Origin: a bacterium
GTDB taxonomy: Bacteria; Sumerlaeota; Sumerlaeia; SLMS01; JAHLLQ01
Length of the DNA stretch: 64,000 bases
Assembly: GCA_020444065.1 (NCBI GenBank)
Contig: JAHLLQ010000003.1
Span: 506,979 to 570,978 of the forward strand
Direction of reading: 5' to 3'
This document shows positions 1 to 64,000 of the stretch, one piece after another. The notes below the pieces were generated by a model, which saw only the letters and a program-made list of their open reading frames with translations, ran no database searches and was not told the DNA's origin. Both the position numbers and the translations under genes were made by a program. Each line of letters begins with the position of its first letter. Positions within the stretch are counted from its first letter, which is position 1.

Positions 1-211
1 CTTCGACTTCGAGACCCAGGATCGGCTGGATTCCCAGGCGTTTTGCCACGGCCACGAACCCTGGGGCTCCAGCCACGGTCATCGTGTCGACCAGCGCCAT
101 GGCGTCCTGGCCGTGCCGCACGGCCGCACGGCACAAATGCTCCACGCGCGCCAGGCTCTCGCCCAGGCTGAAATCGCTTCGCCCTCCAAGGTGCACGAAT
201 CGGTCGAACAT
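1..211 (-). CDS. DNA polymerase III alpha (DnaE-family) subunit, N-terminal fragment
   Basis: Cut by the window edge; only the first 70 codons are visible. The opening FVHLGGRSDFSLGES aligns with the PHP-domain start of bacterial replicative DnaE polymerases (family pattern FVHLHVHSDYSLLDG). The end, AKRLGIQPILGLEVE, matches the family AK..GIKPI.G.E stretch. The PHP domain normally carries a metal site. Here both histidines of the first motif are replaced (Gly9, Arg11) and the usual TDH reads VDT, so this PHP domain is probably catalytically dead, as in E. coli DnaE. DnaE would extend the new DNA strand in the replisome or in translesion synthesis (DnaE2/ImuC type); 70 residues cannot separate these. 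The start is the first Met before the conserved block. No ribosome binding site is obvious. Confidence 0.8.
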   Translation of the reverse strand, partial: MFDRFVHLGGRSDFSLGESLARVEHLCRAAVRHGQDAMALVDTMTVAGAPGFVAVAKRLGIQPILGLEVE

Positions 212-312
212 CGGATGCGCTCGTCAGCAGGATTGCCGTGGGGAGAACGCCACAGTCACGCCCTCCGCGATGACGTGTCGCGCGGAACAATGTCAACAAC
301 CGAAGTGCATGT

Positions 313-437
313 CAGGGCGTTCTCATTGCTCCAATCTCTTCGTTGCGCTGCGGTCGCGTCTCTCGGCCACGTACCTCAGTACGCTCCCTCAAGCCCCGCC
401 TTGCGCGCCTCGATCTTGAAACAAGCAGAACGCCCTG
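313..437. repeat. Inverted-repeat-bounded intergenic element
   Basis: CAGGGCGTTCT at the left edge is exactly inverted as AGAACGCCCTG at the right edge, enclosing about 103 bases. The interior contains the short palindrome GTAC-CTCA-GTAC and no credible gene. It lies between the dnaE start and the lipoprotein gene end. It could be a miniature mobile or REP-like element, or a large RNA stem-loop. No target-site duplication was recognised. Confidence 0.5.
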
Positions 438-459
438 CGGTGGTGGCGGTCTCAGGGGG

Positions 460-503
460 CGTACTCGTACTCAGCGAAGCGGCACTCGAACTCGTACTCG
501 ATG
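460..503 (-). repeat. GAGTAC-rich low-complexity repeat
   Basis: On the minus strand this reads as repeated GAGTAC units around GCCGCTTCGCTGAGTACGAG, which would translate as alternating Glu-Tyr. It lies just past the stop of the lipoprotein gene. As I recall, similar Glu-Tyr-coding intergenic repeats occur in several environmental phyla. I infer no gene here. Confidence 0.4.
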
Positions 504-505
504 TC

Positions 506-1456
506 CTACGGAATCCTGCGAATTTCGGTGACCACCCAGTGGGTATCGCCGGTCACGCTGGGCATGCGTTTGATCGGCGCGCGGGTGCGGTCGAAGACTC
601 CGAAACGCCAGTTGGGGAAGTAGTCCTTCGAGTCGACCCCGCCGCGGAGGAGATGATTCTGAGGAGGATCGACGAGGAGGCGAAATAGCGGACCGGTCGC
701 CAGCGTGTACCAGACTCCAAGTGTGAATCCTGTCAGAGCACCGATAGGCAGAGCCACGATCGCCGCCGGCACTGCGACCCACCAGGGAGAGATCAGCACA
801 GCCGCCGCCACCGGTGCGCCGATCGTGCATCCGCCGAGGATCAGGAATAGCCCCACCATGACGGGAGTCTCTGCTGCATTCTTGAGACCATGATTCTCAT
901 CGAAGCCGCCTCGCCTCAAGAACGTCACTGGCGCATCCAGAATATCCCGCCACAGTCCCCACGCCGGATAAGTGGTTGCCATCCACCAAGAACGAATGGG
1001 CGGACCAGGTGGATCATCCATCACATCAAACCGCGCCCACGAAACCAGGTATCGCACGACCGCTGGACGGGGACTGCCGACGCGGCGGAATTCCAGAAGC
1101 GTTTTGGCAAAGCGCCTGCCTTCCCGCGGGACAGTTGCATCCGGCTTCTGAAGAGCTATCTCCTGCCACCAGTAGGTCAGAAATGCAGTTGGCTCGCCCA
1201 CCCCACCGGGATGTCCTGTGTGCTGGATCAGCGTCCACGTCGTAATAGCTGACGAATCTCTGGTGCTCACCCAGATGCTTATGCTCGGCGGGCTGTCAGA
1301 GTAGAGTCGACATTCGATCTCCAGCCCATCCGGCGACTCAATGCGCGTCGGATGGACTCCGCGCAGCACAAGGGGCTCCATCGGCGTCGGGCCGAAGCAG
1401 CCGCATAGCCAGATGGTGATGATAGATAGGGATGTCACGAGCACGCGACAAATCAT
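506..1456 (-). CDS. Membrane lipoprotein of unknown function
   Basis: A 316-residue protein beginning with a type II signal peptide: basic start, hydrophobic stretch and lipobox-like LCGC near residue 20. It should therefore be lipidated and held at a membrane. Residues about 205-265 hold two adjacent hydrophobic segments (VGLFLILGGCTIGAPVAAAV and WWVAVPAAIVALPIGALTGF), so it probably also spans the membrane. The rest is soluble, with many Trp and Pro residues. I recognise no domain family. It is a lone minus-strand gene between the dnaE fragment and a repeat-filled gap, and no strong ribosome binding site is visible. Confidence 0.7.
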   Translation of the reverse strand: MICRVLVTSLSIITIWLCGCFGPTPMEPLVLRGVHPTRIESPDGLEIECRLYSDSPPSISIWVSTRDSSAITTWTLIQHTGHPGGVGEPTAFLTYWWQEIALQKPDATVPREGRRFAKTLLEFRRVGSPRPAVVRYLVSWARFDVMDDPPGPPIRSWWMATTYPAWGLWRDILDAPVTFLRRGGFDENHGLKNAAETPVMVGLFLILGGCTIGAPVAAAVLISPWWVAVPAAIVALPIGALTGFTLGVWYTLATGPLFRLLVDPPQNHLLRGGVDSKDYFPNWRFGVFDRTRAPIKRMPSVTGDTHWVVTEIRRIP

Positions 1457-1546
1457 GCATATTCGTTACAGGCCGGAATGACGAGTGTCAATGGTAATGT
1501 CTGGCGCGGGGGCACCGACGCGGACTGGATGGCTGGCAGAAGCCAT

Positions 1547-1675
1547 CTTTGCCCCTTTCAGGGACGGCGTGCTCTTCTCTGTCTACCTCGGGTTCCCGCC
1601 CTTCCGCCTCCGCTGAAGCTGCGGCGGATGGCCGGTCACCCGAGGCCATTCAGCTTTGCCCCCCTATCGGGGGAC
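1547..1675 (-). repeat. Three-hairpin interspersed repeat, copy A
   Basis: Reverse-oriented copy of the family seen complete at 1936-2029. Read on the minus strand it runs GTCCCCCGATAGGGGG hairpin, CTGAATGGCCTCGGG, GACC, GGGAACCCGAGG, a spacer, then a decayed GTCCC-CTG-AAAGGGG hairpin. The spacer here is longer than in other copies. It does not code for protein. Confidence 0.75.
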
Positions 1676-1774
1676 ATCTCTCCGGATGTCGCCGGTTCCA
1701 CAGGTGAAATGGAATACTACGAAGAAGAGCCACAGACTGTTGACGAAGATCTCGCCTTGATTGTGTCTCCTGAA

Positions 1775-1831
1775 TCCTCCGAAGGAGGAGCAGTTGAATG
1801 GCCCGAGGTAGAAGCCCCCCTATCGGGGGCT
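1775..1831 (+). repeat. Three-hairpin interspersed repeat, copy B (internally deleted)
   Basis: Starts with the CCTCC-GAA-GGAGG hairpin and GCAGTTGAATGGCC core of the family. It then jumps to a GGTAGAAG spacer and a CCCCCC-TAT-CGGGGG hairpin, skipping the central GGGCGACC...GGGAGCCC arm. This is a natural deletion derivative or a second-type module. Confidence 0.7.
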
Positions 1832-1935
1832 ATTTCCGGGAAGATGGGCTGCTTCGAGACTGCGTCCTCCGGGAGGAGGTTCACAGATGATTGATTGAGC
1901 CTCTGCCTCTGCGGCTTGGGTTCGTGTTCACCGAA

Positions 1936-2029
1936 TCCTCCGAAGGAGGAGCAGTTGAATGGCCCCGGGCGACCGCAGGGAGCCCGGGGTAGAAGAGAGC
2001 GCTTCTTCCGGTCCCCGAAGGGGGCCAAG
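1936..2029 (+). repeat. Three-hairpin interspersed repeat, copy C
   Basis: A full copy: CCTCC-GAA-GGAGG hairpin, GCAGTTGAATGG, the long hairpin CCCCGGGC...GCCCGGGG, a spacer, then GGTCCCC-GAA-GGGGGCC followed by AAG. It ends nine bases beyond the dprA stop codon, so it would sit in the 3' end of the dprA message, possibly as a processing or termination structure. The gap from 1457 to 2038 holds copies A-C and nothing else that I can support. Confidence 0.8.
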
Positions 2030-2038
2030 ACGCCCCTC

Positions 2039-3172
2039 TCACCGCGGCATGAACACCTTGCCGGGCAGTTGTTTGATCAGGGACTTCAACTCAAGCGTCA
2101 GCAGCGCGCCGGTCAGTTCGCCGAGGCTGAGTTGGTCGGGGACGAACTCGCCGACGATCTCGTCGTACTGGCGATTCGTGTGGCGGATGAATTCGAGGAC
2201 CAACTCCTCGGCGGGGGAGAGATTCGTGGGCGGTGGTTCTGCGCCGGGGACTTCCTCTTCCCGATCCCTGCGGAGGCGAGAAAGTTCTGCCGTCAGAACC
2301 GGTTCCAACTCGACCAGGATCTCGTCCGCGGTCGTGATCAGCGCGGCGCCGTCGCGAATCAATGCGTTCGTCCCTCGGCTGTTGCGGCGCGTGATATCGC
2401 CCGGCACGGCGAAGACTTCGCGTCCTTCATCGGCCGCCGCGCGCGCTGTTACGAGCGCGCCGCTCTTCTCGGAGGCTTCCACAACAACGACGCCAAGCGA
2501 CAGTCCCGCTACCACGTAGTTGCGCGGCGCGAACTGGTGCGTTGCGGTCTTGGTCAGTGGCGGGTATGCGGTGACGATCGCTCCGGCCCGTTCCGTGATA
2601 ATGCGCTCGCGCAGGTCCTTGTTGCCCTTCGGATAATCCTGATCCAGCCCGCAGGCCGCGACGCCGATCGTTCGTCCGCCCGCGTCCATTGTGGCGGCGT
2701 GAACGGCCGAGTCGATCCCGACGGCCAGGCCGCTGATTACCGTCATGACCGGTGCCAACTGCGTCGCCAGACGACGGGCGACTTCGAGCCCGTACGGCGT
2801 GGCCATTCGTGGACCAACCAGTGCGATCGCCAACTCATCTTCTGGCACGAGTTCTCCCCGGACGAACAGAACTGGCGGGGGATGCGTCAGGCGGGCGACG
2901 CCTGCCGGATAGCCATCTGTTCCGAGCTCCAGCACGTGCATTTCGTGGCGTTCGAACTCTTCGATCTGGCGGCGAAGGCGCGCGGCGTCGTTCTGCGAAT
3001 CGCGGAGGCGACGGATCTGCTCGGGACGCAGGTTGACTCGTTCAGCCCAATCGAAATCTCGAGCGGCCAGGGCCTCCTGCGGTCCGCCGAAAGCGGTCGT
3101 CAGACGCGAAATCACCGCATGGGACACTCCCGAGTCCAGGAGGGTCATCCATGCGGCGATTCGATCATTCAT
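2039..3172 (-). CDS. dprA: DNA-processing protein DprA
   Basis: DprA binds incoming single-stranded DNA during natural transformation and loads RecA onto it in the cytoplasm. The 377-residue protein has the family layout: an N-terminal helical region, a Rossmann-like core at about 100-300, and a C-terminal winged-helix part. Family motifs visible are VGPR (usually VGSR) near residue 118, SGLAVGIDS..H near 146, GLDQDYPKGN, and FAPRNYVVAGLSLGVVVVEA. The stretches SGALVTARAAADEGREVFAVPGD and RGTNALIRDGA follow. Fourteen bases separate it from the upstream membrane-protein gene, suggesting an operon. With comM at 30.9 kb, the genome encodes at least two competence-linked proteins. DprA is also widespread in non-competent bacteria. 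Confidence 0.95.
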   Translation of the reverse strand: MNDRIAAWMTLLDSGVSHAVISRLTTAFGGPQEALAARDFDWAERVNLRPEQIRRLRDSQNDAARLRRQIEEFERHEMHVLELGTDGYPAGVARLTHPPPVLFVRGELVPEDELAIALVGPRMATPYGLEVARRLATQLAPVMTVISGLAVGIDSAVHAATMDAGGRTIGVAACGLDQDYPKGNKDLRERIITERAGAIVTAYPPLTKTATHQFAPRNYVVAGLSLGVVVVEASEKSGALVTARAAADEGREVFAVPGDITRRNSRGTNALIRDGAALITTADEILVELEPVLTAELSRLRRDREEEVPGAEPPPTNLSPAEELVLEFIRHTNRQYDEIVGEFVPDQLSLGELTGALLTLELKSLIKQLPGKVFMPR

Positions 3173-3186
3173 CGTGGCGTTGTCTC

Positions 3187-4209
3187 TTACTTCTTGAAGA
3201 CCTGCTGGCGGATCATGTTCTGGGCGGAGTCGGTTCCCATGCGCAGAATAATCAGCACGTTGTTGTCGAAGAACATCGTGTACTGCGTCCGGTACTGGCG
3301 CACATCGCTGGGCTGATTGTTGTCATTATATGCCAACGCGAATTGAGCCGGCACACCGGCATTTTTCCAGTAGAAGGCATAGGTCTGTACCTGGGGCGGG
3401 CCCGATGGCGGTGTGATATTGCGCGCGGCGCTGGAACTGGCGCCTTGCAGAACCTGCATACCGGACTGGCCGTTTACGTCCATCGTCTGGAACAACTGCA
3501 TGACCTGGGGGGAGGCCTCCAGACCGTCCTCGATGGTGAATCCATCGGGAGGGGTCGCGAAGTATTTGTCTTCGAACTTCTGCATCGTGCTGTAGGGGCC
3601 GCTGAGGTGGAGCAGGTCGCGCTTCAGATCCAGCAGCGCGCTATAGGGCTTACCCACATACTTCATGTCGCGCAGGTTGTTGTAATCGTAGATGTCGAAG
3701 GCCGGGATGCCCCAGATGATGAAAATCAACGCAATGATAACGACCAGGATCTTGAAGTAGATGGAGGAAACGAAGTGCTTGACGTTCAGCTTCGCACGCT
3801 CCGTGACCTTGCTCATCTTGTACTTGAATTCATTGATATTGGCCAGACGCTCGCGCTCTTCGCCCAGGTGGCTGACTGTTTCATTCAGCAGCAGATAAGT
3901 TTCGTGCCACTCGATCTCGATCTTCTTCATATCCGCCTGTCCCATGCGCTGCAGGTGACGGAGTGTGATCGAGCGGTTGACGATTGTCAGCATGTTCTGA
4001 GCGACGTTCTTGTCGTGCCGAACCGCCTCCATGAACGAGTCGTGGAGCATCGCGATGCGAGCCTTCACATCCATGAAGGCCTGCTCGATTTGCGGGTTCA
4101 GTTCGACGGTCTTGTGGACTGCCTTGTTGAACAGGTCGAGGAAGTTCTTCCACGCATCGACCAGTTCCGAGCAGTCCGCGTACCGCCGTTCAACGTCGGG
4201 ATTAATCAT
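3187..4209 (-). CDS. Single-pass membrane protein of unknown function
   Basis: A 340-residue protein. Residues 1-150 are helical, charged and probably coiled (for example EIEWHETYLLLNETVSHLGEERERL). One strong membrane segment follows at about 155-172 (FKILVVIIALIFIIWGIPAF). The remaining 165 residues are probably on the outer side and contain a Gly/Ser/Pro-rich turn (GASSSAARNITPPSGPP). There is no signal peptide, so the helical half should face the cytoplasm. It is the first gene of a two-gene unit with dprA. I recognise no family; the shape resembles scaffold proteins with a cytoplasmic coiled coil and a periplasmic domain. Confidence 0.7.
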   Translation of the reverse strand: MINPDVERRYADCSELVDAWKNFLDLFNKAVHKTVELNPQIEQAFMDVKARIAMLHDSFMEAVRHDKNVAQNMLTIVNRSITLRHLQRMGQADMKKIEIEWHETYLLLNETVSHLGEERERLANINEFKYKMSKVTERAKLNVKHFVSSIYFKILVVIIALIFIIWGIPAFDIYDYNNLRDMKYVGKPYSALLDLKRDLLHLSGPYSTMQKFEDKYFATPPDGFTIEDGLEASPQVMQLFQTMDVNGQSGMQVLQGASSSAARNITPPSGPPQVQTYAFYWKNAGVPAQFALAYNDNNQPSDVRQYRTQYTMFFDNNVLIILRMGTDSAQNMIRQQVFKK

Positions 4210-4427
4210 TGTTTCGAGGGCCTCTCGCCAGACAATTCACAATAGCGACCTATAGAAACACCACGGGGCGGGTGTCCAGACCAATGCGCACGCCCACCTC
4301 CGGGGGAAGTCTCGGCTGCAGCAGGCAGGGGCGCAAGGAGAACCACCCCGGGGGCGGTGGACCAGGTGCCGGGGAGCACCTAAAGGCCTGAGATGGCAAG
4401 GGATAACTGGGGTTCTTGAGGGGGCGG

Positions 4428-5507
4428 TCAGCCGTCCCCGAGCTCCAGGAGGCGCTCGGCCGCGCCGGTGGGGGAGATACGGCCGGCCAGAACATCCTCA
4501 CGAACGCCGGGCAGGGCTTCGGCAACATTCGGGCGGGCATAGAAGCGATCGCGGACGAGTTGCTCGAGGGTCTGCGTCATCCAGTACAAATCCTGCCGGC
4601 GGCGCTTCTCGTCCAGCAATCCGCGATCATCCAGGTGCTCGCGGTGTTGCTCGACGGCTCTCCAGATCTCGGCGACGCCTTCGCCGGCCACCGACGAGCA
4701 CGCCAGCACGGGCGTCTTCCAGTCCGCCGTCGCGGGCGGCAACATGCGCAGCGCCGCGAGGTACTCGGAGCGAGCCTGCTGGGCGCGGAGGCGATTTTCG
4801 CCGTCGGCCTTGTTGATCGCCATGACGTCGACCAACTCCATGATGCCGCGCTTGATGCCCTGAAGTTCGTCGCCGGCGCCCGCAAGCATCAGAAGCAGGA
4901 AGCAGTCGACCATCGAGGCCACTTGGGTCTCCGACTGTCCGACACCGACCGTCTCGACCAGGATCACGTCGAATCCGCCGGCTTCGCAGACCAGCATCGC
5001 CTCGCGCGTTCCGCGCGCCACACCGCCGACCCAACCGCCACATGGCGATGGTCGCACCATCGCGCGCGGTTCGGTTGCCAGACGCGCCATGCGCGTCTTG
5101 TCGCCAAGAATGGACCCTCCGGAAACCTGGCTGGAAGGGTCGACGGCCAGTACGGCGACGTTCTTGCCGGCTTCGACGAGCTGCATTCCCAGCGCTTCGA
5201 TGAAGGTGCTCTTGCCGACGCCCGGCACGCCCGTAATGCCGACGCGATAGCCCCTCCCCGTGTGCGGTGCCAGGCGATCGAGCACCTCGCGCGCCTTCAG
5301 GCGATGCTCGGGGTTGGAGCTCTCAACCAGCGTAATCGTCCGCGCCAGGACAATGCGATCGCCGTTCAGAACGCCATGCACGTGCTCGTCGACCGACAAC
5401 TGGCGGCGCTTTGCACGGGGCTGAACCACGCGCGCGGGATCGATGCTGACGCCGGGCATGACGTTCAGTGCGGACTCGGGATTCTTTGGCGCATCGCTGT
5501 GTTTCAT
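4428..5507 (-). CDS. meaB: MeaB/ArgK-type G3E GTPase (mutase chaperone)
   Basis: MeaB-family GTPases protect and load coenzyme B12 in methylmalonyl-CoA mutase and related enzymes. The 359-residue length is typical. Visible are the Walker A GVPGVGKST near residue 94, VDPSS, ETVGVGQSE near 184, and the base-recognition NKAD near 230. The family stretch RPSPSGG...GGVAR..RE appears as RPSPCGGWVGGVARGTRE. The C-terminal dimerisation arm is present. No mutase gene is next to it, so its client must lie outside the window. Flanking gaps of 218 and 237 bases hold no recognisable gene. Confidence 0.93.
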   Translation of the reverse strand: MKHSDAPKNPESALNVMPGVSIDPARVVQPRAKRRQLSVDEHVHGVLNGDRIVLARTITLVESSNPEHRLKAREVLDRLAPHTGRGYRVGITGVPGVGKSTFIEALGMQLVEAGKNVAVLAVDPSSQVSGGSILGDKTRMARLATEPRAMVRPSPCGGWVGGVARGTREAMLVCEAGGFDVILVETVGVGQSETQVASMVDCFLLLMLAGAGDELQGIKRGIMELVDVMAINKADGENRLRAQQARSEYLAALRMLPPATADWKTPVLACSSVAGEGVAEIWRAVEQHREHLDDRGLLDEKRRRQDLYWMTQTLEQLVRDRFYARPNVAEALPGVREDVLAGRISPTGAAERLLELGDG

Positions 5508-5744
5508 CGCATCGCCATGTTACGTTCGGACACGGCGGCGCTGTCAATCGGGGTGGAGGAGAATGCGGCAGAGTACCTGAAACGCATTGCGGGATGACAC
5601 GATTGTTCCAAACAGTGAGTCGCCCTGAGTCGCATGGGGGAATTCTTCCTCTTGCACTTCGGGGGCGGTTTCGCGAAGGTACTTGGTTGCGCTGGCGGCA
5701 GGGGTCTGTCTCTGCCGACTTTTTTGACTCCAGGAGTGCCGAGA

Positions 5745-7493
5745 GTGACGTTTGCCGAATCCATGATGATGATGTTGACTGCCCTGGGCGGGATCGGGCT
5801 CTTCATCTTTGGCATGGATCTGATGACCGAGAGTCTGCAGCAGTCGCTCGGCCATCATTTGCGGACGGCGCTCCAGAAGCTGACGGCACATCCAATTCTC
5901 GGCATCATTGGCGGCACAGCCATCGCCACGGCGATCCATAGCGGCCCGACGACGGTGATGATCGTCGGCTTCATCAACGCCGGCTTGATCAACCTGCAGC
6001 AGTCGATCGCAGTGATGCTCGGCGCGAACGTTGGCACCTCCGTTTCCATGCAGTTGGTCGCGTTCGACCTGGTGGCCTACGCCCCGATTGCCATCGCGAT
6101 CGGGGCGGTCATTCGCATGTTCGTGAAGTCCGAACAAATCAAGCACGCCGGTACCGTGCTGCTTGGGTTCGGCCTTCTCTTCGTCGGCCTCGGACTGATG
6201 AAGGATGCGTTGGCGCCGCTGAAGCACTCGGAATTCTTCCAGACGCTTCTTTCTCAGATCGATGGTCAGGTGCTCTTCGGAATGATTCTGGGCATTCTGA
6301 TCTCCACGGTGATTACCGGCGTCCTGATGAGCAGTGGAGCGACCGTGGCGATCGCGTACGCGCTGGCGGACGCCGGTGTCATCACCAGCATCTCGCAAGC
6401 CTTCCCGATCGTCCTGGGCGCGCACATCGGAACGACGTTTATCACGCTGTTGGGTGCGATCGGCACGAACGTGAATGCGCGAAGAGCGGCGGTCTCGCAC
6501 TTGGCATTTAATGTCTTGGGTGCAATATTGGCGGCTGCGATGTCGCCAATATACTTCAAGATTATCCCCATGACGAGCGACAGTCTCGTGCGCCAGATCG
6601 CCAACGTGCACACCTTCGTCCAGGTCTTCAACTCGCTCGTCGTTCTTCCCATGACCGGGCCGTTTTCGAAGCTGATCATGCTGATGGTTCCCTCGAAAGA
6701 AGTTCCCGACGAAACCAGTCATCTCGACCCGTCCCTGGTGCGCACGCCCGAACTGGCGATTCTCGCGTCGATCCAGGAAATGCGCCGAAAGATGCGCATC
6801 TGCGGGCGAATGCTCGATAAGGCTATGGAGGCCACCGTGTCTCTCGACCTGGGCGAGTTCGAAAGCGTTCGGAAGGACGAAGCCGCCGTCGACCAGATCA
6901 AGCACGCGCTGGACGATTTCTTCGTTCTCATTGCCAGCCGCAAACTCTCGAAGCGCCAGTCCGTGTTGCTGCAGCACTTAATCTCCAGTTCCAACGACGT
7001 CGAGCGCATCGCCGATCACATTGAGACAATTTCCGTTCTGACGCGCGCGAAGGTGAAGCGCGAAATCTGGTTCGACGACGACAGCATGAATCGCCTGATC
7101 GAACTGGGTGCGCTGGTTTCTGAGATGCTCAAGGTCGCCGTCGAGTCGCTCGATCCGACGCAGGAGCAGTTCCGCGAGCACGCGGAGAAGCTGCTCGTCA
7201 TGCGCAAGGACTACAAACGGCGCGTGTCGAAGCTGAAGGAAGAGTTCAACAGCCGAATCTTCGAAGGCAGCGAGGATGCGATCAACGGCATGTTCTTCAT
7301 GCGGTACCTGACCGTGTTCGATCGCGTCATCCGCCACATCCGCGGGCTGGCCCGCGCCGAGTTGCAGCCGACCTTCTATATCAAGACCCACAAGCTGGAT
7401 CGCATCGCGCAGCCCGCCGAACCGATCCGCAAGCCGCCCGAAGACCGGGACCAGCCCCGCAAGACGGGGACAACCGGCACATCCCAGAGTTAG
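5745..7493 (+). CDS. Na/Pi-cotransporter family protein with PhoU-like C-terminus
   Basis: An inner-membrane transporter of the NptA/YjbB type, expected to move phosphate with sodium. About 330 residues of membrane segments contain the inverted duplicated core: GGTAIATAIHSGPTT...GANVGTS in the first half and SSGATVAIAYALADAGV...GAHIGTT in the second. The first-half motif is usually QSSSATT and is changed to IHSGPTT here, so ion or substrate choice may differ. Residues after about 340 form helical PhoU-like repeats (ISSSNDVERIADH). I chose GTG because AGGAG sits eight bases upstream; an in-frame upstream ATG at 5634 lacks a binding site and would add an unhelpful leader. About 582 residues. 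Confidence 0.88.
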   Translation: MTFAESMMMMLTALGGIGLFIFGMDLMTESLQQSLGHHLRTALQKLTAHPILGIIGGTAIATAIHSGPTTVMIVGFINAGLINLQQSIAVMLGANVGTSVSMQLVAFDLVAYAPIAIAIGAVIRMFVKSEQIKHAGTVLLGFGLLFVGLGLMKDALAPLKHSEFFQTLLSQIDGQVLFGMILGILISTVITGVLMSSGATVAIAYALADAGVITSISQAFPIVLGAHIGTTFITLLGAIGTNVNARRAAVSHLAFNVLGAILAAAMSPIYFKIIPMTSDSLVRQIANVHTFVQVFNSLVVLPMTGPFSKLIMLMVPSKEVPDETSHLDPSLVRTPELAILASIQEMRRKMRICGRMLDKAMEATVSLDLGEFESVRKDEAAVDQIKHALDDFFVLIASRKLSKRQSVLLQHLISSSNDVERIADHIETISVLTRAKVKREIWFDDDSMNRLIELGALVSEMLKVAVESLDPTQEQFREHAEKLLVMRKDYKRRVSKLKEEFNSRIFEGSEDAINGMFFMRYLTVFDRVIRHIRGLARAELQPTFYIKTHKLDRIAQPAEPIRKPPEDRDQPRKTGTTGTSQS

Positions 7494-7651
7494 ACACCAC
7501 CCATCGCCTTCGCCGCCTTCGGGGGACGAGTGGATGGGTTCAGGTCCATCCTGCGTCACCCTGTCCGCTCGGCCAGTGTTCTTGCCTTCGAGGGTGGAAT
7601 GGGCGGACGAGTGTCTCCGCGGTACAGATGGCAGGTTTTTGCCCCCCACAT

Positions 7652-7743
7652 TCCTCCGGAGGAGGATCAGTTGAATGGCCCCGGCCGACACATGGGAGCC
7701 CGGGGACAGGAACGGCTCCCGGCAGTCCCCGAAGGGGGCCAAG
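7652..7743 (+). repeat. Three-hairpin interspersed repeat, copy D
   Basis: A full copy with CCTCC-GGA-GGAGG, ATCAGTTGAATGG, the central arm CCCCGGCC...GAGCCCGGGG and AGTCCCC-GAA-GGGGGCC-AAGG. It lies between the cotransporter and the acyltransferase, 80 bases before the acyltransferase start. Because it is open in that reading frame, it falsely lengthens the acyltransferase gene if the most upstream start is taken. The rest of the 7494-7823 gap shows no gene. Confidence 0.8.
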
Positions 7744-7823
7744 GACTCTCCCCATCACTCGGCGCTTGTGCCCGTGGCCGGGGGTCCTCTACGTTTTCGC
7801 CCACTTCGCATGGGAAGGGACCG

Positions 7824-8804
7824 ATGGCGGTCAAGCCAAAGACAAAGACTCGCGCCTTCCGCAAGCGCATGGTGGCTCGCGCGGCGGCTCTCGGGGCGTC
7901 GATTCTGCCGAAACTGCCGTTCCGACTGGTGCGCGGGACGACGCAGACGCTTGGCCTCTTGGCTTGGTATCTGGTGGGCGAACGGCGCCGTCGAGTACTG
8001 AAACACTTGGAGATGGCCTTCCCGGACGTGGATCCCGAGCAGCGCCGGAAGTGGGCCCGCAACTCGTTCAAGCACGCCGGCGCGATCCTGGGAGAGTTCT
8101 TCTGGATTCCCTCGCTCGACGAGAAGTGGGACGCGAAGTACTGGCCATGCGAGGAGGGGATGGCCCAGTTCCTCGACGTCATCAGCGATCGCGGGAAGCG
8201 GGGCTGCTTGCTGATGACTGGGCACCATGGCAGTTGGGAACTGCTGCTTCAGTTGGCCCAGCGGCAGCTTCCGGGGGATTTCCTGGTCGTTGCGCGGGAG
8301 TCGGATCAACAACTGATCAGCGACTTGATGAAGAAGTGGCGCGAGTTCCACGGCGCCCGAATCATCTATCGCGGAGACGCGGGGCTATCGGTTTACAGGA
8401 CGTTGCGCAAGGGCGGATTGGTGGCGATGCTGGTGGACCAGAACCTTCGCGGCGAAGGGGCGGAGATCGACTTCTTCGGCCATCCGGCGCACACGTTGCT
8501 TGGGCCAGCGCGTCTTGTCTTGCAGTCCAGGGCCATTACCACCACCATTTTTTGCACCCGGGCGGAGGATGGCACCTATCGGGTCCATGTGGACAAGCCA
8601 CTGGAGGTCCCGGCCGCATCGAAGGACCCCGACGTTCTGACTGCTCAAGCGGTCGATTTGACCAGAAAATACACGGCCCGGATCGAAGCCGCCATCCGCA
8701 GAGACCCGGACCAATGGATGTGGATGCATCGCCGATGGCACAAACGAAAGAAATACAGCATTCCGCTGGAGCAGTTGCCCTCCTTGCCGGATTCCTCCTC
8801 CTGA
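7824..8804 (+). CDS. LpxL/HtrB-like lipid A acyltransferase
   Basis: Members of this family transfer an acyl chain from acyl-ACP to a lipid A precursor at the inner face of the inner membrane. The 326-residue length fits. The HxxxxE/D catalytic motif is seen as GHHGSWE near residue 134, followed by family features including VARESDQQLI, the glycine-rich RKGGLVAMLVDQNLR and the C-terminal DPDQWMWMHRRW. The N-terminus is basic with one hydrophobic helix. Start choice: GGGAAGGGA lies just upstream, and all sequence before this ATG belongs to the interspersed repeat. Its 3' end overlaps the next gene by 70 bases, and the LptC- and LptA-like genes follow, making an LPS-synthesis and transport unit. 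Confidence 0.9.
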   Translation: MAVKPKTKTRAFRKRMVARAAALGASILPKLPFRLVRGTTQTLGLLAWYLVGERRRRVLKHLEMAFPDVDPEQRRKWARNSFKHAGAILGEFFWIPSLDEKWDAKYWPCEEGMAQFLDVISDRGKRGCLLMTGHHGSWELLLQLAQRQLPGDFLVVARESDQQLISDLMKKWREFHGARIIYRGDAGLSVYRTLRKGGLVAMLVDQNLRGEGAEIDFFGHPAHTLLGPARLVLQSRAITTTIFCTRAEDGTYRVHVDKPLEVPAASKDPDVLTAQAVDLTRKYTARIEAAIRRDPDQWMWMHRRWHKRKKYSIPLEQLPSLPDSSS

Positions 8805-9430
8805 GCGGCACAGCCGCCGCCCAGGACACGTCCCTCTGGCAGAGCCTGCACTTTAACGACCTGGAGATCCTCAACACCTCCGGGACGCTGGTGCTCCAGC
8901 ATGTCAAAGCCGACACCGCCCGCATGGATGAGACGGGCCAGTCCTTGATCGCGCACGACATCACGATGGAGATTCTCCTTCCCGATTCCGGCGAGACCAT
9001 CAGTGTCACCGCCCCGATGAGTCGGTACTACATCGACGGCGAGGCTCCTCCCGTTGAGGAGATCGCTCCCGTTGCGCCGACTCACGACGAGATCAAGAGC
9101 TGGATTCGCGGTCTCGGCGGCGACGAGGAAGGTCCTGCGATCATCGACCCGACGCGTGGCGATCTGCTGCTGGCCGATCCGATGAACGAGAGCCGCGTGC
9201 GGTTCGGCTTTGAGATGCGCGGGCAGCTCAGCACGTCGAACCTCCTTTGGAGTGAACGGCAAAAGCAGTTCATTTCTCTCGGCGAGTTCGAGCAGCGGGC
9301 CCTCGTTGGGTCCGACCGCATCGATATCAGCGGCGACGCGTTTTCTACCGACCAGAACTTCGCCGAGTGGGTGTACTACGTTCTGAAGGACGATCCCGTG
9401 ACGGTTGAATTCGAAAGCGACAGGAAGTGA
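8735..9430 (+). CDS. LptC-like periplasmic protein
   Basis: A 231-residue exported protein with a short N-terminal signal (hydrophobic AGAVALLAGFLLLSGTAAAQ). The body is beta-rich and resembles the OstA/LptC fold: HFNDLEILNTSGTLVLQHVKADTARMDETG followed by alternating strands. LptC hands LPS from the LptBFG exporter to LptA. Assignment rests on fold pattern and position before an LptA-like gene, not on strict motifs. It starts inside the last 70 bases of the acyltransferase gene, in another frame, so the two are likely translationally coupled. An ATG seven codons upstream is possible but would extend the polar region before the signal. Confidence 0.6.
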   Translation: MAQTKEIQHSAGAVALLAGFLLLSGTAAAQDTSLWQSLHFNDLEILNTSGTLVLQHVKADTARMDETGQSLIAHDITMEILLPDSGETISVTAPMSRYYIDGEAPPVEEIAPVAPTHDEIKSWIRGLGGDEEGPAIIDPTRGDLLLADPMNESRVRFGFEMRGQLSTSNLLWSERQKQFISLGEFEQRALVGSDRIDISGDAFSTDQNFAEWVYYVLKDDPVTVEFESDRK

Positions 9431-9435
9431 CCCGG

Positions 9436-10557
9436 ATGACCCTACGATTGAAAGCGACGATTCTCGGTGCGGCGTTGAGCCTTGGGCTGGCCGCTGTGGT
9501 TCCTGCCCAGGAGGCGTCCGGCAGTCCGGGCATCTTCAACCAGCTTGCCGGGCCAGGCGGGAAGGTGACCTTCGTCACCGGTCCGCACCCGGAATCCGGC
9601 GAACCGGCCAGCGTGAAGGCCAGCACCAGTCCCGAAGGCGGCTTTCGCCAATTGGAAGCGCACGGCGAACTGACGCTCGAGAGCCCGCAGCTCTACCTGG
9701 AGTGCCTGCACCTGGTCTTCGATGCCGCGGCGCAGACGATCTTCGCCCAGGATCGCGTCGTGATCCGCCAGGAGGGCGTGAACGCCAGCGCCGACGAGGC
9801 CCTGTTCCACATCGATACCGGTTCGGCGAATCTGACCGGCACCCCGAAGGTCGATTACGCAACCGAGGACAACCGGTTGCATTTCGACGGCATGCAGAGC
9901 TTCCAACTGGACAAGGACGAAGACGGCGGCGCGCTGATGATGCTGCGCGGCCCGCGCGAGATCTCGATCAACATCGAAACCAAGTCCGGCACGACTGCCT
10001 CCGGCGATCCGACCGAGGGATTCGCCGGCCTGGGCGATACAGTGCAGATTTACGCCGCGCCGCGCGGCACGGTGGAGCCTGAAGTCTCGATGGCATCCGC
10101 CGGCGAGGGCGAGATGGGGCGTTTCCACGCGACCGGCAGCATCCGCCTGAATAGCGAGACCTTTGATCTTCGCTGCGATGAGCTGACCTACGATGCCGCA
10201 GCCGGCGAGGTTGAGGCGCTGTACAATGTCTACATCAAGAAGCAAGGCATCGAGGCCGACTGCGGGCGCATGCTCTACGACCTCGCGACAGGCAAGATCA
10301 CCCTGACCGTCGATCCGGACATTCGTCAGCAGGACCCAAGCGGCACCTTGCATATCTGGAACATGGACTCGTTCATTATCGAGCAGCGCTCCGACGGCAC
10401 GATCGATACGGACATCCGAGGGGGCCCGGACGACGAGCCGCGTATGGAGTTCATCAGTGCGCCCGAGACGAAGGAAGATAGCGCGCCGACAGAGAGCACG
10501 CCTTCCGGCCCGACCGAGATCAATCTGGACGATCCGGGCACGTTGCCGAGGCCGTAA
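9436..10557 (+). CDS. LptA/OstA-like LPS transport protein
   Basis: About 373 residues with a signal peptide ending near AAVVPAQ. The rest is repetitive beta-strand sequence typical of OstA-domain proteins, which form the periplasmic LPS bridge: SPQLYLECLHLVFDAAAQTIFAQDRVVIRQEG in the first half and RLNSETFDLRCDELTYDAAAGEVEALYNVYI in the second. This suggests two tandem OstA modules, longer than the usual single-domain LptA. The C-terminus is acidic and Pro-rich. I prefer this ATG with AGGAAG eight bases before it; a GTG at 9427 overlapping the previous stop is an alternative. A strong terminator follows. Confidence 0.72.
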   Translation: MTLRLKATILGAALSLGLAAVVPAQEASGSPGIFNQLAGPGGKVTFVTGPHPESGEPASVKASTSPEGGFRQLEAHGELTLESPQLYLECLHLVFDAAAQTIFAQDRVVIRQEGVNASADEALFHIDTGSANLTGTPKVDYATEDNRLHFDGMQSFQLDKDEDGGALMMLRGPREISINIETKSGTTASGDPTEGFAGLGDTVQIYAAPRGTVEPEVSMASAGEGEMGRFHATGSIRLNSETFDLRCDELTYDAAAGEVEALYNVYIKKQGIEADCGRMLYDLATGKITLTVDPDIRQQDPSGTLHIWNMDSFIIEQRSDGTIDTDIRGGPDDEPRMEFISAPETKEDSAPTESTPSGPTEINLDDPGTLPRP

Positions 10558-10581
10558 GCTGAATTCTGGCAGTCTGGTTTG

Positions 10582-10617
10582 AACGGCCGGGCCTTTTGAG
10601 GCTCGGCCGTTTCTTTG
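10582..10617 (+). terminator. Rho-independent terminator after the LPS operon
   Basis: Stem ACGGCCGGGCC / GGCTCGGCCGT with loop TTTTGA, followed by TTCTTTGTT. It sits 25 bases after the LptA-like stop and ends the acyltransferase-lptC-lptA unit. Confidence 0.85.
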
Positions 10618-10786
10618 TTGAATCCATTGGCTTTATGTCTCCGAGCAGGGGCGCGGCCGTGGCGGCCAGCCAACGATAGCGACTATCCTGCCCCGGACTC
10701 ATCGGCTTGACGTGTCGTCCGGCCTGAGTTCCACTCCACTTTACAATAGGGGAAATCTGCCCCACTTTATTGGAGTGATGATTCGT

Positions 10787-13700
10787 ATGCGCAAAATGAC
10801 CGTTCGTGCCGGGGCTATGGGATTGGCCCTTCTGATAGGCACACTCACCGCCTCCCCCTCGTTTGCCATTATCGATCGGGAAGCCGTCACGACCTATTAC
10901 CAGGATGCTGCCCGTTCGAAGAATCTGCTGATGCTCTCGGCGGGCGAGATCGATCCGGTGACCGAGAAGTTCAAACTGCCCGCCGGGTTCGACGCACCGG
11001 CGCGGCGTTCTGCCTCCGGGCGGCACTACATGATCGTTCAGTTTGCGAACCAGCCGACCCCGGCCGACCTGGATCGGTGGGAGGCGGACGGCTACGAGTT
11101 CCTCGCTCCGATTCCGAACAATGCCTACGCCGTCCGGTCATCGAACAAGAACGCTGCCGGTGCGGCGTCTCGCGCAAACGTCCGATGGACGTCGGACTTC
11201 CTTCCCGGCTTCAAGGTCGATCCCTTCGTCATGGACGAAGCCGCCCTCCGCACGAAGCGCAACGACGACATGGATGTCCTCGTGAGCGTCTGGCAGGGCG
11301 AATCGCGCGACGTGGCGATCAAGGAATTGCGCTTGCTTGGTGCGGAGATTCTACAGGTTCCAAAGTCCTCCGGCGCGCAGCGCCTGCTCGTTCGCATGTC
11401 GCCTGGTCTCCTGGCGAAGGCGGCGTCGCTCGGCGAGGTCGAGTGGATCGAGCCGCGTCCGCAAGTGACTCGCCGCAACAACTCCTGCACGGGAGTTGTC
11501 CAGTCCGGCGAGGATGGGAATCGTTCGATCTGGGCGCATGGCCTTCACGGTGAAGGCCAAGTGATTGGGCACATCGACGGATCCATAGACATCGGCAGTT
11601 GCTACTTTCGCGACGAGACGAATAACACGCCTGGTCCTTCGCATCGAAAGATCGTCGCGTATCGCGGTTCCATGGGTGGCAACGGGCACGGCACGCACAC
11701 GGCCGGCACAGCAGCCGGCCTGAACGTGAGCGGAAGCACAGACAACGCCGGGCACGCTTACATGGCGAAGCTGTCTCACACGGCCGACAATATTCTGCTC
11801 GGTATCGGCGACACGCCCACGAACCTGGCCGATCTGTTCACCGCCGCGCAGAACGACGGCGCCTTCGTTCACACGAATTCCTACGGCGACGACAACATCA
11901 CAAACTACACGTACTTCTGCGTAGATATCGACACGTTCACCTGGGAGAACGAGAATGGAATGGTGGCGTTCGCCAGCACCAACGCCTCGAACGTTCTTTA
12001 TACACCGGAGAACTCGAAGAATGTTCTCGCAGTGGGCAACGCGAATCGGGCTCCGAACTTCAACAACGAAACGATAGGTGGAAGTTGCAGCGGCCCGACG
12101 GCCGATGGTCGCAGGAAGCCCGAGATCTACGCACCTGGTACGTCGACGATCAGTGCTTATCCCGGCACGTGCAACGTACTTGCGATGACTGGCACGAGCA
12201 TGGCCTCGCCCGCCATCACCGGCGAAGCGGCGTTGGCTCGCCAGTACTACACGGAAGGCTTCTATCCGCGAGGAGTTGCGACGCCTTCCCTTCAATTTGT
12301 CCCGTCCGGCGCTCTGTTGAAGGCGACGATCCTGAACGGTGCCGTCGACATGACCGGAATCACCGGCTATCCGTCGGACACGGAAGGATGGGGACGTCTG
12401 GTTCTCGACAACGCACTGTACTTCGAGGGCGATACGAGACGGACGTGGTTGCACGATGCACGTCGTTCGGCGAACGAAGGAGTCACGCAGGGCGGACAAC
12501 ACGAGTTCCAGATCGAAGTCACCAACGGCGCAGAGCCTTTGCGCGTGACGCTCGTGTGGATGGATCCGCCGGTGGCGCGCAACGCCTCCACGGTTCCAGT
12601 GAACAACCTGGACCTTGAAGTGGTTGCTCCCGACGCCTCGGTTTTCAAAGGTAATGTCTTTACCGGTGGGCAATCCGCAACAGATGGAAGTGCCGACACG
12701 ATCAACAATGTCGAGATGTTCCTGCGGAACACGCCGGCAACAGGAACCTATACCATTCGCGTCAAGGGCACGACTGTGAATGCGATGTCGAGCAACCAGG
12801 GTTACGCGGTTGTGGCGTCCGGCGGAATGAGTGCGCCGATTGATGCGCAGTTGTCACTGGACAGCCCGCTTTACTCGTGCGCCTCGAATCCACAGATCGG
12901 TTTGTTCGATGGCAACACGACCGATACCCAACTCACTGTGACACTGACGACCGGTGAAGGTGAGTCGGAAGTCGTTACACTCTTCAAGACAACGAACTAT
13001 ACTTACTCGACCTCTATCGTGGTCTCGCAGTCCGCGCCGACTCCCTCCAATGGAATCATCGAGATCAATGGCGAAACGCAGATCACCGTGACGTATGTCG
13101 ACGCGAATCCAGCCCCTGGACAATCCTCGCAATTGCAGGCATTCGCGGACTATGATTGCTCTGTGCCGGAAGTCACATCGGTTGCATTCCCGAGCATCGT
13201 CGACACAGCGGCGGTCATTCGCTTCACGACCAGCGAGCCCTCCCAGGGCGTTGTGAATGTCATGATGTCATGTGGCGGAAAGGTCGATCCATTCGCTTAC
13301 ACGACCATTGGTACCAATACCTATCAGGCAGAACTGGTGAATCTATTGCCAGGCATAAACTACTTCGTGAACATAGAGGTCACCGACGCTGCGGGGAACT
13401 CCGGCATCGACGACGATGGAGGAAGCTGCTACACGTTCAAGACTCTTGCTTCGACATCGAGCGCGTTCTTCGATTTCGAGCCAGGCGAGCAGGGATTCAT
13501 CACCCAGGTGGATCAGGGGACCAATGCCGATTGGGCTCGGCTGGACGATGGTGCAGTTGCGCACAGCCCGACCCATGTGTTCTTCGGCCCGGACCTTGGA
13601 GAAACAACAGATACATCGTTGATCTCTCCGTCAGTCGCTATTCCGACGACGGATCCCTACCTCTCATTCTGGCACACGTATGAATTCGAGTCAGGCGGAT

Positions 13701-14041
13701 GGGATGGCGGCGTGTTGGAAATCTCGACGAACGACGGCGCGACCTGGACCGATCTCGGTACAGATATCGTCATCGGAGGATACAACGGTGCTGTTCCCTC
13801 TCAGTATCAGAATCCTTTGCCCGGCGGTGCCGATTCCCGTGAAGCTTGGATCAATGGAACCAAGGGAGACATGTCGCGCGTGCTCGTGGATCTTTCGGGC
13901 TACGCGGGCCAAAATGTGAAGTTCCGTTGGCGCGTTGGTGCCGATGTTTCCTTCGGCGACGACGGGTGGTACATCGACGATGTTGACATCATCGAGATGG
14001 GAGAGGCTCCTCCTCTGCCCGTTGGTTTCATCGTCTGGTAA
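10787..14041 (+). CDS. Secreted subtilisin-like (S8) serine protease, multidomain
   Basis: A protein of about 1,084 residues with a signal peptide (MGLALLIGTLTASPSFA) and a propeptide-like region to about residue 230. The S8 catalytic domain follows: the Asp lies in IGHIDGSIDIG (about 263), the His in GNGHGTHTAGT (about 300) and the Ser in TGTSMASPA (about 470). After it comes a jelly-roll domain with LVWMDPP...VNNLDLEVVAPD, common downstream of S8 domains. A fibronectin-like segment and a C-terminal MAM-like domain (FDFEPGEQGF...LSFWHTYEFESGGWDGG) complete it. It is expected to degrade protein outside the cell or on its surface. No outer-membrane sorting tag is recognised at the end (LPVGFIVW). 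The start is chosen for the signal peptide, with GGAG eleven bases upstream. ATG at 10778 is possible. Confidence 0.9.
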   Translation: MRKMTVRAGAMGLALLIGTLTASPSFAIIDREAVTTYYQDAARSKNLLMLSAGEIDPVTEKFKLPAGFDAPARRSASGRHYMIVQFANQPTPADLDRWEADGYEFLAPIPNNAYAVRSSNKNAAGAASRANVRWTSDFLPGFKVDPFVMDEAALRTKRNDDMDVLVSVWQGESRDVAIKELRLLGAEILQVPKSSGAQRLLVRMSPGLLAKAASLGEVEWIEPRPQVTRRNNSCTGVVQSGEDGNRSIWAHGLHGEGQVIGHIDGSIDIGSCYFRDETNNTPGPSHRKIVAYRGSMGGNGHGTHTAGTAAGLNVSGSTDNAGHAYMAKLSHTADNILLGIGDTPTNLADLFTAAQNDGAFVHTNSYGDDNITNYTYFCVDIDTFTWENENGMVAFASTNASNVLYTPENSKNVLAVGNANRAPNFNNETIGGSCSGPTADGRRKPEIYAPGTSTISAYPGTCNVLAMTGTSMASPAITGEAALARQYYTEGFYPRGVATPSLQFVPSGALLKATILNGAVDMTGITGYPSDTEGWGRLVLDNALYFEGDTRRTWLHDARRSANEGVTQGGQHEFQIEVTNGAEPLRVTLVWMDPPVARNASTVPVNNLDLEVVAPDASVFKGNVFTGGQSATDGSADTINNVEMFLRNTPATGTYTIRVKGTTVNAMSSNQGYAVVASGGMSAPIDAQLSLDSPLYSCASNPQIGLFDGNTTDTQLTVTLTTGEGESEVVTLFKTTNYTYSTSIVVSQSAPTPSNGIIEINGETQITVTYVDANPAPGQSSQLQAFADYDCSVPEVTSVAFPSIVDTAAVIRFTTSEPSQGVVNVMMSCGGKVDPFAYTTIGTNTYQAELVNLLPGINYFVNIEVTDAAGNSGIDDDGGSCYTFKTLASTSSAFFDFEPGEQGFITQVDQGTNADWARLDDGAVAHSPTHVFFGPDLGETTDTSLISPSVAIPTTDPYLSFWHTYEFESGGWDGGVLEISTNDGATWTDLGTDIVIGGYNGAVPSQYQNPLPGGADSREAWINGTKGDMSRVLVDLSGYAGQNVKFRWRVGADVSFGDDGWYIDDVDIIEMGEAPPLPVGFIVW

Positions 14042-14069
14042 GGATGAAGTTGAAGGCCTCAGAAGCAAG

Positions 14070-14107
14070 AAGACGGGTCCGTGTGTCGGACCCGTCTTCG
14101 TTCTTTG
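14070..14107. terminator. Bidirectional terminator between convergent genes
   Basis: Stem GACGGGTCCG / CGGACCCGTC with a short loop. A T-rich tail TTCGTTCTTT follows on the plus strand and TCTTCTTGCTTC on the minus strand. It serves the protease gene and the converging GspE-N-like gene. Confidence 0.85.
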
Positions 14108-14124
14108 CGCTTGGTGTGTTCGAC

Positions 14125-15210
14125 TTATACACGCCCGGGGCGAATCGTGATCTGCAGCGTCTCTTCGTTCTCTCCCGATCCGCTTTCCACTATCGCCGTG
14201 TATTCGATCCCCTTATCCAGCATATAGAAGCCGCCCTGCAGGGACGTCTTTCTCCAAGGTTCGATGCGTGCCATGACTTTCAGGCGATTGATGATTTTGC
14301 TCATCGCTTCCGGGCCCATGTTTTCGGTTTCCGCAACATGACCAGCGGAATCTACGTGATCGACGCGACTGTCGTTGCCGGCCTGGTGAAGCAGCACCGC
14401 GGCGTGTTTCTTCTGAATCACACCGATCAGCAGATGGTTGGCCTGGCCGATCACGGCGATGCCTTCATCGTTGGCCAGATCGAACACGCCCGCCGACACG
14501 CCCGGCCGAATAAACCCAGTGCTGTCTCGCGGCAATGCGATCGGTTCCTGCGTCGCAGCATGCTTGGAGACTTCCGCGGAATCTAACTTCGGTACGGCTT
14601 CCTTTGACATGCCGGGAAGTTCCAACTCGTCGTCGAGCGCGTCCTCCAGCACCTCCACCGCGGGAGTTTCCAACTCGATATCGAAGTCGGTGTCCAATCT
14701 TTGATACTTCGGTTCTTCAGGCTCGGGATCGGGGTCGACCAAAGAGACCGGCGGATGCGCGGATGGGCCGGTTTGAATATCGTGGAAGTCTTCTTCGTCC
14801 AGATCGAAATCCGATTCGACCAGCTTCGCCTGATCGGTCATTTCTGCCGCTTCGGGTGTCGGCTCGACGATTTCCTCGCCGGTATTCGGAATGACGGGGG
14901 TTGGCTTCCACGACTCGAAGTCCAGTTCCGAGTCGACTTCCAAGTCCATCACGTTGACGCCCTCATCGTCTCGCTCGACGGGATCCTTTGGGGCCGAATC
15001 CTGCGCCTGATGAATCTGCTGTGCCTTCATGAATTGCAGCGGCTCGACAAGCGGCGTCGTTTGCAGCGCATCGATCAACTCCATGCCTGTGTGGAGAACG
15101 CGCTTCACGCGATTCGACTGATCCGGAGTGACCAATCCTCGGCTGACGAGAATGCCGAGCAGCTTGATGTCTTCCTGTGTGGGTTCGGGCATCGAGGCGA
15201 ACGTCTCCAT
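14125..15210 (-). CDS. GspE/PilB N-terminal-domain-like protein lacking the ATPase domain
   Basis: About 361 residues. Residues 10-60 (EDIKLLGILVSRGLVTPDQSNRV...ELIDAL) look like the MshEN/GspE N-terminal module of type II secretion and type IV pilus ATPases. A long acidic linker with many Asp, Glu and Pro follows (about 85-240). The last 110 residues (IIQ-type ANHLLIGVIQKK...SKIINRLKVMARIEPWRKTSLQGGF...ITIRPG) resemble the GspE N1D domain with its SRIKVMA..D...R.PQDG stretch. The protein stops where the Walker A domain would begin. It may therefore be an adaptor that binds pilus or secretion machinery without hydrolysing ATP. Start uncertain: 15234, 15210 or 15192. Confidence 0.6.
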   Translation of the reverse strand: METFASMPEPTQEDIKLLGILVSRGLVTPDQSNRVKRVLHTGMELIDALQTTPLVEPLQFMKAQQIHQAQDSAPKDPVERDDEGVNVMDLEVDSELDFESWKPTPVIPNTGEEIVEPTPEAAEMTDQAKLVESDFDLDEEDFHDIQTGPSAHPPVSLVDPDPEPEEPKYQRLDTDFDIELETPAVEVLEDALDDELELPGMSKEAVPKLDSAEVSKHAATQEPIALPRDSTGFIRPGVSAGVFDLANDEGIAVIGQANHLLIGVIQKKHAAVLLHQAGNDSRVDHVDSAGHVAETENMGPEAMSKIINRLKVMARIEPWRKTSLQGGFYMLDKGIEYTAIVESGSGENEETLQITIRPGRV

Positions 15211-15334
15211 TACGAGGAGTCGGAACGTCCGCACACACGCACACGTTCCATCCTCAATATAGACCCGGCGACGCGATGTGGCTCAAGAGAAACAGGGAGA
15301 AACGGATGTTTGCAGGCGATCAGAGGGGGTTATG

Positions 15335-16126
15335 CTAATCCCGGAATGCGCGGCGCAGGCGCTTGCCGGCCATGTTCAGCATCACCCAGGAGAAGATCAG
15401 CACAACGATCCGGTTCGGTCCGGCCAACTGTGCTGCGGAGACATGCGTGGCGAACGCGCCGCCGCCAACCGTTTGAGGGCCGACGTTCTGCAGCGGATTC
15501 AGGAACGGGTTGAAGACGCTGACCGCATGGCCCATCGCCAGATAAAGTGCCACCACGATGGCCGCACCCATCAGGCCGCCGGCCCAGGCCTGCGGCAGGT
15601 ACGTTCCCACCAGCGCCATCAGCGCGACGATGAAAAGCGAGTTCGTGATCAGGAAGAAGAGGGCCTGCACAGGCGGAAGCGTTCCGTACATGAACCAGGA
15701 AACGAACAAGACCGACGGAACCATCAGTAGTCCGAGGCCGAACAGCAGCGTGGCGGCCTTGTAGAGAATCAAGCCATGCCGCGATCCCGTCGCGAGCCAG
15801 AGAAGTTCGAATGTGCCTTGCTTCTGCTCGGCGGCGTACATCGGCGCGGCCATCAGGAGCGTCGCGATGCCGAACAAGCGCGCCAACAGATCGTAACCGC
15901 CCGTTGCGGAATCGACGGCCTGCCAGAGCAGATACAAGCCTGCCGCCCCCAGCAGCACCAGCGCCACGCCGAGCCGTACGCCCACCATGCCGCGCAGGCC
16001 AAGGATGACCAGGCGGAACATGTCGCGCCGGTACGCGGGGTCGCGCCACAAGCCGATGCGTCGGCCCGTGCGGCGCAGCCAGGCGCTGACGCGAGGCGGT
16101 TCAGTCATGGCTTCGCGTTCGCTCAT
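15335..16126 (-). CDS. ABC-2 type transporter permease
   Basis: A 263-residue inner-membrane protein with about six hydrophobic segments after a basic N-terminus. The stretch MYAAEQKQGTFELLWLATGSRHGLILYKA, between membrane segments, is the usual ABC-2 signature in which E-x-GT is followed by L...P.S. The start is the ATG that overlaps the ATPase stop codon (ATGA), so the two are translationally coupled. Longer in-frame starts run antiparallel through the ATPase gene and are rejected. The exported substrate is unknown. Confidence 0.85.
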   Translation of the reverse strand: MSEREAMTEPPRVSAWLRRTGRRIGLWRDPAYRRDMFRLVILGLRGMVGVRLGVALVLLGAAGLYLLWQAVDSATGGYDLLARLFGIATLLMAAPMYAAEQKQGTFELLWLATGSRHGLILYKAATLLFGLGLLMVPSVLFVSWFMYGTLPPVQALFFLITNSLFIVALMALVGTYLPQAWAGGLMGAAIVVALYLAMGHAVSVFNPFLNPLQNVGPQTVGGGAFATHVSAAQLAGPNRIVVLIFSWVMLNMAGKRLRRAFRD

Positions 16127-17025
16127 CCGGCGATCTCCATGGCCGGCGCGCGGAGGCCTTCGGGCCCAACCGCGTGCATGTAGGCATCTTCCAATCCGGC
16201 ATCGACCTGTCGTGCGCCTGGCAACGGCTGATCGGCGGACACAAGGCGCGCGCGGACTTCGCCGGCTTCCTCGCGCATCGTCACGACGCGTCCGGATTCG
16301 ACCCACTCGTCGATCTGGTCGGCCGGCAGTGTTGTCTCCCACACCCGTCCCTCAACGCCGCGGATCAACTCCTGCGGTGCGCCGGTGAACAGAATCCGCC
16401 CATCGGCCAGGACGCCGATCTGCCCGCAGCAGCGCTCGACATCGTTCACGATATGCGTGGAGAGAATCACGGTGCGCCCGGAAGAGACCGACGCCAGCAG
16501 TTCGCGGAAGAAGACGCGTTCGCGTGGGTCGAGGCCACTCGTCGGCTCATCCAGCAGGACGAGCGGCGGGTCCGTCACGAGGGCTGCGGCGATCGCAAGG
16601 CGCTGCTTCATGCCGCGCGAGTAGCCCGTCGCGGCGCGCTTCGCCGCGTGGGTCAGGTTCACGCGCTCGAGAAACTCCGCAATCCGGTGCCGCGCCGATC
16701 TGGGCGTGAAGCCGGACAGCAGGCAGCACTCCTGCAGGTACTCCTCGCCGGTTTGGTTCGGGACGAAATCGAGCGTCTGGGGCATGTAGCCCAGTCGGCG
16801 GCGCCATGCCACCGGGTGCCGGCCTACATCGCTCCCATCGAACGTCACGCGCCCGGCCTCGAATCCCAGCGAGCCGACCAGGATTTCCATCAGGGTCGAC
16901 TTGCCTGCGCCGTTTGGCCCGAGCAGGCCGAAAACGCCCTCGCCAATCTCCAAGTCCACTCCATCCAGTGCCTTACGGCCGGTGGGGTAGACTTTCGTGA
17001 CGTTCTGGATTGTCAGGCTGGGCAT
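16123..17025 (-). CDS. ABC transporter ATP-binding protein (export type)
   Basis: A 300-residue ATPase for the overlapping permease. The Walker A GPNGAGKST, Q-loop MPQ, signature YSRGMKQR and Walker B LVLLDEPTSGLDP are all intact, and the switch His is in STHIV. The C-terminal 80 residues are variable, as in CcmA/NatA-like exporters. The chosen ATG has GGAG nine bases upstream; a longer in-frame start adds a non-homologous leader. It is preceded by mutS2 with a 44-base gap, so all three may share a message. Confidence 0.92.
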   Translation of the reverse strand: MPSLTIQNVTKVYPTGRKALDGVDLEIGEGVFGLLGPNGAGKSTLMEILVGSLGFEAGRVTFDGSDVGRHPVAWRRRLGYMPQTLDFVPNQTGEEYLQECCLLSGFTPRSARHRIAEFLERVNLTHAAKRAATGYSRGMKQRLAIAAALVTDPPLVLLDEPTSGLDPRERVFFRELLASVSSGRTVILSTHIVNDVERCCGQIGVLADGRILFTGAPQELIRGVEGRVWETTLPADQIDEWVESGRVVTMREEAGEVRARLVSADQPLPGARQVDAGLEDAYMHAVGPEGLRAPAMEIAG

Positions 17026-17069
17026 GTTCAGTCGCTCCGGGCTATTATGCGCGCGGAGACGCGGAACCT

Positions 17070-19583
17070 TCAAAACTCGACGATTGTGACGCCGCCGCCG
17101 CCTTCGTCGGGCGTCGCGAAGCGGAATTTCTTCACGGACGGATAGCTGCGCAGGTAGTCGTGCACGGCGCGGTAGAGCTTGCCCGTGCCGGTCCCATGAT
17201 TGATGCGGACGTACGGCACGTCGGCCATCAGCGCGCGATCCAGGTACTTGTCCACAGCCGCCAGCGCCTCCTCGACACGGAAGCCGTGCAGGTCGAGCTC
17301 AAGGCTGATCCCGCCGCTGCCTCCCTTCTGGACGACCGTGCCGCTCGGGCCGGACATCGCGCGGTGGCGTGTCGAGCGCCCGCGATCCGCCGGCAGCTTC
17401 TCGATCACCTCGAGCGCGGCCTTCACCTTGCGGCTCTTCTTGCGCTTGCCCTTCGACTTCGGATCCTCGGCCTTCTCATCCTTCTCTTCGACCAACGGCG
17501 ATGGGCTTTCCGGCTCGTGATCGAGCAAGTCGGACGTGGCGACGCTCAGTTGCATCGCGCCCATCTGCACCTCGGCGCGCTTGCCATCGCGCGAGGTTTC
17601 CAGAATTTCGCCCCACGCGCCGAAGGGAGCGATGTAGACACGCTTGCCGGATTCGACGTCGGATGCAGGCCGTTCGTCCGTCTTCTCAAGCAGGTCGCGC
17701 TCCTGGCCGATGCGGTGTTGTTCGCGTACCAGCTCACGGCGAGCCTCGGCCAGGCGATCCTTGCGCTGGCGAAGTTCCTCCTCGCCCGGCAGGTCGGCAA
17801 TCATGCGCTCGACGCGTTCGCGGACTTCCCGGGCTGCGGACTCGCGCTGCTCGAGCGCCTCGCGACGCAGCTTCTTGCGCTCGTCGCGTAACTGATCTGC
17901 GTGCCGACGCGCCGTCCGCTCCTGCTCCTCCAGTGCCTTCGCCCGAGCATTTGCATCGCGCAGCGCCTCGCCGAGGGTGCGTTCGCGCTCCTCGATATTG
18001 CGCAGCAACTCGCCCATGGCCAGGTGCTGGTCGCCGACCAGGCTGCGAGCGCGCTCCAGGACGCGCTTCGGCAGGCCCTCGTTCTCCGCGATGTAGAGGG
18101 CTTCGCTCGCGCCGGGCAGATCGAGGCGCAGCCGATACGTCGGCCGGTGCGTGTTTGGGTCGAGGCTGAACGACGCGTTGCGCACGCCCTCCGTCTCGCC
18201 GGCCCATTTCTTCACGCCGCCCAGGTGGCTGGTGGTGATCGTCAGCGCAGCGCGCTTGCCAAAGTCCTCCAGGATCGCCTGGGCCAGCGCGCCACCTTCC
18301 GCAGGATCGGTCCCCGTGCCGAGTTCATCCAGCAGAACCAGCGATCGATCGTCCGCGATGCGCAGGATGTTCTGGATGCGGCGCACGTGACCGGAGAAGG
18401 TCGAGATGCCCTCTTCCAGGTCCTGTTGATCTCCGATGTCGGCGTGGAAACCGCGGAAGACCGGCAGTCGCGAGTCGGGCGACGCTGGGATGGGGCTCCC
18501 GCACTGGAGCAGAATCGCGCTGAGCGCCAACGTCTTCATGGCGGTCGTCTTCCCGCCAGCGTTCGGGCCGCTGAGGATCACCGTGTGATCCCCCGGCACC
18601 AGCGAGATCGCGATAGGGACGCTGCTGGCCGCGCGCGTCAGGTGCAGCATCGGGTGGTGCGCGTCGAACAGCTTCAGCGCGGCGCCCTTCGACAGCACCG
18701 GGATTTTCCAGCCCCGCTGAAAGGCGTTCCGCGCCAGCGCACCCATCCCGTCCAGGACCCCGAGGGTCGTCAGGTCCTCGTTCGCTTCTTCGATGAACGG
18801 ACGCAGCAGCCGGGTCAGTTCGAGCAGAATGCGGTGAATCTCTAGCTTCTCGCGCTCGCGGCAGAGCTCGACCTCGTTGGCGCTTTCGACGACCTCGGTT
18901 GGCTCGACATACAGCGTCTCGCCCGATGCGGAGGTGCCGTGGACGATGCCCTGAATCTTGCCGCGCGATCCCGCGCGCACCGGCAACACGTGGCGCCCAT
19001 TGCGGATCGTCGAGAAGTCATCCTGCAGCACTGTGCCCCCACGCAGGTTGCCGAGGATGCGGTTCATTGTGCGCTCGAGAGCGTGCTCGGCGCGGCGCAA
19101 CTGTCCGCGCGCCTTGGCCAGTTCCGGCGAGGCATTGTCGCGCACGAGACCGTTCTCGTCGAACACGCGATCGATCGCGTGCCGCAGGTCCGCGTTGGGG
19201 TGCAGCCGACGGCAGTAGTCCGCCAGGTGCGGGTAGTCCTCGTCGTTCTCGTCGGCGAAGTGGACGAGATTCGCGATCACCGTCAGGAACTTGCGGAGCT
19301 GTGGCCAGTCCTCGGCGTCCAGTGCCGAGCCTTCGACGTCTGCGCGGGCCAGCAACTCCGTTACGTCCACCAGCCCTGCCAGCGGCACGCGGCGGTTGAC
19401 CTCCAGCAGCGCGATGAACTCGCGAACGATCGCGAGCCGCCCCTCGATTTCTTCCAGATCCGTTGCCGGCTCCAGGGCGCGGATGTACTCCGACCCGAGC
19501 GGCGAGAGCGCCTGACCGGCCAGTTCATTCAGGATCGCGTCCAGTTCCAGGACTTCGCGTGTTCGTGCATCCATCGTCGTCAA
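17070..19583 (-). CDS. mutS2: Endonuclease MutS2
   Basis: MutS2 clears recombination intermediates and acts in ribosome rescue in some bacteria. The 837-residue protein has an N-terminal clamp and lever region and an ABC-type ATPase with Walker A GPNAGGKT near residue 336 and Walker B LVLLDELGTGTDPAEG near 418. A long Arg/Glu-rich coiled coil follows (about 515-640), then a KOW-like stretch (GKRVYIAPFGAWGEILE). The C-terminal Smr nuclease domain carries LDLHG near 762 and HGTGTGKL. The domain order and length are standard, and it lacks the mismatch-recognition domain of MutS. A second start three codons in (ATGGATGCACG) is possible. Confidence 0.96.
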   Translation of the reverse strand: MTTMDARTREVLELDAILNELAGQALSPLGSEYIRALEPATDLEEIEGRLAIVREFIALLEVNRRVPLAGLVDVTELLARADVEGSALDAEDWPQLRKFLTVIANLVHFADENDEDYPHLADYCRRLHPNADLRHAIDRVFDENGLVRDNASPELAKARGQLRRAEHALERTMNRILGNLRGGTVLQDDFSTIRNGRHVLPVRAGSRGKIQGIVHGTSASGETLYVEPTEVVESANEVELCREREKLEIHRILLELTRLLRPFIEEANEDLTTLGVLDGMGALARNAFQRGWKIPVLSKGAALKLFDAHHPMLHLTRAASSVPIAISLVPGDHTVILSGPNAGGKTTAMKTLALSAILLQCGSPIPASPDSRLPVFRGFHADIGDQQDLEEGISTFSGHVRRIQNILRIADDRSLVLLDELGTGTDPAEGGALAQAILEDFGKRAALTITTSHLGGVKKWAGETEGVRNASFSLDPNTHRPTYRLRLDLPGASEALYIAENEGLPKRVLERARSLVGDQHLAMGELLRNIEERERTLGEALRDANARAKALEEQERTARRHADQLRDERKKLRREALEQRESAAREVRERVERMIADLPGEEELRQRKDRLAEARRELVREQHRIGQERDLLEKTDERPASDVESGKRVYIAPFGAWGEILETSRDGKRAEVQMGAMQLSVATSDLLDHEPESPSPLVEEKDEKAEDPKSKGKRKKSRKVKAALEVIEKLPADRGRSTRHRAMSGPSGTVVQKGGSGGISLELDLHGFRVEEALAAVDKYLDRALMADVPYVRINHGTGTGKLYRAVHDYLRSYPSVKKFRFATPDEGGGGVTIVEF

Positions 19584-19728
19584 ACTCCCGCGGCAAGTGA
19601 AACCGAGCGGCGCAACAAATCAAGGCGAACCTCGGAGATGATGCGAGGTCCGCCCGATCTTGGGGCGAAATGGCCCTTGTCAGTGCGGAAACGGTGAAAC
19701 TAGCTTTGGCCGCGCGAGAGGAGCCGGA

Positions 19729-21606
19729 ATGGCCGAATCCCAGACATCACTATTGAGCTCAGGCGAATTTCCCATTCGTCCCGGCAAGATCGCACGGTTC
19801 GAATGGTTCCTCCTGGCGGGGATTCTCCTCGTGGCGGCCGTGCTGCGGCTTTACGATCCGGACCTCAGCTATCTCTCCATTCACACCACCCGAGACCTGT
19901 ACCGCTCGCAGCTTCTGCTGCGCGGGATCGAGTTCCCCCTGCTCGGCAGCGAGCTGCAGTACGGCGGCCGAGCCTTCGGGCCGATCATGTATATCATCTC
20001 GGCGATCCCGATGGCGTTCAGCACCAGCCCGCTGGGGCTCGCGATCATGATCGGGATCGTGAATACGATTCTGCTGGGGATCGTGTGGTGGTTTGTCCGG
20101 CGTTACTTCGGCGTATGGCCGGCCCTGTGGACGACGGCCGTTTATGCGGCGTTTCCGCTGGAGATCGCCCAGCTTCGCTACAATTGGAACCCTTGCTTCC
20201 TGCCGTTGATGTCGACGGCGGCGCTGATGGCATTGTTCGCGCTGACGATCGGGCGAAAGCGCTGGCACCTGGTGACGGTGGTGCTCTTCATCAGTCTCGC
20301 GTTTCAGTTCCACTTCTCCGCGTTGCACCTGCTTGTGCCGACGATTGCGGCGATTGCACTGGCGAAGCCCGGCATTCGCTGGAAACCCCTCGCGGCGTCC
20401 GGAGCCCTGATCCTCGTGCTCTTCTCACCGCTGATCATCCACGAGATCACCGCGCAGGAGAAGACCGTCGAGGAGTTAGTCGAGGCGCCCGTCAGCGGAC
20501 GCGGCGCCCTTGAGCGTTGGTCCTTCAATCCGAACGGGCCGCGGAACTTCCTCTATCACCTGCAGCTCGACATGTACGAGCGCTCCGCCCTTGGCTTCGA
20601 GTATCTCTCGATCGTTCCGTACATTGGCGACACTTGGATCGGGCCGCGGAAGATGCTGCTCGCGAAGGTTATCAATGCGTACGGCAAGATCCAGTTGGTC
20701 TTCTGGTTGGCCGGAATGGGGCTGTTGGGAAGTTGGATCGTGCGCTATTGGCGTATGGGCAAAGAGAGCCGCACCGACAGCGATCGGAATCGCATGCTCG
20801 CAGGCCTGATCATGATCTTGTGGCAACTGACGCCGCCACTGGCGCTTGCCTTCTTCAACTTCCACGGCAAAGCAGGGGAACCGCCGGCCCTGATTCCCAT
20901 CCGCTACTATGTTGTTTCGTATCCCCTTCCCTTTATGACTTCGGGCCTTGGGATCGTGTGGCTGGCAGGGCTGGGGATGCAGTGGGGGAGAGCCCTCCTG
21001 AGCCGACGCGTTGTCTTCGTGCTGGCGGCGGGCATGGTCGCATCGCACGTTGTGTTCGACATCCTCTATATACAAGTGCTGGAGCGCAGCGGCCGCATGA
21101 GCGTCTACACGCGACCCAACTGCGTCCCCAATACGCGCACCGTGCTTGCCGTGAAGGATATTCTGCTCGGAGAGGCAGGCTTGGATCGTGACGCCTACTT
21201 CGAACACACTCACACACAGTATTTTGCCGATCTCTTCTTCGGCGAAACCAGTCTTGATTGGGTGATCAGTCAGGACACACGGGCCTGGACGAATCCCGCG
21301 CCGGACCCGCATCTGCGATGGCTGCTGCACTCCCCTTACTTCGAAGCGCCAAAAAATATCGATTCGCCCGTTCCGGAAATTCCGGAAGGAGGGACGGAGA
21401 CGCGTCGCTGGGGGATTGGCGACACTGGGGTCTCGATCGTGGAGTACCGCGTAGAGGACCCATCCACTCCGATCCCGGATAATCTCTGGATGAGAAATCT
21501 GTACTTCCGGGACATGTGCATGCTGTACCTTGGCGGGGACAAAGAAGTGAGAGCGCTTTCACGCGAGCGCCTGGCCGGGCGGTGCAGCGCCGACTCGGAG
21601 ATGTAG
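19729..21606 (+). CDS. Glycosyltransferase family 39 / ArnT-like membrane protein
   Basis: A 625-residue polytopic protein with about eleven membrane segments in residues 20-450 and a soluble C-terminal 170 residues. The first large loop (RLYDPDLSYLSIHTTRDLYRSQLLLRG) carries acidic residues in the position of the catalytic Asp of GT39/GT83 enzymes, which move sugars or aminosugars from polyprenyl phosphate to protein or lipid A outside the membrane. Family assignment comes from topology and this loop; the substrate is unknown. Start: GAGAGGAG lies five bases upstream. It runs divergently from mutS2 with a 145-base promoter-bearing gap. Confidence 0.72.
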   Translation: MAESQTSLLSSGEFPIRPGKIARFEWFLLAGILLVAAVLRLYDPDLSYLSIHTTRDLYRSQLLLRGIEFPLLGSELQYGGRAFGPIMYIISAIPMAFSTSPLGLAIMIGIVNTILLGIVWWFVRRYFGVWPALWTTAVYAAFPLEIAQLRYNWNPCFLPLMSTAALMALFALTIGRKRWHLVTVVLFISLAFQFHFSALHLLVPTIAAIALAKPGIRWKPLAASGALILVLFSPLIIHEITAQEKTVEELVEAPVSGRGALERWSFNPNGPRNFLYHLQLDMYERSALGFEYLSIVPYIGDTWIGPRKMLLAKVINAYGKIQLVFWLAGMGLLGSWIVRYWRMGKESRTDSDRNRMLAGLIMILWQLTPPLALAFFNFHGKAGEPPALIPIRYYVVSYPLPFMTSGLGIVWLAGLGMQWGRALLSRRVVFVLAAGMVASHVVFDILYIQVLERSGRMSVYTRPNCVPNTRTVLAVKDILLGEAGLDRDAYFEHTHTQYFADLFFGETSLDWVISQDTRAWTNPAPDPHLRWLLHSPYFEAPKNIDSPVPEIPEGGTETRRWGIGDTGVSIVEYRVEDPSTPIPDNLWMRNLYFRDMCMLYLGGDKEVRALSRERLAGRCSADSEM

Positions 21607-21970
21607 TATTGGCAATTGGAGCTTTAGCGGTCGTGTCATAAGAGTTATGCGCTCCTTGTCATATTTGCCAAAAAACCCGTCGCCGAAAAAATAATCAATA
21701 AAACCTATAAAGCGCATAATTTCGCGAATTTTAGCGGTTTTGCGCGCCCCGCTCGGATATTTTCAAAAAAACATGCCCTACCATATGGTTGACTTTCCAT
21801 TTGGAGCACTCCAAAAGGTAAGCATTGAAGCTGGCCCCCAAGGGAAAAGGCCTGTCGGGAAACCTCTGGAAGTTGATTCGACCGGAGGGAGAGAAACTTT
21901 TCCACCGAACCGGCTTCGATCGAGCATTCGCACCCCCTGACGAATGTGGTACATTCTGGAGGTACCCCTC
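21607..21970. other. AT-rich intergenic leader before the secreted amylase gene
   Basis: The first 150 bases are far richer in A and T than anything nearby (runs such as AAAAAATAATCAATAAAACC and GCGCATAATTTCGCGAATTT). This fits a strong promoter with upstream A-tracts or a protein-binding region for the downstream gene. I see no credible gene: short frames here lack codon structure and start signals. No precise -35/-10 pair can be fixed by eye. Confidence 0.45.
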
Positions 21971-24900
21971 ATGAGTCACAAGCTTCGGTATTTAATGTCG
22001 TGCCTGGCAGCGTTGCTTCTTCTCGCTGCTGCCGCACCCGTGTGCGCGCAGACAGCGTTGACGAGCGGCGTCCAGGTCAGTGGTTCCGTCTCTTCGGGCG
22101 GCTGGAATCACTACTACATCAGCGTTCCTTCCGGCACGCAGATGGTCGTCCAGATGACGGCAAACGGATCCGGCGACGCGGATCTGTACATCAGGAAGAG
22201 CTACCAGCCGACTTCGTCGAGCTGGGACTTCCGTCCTTACCTATACGGTAGCGACGAGACCGTTACCATCAGCAGCAGTTCCAGCCCGGTGTTCTCCACC
22301 GGCACGTGGTACATCAGCGTGAACGGCTACTCGGCCGCTTCCTACTACCTGAAGGCCACGGTTTCCGGCACAACTTCGCCGACCCCGTCGCCTTCCCCTT
22401 CGCCATCTCCGACGCCTTCGCCGACCGCCACGAGCGGCAGCGGTGCGTTGGCCAGCGGCACAGGCGTTAGCGGCTCGGTTGCCTACCACGCATGGCAACA
22501 CTACTACATCGACGCCAACTCCGGCACCCAGCTCGTTGTTGCGATGACGTCTCAGGACAGCGGCGACGCCGACCTGTACGTTCGCTATGGCGCTCAGCCG
22601 GATCTCAGCAACTGGGACTTCCGCCCCTACGTTGGCGGTTCCAACGAGACGGTGACAGTCAACAGCAGCTCTTCGCCGGCGTTCCAGACGGGCCGCTGGT
22701 ACATCAGCGTCTATGGCTACTCGGCAGCGGCATACGGCCTGACGGCCACGGTCTCCGGCACCTCGCCGACTCCGTCCCCGACGCCTTCTCCGACGCCGAC
22801 GGCCACAGCGACTGCTTCGCCGACTCCGTCCCCGACGCCCAGTGGCGGCGGCGACACGATCTTCTCAGATAACTTCGAGTCCGGCAGCCTCGGCAGCGCC
22901 TGGTCCTCCAGCGGCACGAACCAGTGGCGCGTGCAGATCAGCAGCTCCTATAAGAAGAACGGCTCCTACGGCGTGACGCTGGACGATTCGGTCAGCGGCG
23001 GCAACTACTCGACGACGCGCCTGGATCTCGGCCTCAACCTTGAGAATTACACCGACGTTTCGATGACGTTCTACCTGCGCAACGTCGGCGACGAGTCGCA
23101 CTCCAGCGATGGCATCTATCTGGCCGGCAACGGATCGACGTTCGCCAAGACATCCTGGACGATGCCGTCCGCGGGATCGACCTGGTACTCCTACACGATC
23201 AACCTCTCCCAGGAAGCGGCCAACCTCGGCCAGACTCTTGGTGCGAATACGGTCGTCCGTTGGCAGCAGTACGACAACTACCCGCTGTCCTCCGACGGCT
23301 GGGGCATCGACGATGTCGTCGTGACCGGTACCTACAGCGGCCCGAGCGGCCCGGTGCCCTCCGCCCACGGTGGCATGGGTGCTCTCGTCTACAGCGGCGG
23401 CACCGGCTTCCGCGTTTGGGCACCGAACGCCTCTGCAGTTGCAGTCGCGGGCGACTTCAACGGCTGGAGCTCCTCCGCCAACCCGATGGCCAGCGAAGGC
23501 AACGGCCACTGGTCAGTGGACGTCCCGGGCGCCTCGATCAACGATCAGTACAAGTACGTGATCACCCACCCGAGCTACGGAACCTTCTGGCGCCAGGACG
23601 CCCAGGCGCACCAGGTGACCAACTCGGCCGGCAACAGCATCGTCATGGACCCGTACTTCAACTGGACGGCGACCGGTTACTCGTCGCCGAGCTGGAATGA
23701 GATGGTCATCTACGAGATGCACGTCGGTACCTACAACGACTCGCCCGGCGGCGCGGTCGGCACGTACAACAGCGTGACCGCCAAGCTGGACCACCTGCAG
23801 GACCTTGGAATCAACTGCATCGAGCTGATGCCGATCACCGAGTTCCCCGGCGACCAGAGCTGGGGCTACAACCCGCACTCGCAGTTCGCTCCGGAAACCG
23901 CCTACGGCTCGCCGCAGGATCTGAAGACGATGGTCGACGAAGCCCACAAGCGCGGCATCGCCGTCATCAACGACGTCGTTTACAACCACATGGGCACAAG
24001 CCCGACCGAGTCCGACATTCCCATCTGGTGCTACGATGGCGAGTGCTACGGCAACGGCGGCATCTACTTCTACACCGATTGGAAGAAGGAAACCCCGTGG
24101 GGCTGGTCTCGTCCGGACTACGGCCGCGGCGAAGTGCGCTCCTACCTGAAGGACTCGGCGCTGTACTGGCTGAACGAGTATCACCTGGACGGTCTGCGTT
24201 GGGACTCGACGGTTAACATCCGCACGCAGAACAACGGCAGCGGCGGCGACATCGCCGACGGCTGGAGCCTGATGCAGTACATCAACAATGAGATCAACTC
24301 GAACGCCGGCTGGAAGATCTCCATCGCTGAGGACCTCCAGAACAACGAGTACATCACCAAGGACACCGGCGCCGGTGGCGCAGGCTTCGACGCCCAGTGG
24401 GATGCCGGCTTCGTTCACCCGATTCGCACCGCAGTGATCGAAGGCGACGACAACAACCGCGACATGTACGCCGTGCGCGACGCCCTGACCCACTACTACA
24501 ACGGCAGCGCCTTCCAGCGCGTCATCTACACGGAAAGCCACGACGAAGTGAACAACGGCCACAGCCGCGTTCCGGAAGAGATCTGGCCCGGTAACGCTGG
24601 CAGTTGGTACTCGAAGAAGCGTTCGACGGTTGGTGCCGCGATGGTCTTCACGGCTCCTGGCATCCCGATGATCTTCATGGGCCAGGAATTCCTGGAAGAT
24701 GGCTTCTGGAGCGATGCGGATCCGCTCGATTGGAGCAAGGACAGCACCTACAGCGGCATCAAGGCCATGTACACCGACATGATCAAGCTGCGCCGCAACT
24801 GGTATAACAACACCCGCGGCCTGCGCGGCAACGGTGTGAACGTGTTCCACGTCAACAACAGCGACAAGATCATCGCCTTCCATCGCTACGACCAGGGTGG

Positions 24901-25144
24901 AGCCGGCGACGACGTCATCGTGGTTGCCAACTTCAAGAACCAGGGTTGGTCGAGCTATAACATCGGCTTCCCGTCGGGCGGCACCTGGTACGTGCGGTTC
25001 AACAGCGACTGGAACGGCTACTCGAGCGACTTCAGCAACTGGAACTCGTACAACACCACGGCCTACTCGGGCGCCAAGGATGGCATGGGCTACAACGGCA
25101 ACGTTGGAATCGGCCCCTACTCCGTCATCATCATGTCCCAGTAA
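21971..25144 (+). CDS. Secreted GlgB-like alpha-glucan branching enzyme / GH13 with two PPC domains
   Basis: A 1,057-residue exported protein. After the signal peptide (ALLLLAAAAPVCAQ) come two PPC (pre-peptidase C-terminal) domains at about 30-120 and 165-255, each with HYYI...GT..VV.MT...GDADLY. Each is followed by a Thr/Pro/Ser linker. Next is a beta-sandwich (DNFESGSLGSAWSSS) at about 290-450, then CBM48 (FRVWAPNASAVAVAGDFNGW) and the GH13 barrel. Catalytic residues match GlgB: the nucleophile Asp in DGLRWDS (about 745), the acid Glu in SIAEDL (about 787) and ESHDEV (about 856). Glycogen branching enzymes are normally cytoplasmic, so export is unusual; it may remodel external starch or glycogen. 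GGAGG lies nine bases before this ATG. Confidence 0.88.
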   Translation: MSHKLRYLMSCLAALLLLAAAAPVCAQTALTSGVQVSGSVSSGGWNHYYISVPSGTQMVVQMTANGSGDADLYIRKSYQPTSSSWDFRPYLYGSDETVTISSSSSPVFSTGTWYISVNGYSAASYYLKATVSGTTSPTPSPSPSPSPTPSPTATSGSGALASGTGVSGSVAYHAWQHYYIDANSGTQLVVAMTSQDSGDADLYVRYGAQPDLSNWDFRPYVGGSNETVTVNSSSSPAFQTGRWYISVYGYSAAAYGLTATVSGTSPTPSPTPSPTPTATATASPTPSPTPSGGGDTIFSDNFESGSLGSAWSSSGTNQWRVQISSSYKKNGSYGVTLDDSVSGGNYSTTRLDLGLNLENYTDVSMTFYLRNVGDESHSSDGIYLAGNGSTFAKTSWTMPSAGSTWYSYTINLSQEAANLGQTLGANTVVRWQQYDNYPLSSDGWGIDDVVVTGTYSGPSGPVPSAHGGMGALVYSGGTGFRVWAPNASAVAVAGDFNGWSSSANPMASEGNGHWSVDVPGASINDQYKYVITHPSYGTFWRQDAQAHQVTNSAGNSIVMDPYFNWTATGYSSPSWNEMVIYEMHVGTYNDSPGGAVGTYNSVTAKLDHLQDLGINCIELMPITEFPGDQSWGYNPHSQFAPETAYGSPQDLKTMVDEAHKRGIAVINDVVYNHMGTSPTESDIPIWCYDGECYGNGGIYFYTDWKKETPWGWSRPDYGRGEVRSYLKDSALYWLNEYHLDGLRWDSTVNIRTQNNGSGGDIADGWSLMQYINNEINSNAGWKISIAEDLQNNEYITKDTGAGGAGFDAQWDAGFVHPIRTAVIEGDDNNRDMYAVRDALTHYYNGSAFQRVIYTESHDEVNNGHSRVPEEIWPGNAGSWYSKKRSTVGAAMVFTAPGIPMIFMGQEFLEDGFWSDADPLDWSKDSTYSGIKAMYTDMIKLRRNWYNNTRGLRGNGVNVFHVNNSDKIIAFHRYDQGGAGDDVIVVANFKNQGWSSYNIGFPSGGTWYVRFNSDWNGYSSDFSNWNSYNTTAYSGAKDGMGYNGNVGIGPYSVIIMSQ

Positions 25145-25184
25145 CGCGTACCCTCATCTACCCCTTTGCCTGGGGAGTGCAGGC

Positions 25185-25220
25185 GAGAGCCCGGAGCGAA
25201 CAGCTCCGGGCTCTTGCATT
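25185..25220 (+). terminator. Rho-independent terminator after the secreted amylase
   Basis: A 12-bp stem AGAGCCCGGAGC / GCTCCGGGCTCT with a five-base loop, then TTGCATTTCCT. It is placed 40 bases beyond the stop. Confidence 0.85.
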
Positions 25221-25246
25221 TCCTGAGAGTGGTAAATCCTGCGCGT

Positions 25247-26317
25247 TCAGTTCGCAGGCTTGTTGAGCAGCGCTTCGCGATCGAATTCCAGGATGACGAC
25301 GCCGCGTGTGAAGTCCGCGGCAGCGATCCGATTCTCGTCCAGGAAGATTGCCTCAACGACGTTTTCGAATCCGTCGAAGGTTGCTACTTCCTCGAAGCCG
25401 AATTCGTTTTCGGCGGTATGCCACCACCGTAGTCCGGCGTGGCCCTCGGCAATCAGGAGATCGGAGCCTTTGGAAGTGACGTGTTGCACGATCCCGCGTT
25501 CATCGTAGGGGGCTCTGCGAGGGATGTAGCCCACTGGTTCTACGTCTGTGGGATTCTTGCCCAGGCGAATGACCTGTGTGCCTCGCACGCGATCTGTGGC
25601 GAAGACGACGTTGCCGATAGCCGCGGCAGAGTCGCAGAAGCCACGGACGTTGAAGACCGTGTGCGCCTTGGGTTTGAGGGGAACGGATGGATCGAGCACC
25701 AGCAGGCCGGTCTCGTAATTGTCTGCCGCGATGAGGACGTCATCCCGAAGGAAATGAACGCGCTTTGTGTAGTCGTTGAATGGGTATCTCCCGACGAGCT
25801 TGGGCTTGGTCGCCTGATCCGGCCAATCCCAGAAGGAGACCCCTGCTCCACCCCCGGCGACGGCAAGGGTGTTCCCTCGGATAGCCGATGCATTGCACAG
25901 GCCCTCGGACTCCCAGTCGTACAAGAACTCGACTTCTTTTTCTTCCGTGATGCGAACGACGCGAAGGCGCGCCTCGCGTCCGGAGAGGAGAACTCGGTCA
26001 TCCGGAAGTTCGAGAATGTTCAGAGTCGGCCACTCGGGGCGGCTGGTGACCGCCTGCTGTGACGGATCGATGTCAGTTGGGAACCAGGCAACTCCCTCCA
26101 AACCCAGGCAGGCGAAGATCAGTCCATGTGCTTGCCCCACCGAGACGACGCGGCTGGGCACCTGGATCAGGGTGCGATGCACATCGTCTTCCTGACAGAG
26201 AGCAGGTGTGGCGATAAGCACAGCCATCGCAAGCATCTGCACTATCCGGAGTGACGGAATCCGGTTTTGCCGTTGACCCTCATGGGTCATGGCGTAGCGT
26301 CTCAAAGTCTTGATCAT
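25247..26317 (-). CDS. Secreted beta-propeller (LVIVD-type) protein
   Basis: A 356-residue protein with an N-terminal signal (basic RIPSLRIVQ, then MLAMAVLIATPALCQ). Repeating units of about 45 residues end in patterns such as DDRVLLSGREARLRVVRI, GNTLAVAGGGAGVSFWDW, DDVLIAADNYETGLLVLD, SDLLIAEGHAGLRWW and ENRIAAADFTRGVVILEF. These are blades of a propeller like the LVIVD repeat family, usually a surface or periplasmic binding protein. There are no catalytic motifs. The start is set at the Met that gives a normal signal; 26290 is an alternative. It diverges from the small membrane-protein pair. Confidence 0.7.
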   Translation of the reverse strand: MIKTLRRYAMTHEGQRQNRIPSLRIVQMLAMAVLIATPALCQEDDVHRTLIQVPSRVVSVGQAHGLIFACLGLEGVAWFPTDIDPSQQAVTSRPEWPTLNILELPDDRVLLSGREARLRVVRITEEKEVEFLYDWESEGLCNASAIRGNTLAVAGGGAGVSFWDWPDQATKPKLVGRYPFNDYTKRVHFLRDDVLIAADNYETGLLVLDPSVPLKPKAHTVFNVRGFCDSAAAIGNVVFATDRVRGTQVIRLGKNPTDVEPVGYIPRRAPYDERGIVQHVTSKGSDLLIAEGHAGLRWWHTAENEFGFEEVATFDGFENVVEAIFLDENRIAAADFTRGVVILEFDREALLNKPAN

Positions 26318-26377
26318 TGGGTCCCCCGTGAGGAGCAGCATTTGCAACTTCCGGCTGAGACTCTGCCAGAAGGCCAC

Positions 26378-26842
26378 ATGGAACGGCAATCAGTACCCGT
26401 AGCTCTTCTCTACTGCCTCGTGAACTGGCTTGTGCCGGGCGCGGGGTTCCTGCTCGCTAAGGACTATCGGCGGGGGTGGCTTCTGTTCGCGCTGCTCAAT
26501 GGGTGTTTTGTCCTGGGACTGGCGCTGCACGGCACGGCGAACCTGCCTTCCTTCCATTGGGGCAGCCCGACGTTCAACATTGTCGCCGTACTCTCTTTCC
26601 TCGTTCAAATCTGGCACGGTGGGGGAACGCTCTTGCTGCTGGCGGTCCAGCACGTCGGCGGGCCGCTGGCGGGCCTGCTGCTGCGGGATCCCGGCTGGGC
26701 TTACGCCGATCTGGGGACTTTTCATTTGCTGGTGGCTGGCGGGCTGAACTACTTCGCCACGGTGCGGTTGTACGATCTGCTGGCGGGCGACCCCTCCCAC
26801 GGGGAAGCAGATGAGGCTGCCGAGGAGGCGGAAGCATCATGA
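26378..26842 (+). CDS. Small polytopic membrane protein (DUF6677-like)
   Basis: A 154-residue protein with three or four hydrophobic segments. The N-terminal pattern VALLYCLVNWLVPGAGFLLAKDYRRGWLLFALL recalls small membrane proteins of the DUF6677 or TM2-like kind (NWL.PG.G....G...RG). That family name is tentative. The C-terminus is acidic (GEADEAAEEAEAS) and should be cytoplasmic. AGAAGG precedes the ATG. It overlaps the next gene by ATGA, so they are translated together. Confidence 0.7.
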   Translation: MERQSVPVALLYCLVNWLVPGAGFLLAKDYRRGWLLFALLNGCFVLGLALHGTANLPSFHWGSPTFNIVAVLSFLVQIWHGGGTLLLLAVQHVGGPLAGLLLRDPGWAYADLGTFHLLVAGGLNYFATVRLYDLLAGDPSHGEADEAAEEAEAS

Positions 26843-27027
26843 CCTCTGGACTCATCTACATCGGTACAGCGATTTATTTGACCTTCCTCGTCGCCTTGGT
26901 AATCTCCTTGCTGGAGCAAGGGATAGGAAAGGGATTTTGGCATCACACGGGTCGTCGATGGGGTAAATTCCTTCTAGGACTTGTCATTCTCGGGATAACA
27001 GTGCAAATTCTTACACTATTCTCCTGA
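26839..27027 (+). CDS. Small two-helix membrane protein
   Basis: A 62-residue protein with two hydrophobic helices (LIYIGTAIYLTFLVALVISLL and FLLGLVILGITVQILTLF) joined by a basic loop (GFWHHTGRRWGK). Its start overlaps the previous stop, so it is probably a partner of the DUF6677-like protein. No family is recognised. Confidence 0.65.
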   Translation: MTSGLIYIGTAIYLTFLVALVISLLEQGIGKGFWHHTGRRWGKFLLGLVILGITVQILTLFS

Positions 27028-27169
27028 GAGGACTCGAAAAACCCTCACAATCGTTCCGGGTTTTGACTTGACCACTTCGGCCTCACCAACGAGATGGATG
27101 CACAACCCTACTCGAACCTGCTCCGTGGTGAGCAGACATTCCAAAACTGAAGAAAGGGGAGAACAGTCC

Positions 27170-27847
27170 ATGAAGAAACTTCGGGGCTTCACCCTCATCG
27201 AACTTCTGATCGTGGTCGCGATTATCGCGATTCTGGCCGCGATCGCCGTGCCGAACTTCCTGGAGGCGCAGGTGCGCTCCAAGGTCTCGCGCGTCAAGTC
27301 TGACCAGCGCTCTCTGGCCACCGCCATTGAGTCCTACTACGTTGACAACAACGTTTATCCCGCGATGACCTTGACTCTCAACGAGTCCGCCGACAGCGCC
27401 CTCATCGCTTCGGGTAATTCTGCTGGCCGTACTTTCCAGCTTCGCAATAGCCAGGCGCCCGATCTTTCCACCCTGACCACCCCGATCGCCTACGTCACCA
27501 GCTACTTCGTCGACCCGTTCGCCGATACCCGTGGCTTGACGTTCCGTTACTTCCGTGACAACCAGGGCTGGATTCTTGGCTCCTGGGGCCCGGACACTGA
27601 CCAGGCCGCCGGTGGTGACCTGCAGTGGAACAATGGCGACATCACCGTTCCGGCTGACGGCGACGGCACGAACCTCGTCCGCGAGACCGGTGAAGCCGGC
27701 GTCGAGTCCGTCTACATCAGCTCCGTCTCCCAGCCCTCCACCGTTCTGCTTGCCGGCGAAGGCTCGGGCACGGGCATTGGTGCCTACACCTACGACCCGA
27801 CGAACGGCACCGTTTCGCAGGGTGACGTTTGGCGCGTGAAGGAATAA
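27170..27847 (+). CDS. Prepilin / GspG-like pseudopilin with FTLIEL leader
   Basis: A 225-residue secreted fibre subunit. The leader MKKLRG is cut by prepilin peptidase before FTLIELLIVVAIIAILAAIAVP, with Glu at +5. Then come NFLEAQVRSKVSRVKSDQRSLATAIESYYVDNNVYP, as in major pseudopilins (the DxxxYP feature), and a globular domain ending WILGSWGPDTD...YDPTNGTVSQGDVWRVKE. This tail recurs in the prepilin at 61.9 kb and in two polytopic proteins at 60-61.8 kb. GGGGAG lies nine bases upstream, and a strong terminator follows. It appears to be transcribed alone, as expected for an abundant pilin. Confidence 0.92.
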   Translation: MKKLRGFTLIELLIVVAIIAILAAIAVPNFLEAQVRSKVSRVKSDQRSLATAIESYYVDNNVYPAMTLTLNESADSALIASGNSAGRTFQLRNSQAPDLSTLTTPIAYVTSYFVDPFADTRGLTFRYFRDNQGWILGSWGPDTDQAAGGDLQWNNGDITVPADGDGTNLVRETGEAGVESVYISSVSQPSTVLLAGEGSGTGIGAYTYDPTNGTVSQGDVWRVKE

Positions 27848-27880
27848 TCCTGACCACTTAGTGGTTCACGCAGCAGTATC

Positions 27881-27920
27881 GATCGGCCGCCTCTTCGCGA
27901 GGCGGCCGGTCACTTTTTAT
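27881..27920 (+). terminator. Rho-independent terminator after the prepilin gene
   Basis: Stem GATCGGCCGCCT / AGGCGGCCGGTC with loop CTTCGCG, then ACTTTTTAT. This is a textbook structure 33 bases after the stop. Confidence 0.9.
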
Positions 27921-27949
27921 CCCATCCGACTTCGTTGTCTTCGATCGAA

Positions 27950-27986
27950 AGGAAGAAGGGGCAGATCACACCGGATCTGCCCCTTC
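27950..27986 (-). terminator. Rho-independent terminator after leuS
   Basis: Stem AAGGGGCAGATC / GATCTGCCCCTT. Read on the minus strand it is followed by CTTCCTTTCG, and it lies 27 bases past the leuS stop. Confidence 0.75.
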
Positions 27987-28012
27987 GAATCGCCTGTCTG
28001 GAAGAGTCGAGG

Positions 28013-30562
28013 TTACTTGATGATGACGTTCACCAGTCGCCCGGGAACGACGATGACCTTGCGGATTTCAGCGCCGGTCTCGGTCGGCTTCTGGACGGCC
28101 TCGGTGGCCACGGCTGCCTTCTCCATTTCATCTTTGGAGGCGCCGGCCGGGACCATGATTCGATCGCGGACCTTGCCGTTGACCTGGACGGCGATCTCCA
28201 CGGTATCCGCGACGGTCAGGGCTTCGTCGTAAGTGGGCCACTCGGCCTGGAAGACGCTTCCTTCATTGCCCAGAGCCTCGTGCCAGATCTCCTCGGCCAG
28301 GTGCGGCGCAAACGGCGCCAGCATCGTACACAACGCGGTCTGGGCGAAGGAATCGACTGCTCCGCCGGTACGGAGCGTATTGTGCAGTTCCATCAGTGCC
28401 GCGATCGCCGTGTTGTAGCTCAGATTCTCGAAGTCCTCGGTCACCTTCTTGATGGTCTGGTGCAACTTGACCGCGGACTCCTTCGGCATCTCGCCTGCAG
28501 CCGGCTTCTCGTCGAAGTACCAGCCGTGCAGACGATTCAGGAACCGGCGGATGCCCATGATGTCCTTGTCACGGAAGTCGCCCCCCTGGGTATACGGCCC
28601 GAGGAACATCAGATACATGCGCAGGGTGTCGGCACCGTGCCGCTCGACGAACTCGTCGGGATTCACCACGTTGCCCTTGGACTTGCTCATCTTCGAGCCT
28701 TCCTTGACGAGCAGACCATGGGCACGGAACTTCCGGAACGGCTCCGCAGGATCCTTCATCTTCGGGTCGTTACCCATCTCCAGGACGCCGGCCTCGTGCA
28801 GCGCCATGCAGATGAAGCGCGTGTAGAGCAGATGGAGCACGGCGTGCTCGTTGCCGCCCACGTACAGGTCGACGGGCAGCCACTTCTTCATCAATTCGGG
28901 ATCGTAAGGCTGCGAGGCATCGCGGGCCGATGGGTAGCGGAGATAGTACCAGGCGCTGTCGAGGAAGTTGTCCATCACGTCCGTTTCGCGGCGGTACTTC
29001 TTGCCGTCGATCTCGACGTTGACCCAGTCCTCGGCGGTCGCCAGCGGGCCGCGGCCGTCGCCCTTCGGGCGGAAGTCGTCCAAGTCCGGCAATGTGACCG
29101 GCAACTGGTCCTCGGGGACCGGGTGAACGTTGTCTTCTTCATCATAAACGACAGGGATCGGTGGTCCCCAGTAGCGCTGGCGGCTGATACCCCAGTCGCG
29201 CAGGCGATACTGGCGCGATGACGTCCCGGCGTTGCGACCTTCCAGCCACTTTGTGATGGCGGGAATCGCCTCTTCTTTCGGCAAGCCGTTCAGGCTGATC
29301 TCCTCGTTCGCCGAGTTGATCATGATGCCCGAGCCGGACCAGGAGGCGTTGCCGGCCTCGATGGCGGCGCGGACGCCGGCAAGCTCGTCGGCTGTCGGCT
29401 GCTTGCCGAGTTCGCCCGCGTAGCCGGAAAGCTGCTGATCATCGAAGGAATTGCCAAACTCGGGGGCGATGATCGGGACGACAGGCAGATTGTACTTCGT
29501 GGCGAACGCGAAGTCGCGATGATCGCCGCTCGGAACCGCCATGATGGCGCCCGTGCCGTAGCCCATCAGAACGTAATCTGCGATGAAGATGGGGATTTCC
29601 TGGCCATTGACCGGATTGATAGCGCGCGCCCCGATGTCGACGCCGGTCTTTTCCTTCTCGTCCGTCGTGCGCTCTTCTTCCGTCTTGCTCGCGCAGGCAG
29701 CCTTGTAGGCCGCGACGTCGTCCCGCTTCGTCGGGAGGGTGATCTTGTCGACCAGAGGATGTTCCGGCGACAGAACCATGAACGTGGCGCCGAACAGCGT
29801 GTCCGGACGGGTGGTGAAGACCCGGATCTTCTCGTCGGTACCGGCGACCTGGAAGTCGACTTCCGCGCCGGTGCTGCGGCCGATCCAGAAGCGCTGTGCC
29901 GTTTTGGTCGTCTCCGACCAGTCCAGCCAATCGTGGTTGTCCAGCAGACGATCGGCGAAGGCCGTAATGCGGAAGAACCAGCAAGGCATCTTGCGGCGTT
30001 CCACCATCGTGTCGCCGTGGCGTTCGCAGGTGCCGTCGGGGTTCTTCTGCTCATCGGCGATCACGGTGCCGCACGCCGGGCAGAAATTGACTTCCTTGGT
30101 GTCGCGATAGGCGAAGCCGTGCTTGTAAAGCTGCAGGAAGATCCACTGGGTCCACTTGTAGTACTCCGGTGAGGTCGTATCGACCTCGTAGCGCCAGTCG
30201 TACATGAAGCCCATCATGCGGAGCTGCCGGCGGAAGTTCTCGACGTTGCTTGGGATCAACTCGCGCGGATGGCGGCCGACCTTCATGGCGTAGTTCTCAC
30301 TGTGGATGCCGAACGCATCGAAACCGATAGGCTCGAAGACATCCTTGCCCCGCAGGCGACGGTAGCGCCCCTGGATATCCGCGCCGGTGAAGGCGTACAC
30401 GTTGCCGACGTGCAGGCCCTCTGCAGACGGATAGGGGAACATCATCAGGACATAGTAGGGGTCCTTTGCGGCGTGCACATCGATTTCATTCGTGCCGGCC
30501 TCCGTCCACCACTTCTGCCATTTGGATTCGACTTGCGTTGGATCGTAGATGTTTTCGGCCAT
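28013..30562 (-). CDS. leuS: Leucine--tRNA ligase
   Basis: Charges tRNA-Leu in the cytoplasm. The 849-residue protein is a class I synthetase with PYPSAEGLHVGN (HIGH box near residue 50) and MSKSKGN (KMSKS near 624). Its CP1 editing domain contains the threonine-rich TTRPDTLFGATFMVLSPEHPLV, and a zinc-type stretch carries CPACG. The AENIYDPTQVESKWQKWW opening is normal for bacterial LeuRS. The ATG is chosen for that match and for AGGTGA nine bases upstream. Confidence 0.98.
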   Translation of the reverse strand: MAENIYDPTQVESKWQKWWTEAGTNEIDVHAAKDPYYVLMMFPYPSAEGLHVGNVYAFTGADIQGRYRRLRGKDVFEPIGFDAFGIHSENYAMKVGRHPRELIPSNVENFRRQLRMMGFMYDWRYEVDTTSPEYYKWTQWIFLQLYKHGFAYRDTKEVNFCPACGTVIADEQKNPDGTCERHGDTMVERRKMPCWFFRITAFADRLLDNHDWLDWSETTKTAQRFWIGRSTGAEVDFQVAGTDEKIRVFTTRPDTLFGATFMVLSPEHPLVDKITLPTKRDDVAAYKAACASKTEEERTTDEKEKTGVDIGARAINPVNGQEIPIFIADYVLMGYGTGAIMAVPSGDHRDFAFATKYNLPVVPIIAPEFGNSFDDQQLSGYAGELGKQPTADELAGVRAAIEAGNASWSGSGIMINSANEEISLNGLPKEEAIPAITKWLEGRNAGTSSRQYRLRDWGISRQRYWGPPIPVVYDEEDNVHPVPEDQLPVTLPDLDDFRPKGDGRGPLATAEDWVNVEIDGKKYRRETDVMDNFLDSAWYYLRYPSARDASQPYDPELMKKWLPVDLYVGGNEHAVLHLLYTRFICMALHEAGVLEMGNDPKMKDPAEPFRKFRAHGLLVKEGSKMSKSKGNVVNPDEFVERHGADTLRMYLMFLGPYTQGGDFRDKDIMGIRRFLNRLHGWYFDEKPAAGEMPKESAVKLHQTIKKVTEDFENLSYNTAIAALMELHNTLRTGGAVDSFAQTALCTMLAPFAPHLAEEIWHEALGNEGSVFQAEWPTYDEALTVADTVEIAVQVNGKVRDRIMVPAGASKDEMEKAAVATEAVQKPTETGAEIRKVIVVPGRLVNVIIK

Positions 30563-30850
30563 TTTCCATGTCACCTGAGGCTTAATCTGTGGCGCTAAGG
30601 GGTACGGAATCGGGGCGCTGGGTGGCAAGGAGGAATCAGGGGGAGGCAGGGAGCGGCAGGCCGCCGGTCATCCGCGTAGGTCTTCCTACCACTGAATCGA
30701 CCTCCGAGAAGAGACACCAAACAGCAGACACCGGCACCAACGGGGCGCTCTACTAATCTCCTTCGCCGGAAGTGCAAGAAATCCTGGGCGGGCGCTGCGG
30801 CGTCCGCCCTTTCCCTTGCGCACCGGCGTGATTGGCTTCAAGAACACGTT

Positions 30851-32401
30851 ATGCACGCGAGTCTCCCATCCTTTGTCGTGTTTGGAATCGATCCCCTTCT
30901 CGTTCGGGTAGAGGTTGACTGCGTCAGCGTCAACTCGATGGACAGCGTGACGTGGAGCATTGTTGGCCTGGCCGATGCCGCGGTGCGCGAAAGCCGCGAG
31001 CGCGTGAAGGCGGCGCTCAAGAATTCCGGTTATGCCGTCAGTCAGAAACGCATCACGGTGAACCTCGCGCCGGCGGATGTGCGCAAGGAAGGCAGCCATC
31101 TCGATCTGAGTATCGCGCTCGCCGTCTTGGCCAGCACGGGGCGATTGGATGCACGGCGCGCCGGGCGATTCGCCGCCCTCGGCGAGTTGGGCCTCGATGG
31201 CGGATTGAAGCCGGTCTCGGGCGCGCTGCCGATGGCGATCGGTGCGCGCAATGAGGGCCTCGATGGCCTGATTGTTCCGGAGGAGAACGCCGCCGAAGCA
31301 GCCTACGTCGAAGGCCTCCCCGTATACGGCGTGCGCCGGCTGACGGACGCGGTTGGATTCCTGCGCGGCGAGGCCGAGCTGTCTCCCACGCCGCCACCGC
31401 CTCCTGCGGATCGCGATGGCGAACGCGCGTTGCATTTGCCCGACATGGAAGATGTGCGCGGGCAGGAAAACGCGAAGCGCGCGCTCGAGGTCGCCGCCGC
31501 CGGCGGACACAATCTCCTTCTCATTGGTGCACCAGGCAGCGGCAAAACGATGCTGGCCAAGCGCATGCCGTCGATTCTGCCCGAGATGACATTCGAAGAA
31601 GCGATCGAGACGACGAAGATCTTCTCGATCAGCGGCCGACTCGATTCGCGTAACGGCCTGGTGCGTACGCGGCCGTTTCGTTCGCCGCATCACACGGCTT
31701 CGCACGTGGCCGTGGTCGGCGGCGGCGTGATGCCGCGCCCCGGCGAAGTAAGCCTGGCGCACAACGGGGTCTTGTTTCTGGACGAGTTCCCGGAGTTCTC
31801 GCGCCAGGTGCTCGAGGTCATGCGGCAACCGCTCGAAGACCGCGTCGTTCACATCAGCCGCGCGCAGATGTCACTCACATTTCCCGCCAGCTTCATTCTG
31901 GTTGCTGCGATGAATCCGTGCCCGTGCGGCTACGCAACGCATCCCGAAAAGCGCTGTATCTGCAACCCGATGCAGATACAGAAGTACATGGGGCGCATCA
32001 GCGGACCGTTGCTTGATCGCATCGATCTGCATGTCGACGTGGCGCCGGTGAAGATCGAGGACATTCACAATCGCAAGCCCGGCGAACCGAGCCGCGTTGT
32101 ACGCGAACGCGTCAATCGGGCGCGCACGGTACAGACGCGACGCTTCGCCAATCGCCCCGGCATGTTCTGCAACGCACAAATGACGAGCGCGGATCTAAAG
32201 AGCTACTGCGCGCTTTCGCCGGAAAGTCGCCAGCTTCTCGAGCAGGCAATGAAGGGCCTCAACCTCTCCGCCCGCGCGTACGATCGGATTTTGAAAGTCT
32301 CGAGAACCATCGCCGATCTCAACGGCGCGGAAGCGATCTCCGCCGAGCACATCAGCGAGGCGGTGCAATACCGCAACCTCGATCGCGAGAATTGGGTGTA
32401 G
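30851..32401 (+). CDS. comM: ComM/YifB-family Mg-chelatase-like AAA+ ATPase
   Basis: ComM is a hexameric helicase that promotes branch migration during natural transformation. The 516-residue protein has the N-terminal ChlI-like domain (TWSIVGLADAAVRESRERVKAAL), Walker A GAPGSGKT (about 227-234) and Walker B VLFLDEFPEF. NPCPCGY, a Cys-rich insert (EKRCICNP), sensor-arginine LLDRIDLHV and a C-terminal domain ending RNLDRENWV complete it. Length and motifs are intact. Its last nine codons plus 75 bases downstream recur imperfectly at 35036-35172, beyond a two-gene insert. This makes the comM 3' end a probable insertion target. Confidence 0.95.
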   Translation: MHASLPSFVVFGIDPLLVRVEVDCVSVNSMDSVTWSIVGLADAAVRESRERVKAALKNSGYAVSQKRITVNLAPADVRKEGSHLDLSIALAVLASTGRLDARRAGRFAALGELGLDGGLKPVSGALPMAIGARNEGLDGLIVPEENAAEAAYVEGLPVYGVRRLTDAVGFLRGEAELSPTPPPPPADRDGERALHLPDMEDVRGQENAKRALEVAAAGGHNLLLIGAPGSGKTMLAKRMPSILPEMTFEEAIETTKIFSISGRLDSRNGLVRTRPFRSPHHTASHVAVVGGGVMPRPGEVSLAHNGVLFLDEFPEFSRQVLEVMRQPLEDRVVHISRAQMSLTFPASFILVAAMNPCPCGYATHPEKRCICNPMQIQKYMGRISGPLLDRIDLHVDVAPVKIEDIHNRKPGEPSRVVRERVNRARTVQTRRFANRPGMFCNAQMTSADLKSYCALSPESRQLLEQAMKGLNLSARAYDRILKVSRTIADLNGAEAISAEHISEAVQYRNLDRENWV

Positions 32402-32407
32402 GATTTT
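32371..32407 (+). repeat. Left copy of the comM-tail direct repeat
   Basis: The comM 3' end CGCAACCTCGATCGCGAG-AATTGG plus TAG and GATTTT. It matches 35036-35072 at 34 of 37 positions. A second, weaker match follows at 32432-32482 (GGAGTCTCCCGGCC...TCGATGAATAGAGTGTCC) against 35121-35172. Together they look like the left attachment end or duplicated flank of the island. Confidence 0.75.
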
Positions 32408-32621
32408 GGCGCAGGGGCGGGAACCGAGAGAGGAGGAGTCTCCCGGCCAGAGGAGATGAGGATCGATGAATAGAGTGTCCGGTCCCCGGATTACCTCTGC
32501 TTCTATCAGCCTAACAACGGAAGGGGAATGTTGCCAGCAGTCGACTAGCTCTCTTTTCACGCTTGAGTGACCGTTAAGTACACTATCATTCGTTCCTATA
32601 GAACGCGAAGGGAATCGCAAC

Positions 32622-33491
32622 ATGTCTGAGTCGTTTGATCTCACAAAGGTCTCCGGTGATCAACTCATTGCCTTCTACGGACTGAACTTCGCCGCAGCAG
32701 AGACTGATGGCAGTATAGACAAAGATGAATTGACCAGCATTTTCGAAACGCTCGAATTGTCAACGCTCAATGAATCTCAGAGGGAAAGGGTTCGAGGATT
32801 CATCATCAAGCCTCCCGAAGCCGGTGCGATGCTTGATACAATCGCAAGAGGATCAGAGAAATTCCGCTATTCAGTGGCTGTCAGGATTATCGAGGTTCTG
32901 CTAGCGGATGACGTTATAACACCAGAAGAGGAGAAGTTCCTGGATGAAGTTTGCAGGCGTCTGATCGTGACGAATGAGCAGCAGAAAGCGATCATTGCTT
33001 TTGTCCAGGTTTCTCGGCGCATCGCACGGGAGGGAGTCGATGACAACAACGCCGAGAGGGCTTTGAAGGGTGCCGCAAGTGGACTTGCTGCCGTGGGTAT
33101 TCCTATTACTGCCGTCTATTTCAGTGGTTCTGTGGTCGGATTGAGCGCGGCAGGAATCACATCAGGACTGGCCGCCGTTGGTCTAGGAGTTGGAATGGTA
33201 CCAGGTATCGGAGTGGCCGTCCTTATTGGGACAGCCGTCTACTTTGGATTGAGAAAGGCCCTGGGTGACTCAAGGGCAACCAAGGAGAAGAAGTTGAGAG
33301 AGGAGCGGGAGCAAAAGGCACAGCGTGTGATCAGGAATTTACAGGATACGATCAATGGTGTACTTCAGAGCATTGCGGCGATGGAGGAGAAGGCAGCGGA
33401 AAGCGAGGCAAATCGAGAGATGATCAGGGTCCTTCGTGCACGAATGAACTCTCTGAATCGAATTCTTGAGCAGAAGAAAGCCAACGTGTAG
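32622..33491 (+). CDS. TerB-like protein with glycine-rich membrane-insertion region
   Basis: A 289-residue protein. Residues 15-135 form a TerB-like helical domain with two acidic loops, NFAAAETDGSIDKDEL and LLADDVITPEEEKFL. Residues about 150-215 are a long Gly/Ala-rich hydrophobic hairpin (SGLAAVGIPITAVYFSGSVVGL, then SGLAAVGLGVGMVPGIGVAV), like glycine-zipper membrane segments. The tail (215-289) is a charged coiled coil. There is no signal peptide. TerB-like domains occur in tellurite-resistance and phage-defence proteins, often as envelope-stress sensors. AAGGGA precedes the ATG. The next gene begins nine bases on. Base composition is clearly more AT-rich than in comM. The function is unknown. 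Confidence 0.65.
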   Translation: MSESFDLTKVSGDQLIAFYGLNFAAAETDGSIDKDELTSIFETLELSTLNESQRERVRGFIIKPPEAGAMLDTIARGSEKFRYSVAVRIIEVLLADDVITPEEEKFLDEVCRRLIVTNEQQKAIIAFVQVSRRIAREGVDDNNAERALKGAASGLAAVGIPITAVYFSGSVVGLSAAGITSGLAAVGLGVGMVPGIGVAVLIGTAVYFGLRKALGDSRATKEKKLREEREQKAQRVIRNLQDTINGVLQSIAAMEEKAAESEANREMIRVLRARMNSLNRILEQKKANV

Positions 33492-33500
33492 GAGACTTCG

Positions 33501-34901
33501 ATGACACATCATGACTGTGTTGTTGAGTTGCGGCAAGTTCTTACGGCCCAGCATCACCTGCTGGATCGTGTGAAAGAACGGCTTTCGCTCATCGAAGATG
33601 AGTTGGCCTGTACAAGTTCACAAGCACAAGAACTGAGAGATCTGAATACAGCCATGAATAGAATCGAGGAGAATGCCCATCTCCTTGAAGCGAGTGACAT
33701 GGCCGGCTGGGAAGACGATGAAGCACTTCTTGAGCGGGCAGAACGTTCGAGGCAGTCCCACAGTAAGGCGATTGAAGCTTTCCAATATAGCAACTGGAAC
33801 CAGTTCGTTCGTGACAGCCAGGCCTATTGCCTTGCGAATAAGACCGAGTTGATTCTTCCCTGGGAGGCCTTCCTTACGGATGACGACTTCGCTTCTCTCA
33901 AGAGCGAGTCCTACTCGGAACAGTATCGCTGGGACAAGTGGGACTACATCCTCGTTGGAGCAGCAGGAGTACTTGCGTTCCTCACCGATTGCTTTCTCGT
34001 CACCATTCCTGCTGACATGACATCAGGTATCTTTGCAGGGCAGAAGGGAAGCGTCATAACGAAACGTCTCCATGAAATACGCCTCCCCAAGAACGTCCAG
34101 GACTGGTTGGAACTGGCTAAAGTGCCGTATGATCGAACCGGTGGCCCAAACCATCGAATTGATACGTTTGGACATGATCCGGTCATCGGGTTGATTGTGG
34201 GTGTCTTGGACATCTTCAGAGGGACTGCAACGACTATAAAGGGGGGCACAATTACTTCCGAGTCAGTGGCGGGAACTCCCGGCCTTGGACTGACGGAATC
34301 CATCATTATACAGATCCTGCACTTGCTATCGGACGCTTTCACAAAGAAGGGGTTGCCGATTCCGTTTTCCTCCGTTTTACGCGCCCTCAATAGTGGAAGT
34401 TTTGTTGGACCGTCCGGAAAGTCCAGAACCATCAGTGATCTGACTCGATGGATGTACCATCACGGATATGATCTCAGGCATTTCATGACGATGAGCATTA
34501 CTCCCGCCACTATTGAGATCATCCTTCGCGCATATATCATGATTCGGCATTATGTCGAGAAGGGGGAGATCAAATTCCTCCTCGCCGATAACCCCAAATA
34601 CCGGAGTATGCTTCTGTCCGCGCATGCTATCGCCTGTGCAGGGAATGCAGGGAAAATCTCTCTGTTGCAGGGAAACCCTCTGGCTATCAACTATGCCGAA
34701 TGGCTTGCCTTGATTCGGTACTTACTGCCATCGCTCAAGTATTGGGTTTTTGATCGGCGCAAACTCGAGTTGGAACATATGAGAAGACTGAATGATGAAG
34801 GTTGGGATCAGCTACTTGCTGCATCAGACGAGCTCCTCACGAAGACATATCAGAAGGAAGACGCTGTCTTTGTGCTCGGTGCTGAGGAGGCTCCAACATA
34901 G
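33501..34901 (+). CDS. Coiled-coil membrane protein, partner of the TerB-like protein
   Basis: A 466-residue protein that I do not recognise. Residues 10-100 are coiled coil (LLDRVKERLSLIEDELACTSSQ). A clear membrane segment lies at about 148-170 (DYILVGAAGVLAFLTDCFLV). Further hydrophobic stretches at about 225-250 (GLIVGVLDIFRG) and 375-415 (LLSAHAIACAGNAGKI, YAEWLALIRYLLPSLKYWVF) may be membrane-associated. No nuclease, kinase or NTPase motif is seen. GGAG sits about six bases before its ATG, right after the TerB-like stop, so the two form an operon. Both share the island's lower GC. I infer that the two proteins act together at the membrane. Confidence 0.65.
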   Translation: MTHHDCVVELRQVLTAQHHLLDRVKERLSLIEDELACTSSQAQELRDLNTAMNRIEENAHLLEASDMAGWEDDEALLERAERSRQSHSKAIEAFQYSNWNQFVRDSQAYCLANKTELILPWEAFLTDDDFASLKSESYSEQYRWDKWDYILVGAAGVLAFLTDCFLVTIPADMTSGIFAGQKGSVITKRLHEIRLPKNVQDWLELAKVPYDRTGGPNHRIDTFGHDPVIGLIVGVLDIFRGTATTIKGGTITSESVAGTPGLGLTESIIIQILHLLSDAFTKKGLPIPFSSVLRALNSGSFVGPSGKSRTISDLTRWMYHHGYDLRHFMTMSITPATIEIILRAYIMIRHYVEKGEIKFLLADNPKYRSMLLSAHAIACAGNAGKISLLQGNPLAINYAEWLALIRYLLPSLKYWVFDRRKLELEHMRRLNDEGWDQLLAASDELLTKTYQKEDAVFVLGAEEAPT

Positions 34902-35035
34902 ATCTGCCTGAGGAGCATTTCGAACCAGGGAGGACGCGTAGAGCATCATCGCCCTCTTTCTGCTGAAGGAGTCGTTACTCGCCCTACTTCCGCAATCCAC
35001 TGCGGGCAAAACGACGACAGGACACTTCTCTCTCA

Positions 35036-35072
35036 CCGCAATCTTGATCGCAAGAATTGGGTGTAGGATTTT
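35036..35072 (+). repeat. Right copy of the comM-tail direct repeat
   Basis: It still encodes RNLDRKNWV and a TAG stop, equal to the comM C-terminus except Lys for Glu. Two of the three differences from the left copy are silent third positions. This fits descent from a coding comM end rather than chance. No upstream comM reading frame is attached. Confidence 0.75.
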
Positions 35073-35077
35073 AGAGC

Positions 35078-35122
35078 CGGCAGAAACCCAGCGAGGACGG
35101 TTACGGCAGAAACCCAGCGAGG
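35078..35122 (+). repeat. Tandem 19-bp direct repeat in the island's right flank
   Basis: CGGCAGAAACCCAGCGAGG occurs twice with a 26-base period, and a partial third GGAAACCCAG lies near 35186. It is followed by the second block similar to 32432-32482. The 34902-35217 gap holds only these repeats. Confidence 0.7.
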
Positions 35123-35217
35123 GGGAGTCTTTCGGCCGGATGGAGATGACGTTCGATGAATAGAGTATCCTGTGCTCGTATGCTCGGAAACCCAGACGGC
35201 AGGAAGAGAGAGTCACA

Positions 35218-35805
35218 TTGAGTCTGAAGCGACGATCCATGAAAGTGGCCACAGTTCTAGCAGCGGCCGGCTTGGTGTTCGGTGTATTTGTGTGCCTCCC
35301 TCTTGTCGTGCCTAAGCCCCACCCTGCCCCTGTCTTTCGCAGGGCTATGAGCCAAATCGCGCATCTTGGATGGAGAATATCTTCCGGCTACAATTCCTCA
35401 GAGGAGGATCTCTGTGATTTGTCGTCAAGGATCAGATCCGAGTGGGAGCCTCGAGAAAAAGATCGGCTGGACTATCCGATCGAGGCGTTCTGCACGACGG
35501 AGACGCTGATTCTTCTCTACCCAGGCGCAAATGGGCATTCAGCACTGACTCAATCGGAATATCGCGACCTGTATCTGGCTGATTATGATTACCCATCAAG
35601 CCTGACCTTGCTTCTTGATTCAGATGACATTGTGAGCGTCTGGCTCATGTACGACGGGGAGTTGATGCGATCAATGGAGACCGTTCCAGCAGGTCAGAGA
35701 TCAGGGCATCGAAGGTTCTTCTATCACCTTGAGGGTAAGGATTTCACGATTCCGCAAGACCCAATCGCAATTGCCCCATCTCAGAATGGCGTTGGGCGCG
35801 ATTGA
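35218..35805 (+). CDS. Membrane-anchored protein of unknown function
   Basis: A 195-residue protein: basic start, one hydrophobic segment (VATVLAAAGLVFGVFVCLPLVV) and a soluble, probably periplasmic domain rich in Tyr, Asp and Ser. TTG is chosen because AGGAAGAGAG lies about ten bases upstream; ATG at 35239 has no site. No family is recognised. It is the first gene after the island and may lead the pilin-like array, which starts 28 bases later. Confidence 0.6.
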   Translation: MSLKRRSMKVATVLAAAGLVFGVFVCLPLVVPKPHPAPVFRRAMSQIAHLGWRISSGYNSSEEDLCDLSSRIRSEWEPREKDRLDYPIEAFCTTETLILLYPGANGHSALTQSEYRDLYLADYDYPSSLTLLLDSDDIVSVWLMYDGELMRSMETVPAGQRSGHRRFFYHLEGKDFTIPQDPIAIAPSQNGVGRD

Positions 35806-35833
35806 GTCGACTCATGCAAAACGGGGAGTGACA

Positions 35834-36280
35834 TTGGCGAGGCCGAGCAAACCAAAGATGCCACCCGCTTGTCCGCGGCGGTTCTGGAGGAAATACGTCC
35901 TCGCGCTTCTCCTCTCCCTATTTCTGTTGAGCCTGGCAGTTTCTGTTTATGAAATCCGCAGCGATTACAAACGGCGCCAAGCGATCATCAAGTCATGTAT
36001 CCAGAATCAGAATGCCATTTATTCTTCCGTTCTCCAGTTCATGGAGCAGGAAGGCATTGAAGACCTCGATACGGCTATGGAGATCCTGGGAACGGAGCAA
36101 TCCCAGTGGAGCGAGAAGCTGGTCGGGCCAGGGAAGTTCATGCGATATAATCCGAGGTGTCCAATGGGTCCCTCGCATGGCGAAAGCGACTTCAGCCTGC
36201 GTATCGAAGATGGGCATCTTGTCGTGATCTGCAACCCGGGGATTGAATCGCACCGAATGAAGGCGTTCGCAGGATCGTAG
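35834..36280 (+). CDS. Pilin-like membrane-anchored Cys protein, divergent member of tandem family
   Basis: About 148 residues. A basic N-terminus is followed by one membrane helix (YVLALLLSLFLLSLAVSVYEI). The globular part starts KSCIQNQNAIYSSVLQFMEQEG and includes ILGTEQSQWSEKLVGPGKFMRYNPRCP, ending with a Cys in VVICNPG. The three-Cys layout and the GTEQ.W....VG..(F/Y)(M/I)RY.P.CP motif align it with the three closely related genes at 36.6-38.2 kb, though it is more diverged. I chose TTG with GGGGAG five bases upstream; ATG at 35858 is the alternative. Confidence 0.6.
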   Translation: MARPSKPKMPPACPRRFWRKYVLALLLSLFLLSLAVSVYEIRSDYKRRQAIIKSCIQNQNAIYSSVLQFMEQEGIEDLDTAMEILGTEQSQWSEKLVGPGKFMRYNPRCPMGPSHGESDFSLRIEDGHLVVICNPGIESHRMKAFAGS

Positions 36281-36369
36281 AACAATCAGCTTGTCGGGGG
36301 ACGACGATTTTTATAGACAGTGGGTGAGAGAAAGGGGCGACGGATGGGTGCAATCACGGAGAAGATTCG

Positions 36370-36519
36370 ATGAAACAGATCCTGGCCGCCGGGCCTTTGT
36401 CACGGACGGAGAAGCAAATCCTGATCGTCATCGCCGTGTTGCTCGCGATGATCGTTGTGCCGATGCTGTTGGGTATTGATCCGGGGGCTGCTGCATCTGC
36501 ACCCGTGGCGGGTTCGTAG
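36370..36519 (+). CDS. 49-residue single-pass membrane protein
   Basis: A short gene with GGAGAAG just before the ATG and one membrane helix (QILIVIAVLLAMIVVPMLLG), ending in a small Gly/Ala/Ser tail (AASAPVAGS). It lies between two members of the pilin-like array and may be an accessory subunit or a truncated member that kept only the anchor. The stop codon adjoins a copy of the CACGAAGG-type repeat. Confidence 0.5.
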   Translation: MKQILAAGPLSRTEKQILIVIAVLLAMIVVPMLLGIDPGAAASAPVAGS

Positions 36520-36580
36520 AAGTTCACCACCCGCCTTCGCGAAACGCTGCGGCGCGGGCGAAGGCACGAAGAACACGAAG
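36516..36580 (+). repeat. CACGAAGG-type repeat interrupted by a GCGAAGG hairpin insert
   Basis: GTAGAAGTTCACCAC is separated from CGAAGGCACGAAGAACACGAAG by about 28 bases. With its edges, the insert forms a CCTTCGC / GCGAAGG inverted repeat. Uninterrupted copies lie at 37078 and 37638. It looks like one palindromic repeat nested in another. Confidence 0.6.
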
Positions 36581-36601
36581 GGGGAAGAGCAGGAGGAGGT
36601 T

Positions 36602-37081
36602 GTGAACATCCACCGGATGAAGAAGCCTGAGTTGGAGTCGCCCGTGTGGGCGTGGCTCGTGAAGGGGCTGGTGATTTTGGGTGGCTTGTTTCTGATCGGG
36701 TTTCTTGCGTATGGTCTCGGTTCCTACCTGTTTCGTCCTCGCGAGACCTCGGCTCGGAACTCGTGCCAGGAGACGATGACGAAGATCGATTCGGCGGTGC
36801 AGCAGTATCTTCTGGAGTACAACTTGGAGGATCAGGCGGAGTTCGTGGCGCTCTTCGGAACGGAGCAGCCGGACTGGTCGCCTGTGCTTGTGGGGAAGGA
36901 TCTGTACATTCGATACCCCCCGAGGTGCCCGCTACACAAGTCGCCACCATTCTGGAAGTTCTGGCGGTGGTGGGAACCGTCAAATGACTACTCGATCGCG
37001 ACAAGCGCTGATGTCGCTTCGCCAGTGGTGTGCAACGCTTCCGGAGGGAGGCATTACTATCCGACGGCATCGGGTTCGTAG
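36602..37081 (+). CDS. Pilin-like membrane-anchored Cys protein, tandem paralog 2
   Basis: A 159-residue protein with a membrane helix at about 18-42 (WLVKGLVILGGLFLIGFLAYGLG). The globular domain begins NSCQETMTKIDSAVQQYLLEY and continues EFVALFGTEQPDWSPVLVGKDLY, RYPPRCP, W-rich WKFWRWW, NDYSIA and a last Cys in VVCNASG. C....(I/M)DSAVQQ...P.CP....Y.I....P..C resembles the globular part of GspG-like pseudopilins in PVC-group bacteria, but the FTLIEL leader is absent. GTG is chosen because AGGAGG lies five bases upstream. Confidence 0.65.
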   Translation: MNIHRMKKPELESPVWAWLVKGLVILGGLFLIGFLAYGLGSYLFRPRETSARNSCQETMTKIDSAVQQYLLEYNLEDQAEFVALFGTEQPDWSPVLVGKDLYIRYPPRCPLHKSPPFWKFWRWWEPSNDYSIATSADVASPVVCNASGGRHYYPTASGS

Positions 37082-37121
37082 GAATTCACCACGAAGGCAC
37101 GAAGGACACGAAGAAGGTGGA
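37078..37121 (+). repeat. 44-bp CACGAAGG direct repeat, copy 1
   Basis: GTAGGAATTCACCACGAAGG... ending GAAGAAGGTGGA is identical over 44 bases to 37638-37681. It contains the stop codon of the preceding gene, and its final AAGGTGGA is the ribosome binding site of the next. CACGAAGGACACGAAG motifs are, as I recall, common intergenic repeats in many phyla. Confidence 0.8.
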
Positions 37122-37124
37122 GCG

Positions 37125-37616
37125 ATGAATCACGACGCGAAACCGGAGAAGCCGGACGCCGTTTCGGAAGGATGGAAACGGAAGTTGAAGCGAGGTTGGA
37201 TCCTCGGCGGCGTGATGGCAATAGTGGTTGGTGCAATTCTCGGATGGCAGTTTCTTCTCAAGCCCCACTTGGCGTATCCCTGGAAACCTTGCCAGGAGAA
37301 TCTTTCCAAGATCGATTCCGCCGTGCAGCAGTATATTCTCGAATATGGCCTGAAGGATCAGGAGGAGTTTGTCGCGCTGTTCGGAACGGAGCAGCCGGAC
37401 TGGTCGCCTGTGCTTGTCGGGAAAGACCTGTACCTCCGGTATCCACCAAAGTGCTCTGCTCAGCCTCACCCGCGGTGGTGGCAGTTCTGGCACTGGGGAG
37501 AGAAGTTGAACGACTACTTCATCGCACCAAACTATGATTGGCCGGCGCCAGTGTATTGCAACTCCGGCCAACCGGGGCATACGTTCCCCATGCTATCCGA
37601 CGCCCACCCCGACTGA
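37125..37616 (+). CDS. Pilin-like membrane-anchored Cys protein, tandem paralog 3
   Basis: A 163-residue protein with a basic N-terminus and a membrane helix (WILGGVMAIVVGAILGWQFLL). The domain reads CQENLSKIDSAVQQYILEYGLKD..., then EFVALFGTEQPDWSPVLVGK, YLRYPPKC, WWQFWHWG, NDYFIA and VYCNSG. It is very close to paralog 2: the stretch around GGAACGGAGCAGCCGGACTGG is unchanged over about 38 bases between 36855 and 37380, showing recent duplication. Its ribosome binding site is supplied by the 44-bp repeat. No catalytic motif is seen. Confidence 0.68.
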   Translation: MNHDAKPEKPDAVSEGWKRKLKRGWILGGVMAIVVGAILGWQFLLKPHLAYPWKPCQENLSKIDSAVQQYILEYGLKDQEEFVALFGTEQPDWSPVLVGKDLYLRYPPKCSAQPHPRWWQFWHWGEKLNDYFIAPNYDWPAPVYCNSGQPGHTFPMLSDAHPD

Positions 37617-37637
37617 GGAGAGTAGCAGTGCTGGAGA

Positions 37638-37681
37638 GTAGGAATTCACCACGAAGGCACGAAGGACACGAAGAAGGTGGA
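37638..37681 (+). repeat. 44-bp CACGAAGG direct repeat, copy 2
   Basis: Identical to 37078-37121. Here it supplies the AAGGTGGA part of the ribosome binding site of paralog 4. A further decayed relative lies at about 38151-38190 (GCACCACAGAGGGGCGAAGGACACGAAAG), after the last paralog. Confidence 0.8.
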
Positions 37682-37688
37682 GGAGGAT

Positions 37689-38153
37689 ATGGACGTTAGC
37701 CAGGACGAGCAGCCGGAAGTGCAAGAGGCGCAGGGGTGGTTTCGGAGGAATCGGCGAGGTTTTCTGGTGTGCCTTTTCATTGTCTTGATCATCGTAGCAC
37801 TCGCATTGCCTGCGTTTCTGGAAGCGCCTTATTACCCTCACGTCAATCGTTGTCCACAGAATCAGATGATGATCAATTCAGCGGTGCAGCAGTACATTTT
37901 GGAATACGGCTTAAAGGGCCAGGAGGAATTCGTGGCGCTGTTCGGTACGGAGCAGCCGGACTGGTCGCCAGTAATCGTGGGGAAGGGCTTGTATCTTCGA
38001 CATCCGCCGCACTGTCCTGCTCATCCTCGCTCGCCCTGGTGGAAGTTCAAAAAGCTGAATGACTACTCGATCGCGGACAGTGACGATGCGGATTCGCCGG
38101 TGTACTGTAATACTTGCCCGGACAAGCATCCGTATCCGATGGCTGGGGAGTAG
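37689..38153 (+). CDS. Pilin-like membrane-anchored Cys protein, tandem paralog 4
   Basis: A 154-residue protein: acidic first 15 residues, then RRNRRG and a membrane helix (FLVCLFIVLIIVALALPAFL). The domain reads CPQNQMMINSAVQQYILEYGLKG, EFVALFGTEQPDWSPVIVGKGLY, RHPPHCPAHP, NDYSIA and PVYCNTCPDKHPYP. Unlike the others it carries a second Cys near the end (CNTC). GTGGAGGAGG lies directly upstream of the ATG. It is the last gene of the array, before a shared terminator. Confidence 0.68.
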   Translation: MDVSQDEQPEVQEAQGWFRRNRRGFLVCLFIVLIIVALALPAFLEAPYYPHVNRCPQNQMMINSAVQQYILEYGLKGQEEFVALFGTEQPDWSPVIVGKGLYLRHPPHCPAHPRSPWWKFKKLNDYSIADSDDADSPVYCNTCPDKHPYPMAGE

Positions 38154-38248
38154 TAATGCACCACAGAGGGGCGAAGGACACGAAAGAGTGCCACCGAGAA
38201 ATCCGATCAGGATAAGAGCACGCAACATCTCCCTCGCACTGAAGCAAA

Positions 38249-38290
38249 ACCGGCCGACAGGGGGTTCCTGTCGGCCGGTGTGTTTGTTTG
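38249..38290. terminator. Bidirectional terminator between the pilin-like array and mscS
   Basis: Stem CCGGCCGACAGG / CCTGTCGGCCGG with a GGGTT loop. TGTGTTTGTTTG follows on the plus strand and TTTTGCTTC on the minus strand. Confidence 0.88.
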
Positions 38291-38308
38291 CCTGCTTGTG
38301 TTTTGCGC

Positions 38309-39139
38309 TTATGCGTCGGCTTTGTGCACGACGACTTGCGGGAACGGGATTTCGATGTCTTCAGCGTCGAAGGCTTGCTTGACGGCCTTCTGTGTGGCGA
38401 AGAATACGGCCCAGTAGTCCGCCGTGTTGACCCAGGGGCGAACGACGAGGTTGACGGAGGAGTCGGCCATTTCGACGACTTCGATTGTCGGCGCGGGGTC
38501 CTTCAGAACCTGTGCGTTGGAATCCAGAACCTGGCGAACGATCTTCTGGGCCTTGTCGATGTCGGCGGAGTAGGAAATGCCGACCGTCATGTCGACGCGG
38601 CGTGTATCCATCGCGGAGTAGTTGACGATGCTGGTTCCCCAAATCCCGCCGTTCGGGATGGTGATGCGCTTGTTGTCCGGCGTGGTCAGCGTGGTCGCCA
38701 TCAGGTGAACTTCCTTCACGACGCCCGCGTGACCGGCGACTTCAACGTAGTGCCCAGGCTGGAACGGATCGTTCAGCAGGATCATGATGCCGGCTGCGAA
38801 GTTGCCCAGCGTGTCCTGGAAAGCGAAGCCGAAGATGAAGCCGGCGACGCCGAGGCCGGCGATCATCGGTCCGACGGCGATGCCAAGCTGCGCCAGCACG
38901 ATGACCCAGACGAAAATCCAGAGTGCCTTGCTGGAGATATTCAGCAGGAAGGCGAGTTGAAGGTCGTTGAACTTACCGGCTTTCTGCAGCGACTTGCGCA
39001 GGACGCTGATGACGATCCCGATGATGATCTTTCCGACCAGAAGAATAAGCAGCGCGGCCAGAAGTTTCACTGCAAAATCCGCCCCATTTTCCACCAACCA
39101 CTGCATCATGGTGTCCATATAGGTTGTTTCTCCGTCCAT
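38309..39139 (-). CDS. mscS: Small-conductance mechanosensitive channel MscS
   Basis: Opens under membrane tension to release solutes during osmotic downshock. The 276-residue length is typical. There are three membrane helices; the pore helix GPMIAGLGVAGFIFGFAFQDTLGNFAAGIMI shows the Gly/Ala packing of MscS. The beta domain follows (DPFQPGHYVEVAGHAGVVKEVHLMATTL with TTPDNKRITIPNG), then the C-terminal alpha/beta domain (VRPWVNTADYW). The gene stands alone. Confidence 0.95.
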   Translation of the reverse strand: MDGETTYMDTMMQWLVENGADFAVKLLAALLILLVGKIIIGIVISVLRKSLQKAGKFNDLQLAFLLNISSKALWIFVWVIVLAQLGIAVGPMIAGLGVAGFIFGFAFQDTLGNFAAGIMILLNDPFQPGHYVEVAGHAGVVKEVHLMATTLTTPDNKRITIPNGGIWGTSIVNYSAMDTRRVDMTVGISYSADIDKAQKIVRQVLDSNAQVLKDPAPTIEVVEMADSSVNLVVRPWVNTADYWAVFFATQKAVKQAFDAEDIEIPFPQVVVHKADA

Positions 39140-39308
39140 CGTTTCAATCCTTGTGTGGTATGTGGCGCGGGTGCTTCGATCCGCACGTTACGGGGGTGTT
39201 TTTGTGATTTCACTGCGGGATGTCACAAGCGGAATGTTGTGACAGAGGCGCCCCGGCCGCGGGCAAATGCCTGTCAACCGGGGCGCGATTTGTCATACCT
39301 GTTTGGAG

Positions 39309-41831
39309 TTAGCGCTGGACCTGTACCACAACGCCGGTGATCGGCGGGACGGCGACGGTCAGGCTGTCCCCGAATTCCCCGGCGGCGGTGGTCGCCTCGC
39401 CGAAGATGATCTTCGGATTCACGAATCCGTTCGGCAGCGCATCGGCCGTTGGCGCGGGGATCTGGAGCGTCTGTTCCTCGCTGCTGTTGTTCAGCAAGGT
39501 GACGAAGGCGTTCTTCGATCCCGGCGCCCAGCGCAGGAATGCGAAGCTGTCTGCTTCGTCATTGGTCAGCAACGTCAGATACTCGCCCGTGCGCAGTTCC
39601 GGGTGATCGTTCCGCATTTCGAACAGCTCGCGATAGAACGCGCGCAGGTTATTATCGATGCGATTCGAGGGATCATCGTATGGCATCAGGTCCTGCCACC
39701 ACATGGGCTGGCGACAGTTCGGATCGTCTGCACCGTACATGCCGACTTCCGTTCCGTACCAGATCATCGGCGATCCCATGTAAGTGTTCTGCAACACGGC
39801 CATCAGGCGAAGACGCGCGTAGTCTTCCGAATTCGGGCGGGTTTCATCGTAGTTCTCCGCGCCGTCCTGCACGCGGTTATCGACATCGAAGTCGCGATCG
39901 GAATTCGCGATCTGCGAAACGATCCGATCGGTGTCGTGACTGTCGTAGAGGTTCTGCAGGACGTACGTGATCTCGCGCGGGTAAGTGATGCGCAGGAGCG
40001 CGAGTTCATTATCGAGTTCCGTCGGCGTGATCTTGCGTTGTTTGTTCGCGACCCATTTCAACACGGCCTTGGCGAACGGGTAATTCATCACGGCGTCGAA
40101 CTTCTTGCCGTCCAGCATGTCCGGGCGCGGATTCCATTCTTCGCCAACGATGTAGGCATCGGGATTGATGGACTTCACGTGATCACGCCAGTGGACCCAG
40201 AACTCCGCAGGCAGTTCGCCCGGCACGTCCAGGCGCCAGCCATCGATGCCGTCGCTCGGGTCTCCGTCCCCGTTCGGATCCATCCAGCGTTCGGTCACGT
40301 CGTAAATGAACTTCGTGAGCGATTCGCTCTCCAGTCCCGTTTCGGACTTCTTGAATTCCGGGAGGCCCTTGAAGCCCGCCCAGCCCCTGTAATCGAACGG
40401 TTCGTAGCTGATCACGTCGTACCACGGTGCGAACTTGGAGTCCTTCCCATTTTCCTTCAGGTCGAGGAAGTACGGCGAGTCGTCGCCGAGGTGATTAAAA
40501 ACGCCGTCGAAGATCACGCGCATGTCGCGCTTGTGAATCTCTGCGATCAGATCGACCAGCATCTGGTCCGACTTGTTCATGCCCCACGTGGAGGGATCGA
40601 ACGCGTCGTGCGTTTCCATGCTCTTCTCGAATTCGCCCTGCACGCCGTAATCGTCGGAGGCATACACGTAGGTGCGCGCGTTGTACTTGTGGTGGCCCTG
40701 CGATTCGAAGACGGGGTTGAAGTAGATCGCCGTCACACCGAGATCCTGCAGGTAATCGAGCTCATCCTTCACGCCCTGGAAGTCGCCGCCGTACATCCGA
40801 TCGAAGACGATCCAATCCCAGAACGTCCGGCCGGTTTCATCCGCCACCTGCTTCTCGTACGGCTGCAGCTTATACCATTCACTGGTCCACGGGTGGGTGG
40901 GCTTCGGATCGTTGGACGGGTCCCCATTGCGGAAGCGCTCGACCATGATCTGGTACCAGATCGCGTCCTTCACCCATGCGGGCGTTTGCGGAATCCGCGA
41001 CGGGTCGATAATCAGCGAGTAGGGACGGCCCTCCGTCGTTTCGGACGCATAGCCGTCGTGCGCGGTGAAGGAGTACGCGACCGGACCTTCGTTCAGTTCC
41101 TTCTTCTCGACCGCCAGTCCGATCAGGATATTCGTCGTGTCGTCGCCCAGGCGAACGGTCTTTTCCCAGAAATCAAACATCTCGTCGTGGGCAACGCGCG
41201 TCATCGGCTGGGGCGTGACCGAGCCATCGCGCGCGATTTCATTCAAGTCCACGCCTTCCACGTCGCCGACCAGCGTGCGGAAACGAATCGTCACCTCGGT
41301 GGGGGAGAAGACGTCGAAGTACATCGCCTCGTCCGGGCGGTGCAGGAAGGCGCGGGTTTCAATCTCGCCGTCGCCGATCTCGGCCGTGCGGCCCTGGAGG
41401 AGCGCCGGCAGGCCCAGCAGCAGGATCGAATTGTCGATTCCCGGCTCGAAGTTCGGGTTGGCAGTGTCGCGATACCAGCCGTCGTCGTTGCCGACCAGCT
41501 TGTACTTGTGATCGCCGCCGGGGATGCGCGCCGTCACGCGATAGACGCCGTCCGCATCCGGGCCTTCCATCGGCAGGTCCGTTCGGTTCCAGCCGTTGAA
41601 CGTACCCGCGACGGCCGGGTCCTTCACGGGCTCCTCGGGCTTCCAGGTGAACGTCACCAGGTACTCGTCATTGCCGATATCCCAGACCTCCATGTGCTCC
41701 GGGTAGGGAAACTCCACGGGAGAGCGGTCAAAATCTTCGACTCCCGGAACAGGCCCGGCCAGTGCCGTGCCCCCGCAAATCCCCAGCCCCGCCGCCAGAA
41801 ATCCGGTCAGTACCCATTTCGCTGCGCGCAT
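39309..41831 (-). CDS. Secreted GH13 alpha-glucan hydrolase (cyclomaltodextrinase/neopullulanase-like)
   Basis: An 840-residue protein with signal peptide VLTGFLAAGLGICGGTALA. An N-terminal CBM48-like glycogen-binding domain is visible (VTFTWKPEEPVKDPAVAGTFNGWNRTDLPMEG). A second beta domain precedes the GH13 barrel. The catalytic triad is the Asp in DGWRLDVPG (about 535), the Glu in IVGEEWNP (about 564) and the Asp in SHDTDR (about 635); YQIMVERFRNGDPSND opens the barrel. The C-terminal sandwich is present. It likely breaks maltodextrins or cyclodextrins outside the cytoplasm. The start has AGAGG nine bases upstream, and the longer frame adds residues before the signal. Confidence 0.92.
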   Translation of the reverse strand: MRAAKWVLTGFLAAGLGICGGTALAGPVPGVEDFDRSPVEFPYPEHMEVWDIGNDEYLVTFTWKPEEPVKDPAVAGTFNGWNRTDLPMEGPDADGVYRVTARIPGGDHKYKLVGNDDGWYRDTANPNFEPGIDNSILLLGLPALLQGRTAEIGDGEIETRAFLHRPDEAMYFDVFSPTEVTIRFRTLVGDVEGVDLNEIARDGSVTPQPMTRVAHDEMFDFWEKTVRLGDDTTNILIGLAVEKKELNEGPVAYSFTAHDGYASETTEGRPYSLIIDPSRIPQTPAWVKDAIWYQIMVERFRNGDPSNDPKPTHPWTSEWYKLQPYEKQVADETGRTFWDWIVFDRMYGGDFQGVKDELDYLQDLGVTAIYFNPVFESQGHHKYNARTYVYASDDYGVQGEFEKSMETHDAFDPSTWGMNKSDQMLVDLIAEIHKRDMRVIFDGVFNHLGDDSPYFLDLKENGKDSKFAPWYDVISYEPFDYRGWAGFKGLPEFKKSETGLESESLTKFIYDVTERWMDPNGDGDPSDGIDGWRLDVPGELPAEFWVHWRDHVKSINPDAYIVGEEWNPRPDMLDGKKFDAVMNYPFAKAVLKWVANKQRKITPTELDNELALLRITYPREITYVLQNLYDSHDTDRIVSQIANSDRDFDVDNRVQDGAENYDETRPNSEDYARLRLMAVLQNTYMGSPMIWYGTEVGMYGADDPNCRQPMWWQDLMPYDDPSNRIDNNLRAFYRELFEMRNDHPELRTGEYLTLLTNDEADSFAFLRWAPGSKNAFVTLLNNSSEEQTLQIPAPTADALPNGFVNPKIIFGEATTAAGEFGDSLTVAVPPITGVVVQVQR

Positions 41832-42227
41832 GTAGAAGCCTCTGAGTGTTGAAGTTTTCTTTCCCTTACCCATGACCGCCCTCATCGCAAGGGGGATTGG
41901 CTGCGGGAGCTGGATGATTGAATAAAGCAGGTTTATCATGCCCATGCCACGCTCCAAAGTCGCGAAGGGATGCTCGTCCCCATCAGCCGACCCCGGTTCT
42001 CAGACCGGCGCCGGCCGAGTTCGAGTCAGGATTGAGGCGCATCCCAGCATGTTGGACAGTCGGTCACGCCTTCCCCCGGATTCCGAAAAACCCTTGACCG
42101 GAAACGCTCCAACCGCCGGTGATGCGTGGGAGAGGGATTGGCGAGCCTGCCTGGACGGTCGGTTCGGTACTTGCTTCCTGTCGTGGGAGGTATGTGCTCC
42201 CACGAATTAAGCCGCAAAGGATTCACC
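41832..42227. other. Divergent promoter region, no gene
   Basis: A 396-base gap between the divergent GH13 and radical SAM genes. It must hold both promoters, but no clear -35/-10 pair stands out. A 23-base palindrome CGTGGGAG-GTATGTG-CTCCCACG at 42182-42204 lies 24 bases before the radical SAM start and would form a hairpin in its leader. Short frames here look non-coding. Confidence 0.5.
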
Positions 42228-43880
42228 ATGGGTAGGAAAGTCGCGCTGATTTCGTTGTACGATGAGTTCTGCATCGGGCTCCGGCACATTGCCGGGCACT
42301 TGACCGCAAATGGCCACACGACAACGATCGTCAACTTCAAGCGCTATACCCAACAGGCCCGCGAAGAGGTCCCGAAGGACATCGACAACGGCTATCTGAC
42401 CGGCATCCTGCCCCGCGGCGAGGTCTACCTCGACTATTCGTCCCCCATCAGCCAGCAGGAAGAGGACTACCTCTTCGACATCCTGTCGAAGGAAGACTAC
42501 GCGCTGGTCGGGTTCAGCGTGCCCTCCTACCACGCGCACATCGCGGCGGACTTCACGCGCCGGGTGCAGGAGCGCTTTGGCATTCCGGTCATCTGGGGTG
42601 GCGTTCATGCGACGATCGCGACGCAGGACTGCCTCGATCGTGGCGCCGCGGATTTCGTCTGCGTCGGCGAAGGCGAGGAACTGATCCTGGACCTGATGAA
42701 GGAGCTCGAGAAGGGCACGCCGCATCACGAGATCGAAATCAGCGGTCTCTGCGTGCGCCAGCCGGACGGAACCTTCCGCAAGCCGCCCGAGCGCATGCCG
42801 CCGGCGGAGTTGGATGACCTGGCGCTGCCGCAGTACGATCCGACCCTTGAGTACTTGATCGAGGACGACAAAGTTTACCACAACGAGCCGCTGACGTTCA
42901 GCCAGATCCACTGGACCTACAAGATGAACACGGGCCGCGGGTGCCCGTACTTCTGCTCGTTCTGCGTCTGGAGCACCATCAAGCGCGACATGCCGAAGAC
43001 AAAGAAGCTGCGCAGGCGTTCGCCCCAGAGCGTGATCAATGAGATCCTCGGCGTGTTGAAGAAGAATCCGCAGGTCCGGATGATCGAGTTCGAGGACGAT
43101 ATCTTCACCGTGCAGAAGAAGTGGCTGGACGAGTTTGCGCCGCTCTACAAAGAACAGATCGGCCTGCCCTTCTGGTGCTACACGTACCCGAATTACGTCA
43201 GCGACGACAACCTGGAGACCCTGAAGGACATGGGGATCGCCTACATCACGATGGGCGTCCAGAGCGGCAGCGATCGGATCAACTACGAAGTCTTCGATCG
43301 TCGGACCGAGCGTGATCGCGTGATCGCCGCCATGGATACGATCGCCAAGCACGATATCCTGGCCAACTACGACATCATCACGAACAACCCGTACGAGAAG
43401 GACGAAGACCGGATGGAGACGCTGACGCTGCTGGCGCGGATCCCCGGTCGCTACAATTTGCACATGGGCAAGCTGGCCTGGTTCCCGGGCACGACGCTGA
43501 CGCAGCGCGCCGAGAAGGAAGGCATGCTGAACGCCGTGGACGAGAAGCTGTATCGCTTCTGGAACGCGCTCTACCAGATGGCCCACCTGAAGCTCGCCAC
43601 CGAGGAGCAACTGGTGGCGCTGACGAAGGACGAATTCCTGATGGAGAACTCACAGATCCTGTGGGCGATCCTGAAGCAGTACGATGAACTGTCGATGATG
43701 CCGCATCAGGTCGAGGTCCTCCGCGGGCAGAAGGCCAACCTGGAACGCGAGAACCAGAAGCTGCGCCAGGAGCTGGACAGTCTGAAGGGCCGCCGCGTGG
43801 TGCAGTACGGAACGCGTCTGGCGGATCGCCTGAAGGGCGTGTCCAAGGAGAACCCCAAGGGGTCGACCGTGCCGGCGTAA
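42228..43880 (+). CDS. B12-binding-domain radical SAM protein
   Basis: A 550-residue enzyme of unknown substrate. Residues 1-180 form a cobalamin-binding-like fold (FSVPSYHAHIAADF, VIWGGVHATIATQDCL and VCVGEGE); the DxHxxG cobalamin-ligand motif is not seen. The radical SAM cluster motif is GRGCPYFCSFC near 237-247 (CxxxCxxC), followed by barrel motifs (EFEDDIFT, GVQSGSDRI, DIITNNPYEKDEDR). The last 60 residues are a coiled coil (EVLRGQKANLERENQKLRQELDSLKG), unusual for the family and suggesting oligomerisation or docking. AAAGGA precedes the ATG. It is followed by a GDP-mannose gene, so a glycolipid or cell-surface role is possible but unproven. Confidence 0.88.
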   Translation: MGRKVALISLYDEFCIGLRHIAGHLTANGHTTTIVNFKRYTQQAREEVPKDIDNGYLTGILPRGEVYLDYSSPISQQEEDYLFDILSKEDYALVGFSVPSYHAHIAADFTRRVQERFGIPVIWGGVHATIATQDCLDRGAADFVCVGEGEELILDLMKELEKGTPHHEIEISGLCVRQPDGTFRKPPERMPPAELDDLALPQYDPTLEYLIEDDKVYHNEPLTFSQIHWTYKMNTGRGCPYFCSFCVWSTIKRDMPKTKKLRRRSPQSVINEILGVLKKNPQVRMIEFEDDIFTVQKKWLDEFAPLYKEQIGLPFWCYTYPNYVSDDNLETLKDMGIAYITMGVQSGSDRINYEVFDRRTERDRVIAAMDTIAKHDILANYDIITNNPYEKDEDRMETLTLLARIPGRYNLHMGKLAWFPGTTLTQRAEKEGMLNAVDEKLYRFWNALYQMAHLKLATEEQLVALTKDEFLMENSQILWAILKQYDELSMMPHQVEVLRGQKANLERENQKLRQELDSLKGRRVVQYGTRLADRLKGVSKENPKGSTVPA

Positions 43881-43897
43881 GTACATTCCGTACAACG

Positions 43898-43940
43898 ATG
43901 GAACTTCGGGCCGCCTTTGGGCGGTCCGTTCCATTTGAAG
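43898..43940 (+). terminator. Probable terminator after the radical SAM gene
   Basis: A nested stem: ATGGAAC / GTTCCAT on the outside and GGGCCGCC / GGGCGGTCC inside, followed by TTTG. The T-tail is short, so it may be leaky. Confidence 0.55.
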
Positions 43941-44011
43941 GCGGATACGGCTTGCCCCGCGGCGGACTGGTGCTAATTGTTCACCACGGCTTGCAGACGG
44001 AAAGGAATCGA

Positions 44012-45121
44012 ATGACTGCCCAACGAAATGCCCGACGTGTTGCGGTGATCATGGCAGGGGGAAGCGGCGAACGTTTCTGGCCGCTGTCGCGCAGCAAGCG
44101 CCCCAAGCAGCTCCTTTGTCTGACCCACCAGGACCAGAGCCTTCTGCAGGAGTCCATTTCCCGCATCGAACCCCTGGTCGGGGCCAAGAACGTCTTCATT
44201 GCGACCACCGACGCGATTCTGAAGGTCATCCGCGAGGCCGACGCACGCGTTCTGAACGAGCACGTCTTTGCCGAGCCGGCCAAGCGCAACACCGCCGGCG
44301 GCATCATCTGGGCGACCGCCAGTCTGATGGCGCAGGCCAAGGAGGGCGAGGAGGTGATCCTCGCGCTGCTGCCCGCCGACCACCTGGTTCGTAACCCCGA
44401 CGGCTTTCGCGAAACCGTGCGCAAGGCCATGGACGCCGCGGAGCACGAAGACGCGCTCGTGACGCTCGGCATCAAGCCCACCCGGCCGGACACCGGATAC
44501 GGCTACATCGAAGTTGAAGAAGGCACCGCCGCGGGCATCGAAGGCGTCCACCGCGTACACCGATTCCGCGAGAAGCCGAACCGCGCCGTCGCGCGCGAGT
44601 TCCTCGCCACCGGGCGTTTCTTGTGGAACAGCGGCATGTTCTTCTGGCGCGCCTCGTATTTCCTGAAGGAACTGGCCGAGGCCCGGCCGGAGATGGCATT
44701 GGCCACACGCCGAATCGCCGGTGCCCTGCGCGATGGCCGCGCGGATGAAGCCTGTCGCGTCTTCGAAGAACTCGAGAGCATTTCCATCGACTACGCACTG
44801 CTCGAACGCGCGCGCAACGTTCTCGTCGTCGACGCGGAATTCGAGTGGGACGACGTCGGTTCGTGGGATGCGTTGGAACGCACTTGCCAGCCGGATGGCG
44901 AGGACAACGTCGCGCTCGGCAATCCCGTACTGATCGATACGCAGAACTGCATCGTCTACAACGAGCCCGGCGCGGACAAGAAAGCCGTTGCCATTGTCGG
45001 CGCCGAAGACCTCGTCATCGTCATCGCTGACGACAGTGTCCTGGTTGTTCACAAAGACCGCGTGCAAGACGTGAAACAAGTCGTCCGCATGCTGAAAGAA
45101 CGCGGCGCCAAGCAGGTGTAG
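44012..45121 (+). CDS. manC: Mannose-1-phosphate guanylyltransferase
   Basis: Makes GDP-mannose from mannose-1-phosphate and GTP in the cytoplasm, a precursor of surface polysaccharides. The 369-residue protein has the nucleotidyltransferase signature MAGGSGERFWPLSR (residues 15-28) and RPKQLL. Further family motifs are FAEPAKRNTAGGI, LPADHLV, TRPDTGYGYIE, RFREKPNRAVAREFL, WNSGMFFWRA and EFEWDDVGSWDALE. It is the short form, without the phosphomannose isomerase cupin domain. AAAGGA lies just upstream of the ATG. With the Wza-like exporter at 58.9 kb it points to a mannose-containing exopolysaccharide or O-antigen. Confidence 0.94.
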   Translation: MTAQRNARRVAVIMAGGSGERFWPLSRSKRPKQLLCLTHQDQSLLQESISRIEPLVGAKNVFIATTDAILKVIREADARVLNEHVFAEPAKRNTAGGIIWATASLMAQAKEGEEVILALLPADHLVRNPDGFRETVRKAMDAAEHEDALVTLGIKPTRPDTGYGYIEVEEGTAAGIEGVHRVHRFREKPNRAVAREFLATGRFLWNSGMFFWRASYFLKELAEARPEMALATRRIAGALRDGRADEACRVFEELESISIDYALLERARNVLVVDAEFEWDDVGSWDALERTCQPDGEDNVALGNPVLIDTQNCIVYNEPGADKKAVAIVGAEDLVIVIADDSVLVVHKDRVQDVKQVVRMLKERGAKQV

Positions 45122-45199
45122 GGGAGGCTGCTGTCTTTTCCCATTGGCAGAGTTGACTCCTTAGTGGGATTCTACCTCCAGTTCGCCAAGAGGTCTCTC

Positions 45200-45427
45200 A
45201 TGCCCGACATCACTCAAATCATCCGCGATGCCGAGTCTCTTCCAGTGGAGGATCGCGCCCGGATTGTCGAATCTCTCCTGAAGACGCTCAATTCCTCCGA
45301 TCCGGAGACTGATCGTAAGTGGGCGGAGGTGGCCCGCCGACGTCTGCAGGACTTGCAGTCCGGTAGCGTCGAGGGCGTACCCGCTGAAGCAGTCTTTGAG
45401 AAGATCATGCACAAGTACGGCCAATGA
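45200..45427 (+). CDS. Addiction-module antitoxin (TIGR02574-type)
   Basis: A 75-residue protein: ITQIIRDAESLPVEDRARIVESLLKTLN, then DPETDRKWAEVARRRLQDLQSGSVEGVPAEAVFEKI. This is the common small antitoxin pattern (LP...R..L.E.LL.SL..., D.E..W..E...R......G) paired with ParE/RelE toxins. It binds and blocks the toxin and probably represses the operon. AAGAGG lies before the ATG, and its stop overlaps the toxin start. Confidence 0.85.
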   Translation: MPDITQIIRDAESLPVEDRARIVESLLKTLNSSDPETDRKWAEVARRRLQDLQSGSVEGVPAEAVFEKIMHKYGQ

Positions 45428-45729
45428 ACGTTGCCGAGTTTCATCCCGACGCAAAGGAGGAATTGCTCCGGAACGTTCACTACTATGAGCAATGCCGCGT
45501 TGGATTGGGATTGGACTTCGCGCGCCAGGTGCATGATGCCATACGAGGTCTCACCATTCATCCCACGATGTGGCCGAAACTTGATGGAGACATTCGCCGT
45601 TGTCTGATTAACCGATTCCCGTTCGGCATCCTGTACCACGTCGAAGCCGATCGGATTCACATATTGGCTGTGATGCCGTTGCGGCGAGATCCTGAGTATT
45701 GGAAAGAGCGGATTGAAAGCGACGAGTGA
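45424..45729 (+). CDS. RelE/ParE-family toxin
   Basis: A 101-residue protein. FHPDAKEELLRNVHYYEQ, GLGLDFARQVHDAIRGLTIHPTMWPKL, RRCLINRFPFGILYHVEADRIHILAVMPLRRDPEYW is the full ParE/RelE fold, with the family pattern R..L...FP..I.Y......I.I.AV.H..R.P.YW. The usual His of AVAHxxR is Pro here (AVMPLRR). RelE-type members cut mRNA on ribosomes; ParE-type members poison gyrase. Sequence alone does not decide. ATGA overlap with the antitoxin couples translation. Confidence 0.88.
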   Translation: MNVAEFHPDAKEELLRNVHYYEQCRVGLGLDFARQVHDAIRGLTIHPTMWPKLDGDIRRCLINRFPFGILYHVEADRIHILAVMPLRRDPEYWKERIESDE

Positions 45730-45746
45730 GTACCGGGGGGAGTCCC

Positions 45747-46379
45747 ATGCAGCGCCGAGAGTTGACATCGCGGGGAACATGGTGGGCGCGTGGGTTGGCG
45801 GCGTGGCTGACTCGAAAGGGGTTCACGCCAAACTCAATCTCCATGCTTTCCATCGCGTTTGCCGGTCTGGTCGGACTCGCATTGTTGGCGATTCCTGATT
45901 CGGACGGCGTTCTCAGGCGTGTCTTGTTTGTCGTCGCCGCAGCCGGCATCCAAATGCGGCTGATCTGCAATCTCATGGACGGCATGGTTGCGGTCGAGGG
46001 TGGCAAAGGCACGCCTGCCGGCGAGTTGTTCAACGATTTGCCAGATCGATTCTCGGACGTCTTCATACTTGTGCCGCTTGGCTATGCCGCAGGCCATTCT
46101 GTGGTCGGTTGGATCGCTGCGATCGTTGCGTTGCTTGTCGCGTACGTGCGCGTGCTCGGCGGATCGACGGGGTTGAACCAGGAATTCCTCGGACCCATGG
46201 CGAAGCAACACCGCATGGCAGTCGTGACACTGGCGTGCTTGCTGTGCGCGGCTCTGCCGGTCACCAGTTTCACCGCGAATATCCTGACTTGGGCGCTTTG
46301 GATTATCATCGTCGGTGGTTTGCTGACAATTGGGCGGAGGGCAGCCCGGATTCATCGTCAACTGATGGAGCGGTCATGA
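45747..46379 (+). CDS. CDP-alcohol phosphatidyltransferase family protein (YnbA-like)
   Basis: A 210-residue inner-membrane enzyme with about six helices. The family motif D-x2-DG-x2-AR-x8-G-x3-D-x3-D appears as NLMDGMVAVEGGKGTPAGELFNDLPD. The first and third Asp are Asn and Arg is Val. As I recall, E. coli YnbA also has Asn at these two Asp positions, so this may be a real subfamily that makes an unusual phospholipid head group. GGGGGGAG lies about six bases before the ATG. The PlsC-like gene overlaps by ATGA and a CdsA gene follows, giving a compact phospholipid operon. A GTG at 45726 overlapping the toxin stop is an alternative start. Confidence 0.82.
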   Translation: MQRRELTSRGTWWARGLAAWLTRKGFTPNSISMLSIAFAGLVGLALLAIPDSDGVLRRVLFVVAAAGIQMRLICNLMDGMVAVEGGKGTPAGELFNDLPDRFSDVFILVPLGYAAGHSVVGWIAAIVALLVAYVRVLGGSTGLNQEFLGPMAKQHRMAVVTLACLLCAALPVTSFTANILTWALWIIIVGGLLTIGRRAARIHRQLMERS

Positions 46380-47047
46380 GTTGCGCGGCTGGCGATGTTG
46401 CATCGTTCACGGCTCGCCTTCTAACCGGCGTGACGCCACGCTGGGTCGGTTGCGAGCCGGAGCACGGACCGCGCATTTACTACGCAAACCACTCAAGTCA
46501 CCTGGATCCGCTTATGATCTGGGCGTGCTTGCCGCGAGACCTTCGCAATCGCGTCCATCCTGTTGCTGCTCGCGACTATTGGCGCACGGGCCGGCTGCGG
46601 CGTTATCTGGCACGCGATATCTTCAAGGCAATTCTGATCGATCGGCGCAGCATGGAGCGGCAGGCGATCGACCGTGAATCGCTGAAGCGGCTGCGCAAGC
46701 AACTCGATGTCATGTCGCGCGTTCTGGAAGCCGATCGATCGCTCATCCTCTTCCCCGAGGGAACGCGCCGCATCGAGGAGGGACTCGGCGACTTCCTGCC
46801 GGGCATTTACCACCTGGCGCGGCGATGCAAAGGTGTGGTCTGCGTCCCCGTTTTTCTAAACAACATGAACCGCATTCTCCCCAAGGGCGAATTCCTTCCC
46901 GTACCGATCATGGGCAGCGTCTTCTTCGGGGCCCCGATCGCGTACAACTCCGGCGAGTCCAAGGAGGCCTTTCTGGCTAAGGCCCACACATCGCTGCTCG
47001 AATTGATGGACGGCGCACTGGGGAAGGAGACTTCTCGTGTGGGATAG
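46376..47047 (+). CDS. 1-acyl-glycerol-3-phosphate acyltransferase (PlsC-like)
   Basis: A 223-residue acyltransferase. Motif I NHSSHLD (about 38-44) carries the catalytic His and Asp; motif III is FPEGTRR (about 126-132), and VCVPVFL is the later beta strand. It would acylate lysophosphatidate to phosphatidate, the substrate of the following CdsA. No strong membrane helix is present, so it is probably peripheral. It overlaps both neighbours, ATGA upstream and eleven bases downstream. Confidence 0.88.
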   Translation: MSCAAGDVASFTARLLTGVTPRWVGCEPEHGPRIYYANHSSHLDPLMIWACLPRDLRNRVHPVAARDYWRTGRLRRYLARDIFKAILIDRRSMERQAIDRESLKRLRKQLDVMSRVLEADRSLILFPEGTRRIEEGLGDFLPGIYHLARRCKGVVCVPVFLNNMNRILPKGEFLPVPIMGSVFFGAPIAYNSGESKEAFLAKAHTSLLELMDGALGKETSRVG

Positions 47048-47975
47048 CGAAGTTCGCCTCCTCTTCCTCGGCATCGTCGCGGTGCTCGTGGTCGCCACGG
47101 TGATAGGGCAGATCCTGCGTCGCACGACGCGCGCGCCGGAGAAGCGCAAGTCGATCGAGAATCTGAACGCGCGGACCTTTGCATGGTGGATGATGGTGGC
47201 GGTCGTTTTCGCAACCAGTCTCATCGGCCCGACGGGTACGATCCTGCTATTCGTTTTGATCTCGTTCCAGGCGCTTCGCGAACTCTTTACGATGACGCCG
47301 ACTCGTCGTGAAGACCACCGCGCGCTCTTCTGGGTGTTCTTCGTCATCATGCCGATTCACTATTTGCTGATCGGCGTTCATTGGTACGGATTGTTCGCGA
47401 TTTTCATCCCGGTGTATGCGTTCCTGTTTCTTCCGATTCGCCAGGCATTGGCGGGGGAGACGCGCGATTTTCTTGGCCGTGCTTCGCGTGTGCAGTGGGG
47501 CCTGATGATTTGCGTCTACTGCATCAGCCACGTGCCCGCACTGCTGATGCTCGATATGCCAGGATACGCGGGACAGAATCCGAAGCTGTTTCTCTTCCTT
47601 GTCATTGTCGTGCAGATGAGCGACGTTTTGCAGTACGTCTTCGGCAAGGTCTTCGGCCGACACAAACTCATTCCAAAGCTGAGCCCGAACAAGACGTGGG
47701 AAGGCCTGGTCGGCGGAGTCGCTTCGGCGTCGCTTCTTGGCGCGTGTTTGCACTTTATCACGCCGTTCAGCACCGTCTCGGCGTTGTTGCTGGCAGCGAT
47801 CATCACATTGATGGGATTCTTCGGTGGGATTGTCTTCTCTGCATTGAAGCGCGATGCCGGATTGAAGGATTTCGGCACGATCCTGCCGGGCCACGGCGGG
47901 ATGCTTGACCGAATCGATTCACTCGTCTTCGCCGCGCCGGTGTTCTTCCATCTCGTGCGGTACTTCTACACCTAA
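47037..47975 (+). CDS. cdsA: Phosphatidate cytidylyltransferase
   Basis: Makes CDP-diacylglycerol from phosphatidate and CTP, in the inner membrane. The 312-residue protein has about eight helices and the CdsA signature SALKRDAGLKDFG...LPGHGGMLDRIDSLVF near the C-terminus, plus KLSPNKTWEGLVGG. GTG is used, with AAGGAGA six bases upstream inside the previous gene. Third in an operon whose order (CDP-alcohol transferase, acyltransferase, cytidylyltransferase) forms a complete local route. It may be the YnbB-type paralog rather than the housekeeping enzyme. Confidence 0.92.
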   Translation: MWDSEVRLLFLGIVAVLVVATVIGQILRRTTRAPEKRKSIENLNARTFAWWMMVAVVFATSLIGPTGTILLFVLISFQALRELFTMTPTRREDHRALFWVFFVIMPIHYLLIGVHWYGLFAIFIPVYAFLFLPIRQALAGETRDFLGRASRVQWGLMICVYCISHVPALLMLDMPGYAGQNPKLFLFLVIVVQMSDVLQYVFGKVFGRHKLIPKLSPNKTWEGLVGGVASASLLGACLHFITPFSTVSALLLAAIITLMGFFGGIVFSALKRDAGLKDFGTILPGHGGMLDRIDSLVFAAPVFFHLVRYFYT

Positions 47976-47980
47976 AAAGG

Positions 47981-48017
47981 AATCGCGCCGGCCTCTGGGG
48001 GCCGGCGCGTTGTTGGG
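47981..48017. terminator. Bidirectional terminator after cdsA
   Basis: Stem CGCGCCGGCC / GGCCGGCGCG with loop TCTGGG. TTGTTGGGTT follows on the plus strand and ATTCCTTTTTAGG on the minus strand, serving cdsA and the converging TPR gene. Confidence 0.85.
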
Positions 48018-48023
48018 TTGCTC

Positions 48024-49742
48024 TCAGCTCTGTCCCGGAGCGCAGAGGCATGAGCTTGTAGGCTTTTCATTCACGCGTTTCCATGCCTTGGCGAGTTTTG
48101 CATCGATCATTGCGGCCTCGTCGTCTTTATCTTGCGCTTCCAGCGCCAGCTTCAGTCCGAGAAGCGACCAGCCATTGCCGGGGTGGTCTTTCTGATCTTC
48201 GCGATAAAGCCGTTCCGCCCATTCATGTTCGCCCTGTTCCATCAGCAGCGCGCCCATCGCGTGGCGCACGGGGATCATCCATCCCGGCGGTTCGTCGTAG
48301 ACGAGTTGATCTTCATACTCGACGCCCTTTGCCAGCGCAGCCCACGCGTCATCGAACCTGCCTTCGCGGTACGCGATCTCGCCTTCCAGCATCTGGTGCG
48401 CGATCGGGATCACGTCGTGCGCCTTGTTAGAGAAGATCCACCAATCCTGCGGGACCTTCTTCACCTGCGCTTGGAATCGCACTTGTTCGAGACGTGCTTC
48501 GTCGATATGACCCGTCGCAGCCTGCGCAATTCCGCGCGCATAGTAATGAATCGCCAGACAAAGCGGACGGTTTTCGCCGGGCGCTTCTTCTTCCAGGATT
48601 TGCTCCCACTTTCCGAAGCGAATCATGGCGTGATACTTCGACGGCACGATGCCTTCGATCAGGAAAGCGAATTCATCCAGCACCGGATCGGGAATGGCCT
48701 TCTCCAGCTTGCGCGCCGATTCCAGGGCCGGCTCGTAACGTCCTTCCATCATCGAGGCGAAACACAGGAAATGCAGGTTGTGTGCGTGATAAACGTAGTA
48801 GACTCCTGGATTCGTTCCGACGCTGAAGAACTCCGCGTCGGCTTCCAAGGCATCTTCATTCGCCGTCACTGCGTCGGCATAACGTCCAACGCGCGCGTAC
48901 AGATGCGACGGCATGTGAACCAGGTGACCGGCTCCGGGAACGCGCGCCCGCAAGCGATCAGCAGCGGCCTCCGCCCGCTCCGGGTGAGGACCGGCTTCCA
49001 TCGCGTGAATATACAAGTGAGCGACCTGCGGATGATCGGGGTATTGCGCGAGCGATTGTTCCAGCGCGCCGACGAATTCCGCGGTCCGGAACTTGGGATC
49101 GCCGTCGGACGTCCAGTAATCCCACGGCTGCAGGTTCATCAACGACTCGGCGAACTGCGATGTCACATCGGGGTTGTCTGGGTATTGCTTGTGGGCGTCT
49201 TCCATGGCGGCGGCGAATGCTTCGTCGTAAGGACGCTGTTCCGGCGGAACGGGCCATGCGGTTCGCGCGGCCACAGCATGCACGAGGGCTTTCTCAAGCT
49301 CTGATTCGTTATCCAGTTCCGCGATCGCCCGCAGGGCAGCCTCGCGGGATGCCTTCCATTGTTCTTCCGTCATTTGAGGAACGTTGATGTGCATGCCGTT
49401 CGCATACGCAATTCCCCACCACGGCATCGCGGCGTGGGGATCGAGCGCGGCGGCCTCGGTGAACGAACGAATCGCTTCGCCGTGGTTAAATCCATAGAGC
49501 AGCACGAGGCCCTGATTGAACCATGCCTGCGCTTCTTTGGACGATGTTGTTATCGGGAAATTGTAGGTCGTCAGCGACTCGAGAAGCTGCGATCCGGTTG
49601 AGCCGGGGATCGGATCAGGGAGGGCTTTCTCCGCCGGAACGGACGAGCAGCCGATGCTCAAAGCGAGAGCGGCAGACAGCAACCACACAGACAAACAATT
49701 CCACCGCAACGGCGCGAAGCCGCCAAGTGTTGAAGAACGCAT
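48024..49742 (-). CDS. TPR-repeat lipoprotein
   Basis: A 572-residue protein with a lipoprotein signal (ALALSIGC; Cys at about 32). Helical TPR-type repeats start at EAQAWFNQGLVLLYGFNHGEAIRSFTEAAALDP. HLVHMPSHLYARVGRYADAVTANEDAL and AHNLHFLCFASMMEGRYEPALESARKL carry the His-rich stretches typical of a large TPR family whose exact role I do not know. A CLC motif ends the protein (SSCLCAPGQS). It is expected at a membrane facing the periplasm. Confidence 0.82.
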   Translation of the reverse strand: MRSSTLGGFAPLRWNCLSVWLLSAALALSIGCSSVPAEKALPDPIPGSTGSQLLESLTTYNFPITTSSKEAQAWFNQGLVLLYGFNHGEAIRSFTEAAALDPHAAMPWWGIAYANGMHINVPQMTEEQWKASREAALRAIAELDNESELEKALVHAVAARTAWPVPPEQRPYDEAFAAAMEDAHKQYPDNPDVTSQFAESLMNLQPWDYWTSDGDPKFRTAEFVGALEQSLAQYPDHPQVAHLYIHAMEAGPHPERAEAAADRLRARVPGAGHLVHMPSHLYARVGRYADAVTANEDALEADAEFFSVGTNPGVYYVYHAHNLHFLCFASMMEGRYEPALESARKLEKAIPDPVLDEFAFLIEGIVPSKYHAMIRFGKWEQILEEEAPGENRPLCLAIHYYARGIAQAATGHIDEARLEQVRFQAQVKKVPQDWWIFSNKAHDVIPIAHQMLEGEIAYREGRFDDAWAALAKGVEYEDQLVYDEPPGWMIPVRHAMGALLMEQGEHEWAERLYREDQKDHPGNGWSLLGLKLALEAQDKDDEAAMIDAKLAKAWKRVNEKPTSSCLCAPGQS

Positions 49743-49868
49743 GGATATACCTTCCTTAGCGCGTTATCGAATAGGATTATTCAGCGTTCTTCTGTTTCGC
49801 GCCCGGGACAGCCAATTGCAAGTGCTTATTAATTGTGAAGAAATTCTCAAGAAGGCCGATCCGCCTTT

Positions 49869-50471
49869 TTATTCCTCGATCTGGAACCAATCATCCCCTT
49901 TGTGTTTGATATGTTGAATCAGGATGTAGAAGGCGAAGAACGGAAGCCATGGCAGAACAACACACTGGAAGATATAGCCTGGGATGCTGTTTGCTAAGCC
50001 TGTCATCATCAGGATTGGCATTGCGCCGAGATAGATCCCCTCAAGCAACGCAAAGCATCCCCACGTCGAAGCGAGGAGGCCTCCGTAGCTGCGAATGGAC
50101 CTGGCGAAAATGAGACAGATGGTAGCCAGCGAGAAGTACCCCCCGATTCCGCGTGTCAGCACATCGGCGCAAAGAATGATCCAGGTGATCGTATCGAGTT
50201 CGGGATTGTACGCCTTGTACACAATGATCTCGATGGAATTCCATAGCGTGAACGCAGCGCCAATCAGACCCCACAGAAAGAACCACCACTTCAGTCGAGA
50301 GATCACCTTGCGGCGGAAGAAGACCCACGCCGGCGTGAGAGTCGCGCGGTGTGCGGGATCGCGGGCTGCTTCCATGCCGCGCAGAATGGCAGCCCAAAGA
50401 GGCATCGCGACCACTACCGCGAGCGGCAAAACCCAGAATGTAAACCAATCCCCCCACCCGACTAGACTCAT
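49869..50471 (-). CDS. Polytopic membrane protein of unknown function
   Basis: A 200-residue protein with five likely membrane helices (for example WFTFWVLPLAVVVAMPLWAAI, WWFFLWGLIGAAFTLW and YIFQCVVLPWLPFFAFYILI) and a short acidic tail (GDDWFQIEE). No family is recognised. It follows the DUF4920 gene by 16 bases, so they probably share a message. Confidence 0.65.
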   Translation of the reverse strand: MSLVGWGDWFTFWVLPLAVVVAMPLWAAILRGMEAARDPAHRATLTPAWVFFRRKVISRLKWWFFLWGLIGAAFTLWNSIEIIVYKAYNPELDTITWIILCADVLTRGIGGYFSLATICLIFARSIRSYGGLLASTWGCFALLEGIYLGAMPILMMTGLANSIPGYIFQCVVLPWLPFFAFYILIQHIKHKGDDWFQIEE

Positions 50472-50487
50472 CTCAATTCCGACTCCC

Positions 50488-51006
50488 TCACTCCTCCATT
50501 TGATCTGCCGTTGGATCGAGTGTTGCCCCGTCGGAGATCATGACGCCTTCCGCGATCAGGACGTACTCCTTCTGCGGGCCGATGATCTTGGCGATCTCCT
50601 GTGCAGAAGCGCCGCCGTCCTTGGCGTAGTGACGGGCCCAGTCTTCCGGAATCTCGGTGGCTTCCAGCGTGCCGCGCACAAACGTGCGATGCCCCGCGGC
50701 GTTGCGGGGGACGAGGTACCCGGTCGAGCACATATCGGAAGCCGTGAAACGCACGCGCGCCGTCTGCTCGCCGTCCTTCAGGATCATCCAGCATCCCATC
50801 GAGGCGCAGACTTCGGCGATTTCCGCATCGACCAGAAGATCCTGCGGTCCGCTTTCGTCGACCATTGCGATCGCATCGGCCAAGGCGACCGGCTTCTCCA
50901 CGACCAGCGGGGCCCCGAAGGCAGCGTAGTCGGCGGTGTTCGGTGCAGAGGCGCACCCGATCATCAGAATCGCAAGGGCCACGAGGCCCAGAAAGGTCTT
51001 CTTCAT
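50488..51006 (-). CDS. DUF4920-domain lipoprotein
   Basis: A 172-residue protein with a lipobox (LAILMIGC, Cys at about 18). The DUF4920 pattern is clear: AAFGAPLVV, VDAEIAEVCASMGCWMILKDGEQTARVRFTA, STGYLVPRNAAGHRTFVRGTL and the closing DWARHYAKDGGASAQEIAKIIGPQKEYVLIAEGV. Members are periplasmic and the Cys-x4-GCWM stretch suggests metal or redox chemistry, but the function is unknown. GGGAGA lies upstream of this ATG; the longer frame adds a non-signal leader. Confidence 0.88.
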   Translation of the reverse strand: MKKTFLGLVALAILMIGCASAPNTADYAAFGAPLVVEKPVALADAIAMVDESGPQDLLVDAEIAEVCASMGCWMILKDGEQTARVRFTASDMCSTGYLVPRNAAGHRTFVRGTLEATEIPEDWARHYAKDGGASAQEIAKIIGPQKEYVLIAEGVMISDGATLDPTADQMEE

Positions 51007-51189
51007 TGGAACATCTCCCTCTTGGAATGTAATAGAGGATTTCTCCGGGCAGTCAACACGGCGCAAGTGCAATAGGTCGTCATCGCGCCGATTTCGGCGA
51101 CGTCTTTTTCTGGCCCCGATAATGATTCGGCTTCACGCTCTTCAAACGATCTCCTTATGATGCCCTCACTTCTCTGCCGGAGCGCCCGC

Positions 51190-52152
51190 ATGGCCCGTCC
51201 ACAGTTTGTGACGCCGGAAGCCCAACGCTATATCGACCAGCGCCTGCCCGCGCTGGTCGGCGACACGGGCGCGCCCGAGGTTGTGATCCCGGCGACCGGA
51301 GTAAACAGCGAGTGCTACATTCTGCGCTATCCGCTCGGCGGGCATTATGTTCTGCGAGTCTTCGAGCGTCCCCGTCTCCATTCGGCCTACCGCACGGTGA
51401 TGCTGCTGGCGGCGCGGCACGAGTTGCCGATGCCGCGGATGGTGGCGTCGGAGCAGGGCCTGTTGATCCGCATGCGATACAGCCGCACGTTCCTGCTGGA
51501 GGAATTCGTGACCGGCGAGCTGCTGATGGAGGCCGGAGTTTCGGACAAAACGATGGCGCCCGTCCTGGATTCACTCGCCCGGATGCACGATGTGCGTGTG
51601 CAGCGATGGGGCTATCCGAAGAATCTGAAGACCGGCAGCTACCGCAACCAGTGTCTCGGCCGCGTCGAGCGAATTCTGGCAGGCATACCAGCGGACTCGG
51701 AAATCCTGCAGCCAGGCGAGGCCGACAAGTGGGCCGGCTTTGTCCGCGTGCAATGGCGCAACCTGCCCGAGCCGGAGGACTTCTGTCCCGTGCATCATCA
51801 CCTGGCGCCGGACGATATCATGATTTCGCTGGACCAGCAGCGTGCGATGTTCCTCGACAATGGCGCGCTCCGGTTTGGGCACTTCGCGCACGATTTGGAA
51901 GACGTTCTGGCGTGGGGAATGGAAGACGGCAAGCTAGAGCGCGAGGCTCTGAAGGGAGAGTATTTTAAGCGCCGCAAGACGTTGCCGGCCGGATACGACT
52001 ATACGCCGATCGAGCCCTTCTTTCATGCCGAGCACTGTCTGAAGAAAGTCCGCTCAGCGCTGCGCAAACTCGGACGTGGGGATACTCCGCAGCGCGCCGT
52101 CGCCGAGATGCACGCTGAGCGGATGCGCGAAGTCGTGGCGTCCGTGGAGTAG
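51190..52152 (+). CDS. Aminoglycoside-phosphotransferase/kinase-fold protein with altered active site
   Basis: About 320 residues. The layout follows APH/choline-kinase-type proteins: an N-lobe with TGVNSECYILRYPLGGHYVLRVFER, a hinge LLEEFVTGELL, and a C-lobe whose catalytic loop reads VHHHLAPDDIMI (families usually have HGDLHPGNIL). The metal motif is FLDNGALRFGHFAHDLE instead of IDWE.A..G...DLA. Loop Asp to His and Asn to Asp changes suggest weak or no kinase activity, or a different chemistry. Starts at 51157, 51160 and 51190 are possible. It is convergent with the thioredoxin gene only three bases away. Confidence 0.7.
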   Translation: MARPQFVTPEAQRYIDQRLPALVGDTGAPEVVIPATGVNSECYILRYPLGGHYVLRVFERPRLHSAYRTVMLLAARHELPMPRMVASEQGLLIRMRYSRTFLLEEFVTGELLMEAGVSDKTMAPVLDSLARMHDVRVQRWGYPKNLKTGSYRNQCLGRVERILAGIPADSEILQPGEADKWAGFVRVQWRNLPEPEDFCPVHHHLAPDDIMISLDQQRAMFLDNGALRFGHFAHDLEDVLAWGMEDGKLEREALKGEYFKRRKTLPAGYDYTPIEPFFHAEHCLKKVRSALRKLGRGDTPQRAVAEMHAERMREVVASVE

Positions 52153-52155
52153 CGC

Positions 52156-53160
52156 CTATTCCTGCGGCGTTTTCCCCGCCAGCAAATCGTCAAGCACACC
52201 ATCCTGCGCCAGCGTCATCGGATGGCCCTGCCAGACAACAATGCCCTCGGGATTCACGAGGAAGGCCTGCGGGATTGCCGTGATTTCCAGTTCGGATTTT
52301 GTCCGCGCGCGTTCGTCGATGCCGATCGGATACGTGAAGCCCTTCTTTTCGACGAACGGCTTCACCCTGTCGAGTGGCTCGTCCGAGACCGAGTAGATCA
52401 CCAGACTGTCTTTGTGGGACTTCGAGAGTTCCTCGAGGTGCGGCATCGAGGCGACGCACGGCCCGCACCACGTCGCCCAGAATTCCATCAGGATGAATTT
52501 GCCTTCGACATCTTCCGGCGGCTTGTTCACCCAGGTTTCGACAATGAGTTCCGGGGCCTTCTCGCCGATCATATCTCGCGCGTATTGATCTTCGCCCGAC
52601 GCGGCGAGGCGCTTGCTCTTTGTCAGCGATTCGGGAATTCCCTCGCCCGCCAGGACGCTTTCGGCGACAAGGCGGAATTCGGCTTCGCGGCCAGTGCGAA
52701 AGCCCGCGTGCTGGTAGACGACATTACCCGCCGAATCCAAAATGATCGTGCGCGGGACTCCGACGCCGTCTTCTGCGAACAGCTCCGCAATTGTCCGATC
52801 CGGGTCAGGGACGATTGGGAATGTCAGACCATAATCGGCCGCGTATTGGCGAGCCTCATCCGGCGTGGCATCGCGCGCAACGCCGACGACGCGGAGGCCT
52901 TTCTCCTGCAACGGCACCCACAGGAATTCCTCCAGCGCTTTCAGCGAGTCTTTGCAGTGGTCGCTCTCGCAGGCGAACACATGGATCAGTGTCGCCTGGG
53001 CCCCGGCGCGACTGACGAAGTCATCGCCCGCAACCGTCTCGGCCTTAAATTGCGGAATGGGTTCCCCGACCGTTGTCAGGAAATCGCGCTTCGCGGCGCT
53101 GGCGCTGGAGGCGGAGAGCGCCATCAACAACGCGATAATAGCGAGACAGGCATATTTCAT
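52156..53160 (-). CDS. Exported protein with two thioredoxin-like (redoxin/TlpA) domains
   Basis: A 334-residue protein with signal peptide ACLAIIALLMALSASSASA. Domain 1 (about 30-170) is AhpC/redoxin-like: TLIHVFACESDHC in the active-site position and later VPRTIILDSAGNVVYQ. Domain 2 (about 195-330) is TlpA/ResA-like with EFWATWCGPC (CxxC intact, about 229-232) and ITAIPQAFLVNPEGIVVWQG. It would act in periplasmic thiol exchange, for example cytochrome or disulfide maturation. Tandem fusion of a redoxin and a TlpA domain is uncommon. GGGAG lies eight bases before this ATG. Confidence 0.88.
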   Translation of the reverse strand: MKYACLAIIALLMALSASSASAAKRDFLTTVGEPIPQFKAETVAGDDFVSRAGAQATLIHVFACESDHCKDSLKALEEFLWVPLQEKGLRVVGVARDATPDEARQYAADYGLTFPIVPDPDRTIAELFAEDGVGVPRTIILDSAGNVVYQHAGFRTGREAEFRLVAESVLAGEGIPESLTKSKRLAASGEDQYARDMIGEKAPELIVETWVNKPPEDVEGKFILMEFWATWCGPCVASMPHLEELSKSHKDSLVIYSVSDEPLDRVKPFVEKKGFTYPIGIDERARTKSELEITAIPQAFLVNPEGIVVWQGHPMTLAQDGVLDDLLAGKTPQE

Positions 53161-53353
53161 GGGGCGCACTCCCGTTCTGGACTCCTGTGTGTCTTGAACC
53201 AGATGTCAACGCATCGGCCAAGTGGAATTCGAGCTCGTCACCATCGGCGGTGGGTCTGCGTCATCGGATTCTTGATTTGCCTTGATTTGGGTTTGTCCCG
53301 GCGCAATCGTGTCTCAGAGAGAATACTGAATCAATCCACGTTGGGACCAGGCG

Positions 53354-55000
53354 ATGAGCACGTTCGATCCCGAAGCCCAGGGACACGATCCCGAGTTGGA
53401 GGAAGTCCTCTCGGGCCTGAATCGGTCGGTTTTCATGCGCGAAAGCCAGCAGGCCGCGCGTGCCTACGAGCGACTGTTGTCTATCCGGCCGGGATTTGCC
53501 CTCAGCGGGCCGCTGCAATACGACCTCGCGCGGCTTCTCGAACTGGGCAACGAGGCCCGCCTGGCCCTGCACGCCTACGAGCAGATCATCGCCAACAACC
53601 CCGAGCACCAGGCCTACAACCCGAGCCTGAAGGGCGCGGGGCACCTGGCCCATCGCCTGCGCCAGTATCACAAGTGCCGGATGTACCTGGAGCGCTTCCT
53701 GGAGAGCGATCCGATTACCCCGGAACGTCGCGACGCCGAGGAGATTCTGCAGCGGTTGCCCGACGGTAAGGGCGTTCCGTCCAAGAAGAAGCGCGATTTT
53801 GCCTCCGCGTCGACCGAGCGTGGCGTACGCGACGTCGAAGGCGTCTTGCGCGAGTCGGACGATCCCAGCGGCGATTCCGTGATCGCGTTCGACTCCGGGC
53901 CCGAGGAGCCGGCGCCCAAGAAAGCCCCGGCCGCTCCGCCGGCCGCGCGGCCGCACGCCCAGACAGATTTCTTTGGAACTCCGGACACCGAACGGGAAGG
54001 CGACGACGATACGAGCCGACCGGAGAAGGCCGAGGCGCCGAGCCTGTTCGAGTTCAAACCGGAAGATACCTGGCAGCCTTCTGCCGATCCCTACGGCGAG
54101 ACGCCGCCGCTCTCGATCACATCGCGTCGGCTGGGATCGCCGAATCCCTCTTCGCCCAATGCCGTCAAACGGGATGATTTCGAAAAGGAAGAAGAGCCGG
54201 AGCCGAAGGAAACTGCGCCGCTGCCTGCTCGGACGCCGATGCCGCTGAACCTGCGGGACGCGGATGCGCCGGAGACTCCAGAGCAGCGCTACTACCGCCT
54301 GCGAAGTTCGCAGTTCGCGCTGATCCTGCCGTCGGGCAAGCGCATCCATCTCGATGTCGTCGCGGACATGCTGCAGGAAATCGAAGGCATCACAGAGGAG
54401 GAAGCGAAGAAGGCCGTCATCGTGCGCAAGGGCGTGATCATGGATGCCTTGACGCTGGACGACCTCGTGGAGGTCTGGCCGAAGATCAAGGGCTATCGCC
54501 AGAAGATGGAATTCGTCGCCGTGGATCGCGCGCTGCGGCCGTACGAGCGCTTCGATGTGCTCGGGATGGAGATTCTGGATCCGGGTCTGAAGCTGACAAC
54601 CAACAAGGGCATCAAGAAGGCCCGCTGGGAAGACGTGCAGTTGATCAGCACCGCGCGTTTGAACCGCAAGCCAACGATCGATCTCTTCTCAAACCTGCCG
54701 TGCAAGCACTACAGGCTTTACTCGGAGACGTTCAACTTCCGCACGACCGGAATCGAACCGCCGTCCGACAAGAACATGGCCTATCGCGAATTGCTCGACA
54801 CGATTTCGTTCCGCTGTCCGAACGCGATTCGTTCACACACCGTGGAGAACTTCCTGACCGGCCGGAACATGAAGCCGCAGAAATTCCCCAACGATGCGGA
54901 GTTCGATCAGTACAACCTGTGGCTGCTCTTCGCGCATCATGCAGAGCCGGTCGATGCGGACGAACTCTGTCGCATGGCCGCCGCAACGTCGGACTGGTAG
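53354..55000 (+). CDS. TPR-start protein with disordered middle and unrecognised C-terminal domain
   Basis: A 548-residue cytoplasmic protein. Residues 10-135 are TPR-like helices (RAYERLLSIRPGFALSGPLQYDLARLLELGNEARLALHAYEQII). Residues 140-310 are disordered, acidic and Pro-rich. Residues 315-540 form a folded domain with conserved-looking blocks (SSQFALILPSGKRIHLDVVADML, ARWEDVQLISTARL, LWLLFAHHAEPVDADELCRMA). No family is recognised. The ALILPSGKRI...W..V..I pattern suggests PH-like or PilZ-like beta structure, only as a guess. A bidirectional terminator follows. Confidence 0.7.
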   Translation: MSTFDPEAQGHDPELEEVLSGLNRSVFMRESQQAARAYERLLSIRPGFALSGPLQYDLARLLELGNEARLALHAYEQIIANNPEHQAYNPSLKGAGHLAHRLRQYHKCRMYLERFLESDPITPERRDAEEILQRLPDGKGVPSKKKRDFASASTERGVRDVEGVLRESDDPSGDSVIAFDSGPEEPAPKKAPAAPPAARPHAQTDFFGTPDTEREGDDDTSRPEKAEAPSLFEFKPEDTWQPSADPYGETPPLSITSRRLGSPNPSSPNAVKRDDFEKEEEPEPKETAPLPARTPMPLNLRDADAPETPEQRYYRLRSSQFALILPSGKRIHLDVVADMLQEIEGITEEEAKKAVIVRKGVIMDALTLDDLVEVWPKIKGYRQKMEFVAVDRALRPYERFDVLGMEILDPGLKLTTNKGIKKARWEDVQLISTARLNRKPTIDLFSNLPCKHYRLYSETFNFRTTGIEPPSDKNMAYRELLDTISFRCPNAIRSHTVENFLTGRNMKPQKFPNDAEFDQYNLWLLFAHHAEPVDADELCRMAAATSDW

Positions 55001-55025
55001 ATTCCCAAACAGAATCTCAAAATGA

Positions 55026-55062
55026 AACCGGGGGCACCAATGGCGCCCCCGGATGTTTGTTT
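55026..55062. terminator. Bidirectional terminator
   Basis: Stem CCGGGGGC / GCCCCCGG with loop ACCAATGGC. ATGTTTGTTTG follows on the plus strand and TTTCATTTTG on the minus strand, between convergent genes. Confidence 0.85.
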
Positions 55063-55081
55063 GCAGTGATGTGCACCTGGA

Positions 55082-56191
<1,110 letters not shown>

Positions 56192-56409
56192 GAGTCTGCC
56201 TAGACGCTTGTGGAGTTGCCGGGTCGCCCGAGGGAAAGGAACGTTGCTCCAGGTGGCTGGGCGCCCGATTGGAGCGTACAAAAGGCAATCAAGACGACAG
56301 ACGGGGGGCGACGCAAGCAGAACAACGCCCCTGGGGCATTCCTGAAGGGGAATCTGCGACATCCGGGGTTGTTATCGAATCCCAGAAATGGCGTTTACGA
56401 GTGTGTACG

Positions 56410-56523
56410 ACCCCTTCGCCCCCTCCGGGGACGCGGCCAATTACGCGGGGGATCAGTTGGACGGCCCAGGTGGTTCGGCTTGTCCGCCGAAGCGCGAAGC
56501 GCGAAGGAGGAAGGGGACCAAGA
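56410..56523 (+). repeat. Three-hairpin interspersed repeat, decayed copy F
   Basis: Recognisable parts are CGCCCCCTCCGGGGAC, GGGGGATCAGTTGGACGGCCC, a GGTTCGGC-TTGT-CCGCCGAAG hairpin, and GGAGGAAGGGGACCAAG. Order and spacing match the family but base identity is poor. The rest of the 484-base gap (56192-56675) shows no gene; it should hold promoters for the divergent genes on either side. Confidence 0.5.
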
Positions 56524-56675
56524 GGCCCTAGAAGCTCGCCGGTTGTGAATAATCGTGTTGTGGCCTTGCTCGATTCCTGCTTCAATCGGGCATCATTATG
56601 TCATGCTCCAATTCGTAGAGGTACCCGATCCCGCGACCGAGCACATCGAAAAAGGCCGAAAGGAGGATCGATCCG

Positions 56676-57518
56676 GTGGGAGTTTTCGCCCATTCGACAG
56701 TTCTTTACATCAGCGATAAGGACCAAGGTCGACTTATCGCAGGGGCCATGCTCAAGAGCCCCCATTCCCTGGTGTTCACGCCCCCTTACGGGTCCTGGAT
56801 GAACGTCTACCTGCCCCTCGGTCTTTCTTACAAAGACATCCCTGAATTGCCCACCAGCACCGCGATCGAGCTGAATTGCTACGACAGCGAAGGGCTGGAT
56901 GTGCGCCTCTTTACCTCTGACCGCATTGCGTTTATGTTCGAGAGCGGTTGTGGCGACGTGGGTGAGGAAGAAGACGAGCTGCTGGAGATCGCCTCCGGCC
57001 TTTGGGAGAAGGAACAGGATGGCGACGCCGAGCAAATCGAGGTCGCCGCGCCCGCCGATGGCGAGGGCGACGAAGCCGTCACCGAGAAGCGCAAGAAGAC
57101 TTTCTGGGACCTGTCGCCGGAAGATCAGGAGAAGTACGTCTCGCAGGCCCGCAGCAGCGGCGAGTTCAAGAAATTCGTGGATTCCTCGACGTCCGAGGAC
57201 AATATCCCGGATGTCGCACCATTTGCACCGTTCCTGCCAGAAGGACGCACCCTGGACGAGTTGCAGGTGCTGCTGGGCGCGATCGCGAAGCGCCTTCACG
57301 GCCCGCCGACCGACGTCAAGGAGCTTGAGTCGATCAAGAAGTGGATGGACGGCAAGGATCACTCGGACAATGCCGAGGATTACTTGCAGGCCGTTGCCAA
57401 CTTCCTGGATGTGCGTGGTGGTGTCTGGAGTCTTGAGGCTCTTCAGGAGAAGATGGCGGACAAGATCGATCGCCGGATCATCTCTCTGGATGCCGTCAGC
57501 CAGCCGCAGACCGACTGA
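56676..57518 (+). CDS. Protein of unknown function
   Basis: A 280-residue soluble protein. The first 95 residues look folded and beta-rich (FAHSTVLYISDKDQGRLIAGAML, LVFTPPYGSWMNVYLPLG). The middle is acidic linker (GEEEDELLEIASGLWEKEQDGDAEQ, PADGEGDEAV) and the last 130 residues are helical (TFWDLSPEDQEKYVSQARSSGEFKKFVD). No family is recognised. GTG start: AAGGAGG lies eight bases upstream. The RidA gene starts 43 bases later. Confidence 0.7.
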   Translation: MGVFAHSTVLYISDKDQGRLIAGAMLKSPHSLVFTPPYGSWMNVYLPLGLSYKDIPELPTSTAIELNCYDSEGLDVRLFTSDRIAFMFESGCGDVGEEEDELLEIASGLWEKEQDGDAEQIEVAAPADGEGDEAVTEKRKKTFWDLSPEDQEKYVSQARSSGEFKKFVDSSTSEDNIPDVAPFAPFLPEGRTLDELQVLLGAIAKRLHGPPTDVKELESIKKWMDGKDHSDNAEDYLQAVANFLDVRGGVWSLEALQEKMADKIDRRIISLDAVSQPQTD

Positions 57519-57561
57519 CGTTTTCTTCGTTCCCGCTCACTGATCCTCTGGAGGCATGCTC

Positions 57562-58032
57562 ATGTCGAAGATCGAAGAGAAACTGAAAGATTTGGGTTTT
57601 GAGCTGCCCGTGGCGGCAAAGCCCGTGGCGGCCTACATCCCTGCCATCCGTGTTGGCAACCTCGTGATGACCAGCGGCCAACTGCCGACCATCGATGGCG
57701 AACTCCATCATGTCGGACACGTGGGTGGCCGAGTGCTGCCGGCCGAGCGGGCGGCTCGCCAGGCGGAACGCGCCTGCCTGAATGCACTGGCAGCAGTGAA
57801 GGGCGTGATCGGCGACCTGGACAAGATCAAGCAGATCGTCCGCGTCGTCGTGTACGTGCAGTGCGAAGCGGATTTTCATTCTCAGCCCGTTGTGGCGAAC
57901 GGCGCGTCGGAACTGCTGCTGCAGTTGTTCGGCGAAGATCGCGGGCGGCACGTGCGATCCGCCGTGGGCACAAATGCGCTGCCCTTGAACTCGCCCGTGG
58001 AGCTGGAACTGACTGTCGAGGTAGAAGACTGA
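57562..58032 (+). CDS. RidA/YjgF-family protein
   Basis: A 156-residue member of the RidA superfamily, which includes enamine/imine deaminases that remove reactive intermediates made by PLP enzymes. IRVGNLVMTSGQLP, a GRVLPAERAARQAERACLNALAAVKGVIGDLDKIKQIVRVVVYV block and the closing ELTVEVED fit the longer subgroup of about 155 residues. The catalytic Arg of RidA proper (position 105 in YjgF) is not in an R-x-A-V-x-V setting here (RHVRSAVGTNALP), so activity is uncertain. GGAGG lies seven bases before this ATG. Confidence 0.9.
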   Translation: MSKIEEKLKDLGFELPVAAKPVAAYIPAIRVGNLVMTSGQLPTIDGELHHVGHVGGRVLPAERAARQAERACLNALAAVKGVIGDLDKIKQIVRVVVYVQCEADFHSQPVVANGASELLLQLFGEDRGRHVRSAVGTNALPLNSPVELELTVEVED

Positions 58033-58098
58033 CCCCACAGCCGCAGTACCGAACAGCAGGTGTTCTCACACCCGACCCCCGCGGGAGCTGACGAAACC

Positions 58099-58785
58099 AT
58101 GCGAAAGAGCGGCGTCTATCGTTACTTCCTGGCCGGCCGAGAGATCGGCCGGGAAATCTGGTCGGCCAAACCCGAGGGCGACGGGTTTCATTACAAGGCC
58201 GACGTTGTGCGTCATGACGTGCGCACGGAGACGTACCTGACCGCAGACTACGACGGAAATCTGGTGCGCGCCAGCATGACTCGCACGCAGCCGGACGGCA
58301 CGCGCTCCAGCGTGAACTACGACTTCGCCGACGGGCAGTTCACCGCCAGCGCGCGTGATCGCTTGAACAATCGCAGCGAGCACGGCCCGTGGGACTGGCC
58401 GACGGATGCGGTCTTCAACGCGCACTCCATTTGCACGCTCAGTGAGCCCTTGCGCCGGCACCGTTGGGAGGTTGGCCAGGAGGTACGCTTCCCCGTCTTC
58501 ATGATGCCACGCTCGGGCCAGGATTTGATCGGGCGGTTTGGCTACGGCATGATGCGCCTGGACCAGGAAGTCATCACACGCGTCCCGACAGGCGATCTGC
58601 CGTGCCGGATCTTCACCGCCTCCTTCTCGCGACTGAGGCACTGGCCGTTCCACCACAAGCTCGTCTACGATCTGCAGGGTGTCTGTCACATCGCCACCGG
58701 TGGCGCGATGCGCTACGAGTTGATCGAAATGGAAATGTCCGATCAGCACACGCCCCTGCCGATCCGGATGAAGTCCGAAGGTTGA
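58099..58785 (+). CDS. Protein of unknown function (DUF6134-like beta protein)
   Basis: A 228-residue protein beginning GVYRYFLAGREIGREIWSAKPEGDGFHYKADV, which resembles small beta-barrel domains sometimes annotated DUF6134 or DUF3108; that match is tentative. No signal peptide or membrane helix is present. Later blocks include WEVGQEVRFPVFMMPRSGQDLIGRFGYGMM. GGGAG lies twelve bases before the ATG. An in-frame ATG at 58060 is possible. It is between RidA and the export lipoprotein on the same strand. Confidence 0.6.
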   Translation: MRKSGVYRYFLAGREIGREIWSAKPEGDGFHYKADVVRHDVRTETYLTADYDGNLVRASMTRTQPDGTRSSVNYDFADGQFTASARDRLNNRSEHGPWDWPTDAVFNAHSICTLSEPLRRHRWEVGQEVRFPVFMMPRSGQDLIGRFGYGMMRLDQEVITRVPTGDLPCRIFTASFSRLRHWPFHHKLVYDLQGVCHIATGGAMRYELIEMEMSDQHTPLPIRMKSEG

Positions 58786-58883
58786 CGCGACACGCCCGAC
58801 TGCTTTCCCCCATCCCCATTGACGCCCGATGCTCTCGGATCGTCCCATGTCGACGGATGATACTATCTTCGTGGAGTACTCGT

Positions 58884-60008
58884 ATGGCGAAGCGCGGGCT
58901 GTTGATCTGGCTGACGATTCTAGCGGCGGTGGTTCTGACCGGTTGCGTGCGCGGACCGGGCAGTCCGTACGTCGGTCCGCCGCAGGGCACGGTCGAACCC
59001 ACGGAGCGCGCTCGTCTGCGCAAGCTGGTCAATGACCCGGAACTTCATTTCGTTCGGCCGGACGCCTACCGCATTGGCCCGGGCGACATCATCAGCATCC
59101 GCATGGTTGGCAAGCCGGAGCTCTTCGGCGAGAAACCGTCCGATACGACGGGCGAGTTTGAGATTTCGCAAAGTCCGCTGCTAACTCTGCCCTTGGTCGG
59201 GCCGGTCGCCGTGCATGGCAAGACGGCCGCGGAACTGCAGAGCCTGCTGACCGAACGCTACACCAATTACTTCGTCGATCCGATCATCGTCGTGACGATC
59301 AAGTACCACCACCAGAACCAGGTCACGATCGTGGGCAGCGTCGCCGAGCCGGGGCGCTATCCATTGGAGCCCGGCGATTCGCTCGTCGACGCCATCTACA
59401 AAGCGGGCGGACTGACGTTCGGTGGACAGACCGGCGGCCTGGCGCCGGCGCCGCAGTTGATTCTCTATCGCGAGCGCATCCCGCAGCAGGAAAGCCTCGT
59501 GATGGAGCCTGAGGATCTGATTCGCAAACTGACGCAGGAAGACGGGCGCATTCGCACGCATGACGAATATCACGTGCCGATCGCCGACTTCCTGTTCCGT
59601 GGCACGATGGAGTACAACATTCCGCTGCGCCAGAACGACATTGTTTACGTCGTGCCGGCCGGCAGCGTGAACGTGCTCGGCCGTGTCGACAAGCCGGGCG
59701 TGGTATTTCTCGGTCCGTCGGTGCGAACGATCAACCACGTGATCAGCGCGCGCGGCGGCATGCGTTACGGCGCGGCGTCGTACGTGGAAATCGTGCGCAT
59801 GGACGAGGATGGCAATCCGACGTCTTACTACGTGAATGCGCGCCGCACGGCAAAGCGCTCCGAACCCGATTTCCTCGTGCGCGACGGCGACGAGATCTAC
59901 GTCTACACGCACCCGTTCCGCGCGGTGTGCGAGTATCTCGGCAAAGTCCTCGGGGCCACCACCAAGGCCGGCATCACAGCCACCTACAACCCGGTGGGCG
60001 GCATCTAG
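58884..60008 (+). CDS. Polysaccharide export outer-membrane lipoprotein (Wza-like)
   Basis: Forms the outer-membrane exit pore for capsule or exopolysaccharide. The 374-residue protein has a lipobox (AAVVLTGC, Cys21). The Poly_export domain reads YRIGPGDIISIRMVGKPELFGE...LPLVGPVAVHGKTAAELQSLL. SLBB domains follow, the first with VTIVGSVAEPGRYPLEPGDSLVDAIYKAGGLT and the second with VNVLGRVDKPGVVFLGPSVRTINHVISARGGM. GGAG lies eight bases before the ATG. No polymerase or tyrosine kinase partner is in the window. GDP-mannose from the manC product is a plausible precursor. Confidence 0.92.
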   Translation: MAKRGLLIWLTILAAVVLTGCVRGPGSPYVGPPQGTVEPTERARLRKLVNDPELHFVRPDAYRIGPGDIISIRMVGKPELFGEKPSDTTGEFEISQSPLLTLPLVGPVAVHGKTAAELQSLLTERYTNYFVDPIIVVTIKYHHQNQVTIVGSVAEPGRYPLEPGDSLVDAIYKAGGLTFGGQTGGLAPAPQLILYRERIPQQESLVMEPEDLIRKLTQEDGRIRTHDEYHVPIADFLFRGTMEYNIPLRQNDIVYVVPAGSVNVLGRVDKPGVVFLGPSVRTINHVISARGGMRYGAASYVEIVRMDEDGNPTSYYVNARRTAKRSEPDFLVRDGDEIYVYTHPFRAVCEYLGKVLGATTKAGITATYNPVGGI

Positions 60009-60033
60009 CCACCCCCGGCGGGGGAGAGCAACA

Positions 60034-60933
60034 TTGCGGGAAGAGGAATCGATTGTTGGTAGAACGGCGCCGCGCTTGCCGTGGTATCTTCCGGCGACAC
60101 TAACCGTGTGGTCCCGCGCTCTGGCCGTCTTCGCACTGGTGCTGCTCTATGATCTCTTCGGGAATCCAATACACCATCACCGGCAATATTACCGTTGGCG
60201 TTGTTCGCGGACGCTGTCCGATGCGCGTTCGATCGCAACGAGCGTGGAAAGCTTCCATGTCGACGCGGGGCACTACCCGCCGATGCTTCCCGGCAGTCCA
60301 GGCAACGGATTGAATCAACTGACAACTCCGACGGCCTACTTGACGTACTTGCTTCCAGACGCAAGCGGGGCTCCACAGGCGACGAGGATTTCGAACGGCG
60401 CCATCCTGGCAGGTCTGCTTCTGTTGTTCTGGATCGTTGCCGCTTACTTTGCGAATCCATTCCACCGACGAATGACAGAGGAGTTCCTGGAGAAGTCGAC
60501 ACTGTCACCCCTCGATCGCAGATTGCGGTTCATGCTGCGACGGAATCTCGCTATCGACTCACTACTCGTGGCGCTGATGTTTCTCGGCATCGCCGGATAC
60601 TGCCTCAAGTTCCGGCCCCCACCCGGATACGATTTCAGTGAACCAGTTCCGATGTTGTATGCAACGGACGAGGCTTCCACCTGGTACATCTTAGGTGGGC
60701 GCGGGCTCGATCGCGACATCGACTTGCCGTTGTTCCGTGGCGATCAAGTTCCGACGCTCAGTACGGAAGAAGTGGCGAGACAACTCCTCGCAAATCCACA
60801 GTATATCTTTGATCCCACTAATGGGATGGAATCGAGCGGAGACATCCTCTGGCTCTGCGAAGGAATTCATGAGGCCAAACATCAGCTTGAAAGGAATGAG
60901 GGCAGAGAGAAAGGGTCGAGGATGGGACGATGA
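60034..60933 (+). CDS. Polytopic membrane protein with embedded pilin-like motifs, paralog 1
   Basis: About 299 residues. TTG start with GGGGAG seven bases upstream. Near the start it has LPWYLPAT, then a membrane helix. A pseudopilin-like helix and loop follow (DARSIATSVESFHVDAGHYPPMLPG), then a second and third membrane helix. The soluble end reads STWYILGGRGLDRDIDLP...RQLLANPQYIFDPTNGMESSGDI. The DxGxYP feature and the DPTNG-x-x-S-GD tail are those of the prepilins here, but the FTLIEL leader is absent and membrane helices interrupt the domain. Function unknown. It overlaps paralog 2 by ATGA. Confidence 0.65.
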   Translation: MREEESIVGRTAPRLPWYLPATLTVWSRALAVFALVLLYDLFGNPIHHHRQYYRWRCSRTLSDARSIATSVESFHVDAGHYPPMLPGSPGNGLNQLTTPTAYLTYLLPDASGAPQATRISNGAILAGLLLLFWIVAAYFANPFHRRMTEEFLEKSTLSPLDRRLRFMLRRNLAIDSLLVALMFLGIAGYCLKFRPPPGYDFSEPVPMLYATDEASTWYILGGRGLDRDIDLPLFRGDQVPTLSTEEVARQLLANPQYIFDPTNGMESSGDILWLCEGIHEAKHQLERNEGREKGSRMGR

Positions 60934-61796
60934 AAGAATCCACGCCACGCGAAAGGGAACCGAACGCGAGCTTGCCGTGGTATCTTCCGGCGACAAAGAT
61001 CGTGTTCCGGGTTTTTGTACCTCTCATCGTTCTTATGATTCTCATCGATGCTCTGGCTCTCGATCCGATGGCGGCCGAGCAGGCAGACCAATACCCATCA
61101 GTCGCGAGGCTCAGATCGGATGCCAGAGTGCTGCAGACTGCCCTGGACCAGTACCGCTCGGATCTAGGGCGATACCCTCCTTCGATGCCAGGGGTTCCTT
61201 TCGGGGGGCTGACGCTGTTGCCCACGCCCATCAACGAACGCATGGCAACACTGCCCCGTGATCGGAGCATTATTACTCGCCCGTCATCCATGCTGGAGGC
61301 ATTCTGGCCATTCGTACCAGCGTTGTTTCTAATAGAGATTATCGGTCTTGGGGTCCTTTTTAGAAGAGGGCACTGGCTCGCTGTCCGTTCGGGCAATCAA
61401 GAAGCCCCGGATTCGTTCAGCGATTCAGATTGCAGATCGACAATGCGACGCAATCTCGCCGTCGATTCTCTCCTCGCTGCGTCGATGATCTGCGCTGTCC
61501 TGACCTATGGCTTCATGCTATTTCCAAAGCCTGGCCACAACGCACGAATTCTTCCAGCGGTCTCGTACGCGACAGACTCTGATTCCACTTGGTTTATCAT
61601 CGGAGGTCGTGGTCCTGACTGCGATATAGATTGGCCATTGCTGAAGGGCGATCAAGTTCCAACGCTCAGTACGGAGGAAGTGGCGAGACAACTCCTCGCA
61701 AATCCACAGTACACGTACGACCCCACAAACGGGACGGTTTCGAGCGGAGATATCTTTCGCGTCAGCGATAATATTGACACACTGTTGGGAGATTGA
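60930..61796 (+). CDS. Polytopic membrane protein with embedded pilin-like motifs, paralog 2
   Basis: A 288-residue paralog of the previous protein: LPWYLPAT, membrane helix (VFVPLIVLMILIDALALDP), RSDARVLQTALDQYRSDLGRYPPSMPG, two more helices, then STWFIIGGRGPDCDIDWP and NPQYTYDPTNGTVSSGDIFRV. The tail is even closer to the prepilin tail than in paralog 1. Two DNA blocks are almost identical to paralog 1 (26 of 26 at 60970 and 63 of 65 at 61647) while the rest has diverged. A true prepilin gene converges on it from 62459. Confidence 0.67.
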   Translation: MKESTPREREPNASLPWYLPATKIVFRVFVPLIVLMILIDALALDPMAAEQADQYPSVARLRSDARVLQTALDQYRSDLGRYPPSMPGVPFGGLTLLPTPINERMATLPRDRSIITRPSSMLEAFWPFVPALFLIEIIGLGVLFRRGHWLAVRSGNQEAPDSFSDSDCRSTMRRNLAVDSLLAASMICAVLTYGFMLFPKPGHNARILPAVSYATDSDSTWFIIGGRGPDCDIDWPLLKGDQVPTLSTEEVARQLLANPQYTYDPTNGTVSSGDIFRVSDNIDTLLGD

Positions 61797-61800
61797 TTCC

Positions 61801-61824
61801 TGGGAGCGCCGGCTTCCAGCCGGC
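61801..61824. repeat. GCCGGC-type palindromic intergenic repeat
   Basis: TGGGAGCGCCGGC-TTCCA-GCCGGC. On the minus strand it would translate as AGWKPALP, a string I recall from many spurious proteins of planctomycetes and verrucomicrobia. It lies between two convergent genes and may act as a weak transcription end or REP-like element. Confidence 0.6.
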
Positions 61825-61853
61825 TGATCGTCCCGGATCGCATCGGCGAAACC

Positions 61854-62459
61854 CTAAAACCGCGCGAACCGTTGGCTGGCGATGATATCGCCGTCGGAGA
61901 TTGTCCCATTGGTGGGATCGTACGCTGTGTCGTTTGCCAGATCGAGTCGATCGCGATCGGGGCCTGCGCCGGCCTGGATCCAGATTCCGTACTCGTCGCG
62001 CGTTTGCGCGATCACGGGCGGCGCGGCGGGGCCCATGAGGGCTTCGAATTGATCCAGGTTGGTGTAAAAGTAACGCGCCCAGAATTCCTGCCAGTCTGAC
62101 TGCGGCGCGTCGCTGCGGAGAACGAACGGGTCTTCCAGCAAATGCGTCACGTACGCCAGCGGCGTCGTCAGGCATTCCGAAAGGAACTTGTGACTCGGGG
62201 CGCCGGATGGCGAGATGTGCGGATTCTGAATCGTGCCGTTTGCGTTCAAGACGCCATACTGAGGATAGTCGTTCCAATCGACGGCGTAGGCTTCGATGCC
62301 TGTGCGCAGCGTTCGCATGTCGGCCAGGCAGCGGCTGACTTTCGAGCGCGATTGGGCTTCGAGGAAATTCGGGACCGCGATGGCGGCCAGGATGGCGATG
62401 ATGGCGACGACGATCAGAAGCTCGATGAGCGTGAACGCGCGCCGTGGCTGAACCTGCAT
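61854..62459 (-). CDS. Prepilin / GspG-like pseudopilin with Ala at the cleavage site
   Basis: A 201-residue prepilin: leader MQVQPRRA, then FTLIELLIVVAIIAILAAIAVPNFLEAQSRSKVSRCLADMRTLRTGIEAYAVDWNDYP. The globular part ends YGIWIQAGAGPDRDRLDLANDTAYDPTNGTISDGDIIASQRF. The residue before the prepilin-peptidase cut is Ala where Gly is normal; Ala is tolerated poorly in well-studied systems. It is about 25 residues shorter than the prepilin at 27.2 kb and shares the NFLEAQ and DPTNGT signatures. It is next to the two polytopic pilin-like genes. Confidence 0.9.
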   Translation of the reverse strand: MQVQPRRAFTLIELLIVVAIIAILAAIAVPNFLEAQSRSKVSRCLADMRTLRTGIEAYAVDWNDYPQYGVLNANGTIQNPHISPSGAPSHKFLSECLTTPLAYVTHLLEDPFVLRSDAPQSDWQEFWARYFYTNLDQFEALMGPAAPPVIAQTRDEYGIWIQAGAGPDRDRLDLANDTAYDPTNGTISDGDIIASQRFARF

Positions 62460-62510
62460 TGTGACCCTCCCCAGGGTACCTTGTTTTTCTGTCGGCTCTT
62501 TCCGACAGGC

Positions 62511-63164
62511 CTACCCGACGGGCAGCACGTAAACCGCGATCGCGACAAAGTGCGTGACGCTGCCGATCAGCACAAACAGGTGCCAGATCGCGTGCCCGTA
62601 TGGAATGCGCTCCATGGCGTAGAAGATCACGCCGAGCGTATATGCTAATCCTCCAACAAGCATCCAGACGAAGCACCCCACCGGCACCGCGGCGAGCAGC
62701 GGCTTCAGTGCAATGACGATCAGCCACCCCATCAGGATGTAGATTGTAATCGAGACCGCCTCGTAGCGGCCCGTGTGAAAGACCTTGAGTATCACGCCGA
62801 CCAGCGCCAGGCCCCACACGACGCCGAAGATCGACCACCCCCAAGGGCCGCGTAGCTCGACCAGCACGAACGGCGTGTAGCTGCCGGCGATCAGCAGGAA
62901 GATCGAGATGTGGTCGAGGACGCGAAAGACGGCTTTGACGCGTGGGGCCTTGAAGCTGTGGTACAGCGTCGAGCAAAGGTACAGCACCACGAGCGTCGCG
63001 CCGTAGATGCTGAAGCTGACGATCCTCCACGGGTCGCCGCCCAGCGAGGCCAGCGTCACCAACGTCGCCAGTCCGGCGATGCTCAGGAAGACACCAATCC
63101 CGTGTGTGATCGAGTTGGCGATCTCTTCTCGTGGGCTGTATGGGTGTGCTTGAGTCTTTTTCAT
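62511..63164 (-). CDS. Hemolysin III family (PAQR-like) membrane protein
   Basis: A 217-residue inner-membrane protein with seven helices. The family metal-site motifs are present: EEIANSITHGIG near the start, STLYHSFK, FRVLDHISIFLLIAGSYTPF and the final PYGHAIWHLFVLIGSVTHF. PAQR proteins bind zinc in the membrane and may be amide hydrolases; bacterial members (TrhA/YqfA) influence membrane lipid balance. The N-terminus follows the normal pattern, so this start is probably right. Confidence 0.93.
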   Translation of the reverse strand: MKKTQAHPYSPREEIANSITHGIGVFLSIAGLATLVTLASLGGDPWRIVSFSIYGATLVVLYLCSTLYHSFKAPRVKAVFRVLDHISIFLLIAGSYTPFVLVELRGPWGWSIFGVVWGLALVGVILKVFHTGRYEAVSITIYILMGWLIVIALKPLLAAVPVGCFVWMLVGGLAYTLGVIFYAMERIPYGHAIWHLFVLIGSVTHFVAIAVYVLPVG

Positions 63165-63296
63165 TGCGAGGGAACTTCGGCGTCCGCGTCAGCGTGCGCG
63201 GTCTGCCTAGCAGGGCGCCGCCCCCACGGCAAGGGGCATGATTCGAATGGCTCGAAGTGGCCCTGTGTGTATTGCTGGACTATCTTGTTTGACAAT

Positions 63297-63392
63297 CTTC
63301 GCCCCCTCCGGGGACGGGCCGTACTTGCACGCTAACCTCGGGTTCCCGTTGGTCACCCGGGGCCATTCAGCTTCGCCCCCCTATCGGGGGAC
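63297..63392 (-). repeat. Three-hairpin interspersed repeat, copy G
   Basis: Minus-oriented: GTCCCCCGATAGGGGG hairpin, GCGAAGCTGAATGGCCCCGG, GTGACCAACGGGAACCCGAGG, spacer, GTCCCC-GGA-GGGGGCGAAG. This is the subtype with a longer first hairpin, the same as copy A. Confidence 0.78.
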
Positions 63393-63618
63393 GACTGGGG
63401 GGAACCTGGACCGTCTGCGAGAACACATCGGAAGCATCCTCCAGAGCGCCTGTTCGGGGCTTCTAGTCGATTAGCTGAGATACTGTTGCTGGGCATGAGC
63501 CGGACTCCGGCCTGTCTGTCGGTGGCGGCGACGCTGGTTGGAATCGACCTTGTTCGAACTCTCCGTCTGATTCAGGCACCGGTGCAGTGCTTGCGGGTGA
63601 TCATGGCGGGTGCAGTTG

Positions 63619-63712
63619 TCCTCCGGAGGAGGATCAGTTGAATGGCCCCGGGCGACCCGTGGGAGCCCGGGGGAAGGGGTCGAGTTTCTTCCGGTCCCCG
63701 AAGGGGGCCAAG
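63619..63712 (+). repeat. Three-hairpin interspersed repeat, copy H
   Basis: Full plus copy, close to C and D: CCTCC-GGA-GGAGG, ATCAGTTGAATGG, CCCCGGGC...GAGCCCGGGG, spacer, GGTCCCC-GAA-GGGGGCC-AAGG. Copies G and H point toward each other's backs in the 639-base gap 63165-63803, which has no supportable gene. Confidence 0.8.
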
Positions 63713-63803
63713 GACCTCGCCTCTTTTCTTGCGCTTGACTTCACCCGAGTGTTAGGCATGAACCCCTAGTTCAGCTCGCGCGCGCCAAGGAGCGTTTTTG
63801 GTT

Positions 63804-64000
63804 ATGTCAACGTTGTCCCAGGGAAGCATCGCCGTCTACTACGACCCCCACGACGAAATAGAGACGGAGCTGGCGGAAGCCCTCCAGGCTGCCCGGACGA
63901 CGTTCCGTGCGGCTTGCGAGCGGGAGGAACTCGTCGGAGCCGCCGTCGTGCTGGCGTTCGATGCGACGCGTCTGCCGGACCTCGAGACACTCGACGGGGC
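63804..64000 (+). CDS. Start of an unidentified protein, cut by window end
   Basis: The first 65 codons: MSTLSQGSIAVYYDPHDEIE, then TELAEALQAARTTFRAAC and LVGAAVVLAFDATRLPD. AGGAG lies twelve bases before the ATG. The start looks cytoplasmic and helical after residue 17. Too little is visible to name a family. Confidence 0.6.
   Translation, partial: MSTLSQGSIAVYYDPHDEIETELAEALQAARTTFRAACEREELVGAAVVLAFDATRLPDLETLDG

Follow-up and report, generated by a model that had tools for sequence, protein, structure and literature searches.

Next to comM, in the 64-kb window (the whole 64,000-nucleotide stretch that was analyzed), are two adjacent genes that resemble bnzA and bnzB of the Bunzi anti-phage system, flanked by two copies, E1 and E2, of a dispersed element referred to here as E. 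The features, with coordinates of the window and strand, are as follows.

30851..32401 (+): comM, intact, 516 aa (ORF; 69-70% identity to same-family comM)
32370..32415 (+): native copy of the comM tail, comprising the last ~10 codons, the stop codon and following bases (repeat family D1)
32415..32495 (+): E1, a right-end fragment of E with no left end (84-85% identity to other E copies; inverted-end profile match)
32622..33491 (+): bnzA-like gene, 289 aa (PADLOC BnzA, E=2.2e-42)
33501..34901 (+): bnzB-like gene, 466 aa (PADLOC BnzB, E=2.3e-72, nearly full length)
35005..35030 (+): left inverted end of E2, GGCAAAACGACGACAGGACACTTCTC (left-end profile, 17.3 bits)
35035..35080 (+): comM-tail copy within E2 (40/46 identical to the native tail)
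35078..35122 (+): local tandem duplication in E2, period 26 (repeat family D4)
35105..35185 (+): right end of E2 (87% identity to other E copies; profile match)
35218..35805 (+): gene after E2, family unknown, low GC (ORF, composition)

The comM tail and the Bunzi-like operon

The tail of comM recurs as a direct repeat, identified by a repeat search of the window, in which positions 32370-32415 and 35035-35080 are 87% identical over 46 nt (40/46 bases). An earlier note on this DNA had reported a stretch with 34 of 37 matches, and its description of the three mismatches as two silent third positions and one GAG to AAG change (Glu to Lys) is borne out, with a local score of 34 for the repeat against a maximum of 14 for about 500 random 120-mers from the window. 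A search of the genome with either copy gave no third comM tail. The native gene ends in LDRENWV, compared with LDRGNWMG in the order-level relative G010, and its C-terminus looks native. From genus to genus the order of the genes around comM changes, and it differs in all same-family genomes compared.

The bnzB-like gene starts 9 nt after the bnzA-like gene, and the two are presumed to function as a membrane-associated anti-phage module. The Bunzi system (BnzA and BnzB) is listed with PF05099 TerB (PMC10952713). Because the BnzA match covers only profile positions 170-442 of 544, the operon is named Bunzi-like. The BnzA-like protein comprises a TerB-like helical domain, a glycine-rich hydrophobic stretch and C-terminal helices; its Pfam DUF533/TerB match falls just below the cut-off, and the N-terminal part of its predicted model shows a weak resemblance to 2H5N (E 0.08). 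For the BnzB-like protein, the AlphaFold model is too poor for use (mean pLDDT 38) and no relative was found among solved structures. It is 47-57% identical to three homologues, each adjoining a bnzA homologue with the order of the pair kept (L031, L032, L033), and these nearest pairs found belong to a delta-proteobacterial MAG, a Verrucomicrobiaceae MAG and Anaerovirgula. The locus has in common with Bunzi systems that both proteins match the PADLOC models and that their genes are adjacent in the same order as in three other genomes, whereas the BnzA proteins of this locus and of the three homologous pairs are compact (289-303 aa) relative to the 544-position model and lack its full-length architecture. 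Neither comM nor flanking repeats were found at the three homologous loci. Two genes resembling an AbiE-type toxin-antitoxin pair adjoin the Anaerovirgula homologue (L032 8126-9564) and a recombinase-like gene lies close to it (L032 9771-11633), all named by eye.

The GC content of the bnzA-like and bnzB-like genes is 0.51, versus 0.63 for comM and 0.62 for leuS, as the earlier note had anticipated in calling them more AT-rich, and their codon use is atypical with a lower codon fit. Their distribution is patchy, with BnzB absent from 60 other genomes searched, 39 of them from the same phylum. Low GC, atypical codons, this absence and nearest homologues in the taxa named above make the two genes look foreign, and horizontal gain of bnzAB is likely; the locus adds a compact Bunzi-like operon to a lineage where 0/39 other phylum genomes searched have one. 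The deviation in GC and codon use proposed for 32.4-35.2 kb is present but not confined to that interval, as the low-GC stretch extends past E2 to about 36.3 kb, and the end of the island at the repeat is therefore not set by composition alone. A tandem family of short membrane-anchored proteins (CxxNxxxIxSAVQQYxLEYxLxD...) occupies positions 35858-38153 of the window; among its 19 genomic matches is a second array, at C5:48-54 kb, and homologues occur in 12/12 relatives searched.

Element E and its two copies behind comM

A genome search with either copy of the repeat matches the part behind the comM tail at many further places, but the tail itself at none. That part belongs to E, a dispersed foldback element of ~230 bp for which a consensus search found 19 DNA-level copies in the genome and 0 copies in 40 relatives, four of these same-family; copies were counted by sequence search. 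The second matching block described earlier does exist (32452-32491 versus 35142-35181; 83% over 40 nt) but is not specific to this pair, since the 19 DNA-level copies of E all belong to the repeat whose end it forms; the block behind the comM tail is one end of a dispersed foldback element rather than a private duplication. Full copies form strong foldbacks (-100.8 kcal/mol over 244 nt), and identity averages 81% over all E pairs. The ends are imperfect inverted repeats, with the consensus left end CGGGGACAGGATACTC including GGGGACAG and the right end its imperfect inverse. Reading the flanks of full copies by eye revealed no clear target-site duplications. A coding function for E was rejected on the basis of indels that break the common frame between copies, and identity as a known RNA was rejected with no Rfam family on the E copies. 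An Acido-Lenti-1 RNA match near threshold (35.4 bits versus gathering 37) lies at L052 1772-1817.

Just inside the left end, several copies encode a peptide such as MARPARIVLPGVPHHETHRGNR, which we take to be the N-terminus of RAYT-type transposases. The element holds the remnant of a RAYT/TIRYT transposase N-terminus (MARPARIVLPGVPHH) corresponding to the first ~20 codons. A PF01797 member at C2:666672 starts MARTARIILPGKPHHVLQRG; this RAYT-like gene (L061, C2:666672-666965), the one such gene found, is without E-like ends and has NRVH where the HUH motif is expected, and is possibly inactive or of a divergent group. At the start of contig C7 (L053 1-343, minus strand), an internally deleted RAYT-like gene has its N-terminal part joined to a GRPLGDGGFVRWLERLLGRSLAPKKPGRPRK C-terminus. 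No intact transposase with E-matching ends was found in the genome, which is about 97% complete.

De Nocera 2013 (PMC3733652) gave the name TIRtrons to RAYT-like genes that have terminal inverted repeats with GGGGWSAS on either side, and described families of TIRtron-type repeats in some genomes; Quentin 2018 (PMC6006769) places most TIRtron transposases in one subclass, 2.1 TnpA-REP. The E end GGGGACAG fits the GGGGWSAS motif. Given inverted ends with this sequence and the RAYT/TIRYT N-terminus remnant, E is best read as a non-autonomous, internally deleted TIRtron. E and TIRtrons (PMC3733652, PMC6006769) have in common the GGGGWSAS inverted ends, the RAYT-type N-terminal peptide, a moderate copy number and the grouping of copies. 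E differs from TIRtrons in that no intact matching transposase was found in the genome, ~20 transposase codons are kept between the ends and one copy carries the tail of a host gene. REPINs and REP sequences with RAYTs (Bertels and Rainey 2011, PMC3116915) are also non-autonomous hairpin formers tied to an HUH Y1 transposase, but the ~230 bp of E with its long inverted ends contrast with the short, GTAG-tagged hairpins of REP. The parts of the locus, Bunzi-type genes and a TIRtron-type repeat, are of known kinds.

At the comM locus, E1 is fused a few bases behind the comM stop and E2 lies some 100 bp downstream of bnzB. A profile was assembled from left ends of other E copies alone and run over both strands of the window; its best three matches are the E1 and E2 right ends, in inverted reading, followed by the left end at 35005, which scores 17.3 bits compared with 10.5-12.6 for the next-best positions in the window. 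This left end is weaker than those of other E copies. From these matches, E2 (35005-35185) has two ends that enclose the comM-tail copy, and E1 consists of a right end only. The difference in length between E2 and E1 is due to the period-26 tandem duplication. Their right ends are 82% identical, in line with the mean of 81% for all E pairs, and have no rare states in common.

Probable copying of the comM tail into E2

Taken together, the locus is probably a horizontally acquired Bunzi-type (BnzAB) two-gene set lying between two non-autonomous E copies, with the comM tail copied into E2. The right-end fragment E1 lies directly behind comM, and during the spread of E the sequence of the comM-E1 junction would have been copied into E2, either with the common right ends as primers for ectopic conversion or template switching or through single-strand transposition that used a surrogate end. 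Conversion, surrogate-end transposition and circle recombination may be alternative routes by which the tail came to lie between the E2 ends. The divergence of the comM-tail copy, 3/37, is close to the per-copy divergence expected if the capture is as old as the spread of E, and with comM held by selection it is consistent with a copying event of about that age; the same divergence is also consistent with two separate E copies plus conversion of a short stretch. As the tail would have been copied from the comM-E1 junction into E2, the comM-tail repeat appears to be a by-product of E elements rather than an attachment site, and its most plausible origin is capture or conversion involving two copies of E, not an att-like duplication by an integrating island. 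The involvement of a mobile element, which the earlier note had proposed, is supported, and the locus illustrates how a dispersed transposon-derived element can produce a repeat resembling an integration footprint.

Campbell-type recombination, in which a circle or fragment from a related strain carrying BnzAB, a comM tail and E joined the resident comM-E1 block, would produce the order comM-tail-E-cargo-tail-E in one step with the E copies serving as common homology. This route is unlikely, as it needs a donor in which a tail and E block already adjoined BnzAB, which only moves the problem, and E1 resembles E2 no more closely than E copies in general resemble one another.

Runs of E copies, cassettes and integrating islands

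E copies also occur in runs of the same orientation spaced about 1 kb apart in this genome (G000), at C3:100.8-103.5 kb, C3:193.3-199.3 kb, C7:2.7-4.9 kb, C2:152.0-153.2 kb and C1:42.4-47.3 kb (loci L051, L052, L053, L054 and L088). Eleven neighboring DNA-level pairs are <3 kb apart, a number that never exceeded 3 when copies were placed at random 5000 times, and the common orientation of all copies within each run has a chance of about 3e-5 with the peptide-level remnants on C1 and about 2e-4 without them. Between successive copies lies one gene with a GC content of 0.48-0.55, and these genes, which include signal-peptidase-like and beta-lactamase-family genes, are mutually unrelated. No runs of this kind, with one gene between neighboring copies, appear in the passages on TIRtrons (PMC3733652, PMC6006769) drawn on here.

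The close pairs, the common orientation and the unrelated single genes would agree with E copies delimiting cassettes, such that single foreign genes or operons enter, leave and are rearranged between E repeats through recombination at E, with BnzAB as one cassette. Integron gene cassettes likewise have same-orientation repeats with one gene between them, but differ from the E runs in that the genome has no integron integrase match over the TIGR02249 cut-off and the E consensus has no attC core sites (GTTRRRY/RYYYAAC) on either strand; an integron cassette array proper was rejected on these two results, as was tandem duplication of gene and E units, the genes between copies being unrelated. 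No cassette was seen at two places, and same-orientation runs would also be expected if E inserted with a strand bias where GC is low, which is the simpler account; E-delimited cassettes are improbable. If E copies do delimit exchangeable genes, they would offer a route for shuffling accessory and defense genes that requires no integron integrase. The more extended proposal, that RAYT/TIRYT-derived elements bound exchangeable single-gene cassettes without an integron integrase and that one of these holds the Bunzi-like operon, its flanking element having transduced the comM tail, is more doubtful.

Insertion of an integrative element at the comM 3′ end, which would have duplicated or replaced that end and brought BnzAB as cargo with its integrase lost or acting in trans, was favored by the earlier note and agrees with a direct repeat of the comM 3′ end around foreign genes and with the absence of BnzAB from relatives, but is quite unlikely given that the distal tail is enclosed by the inverted ends of E, the comM end looks native, homologous BnzAB loci are without such repeats and none of the genome's phage-integrase-family (PF00589) genes (0/8) is near the locus; an att-site island is rejected as the main reading because the repeat consists largely of a dispersed TIRtron-type element and, as the earlier note had correctly observed, no recombinase lies between the repeats, where bnzA and bnzB are the only supported genes. 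The comM islands of Acinetobacter (AbaR type) carry Tn6019/Tn7-like genes. The present locus has no such genes, its comM is intact and the foreign DNA lies behind the stop codon, and what it has in common with the AbaR-type islands is that foreign DNA adjoins comM.
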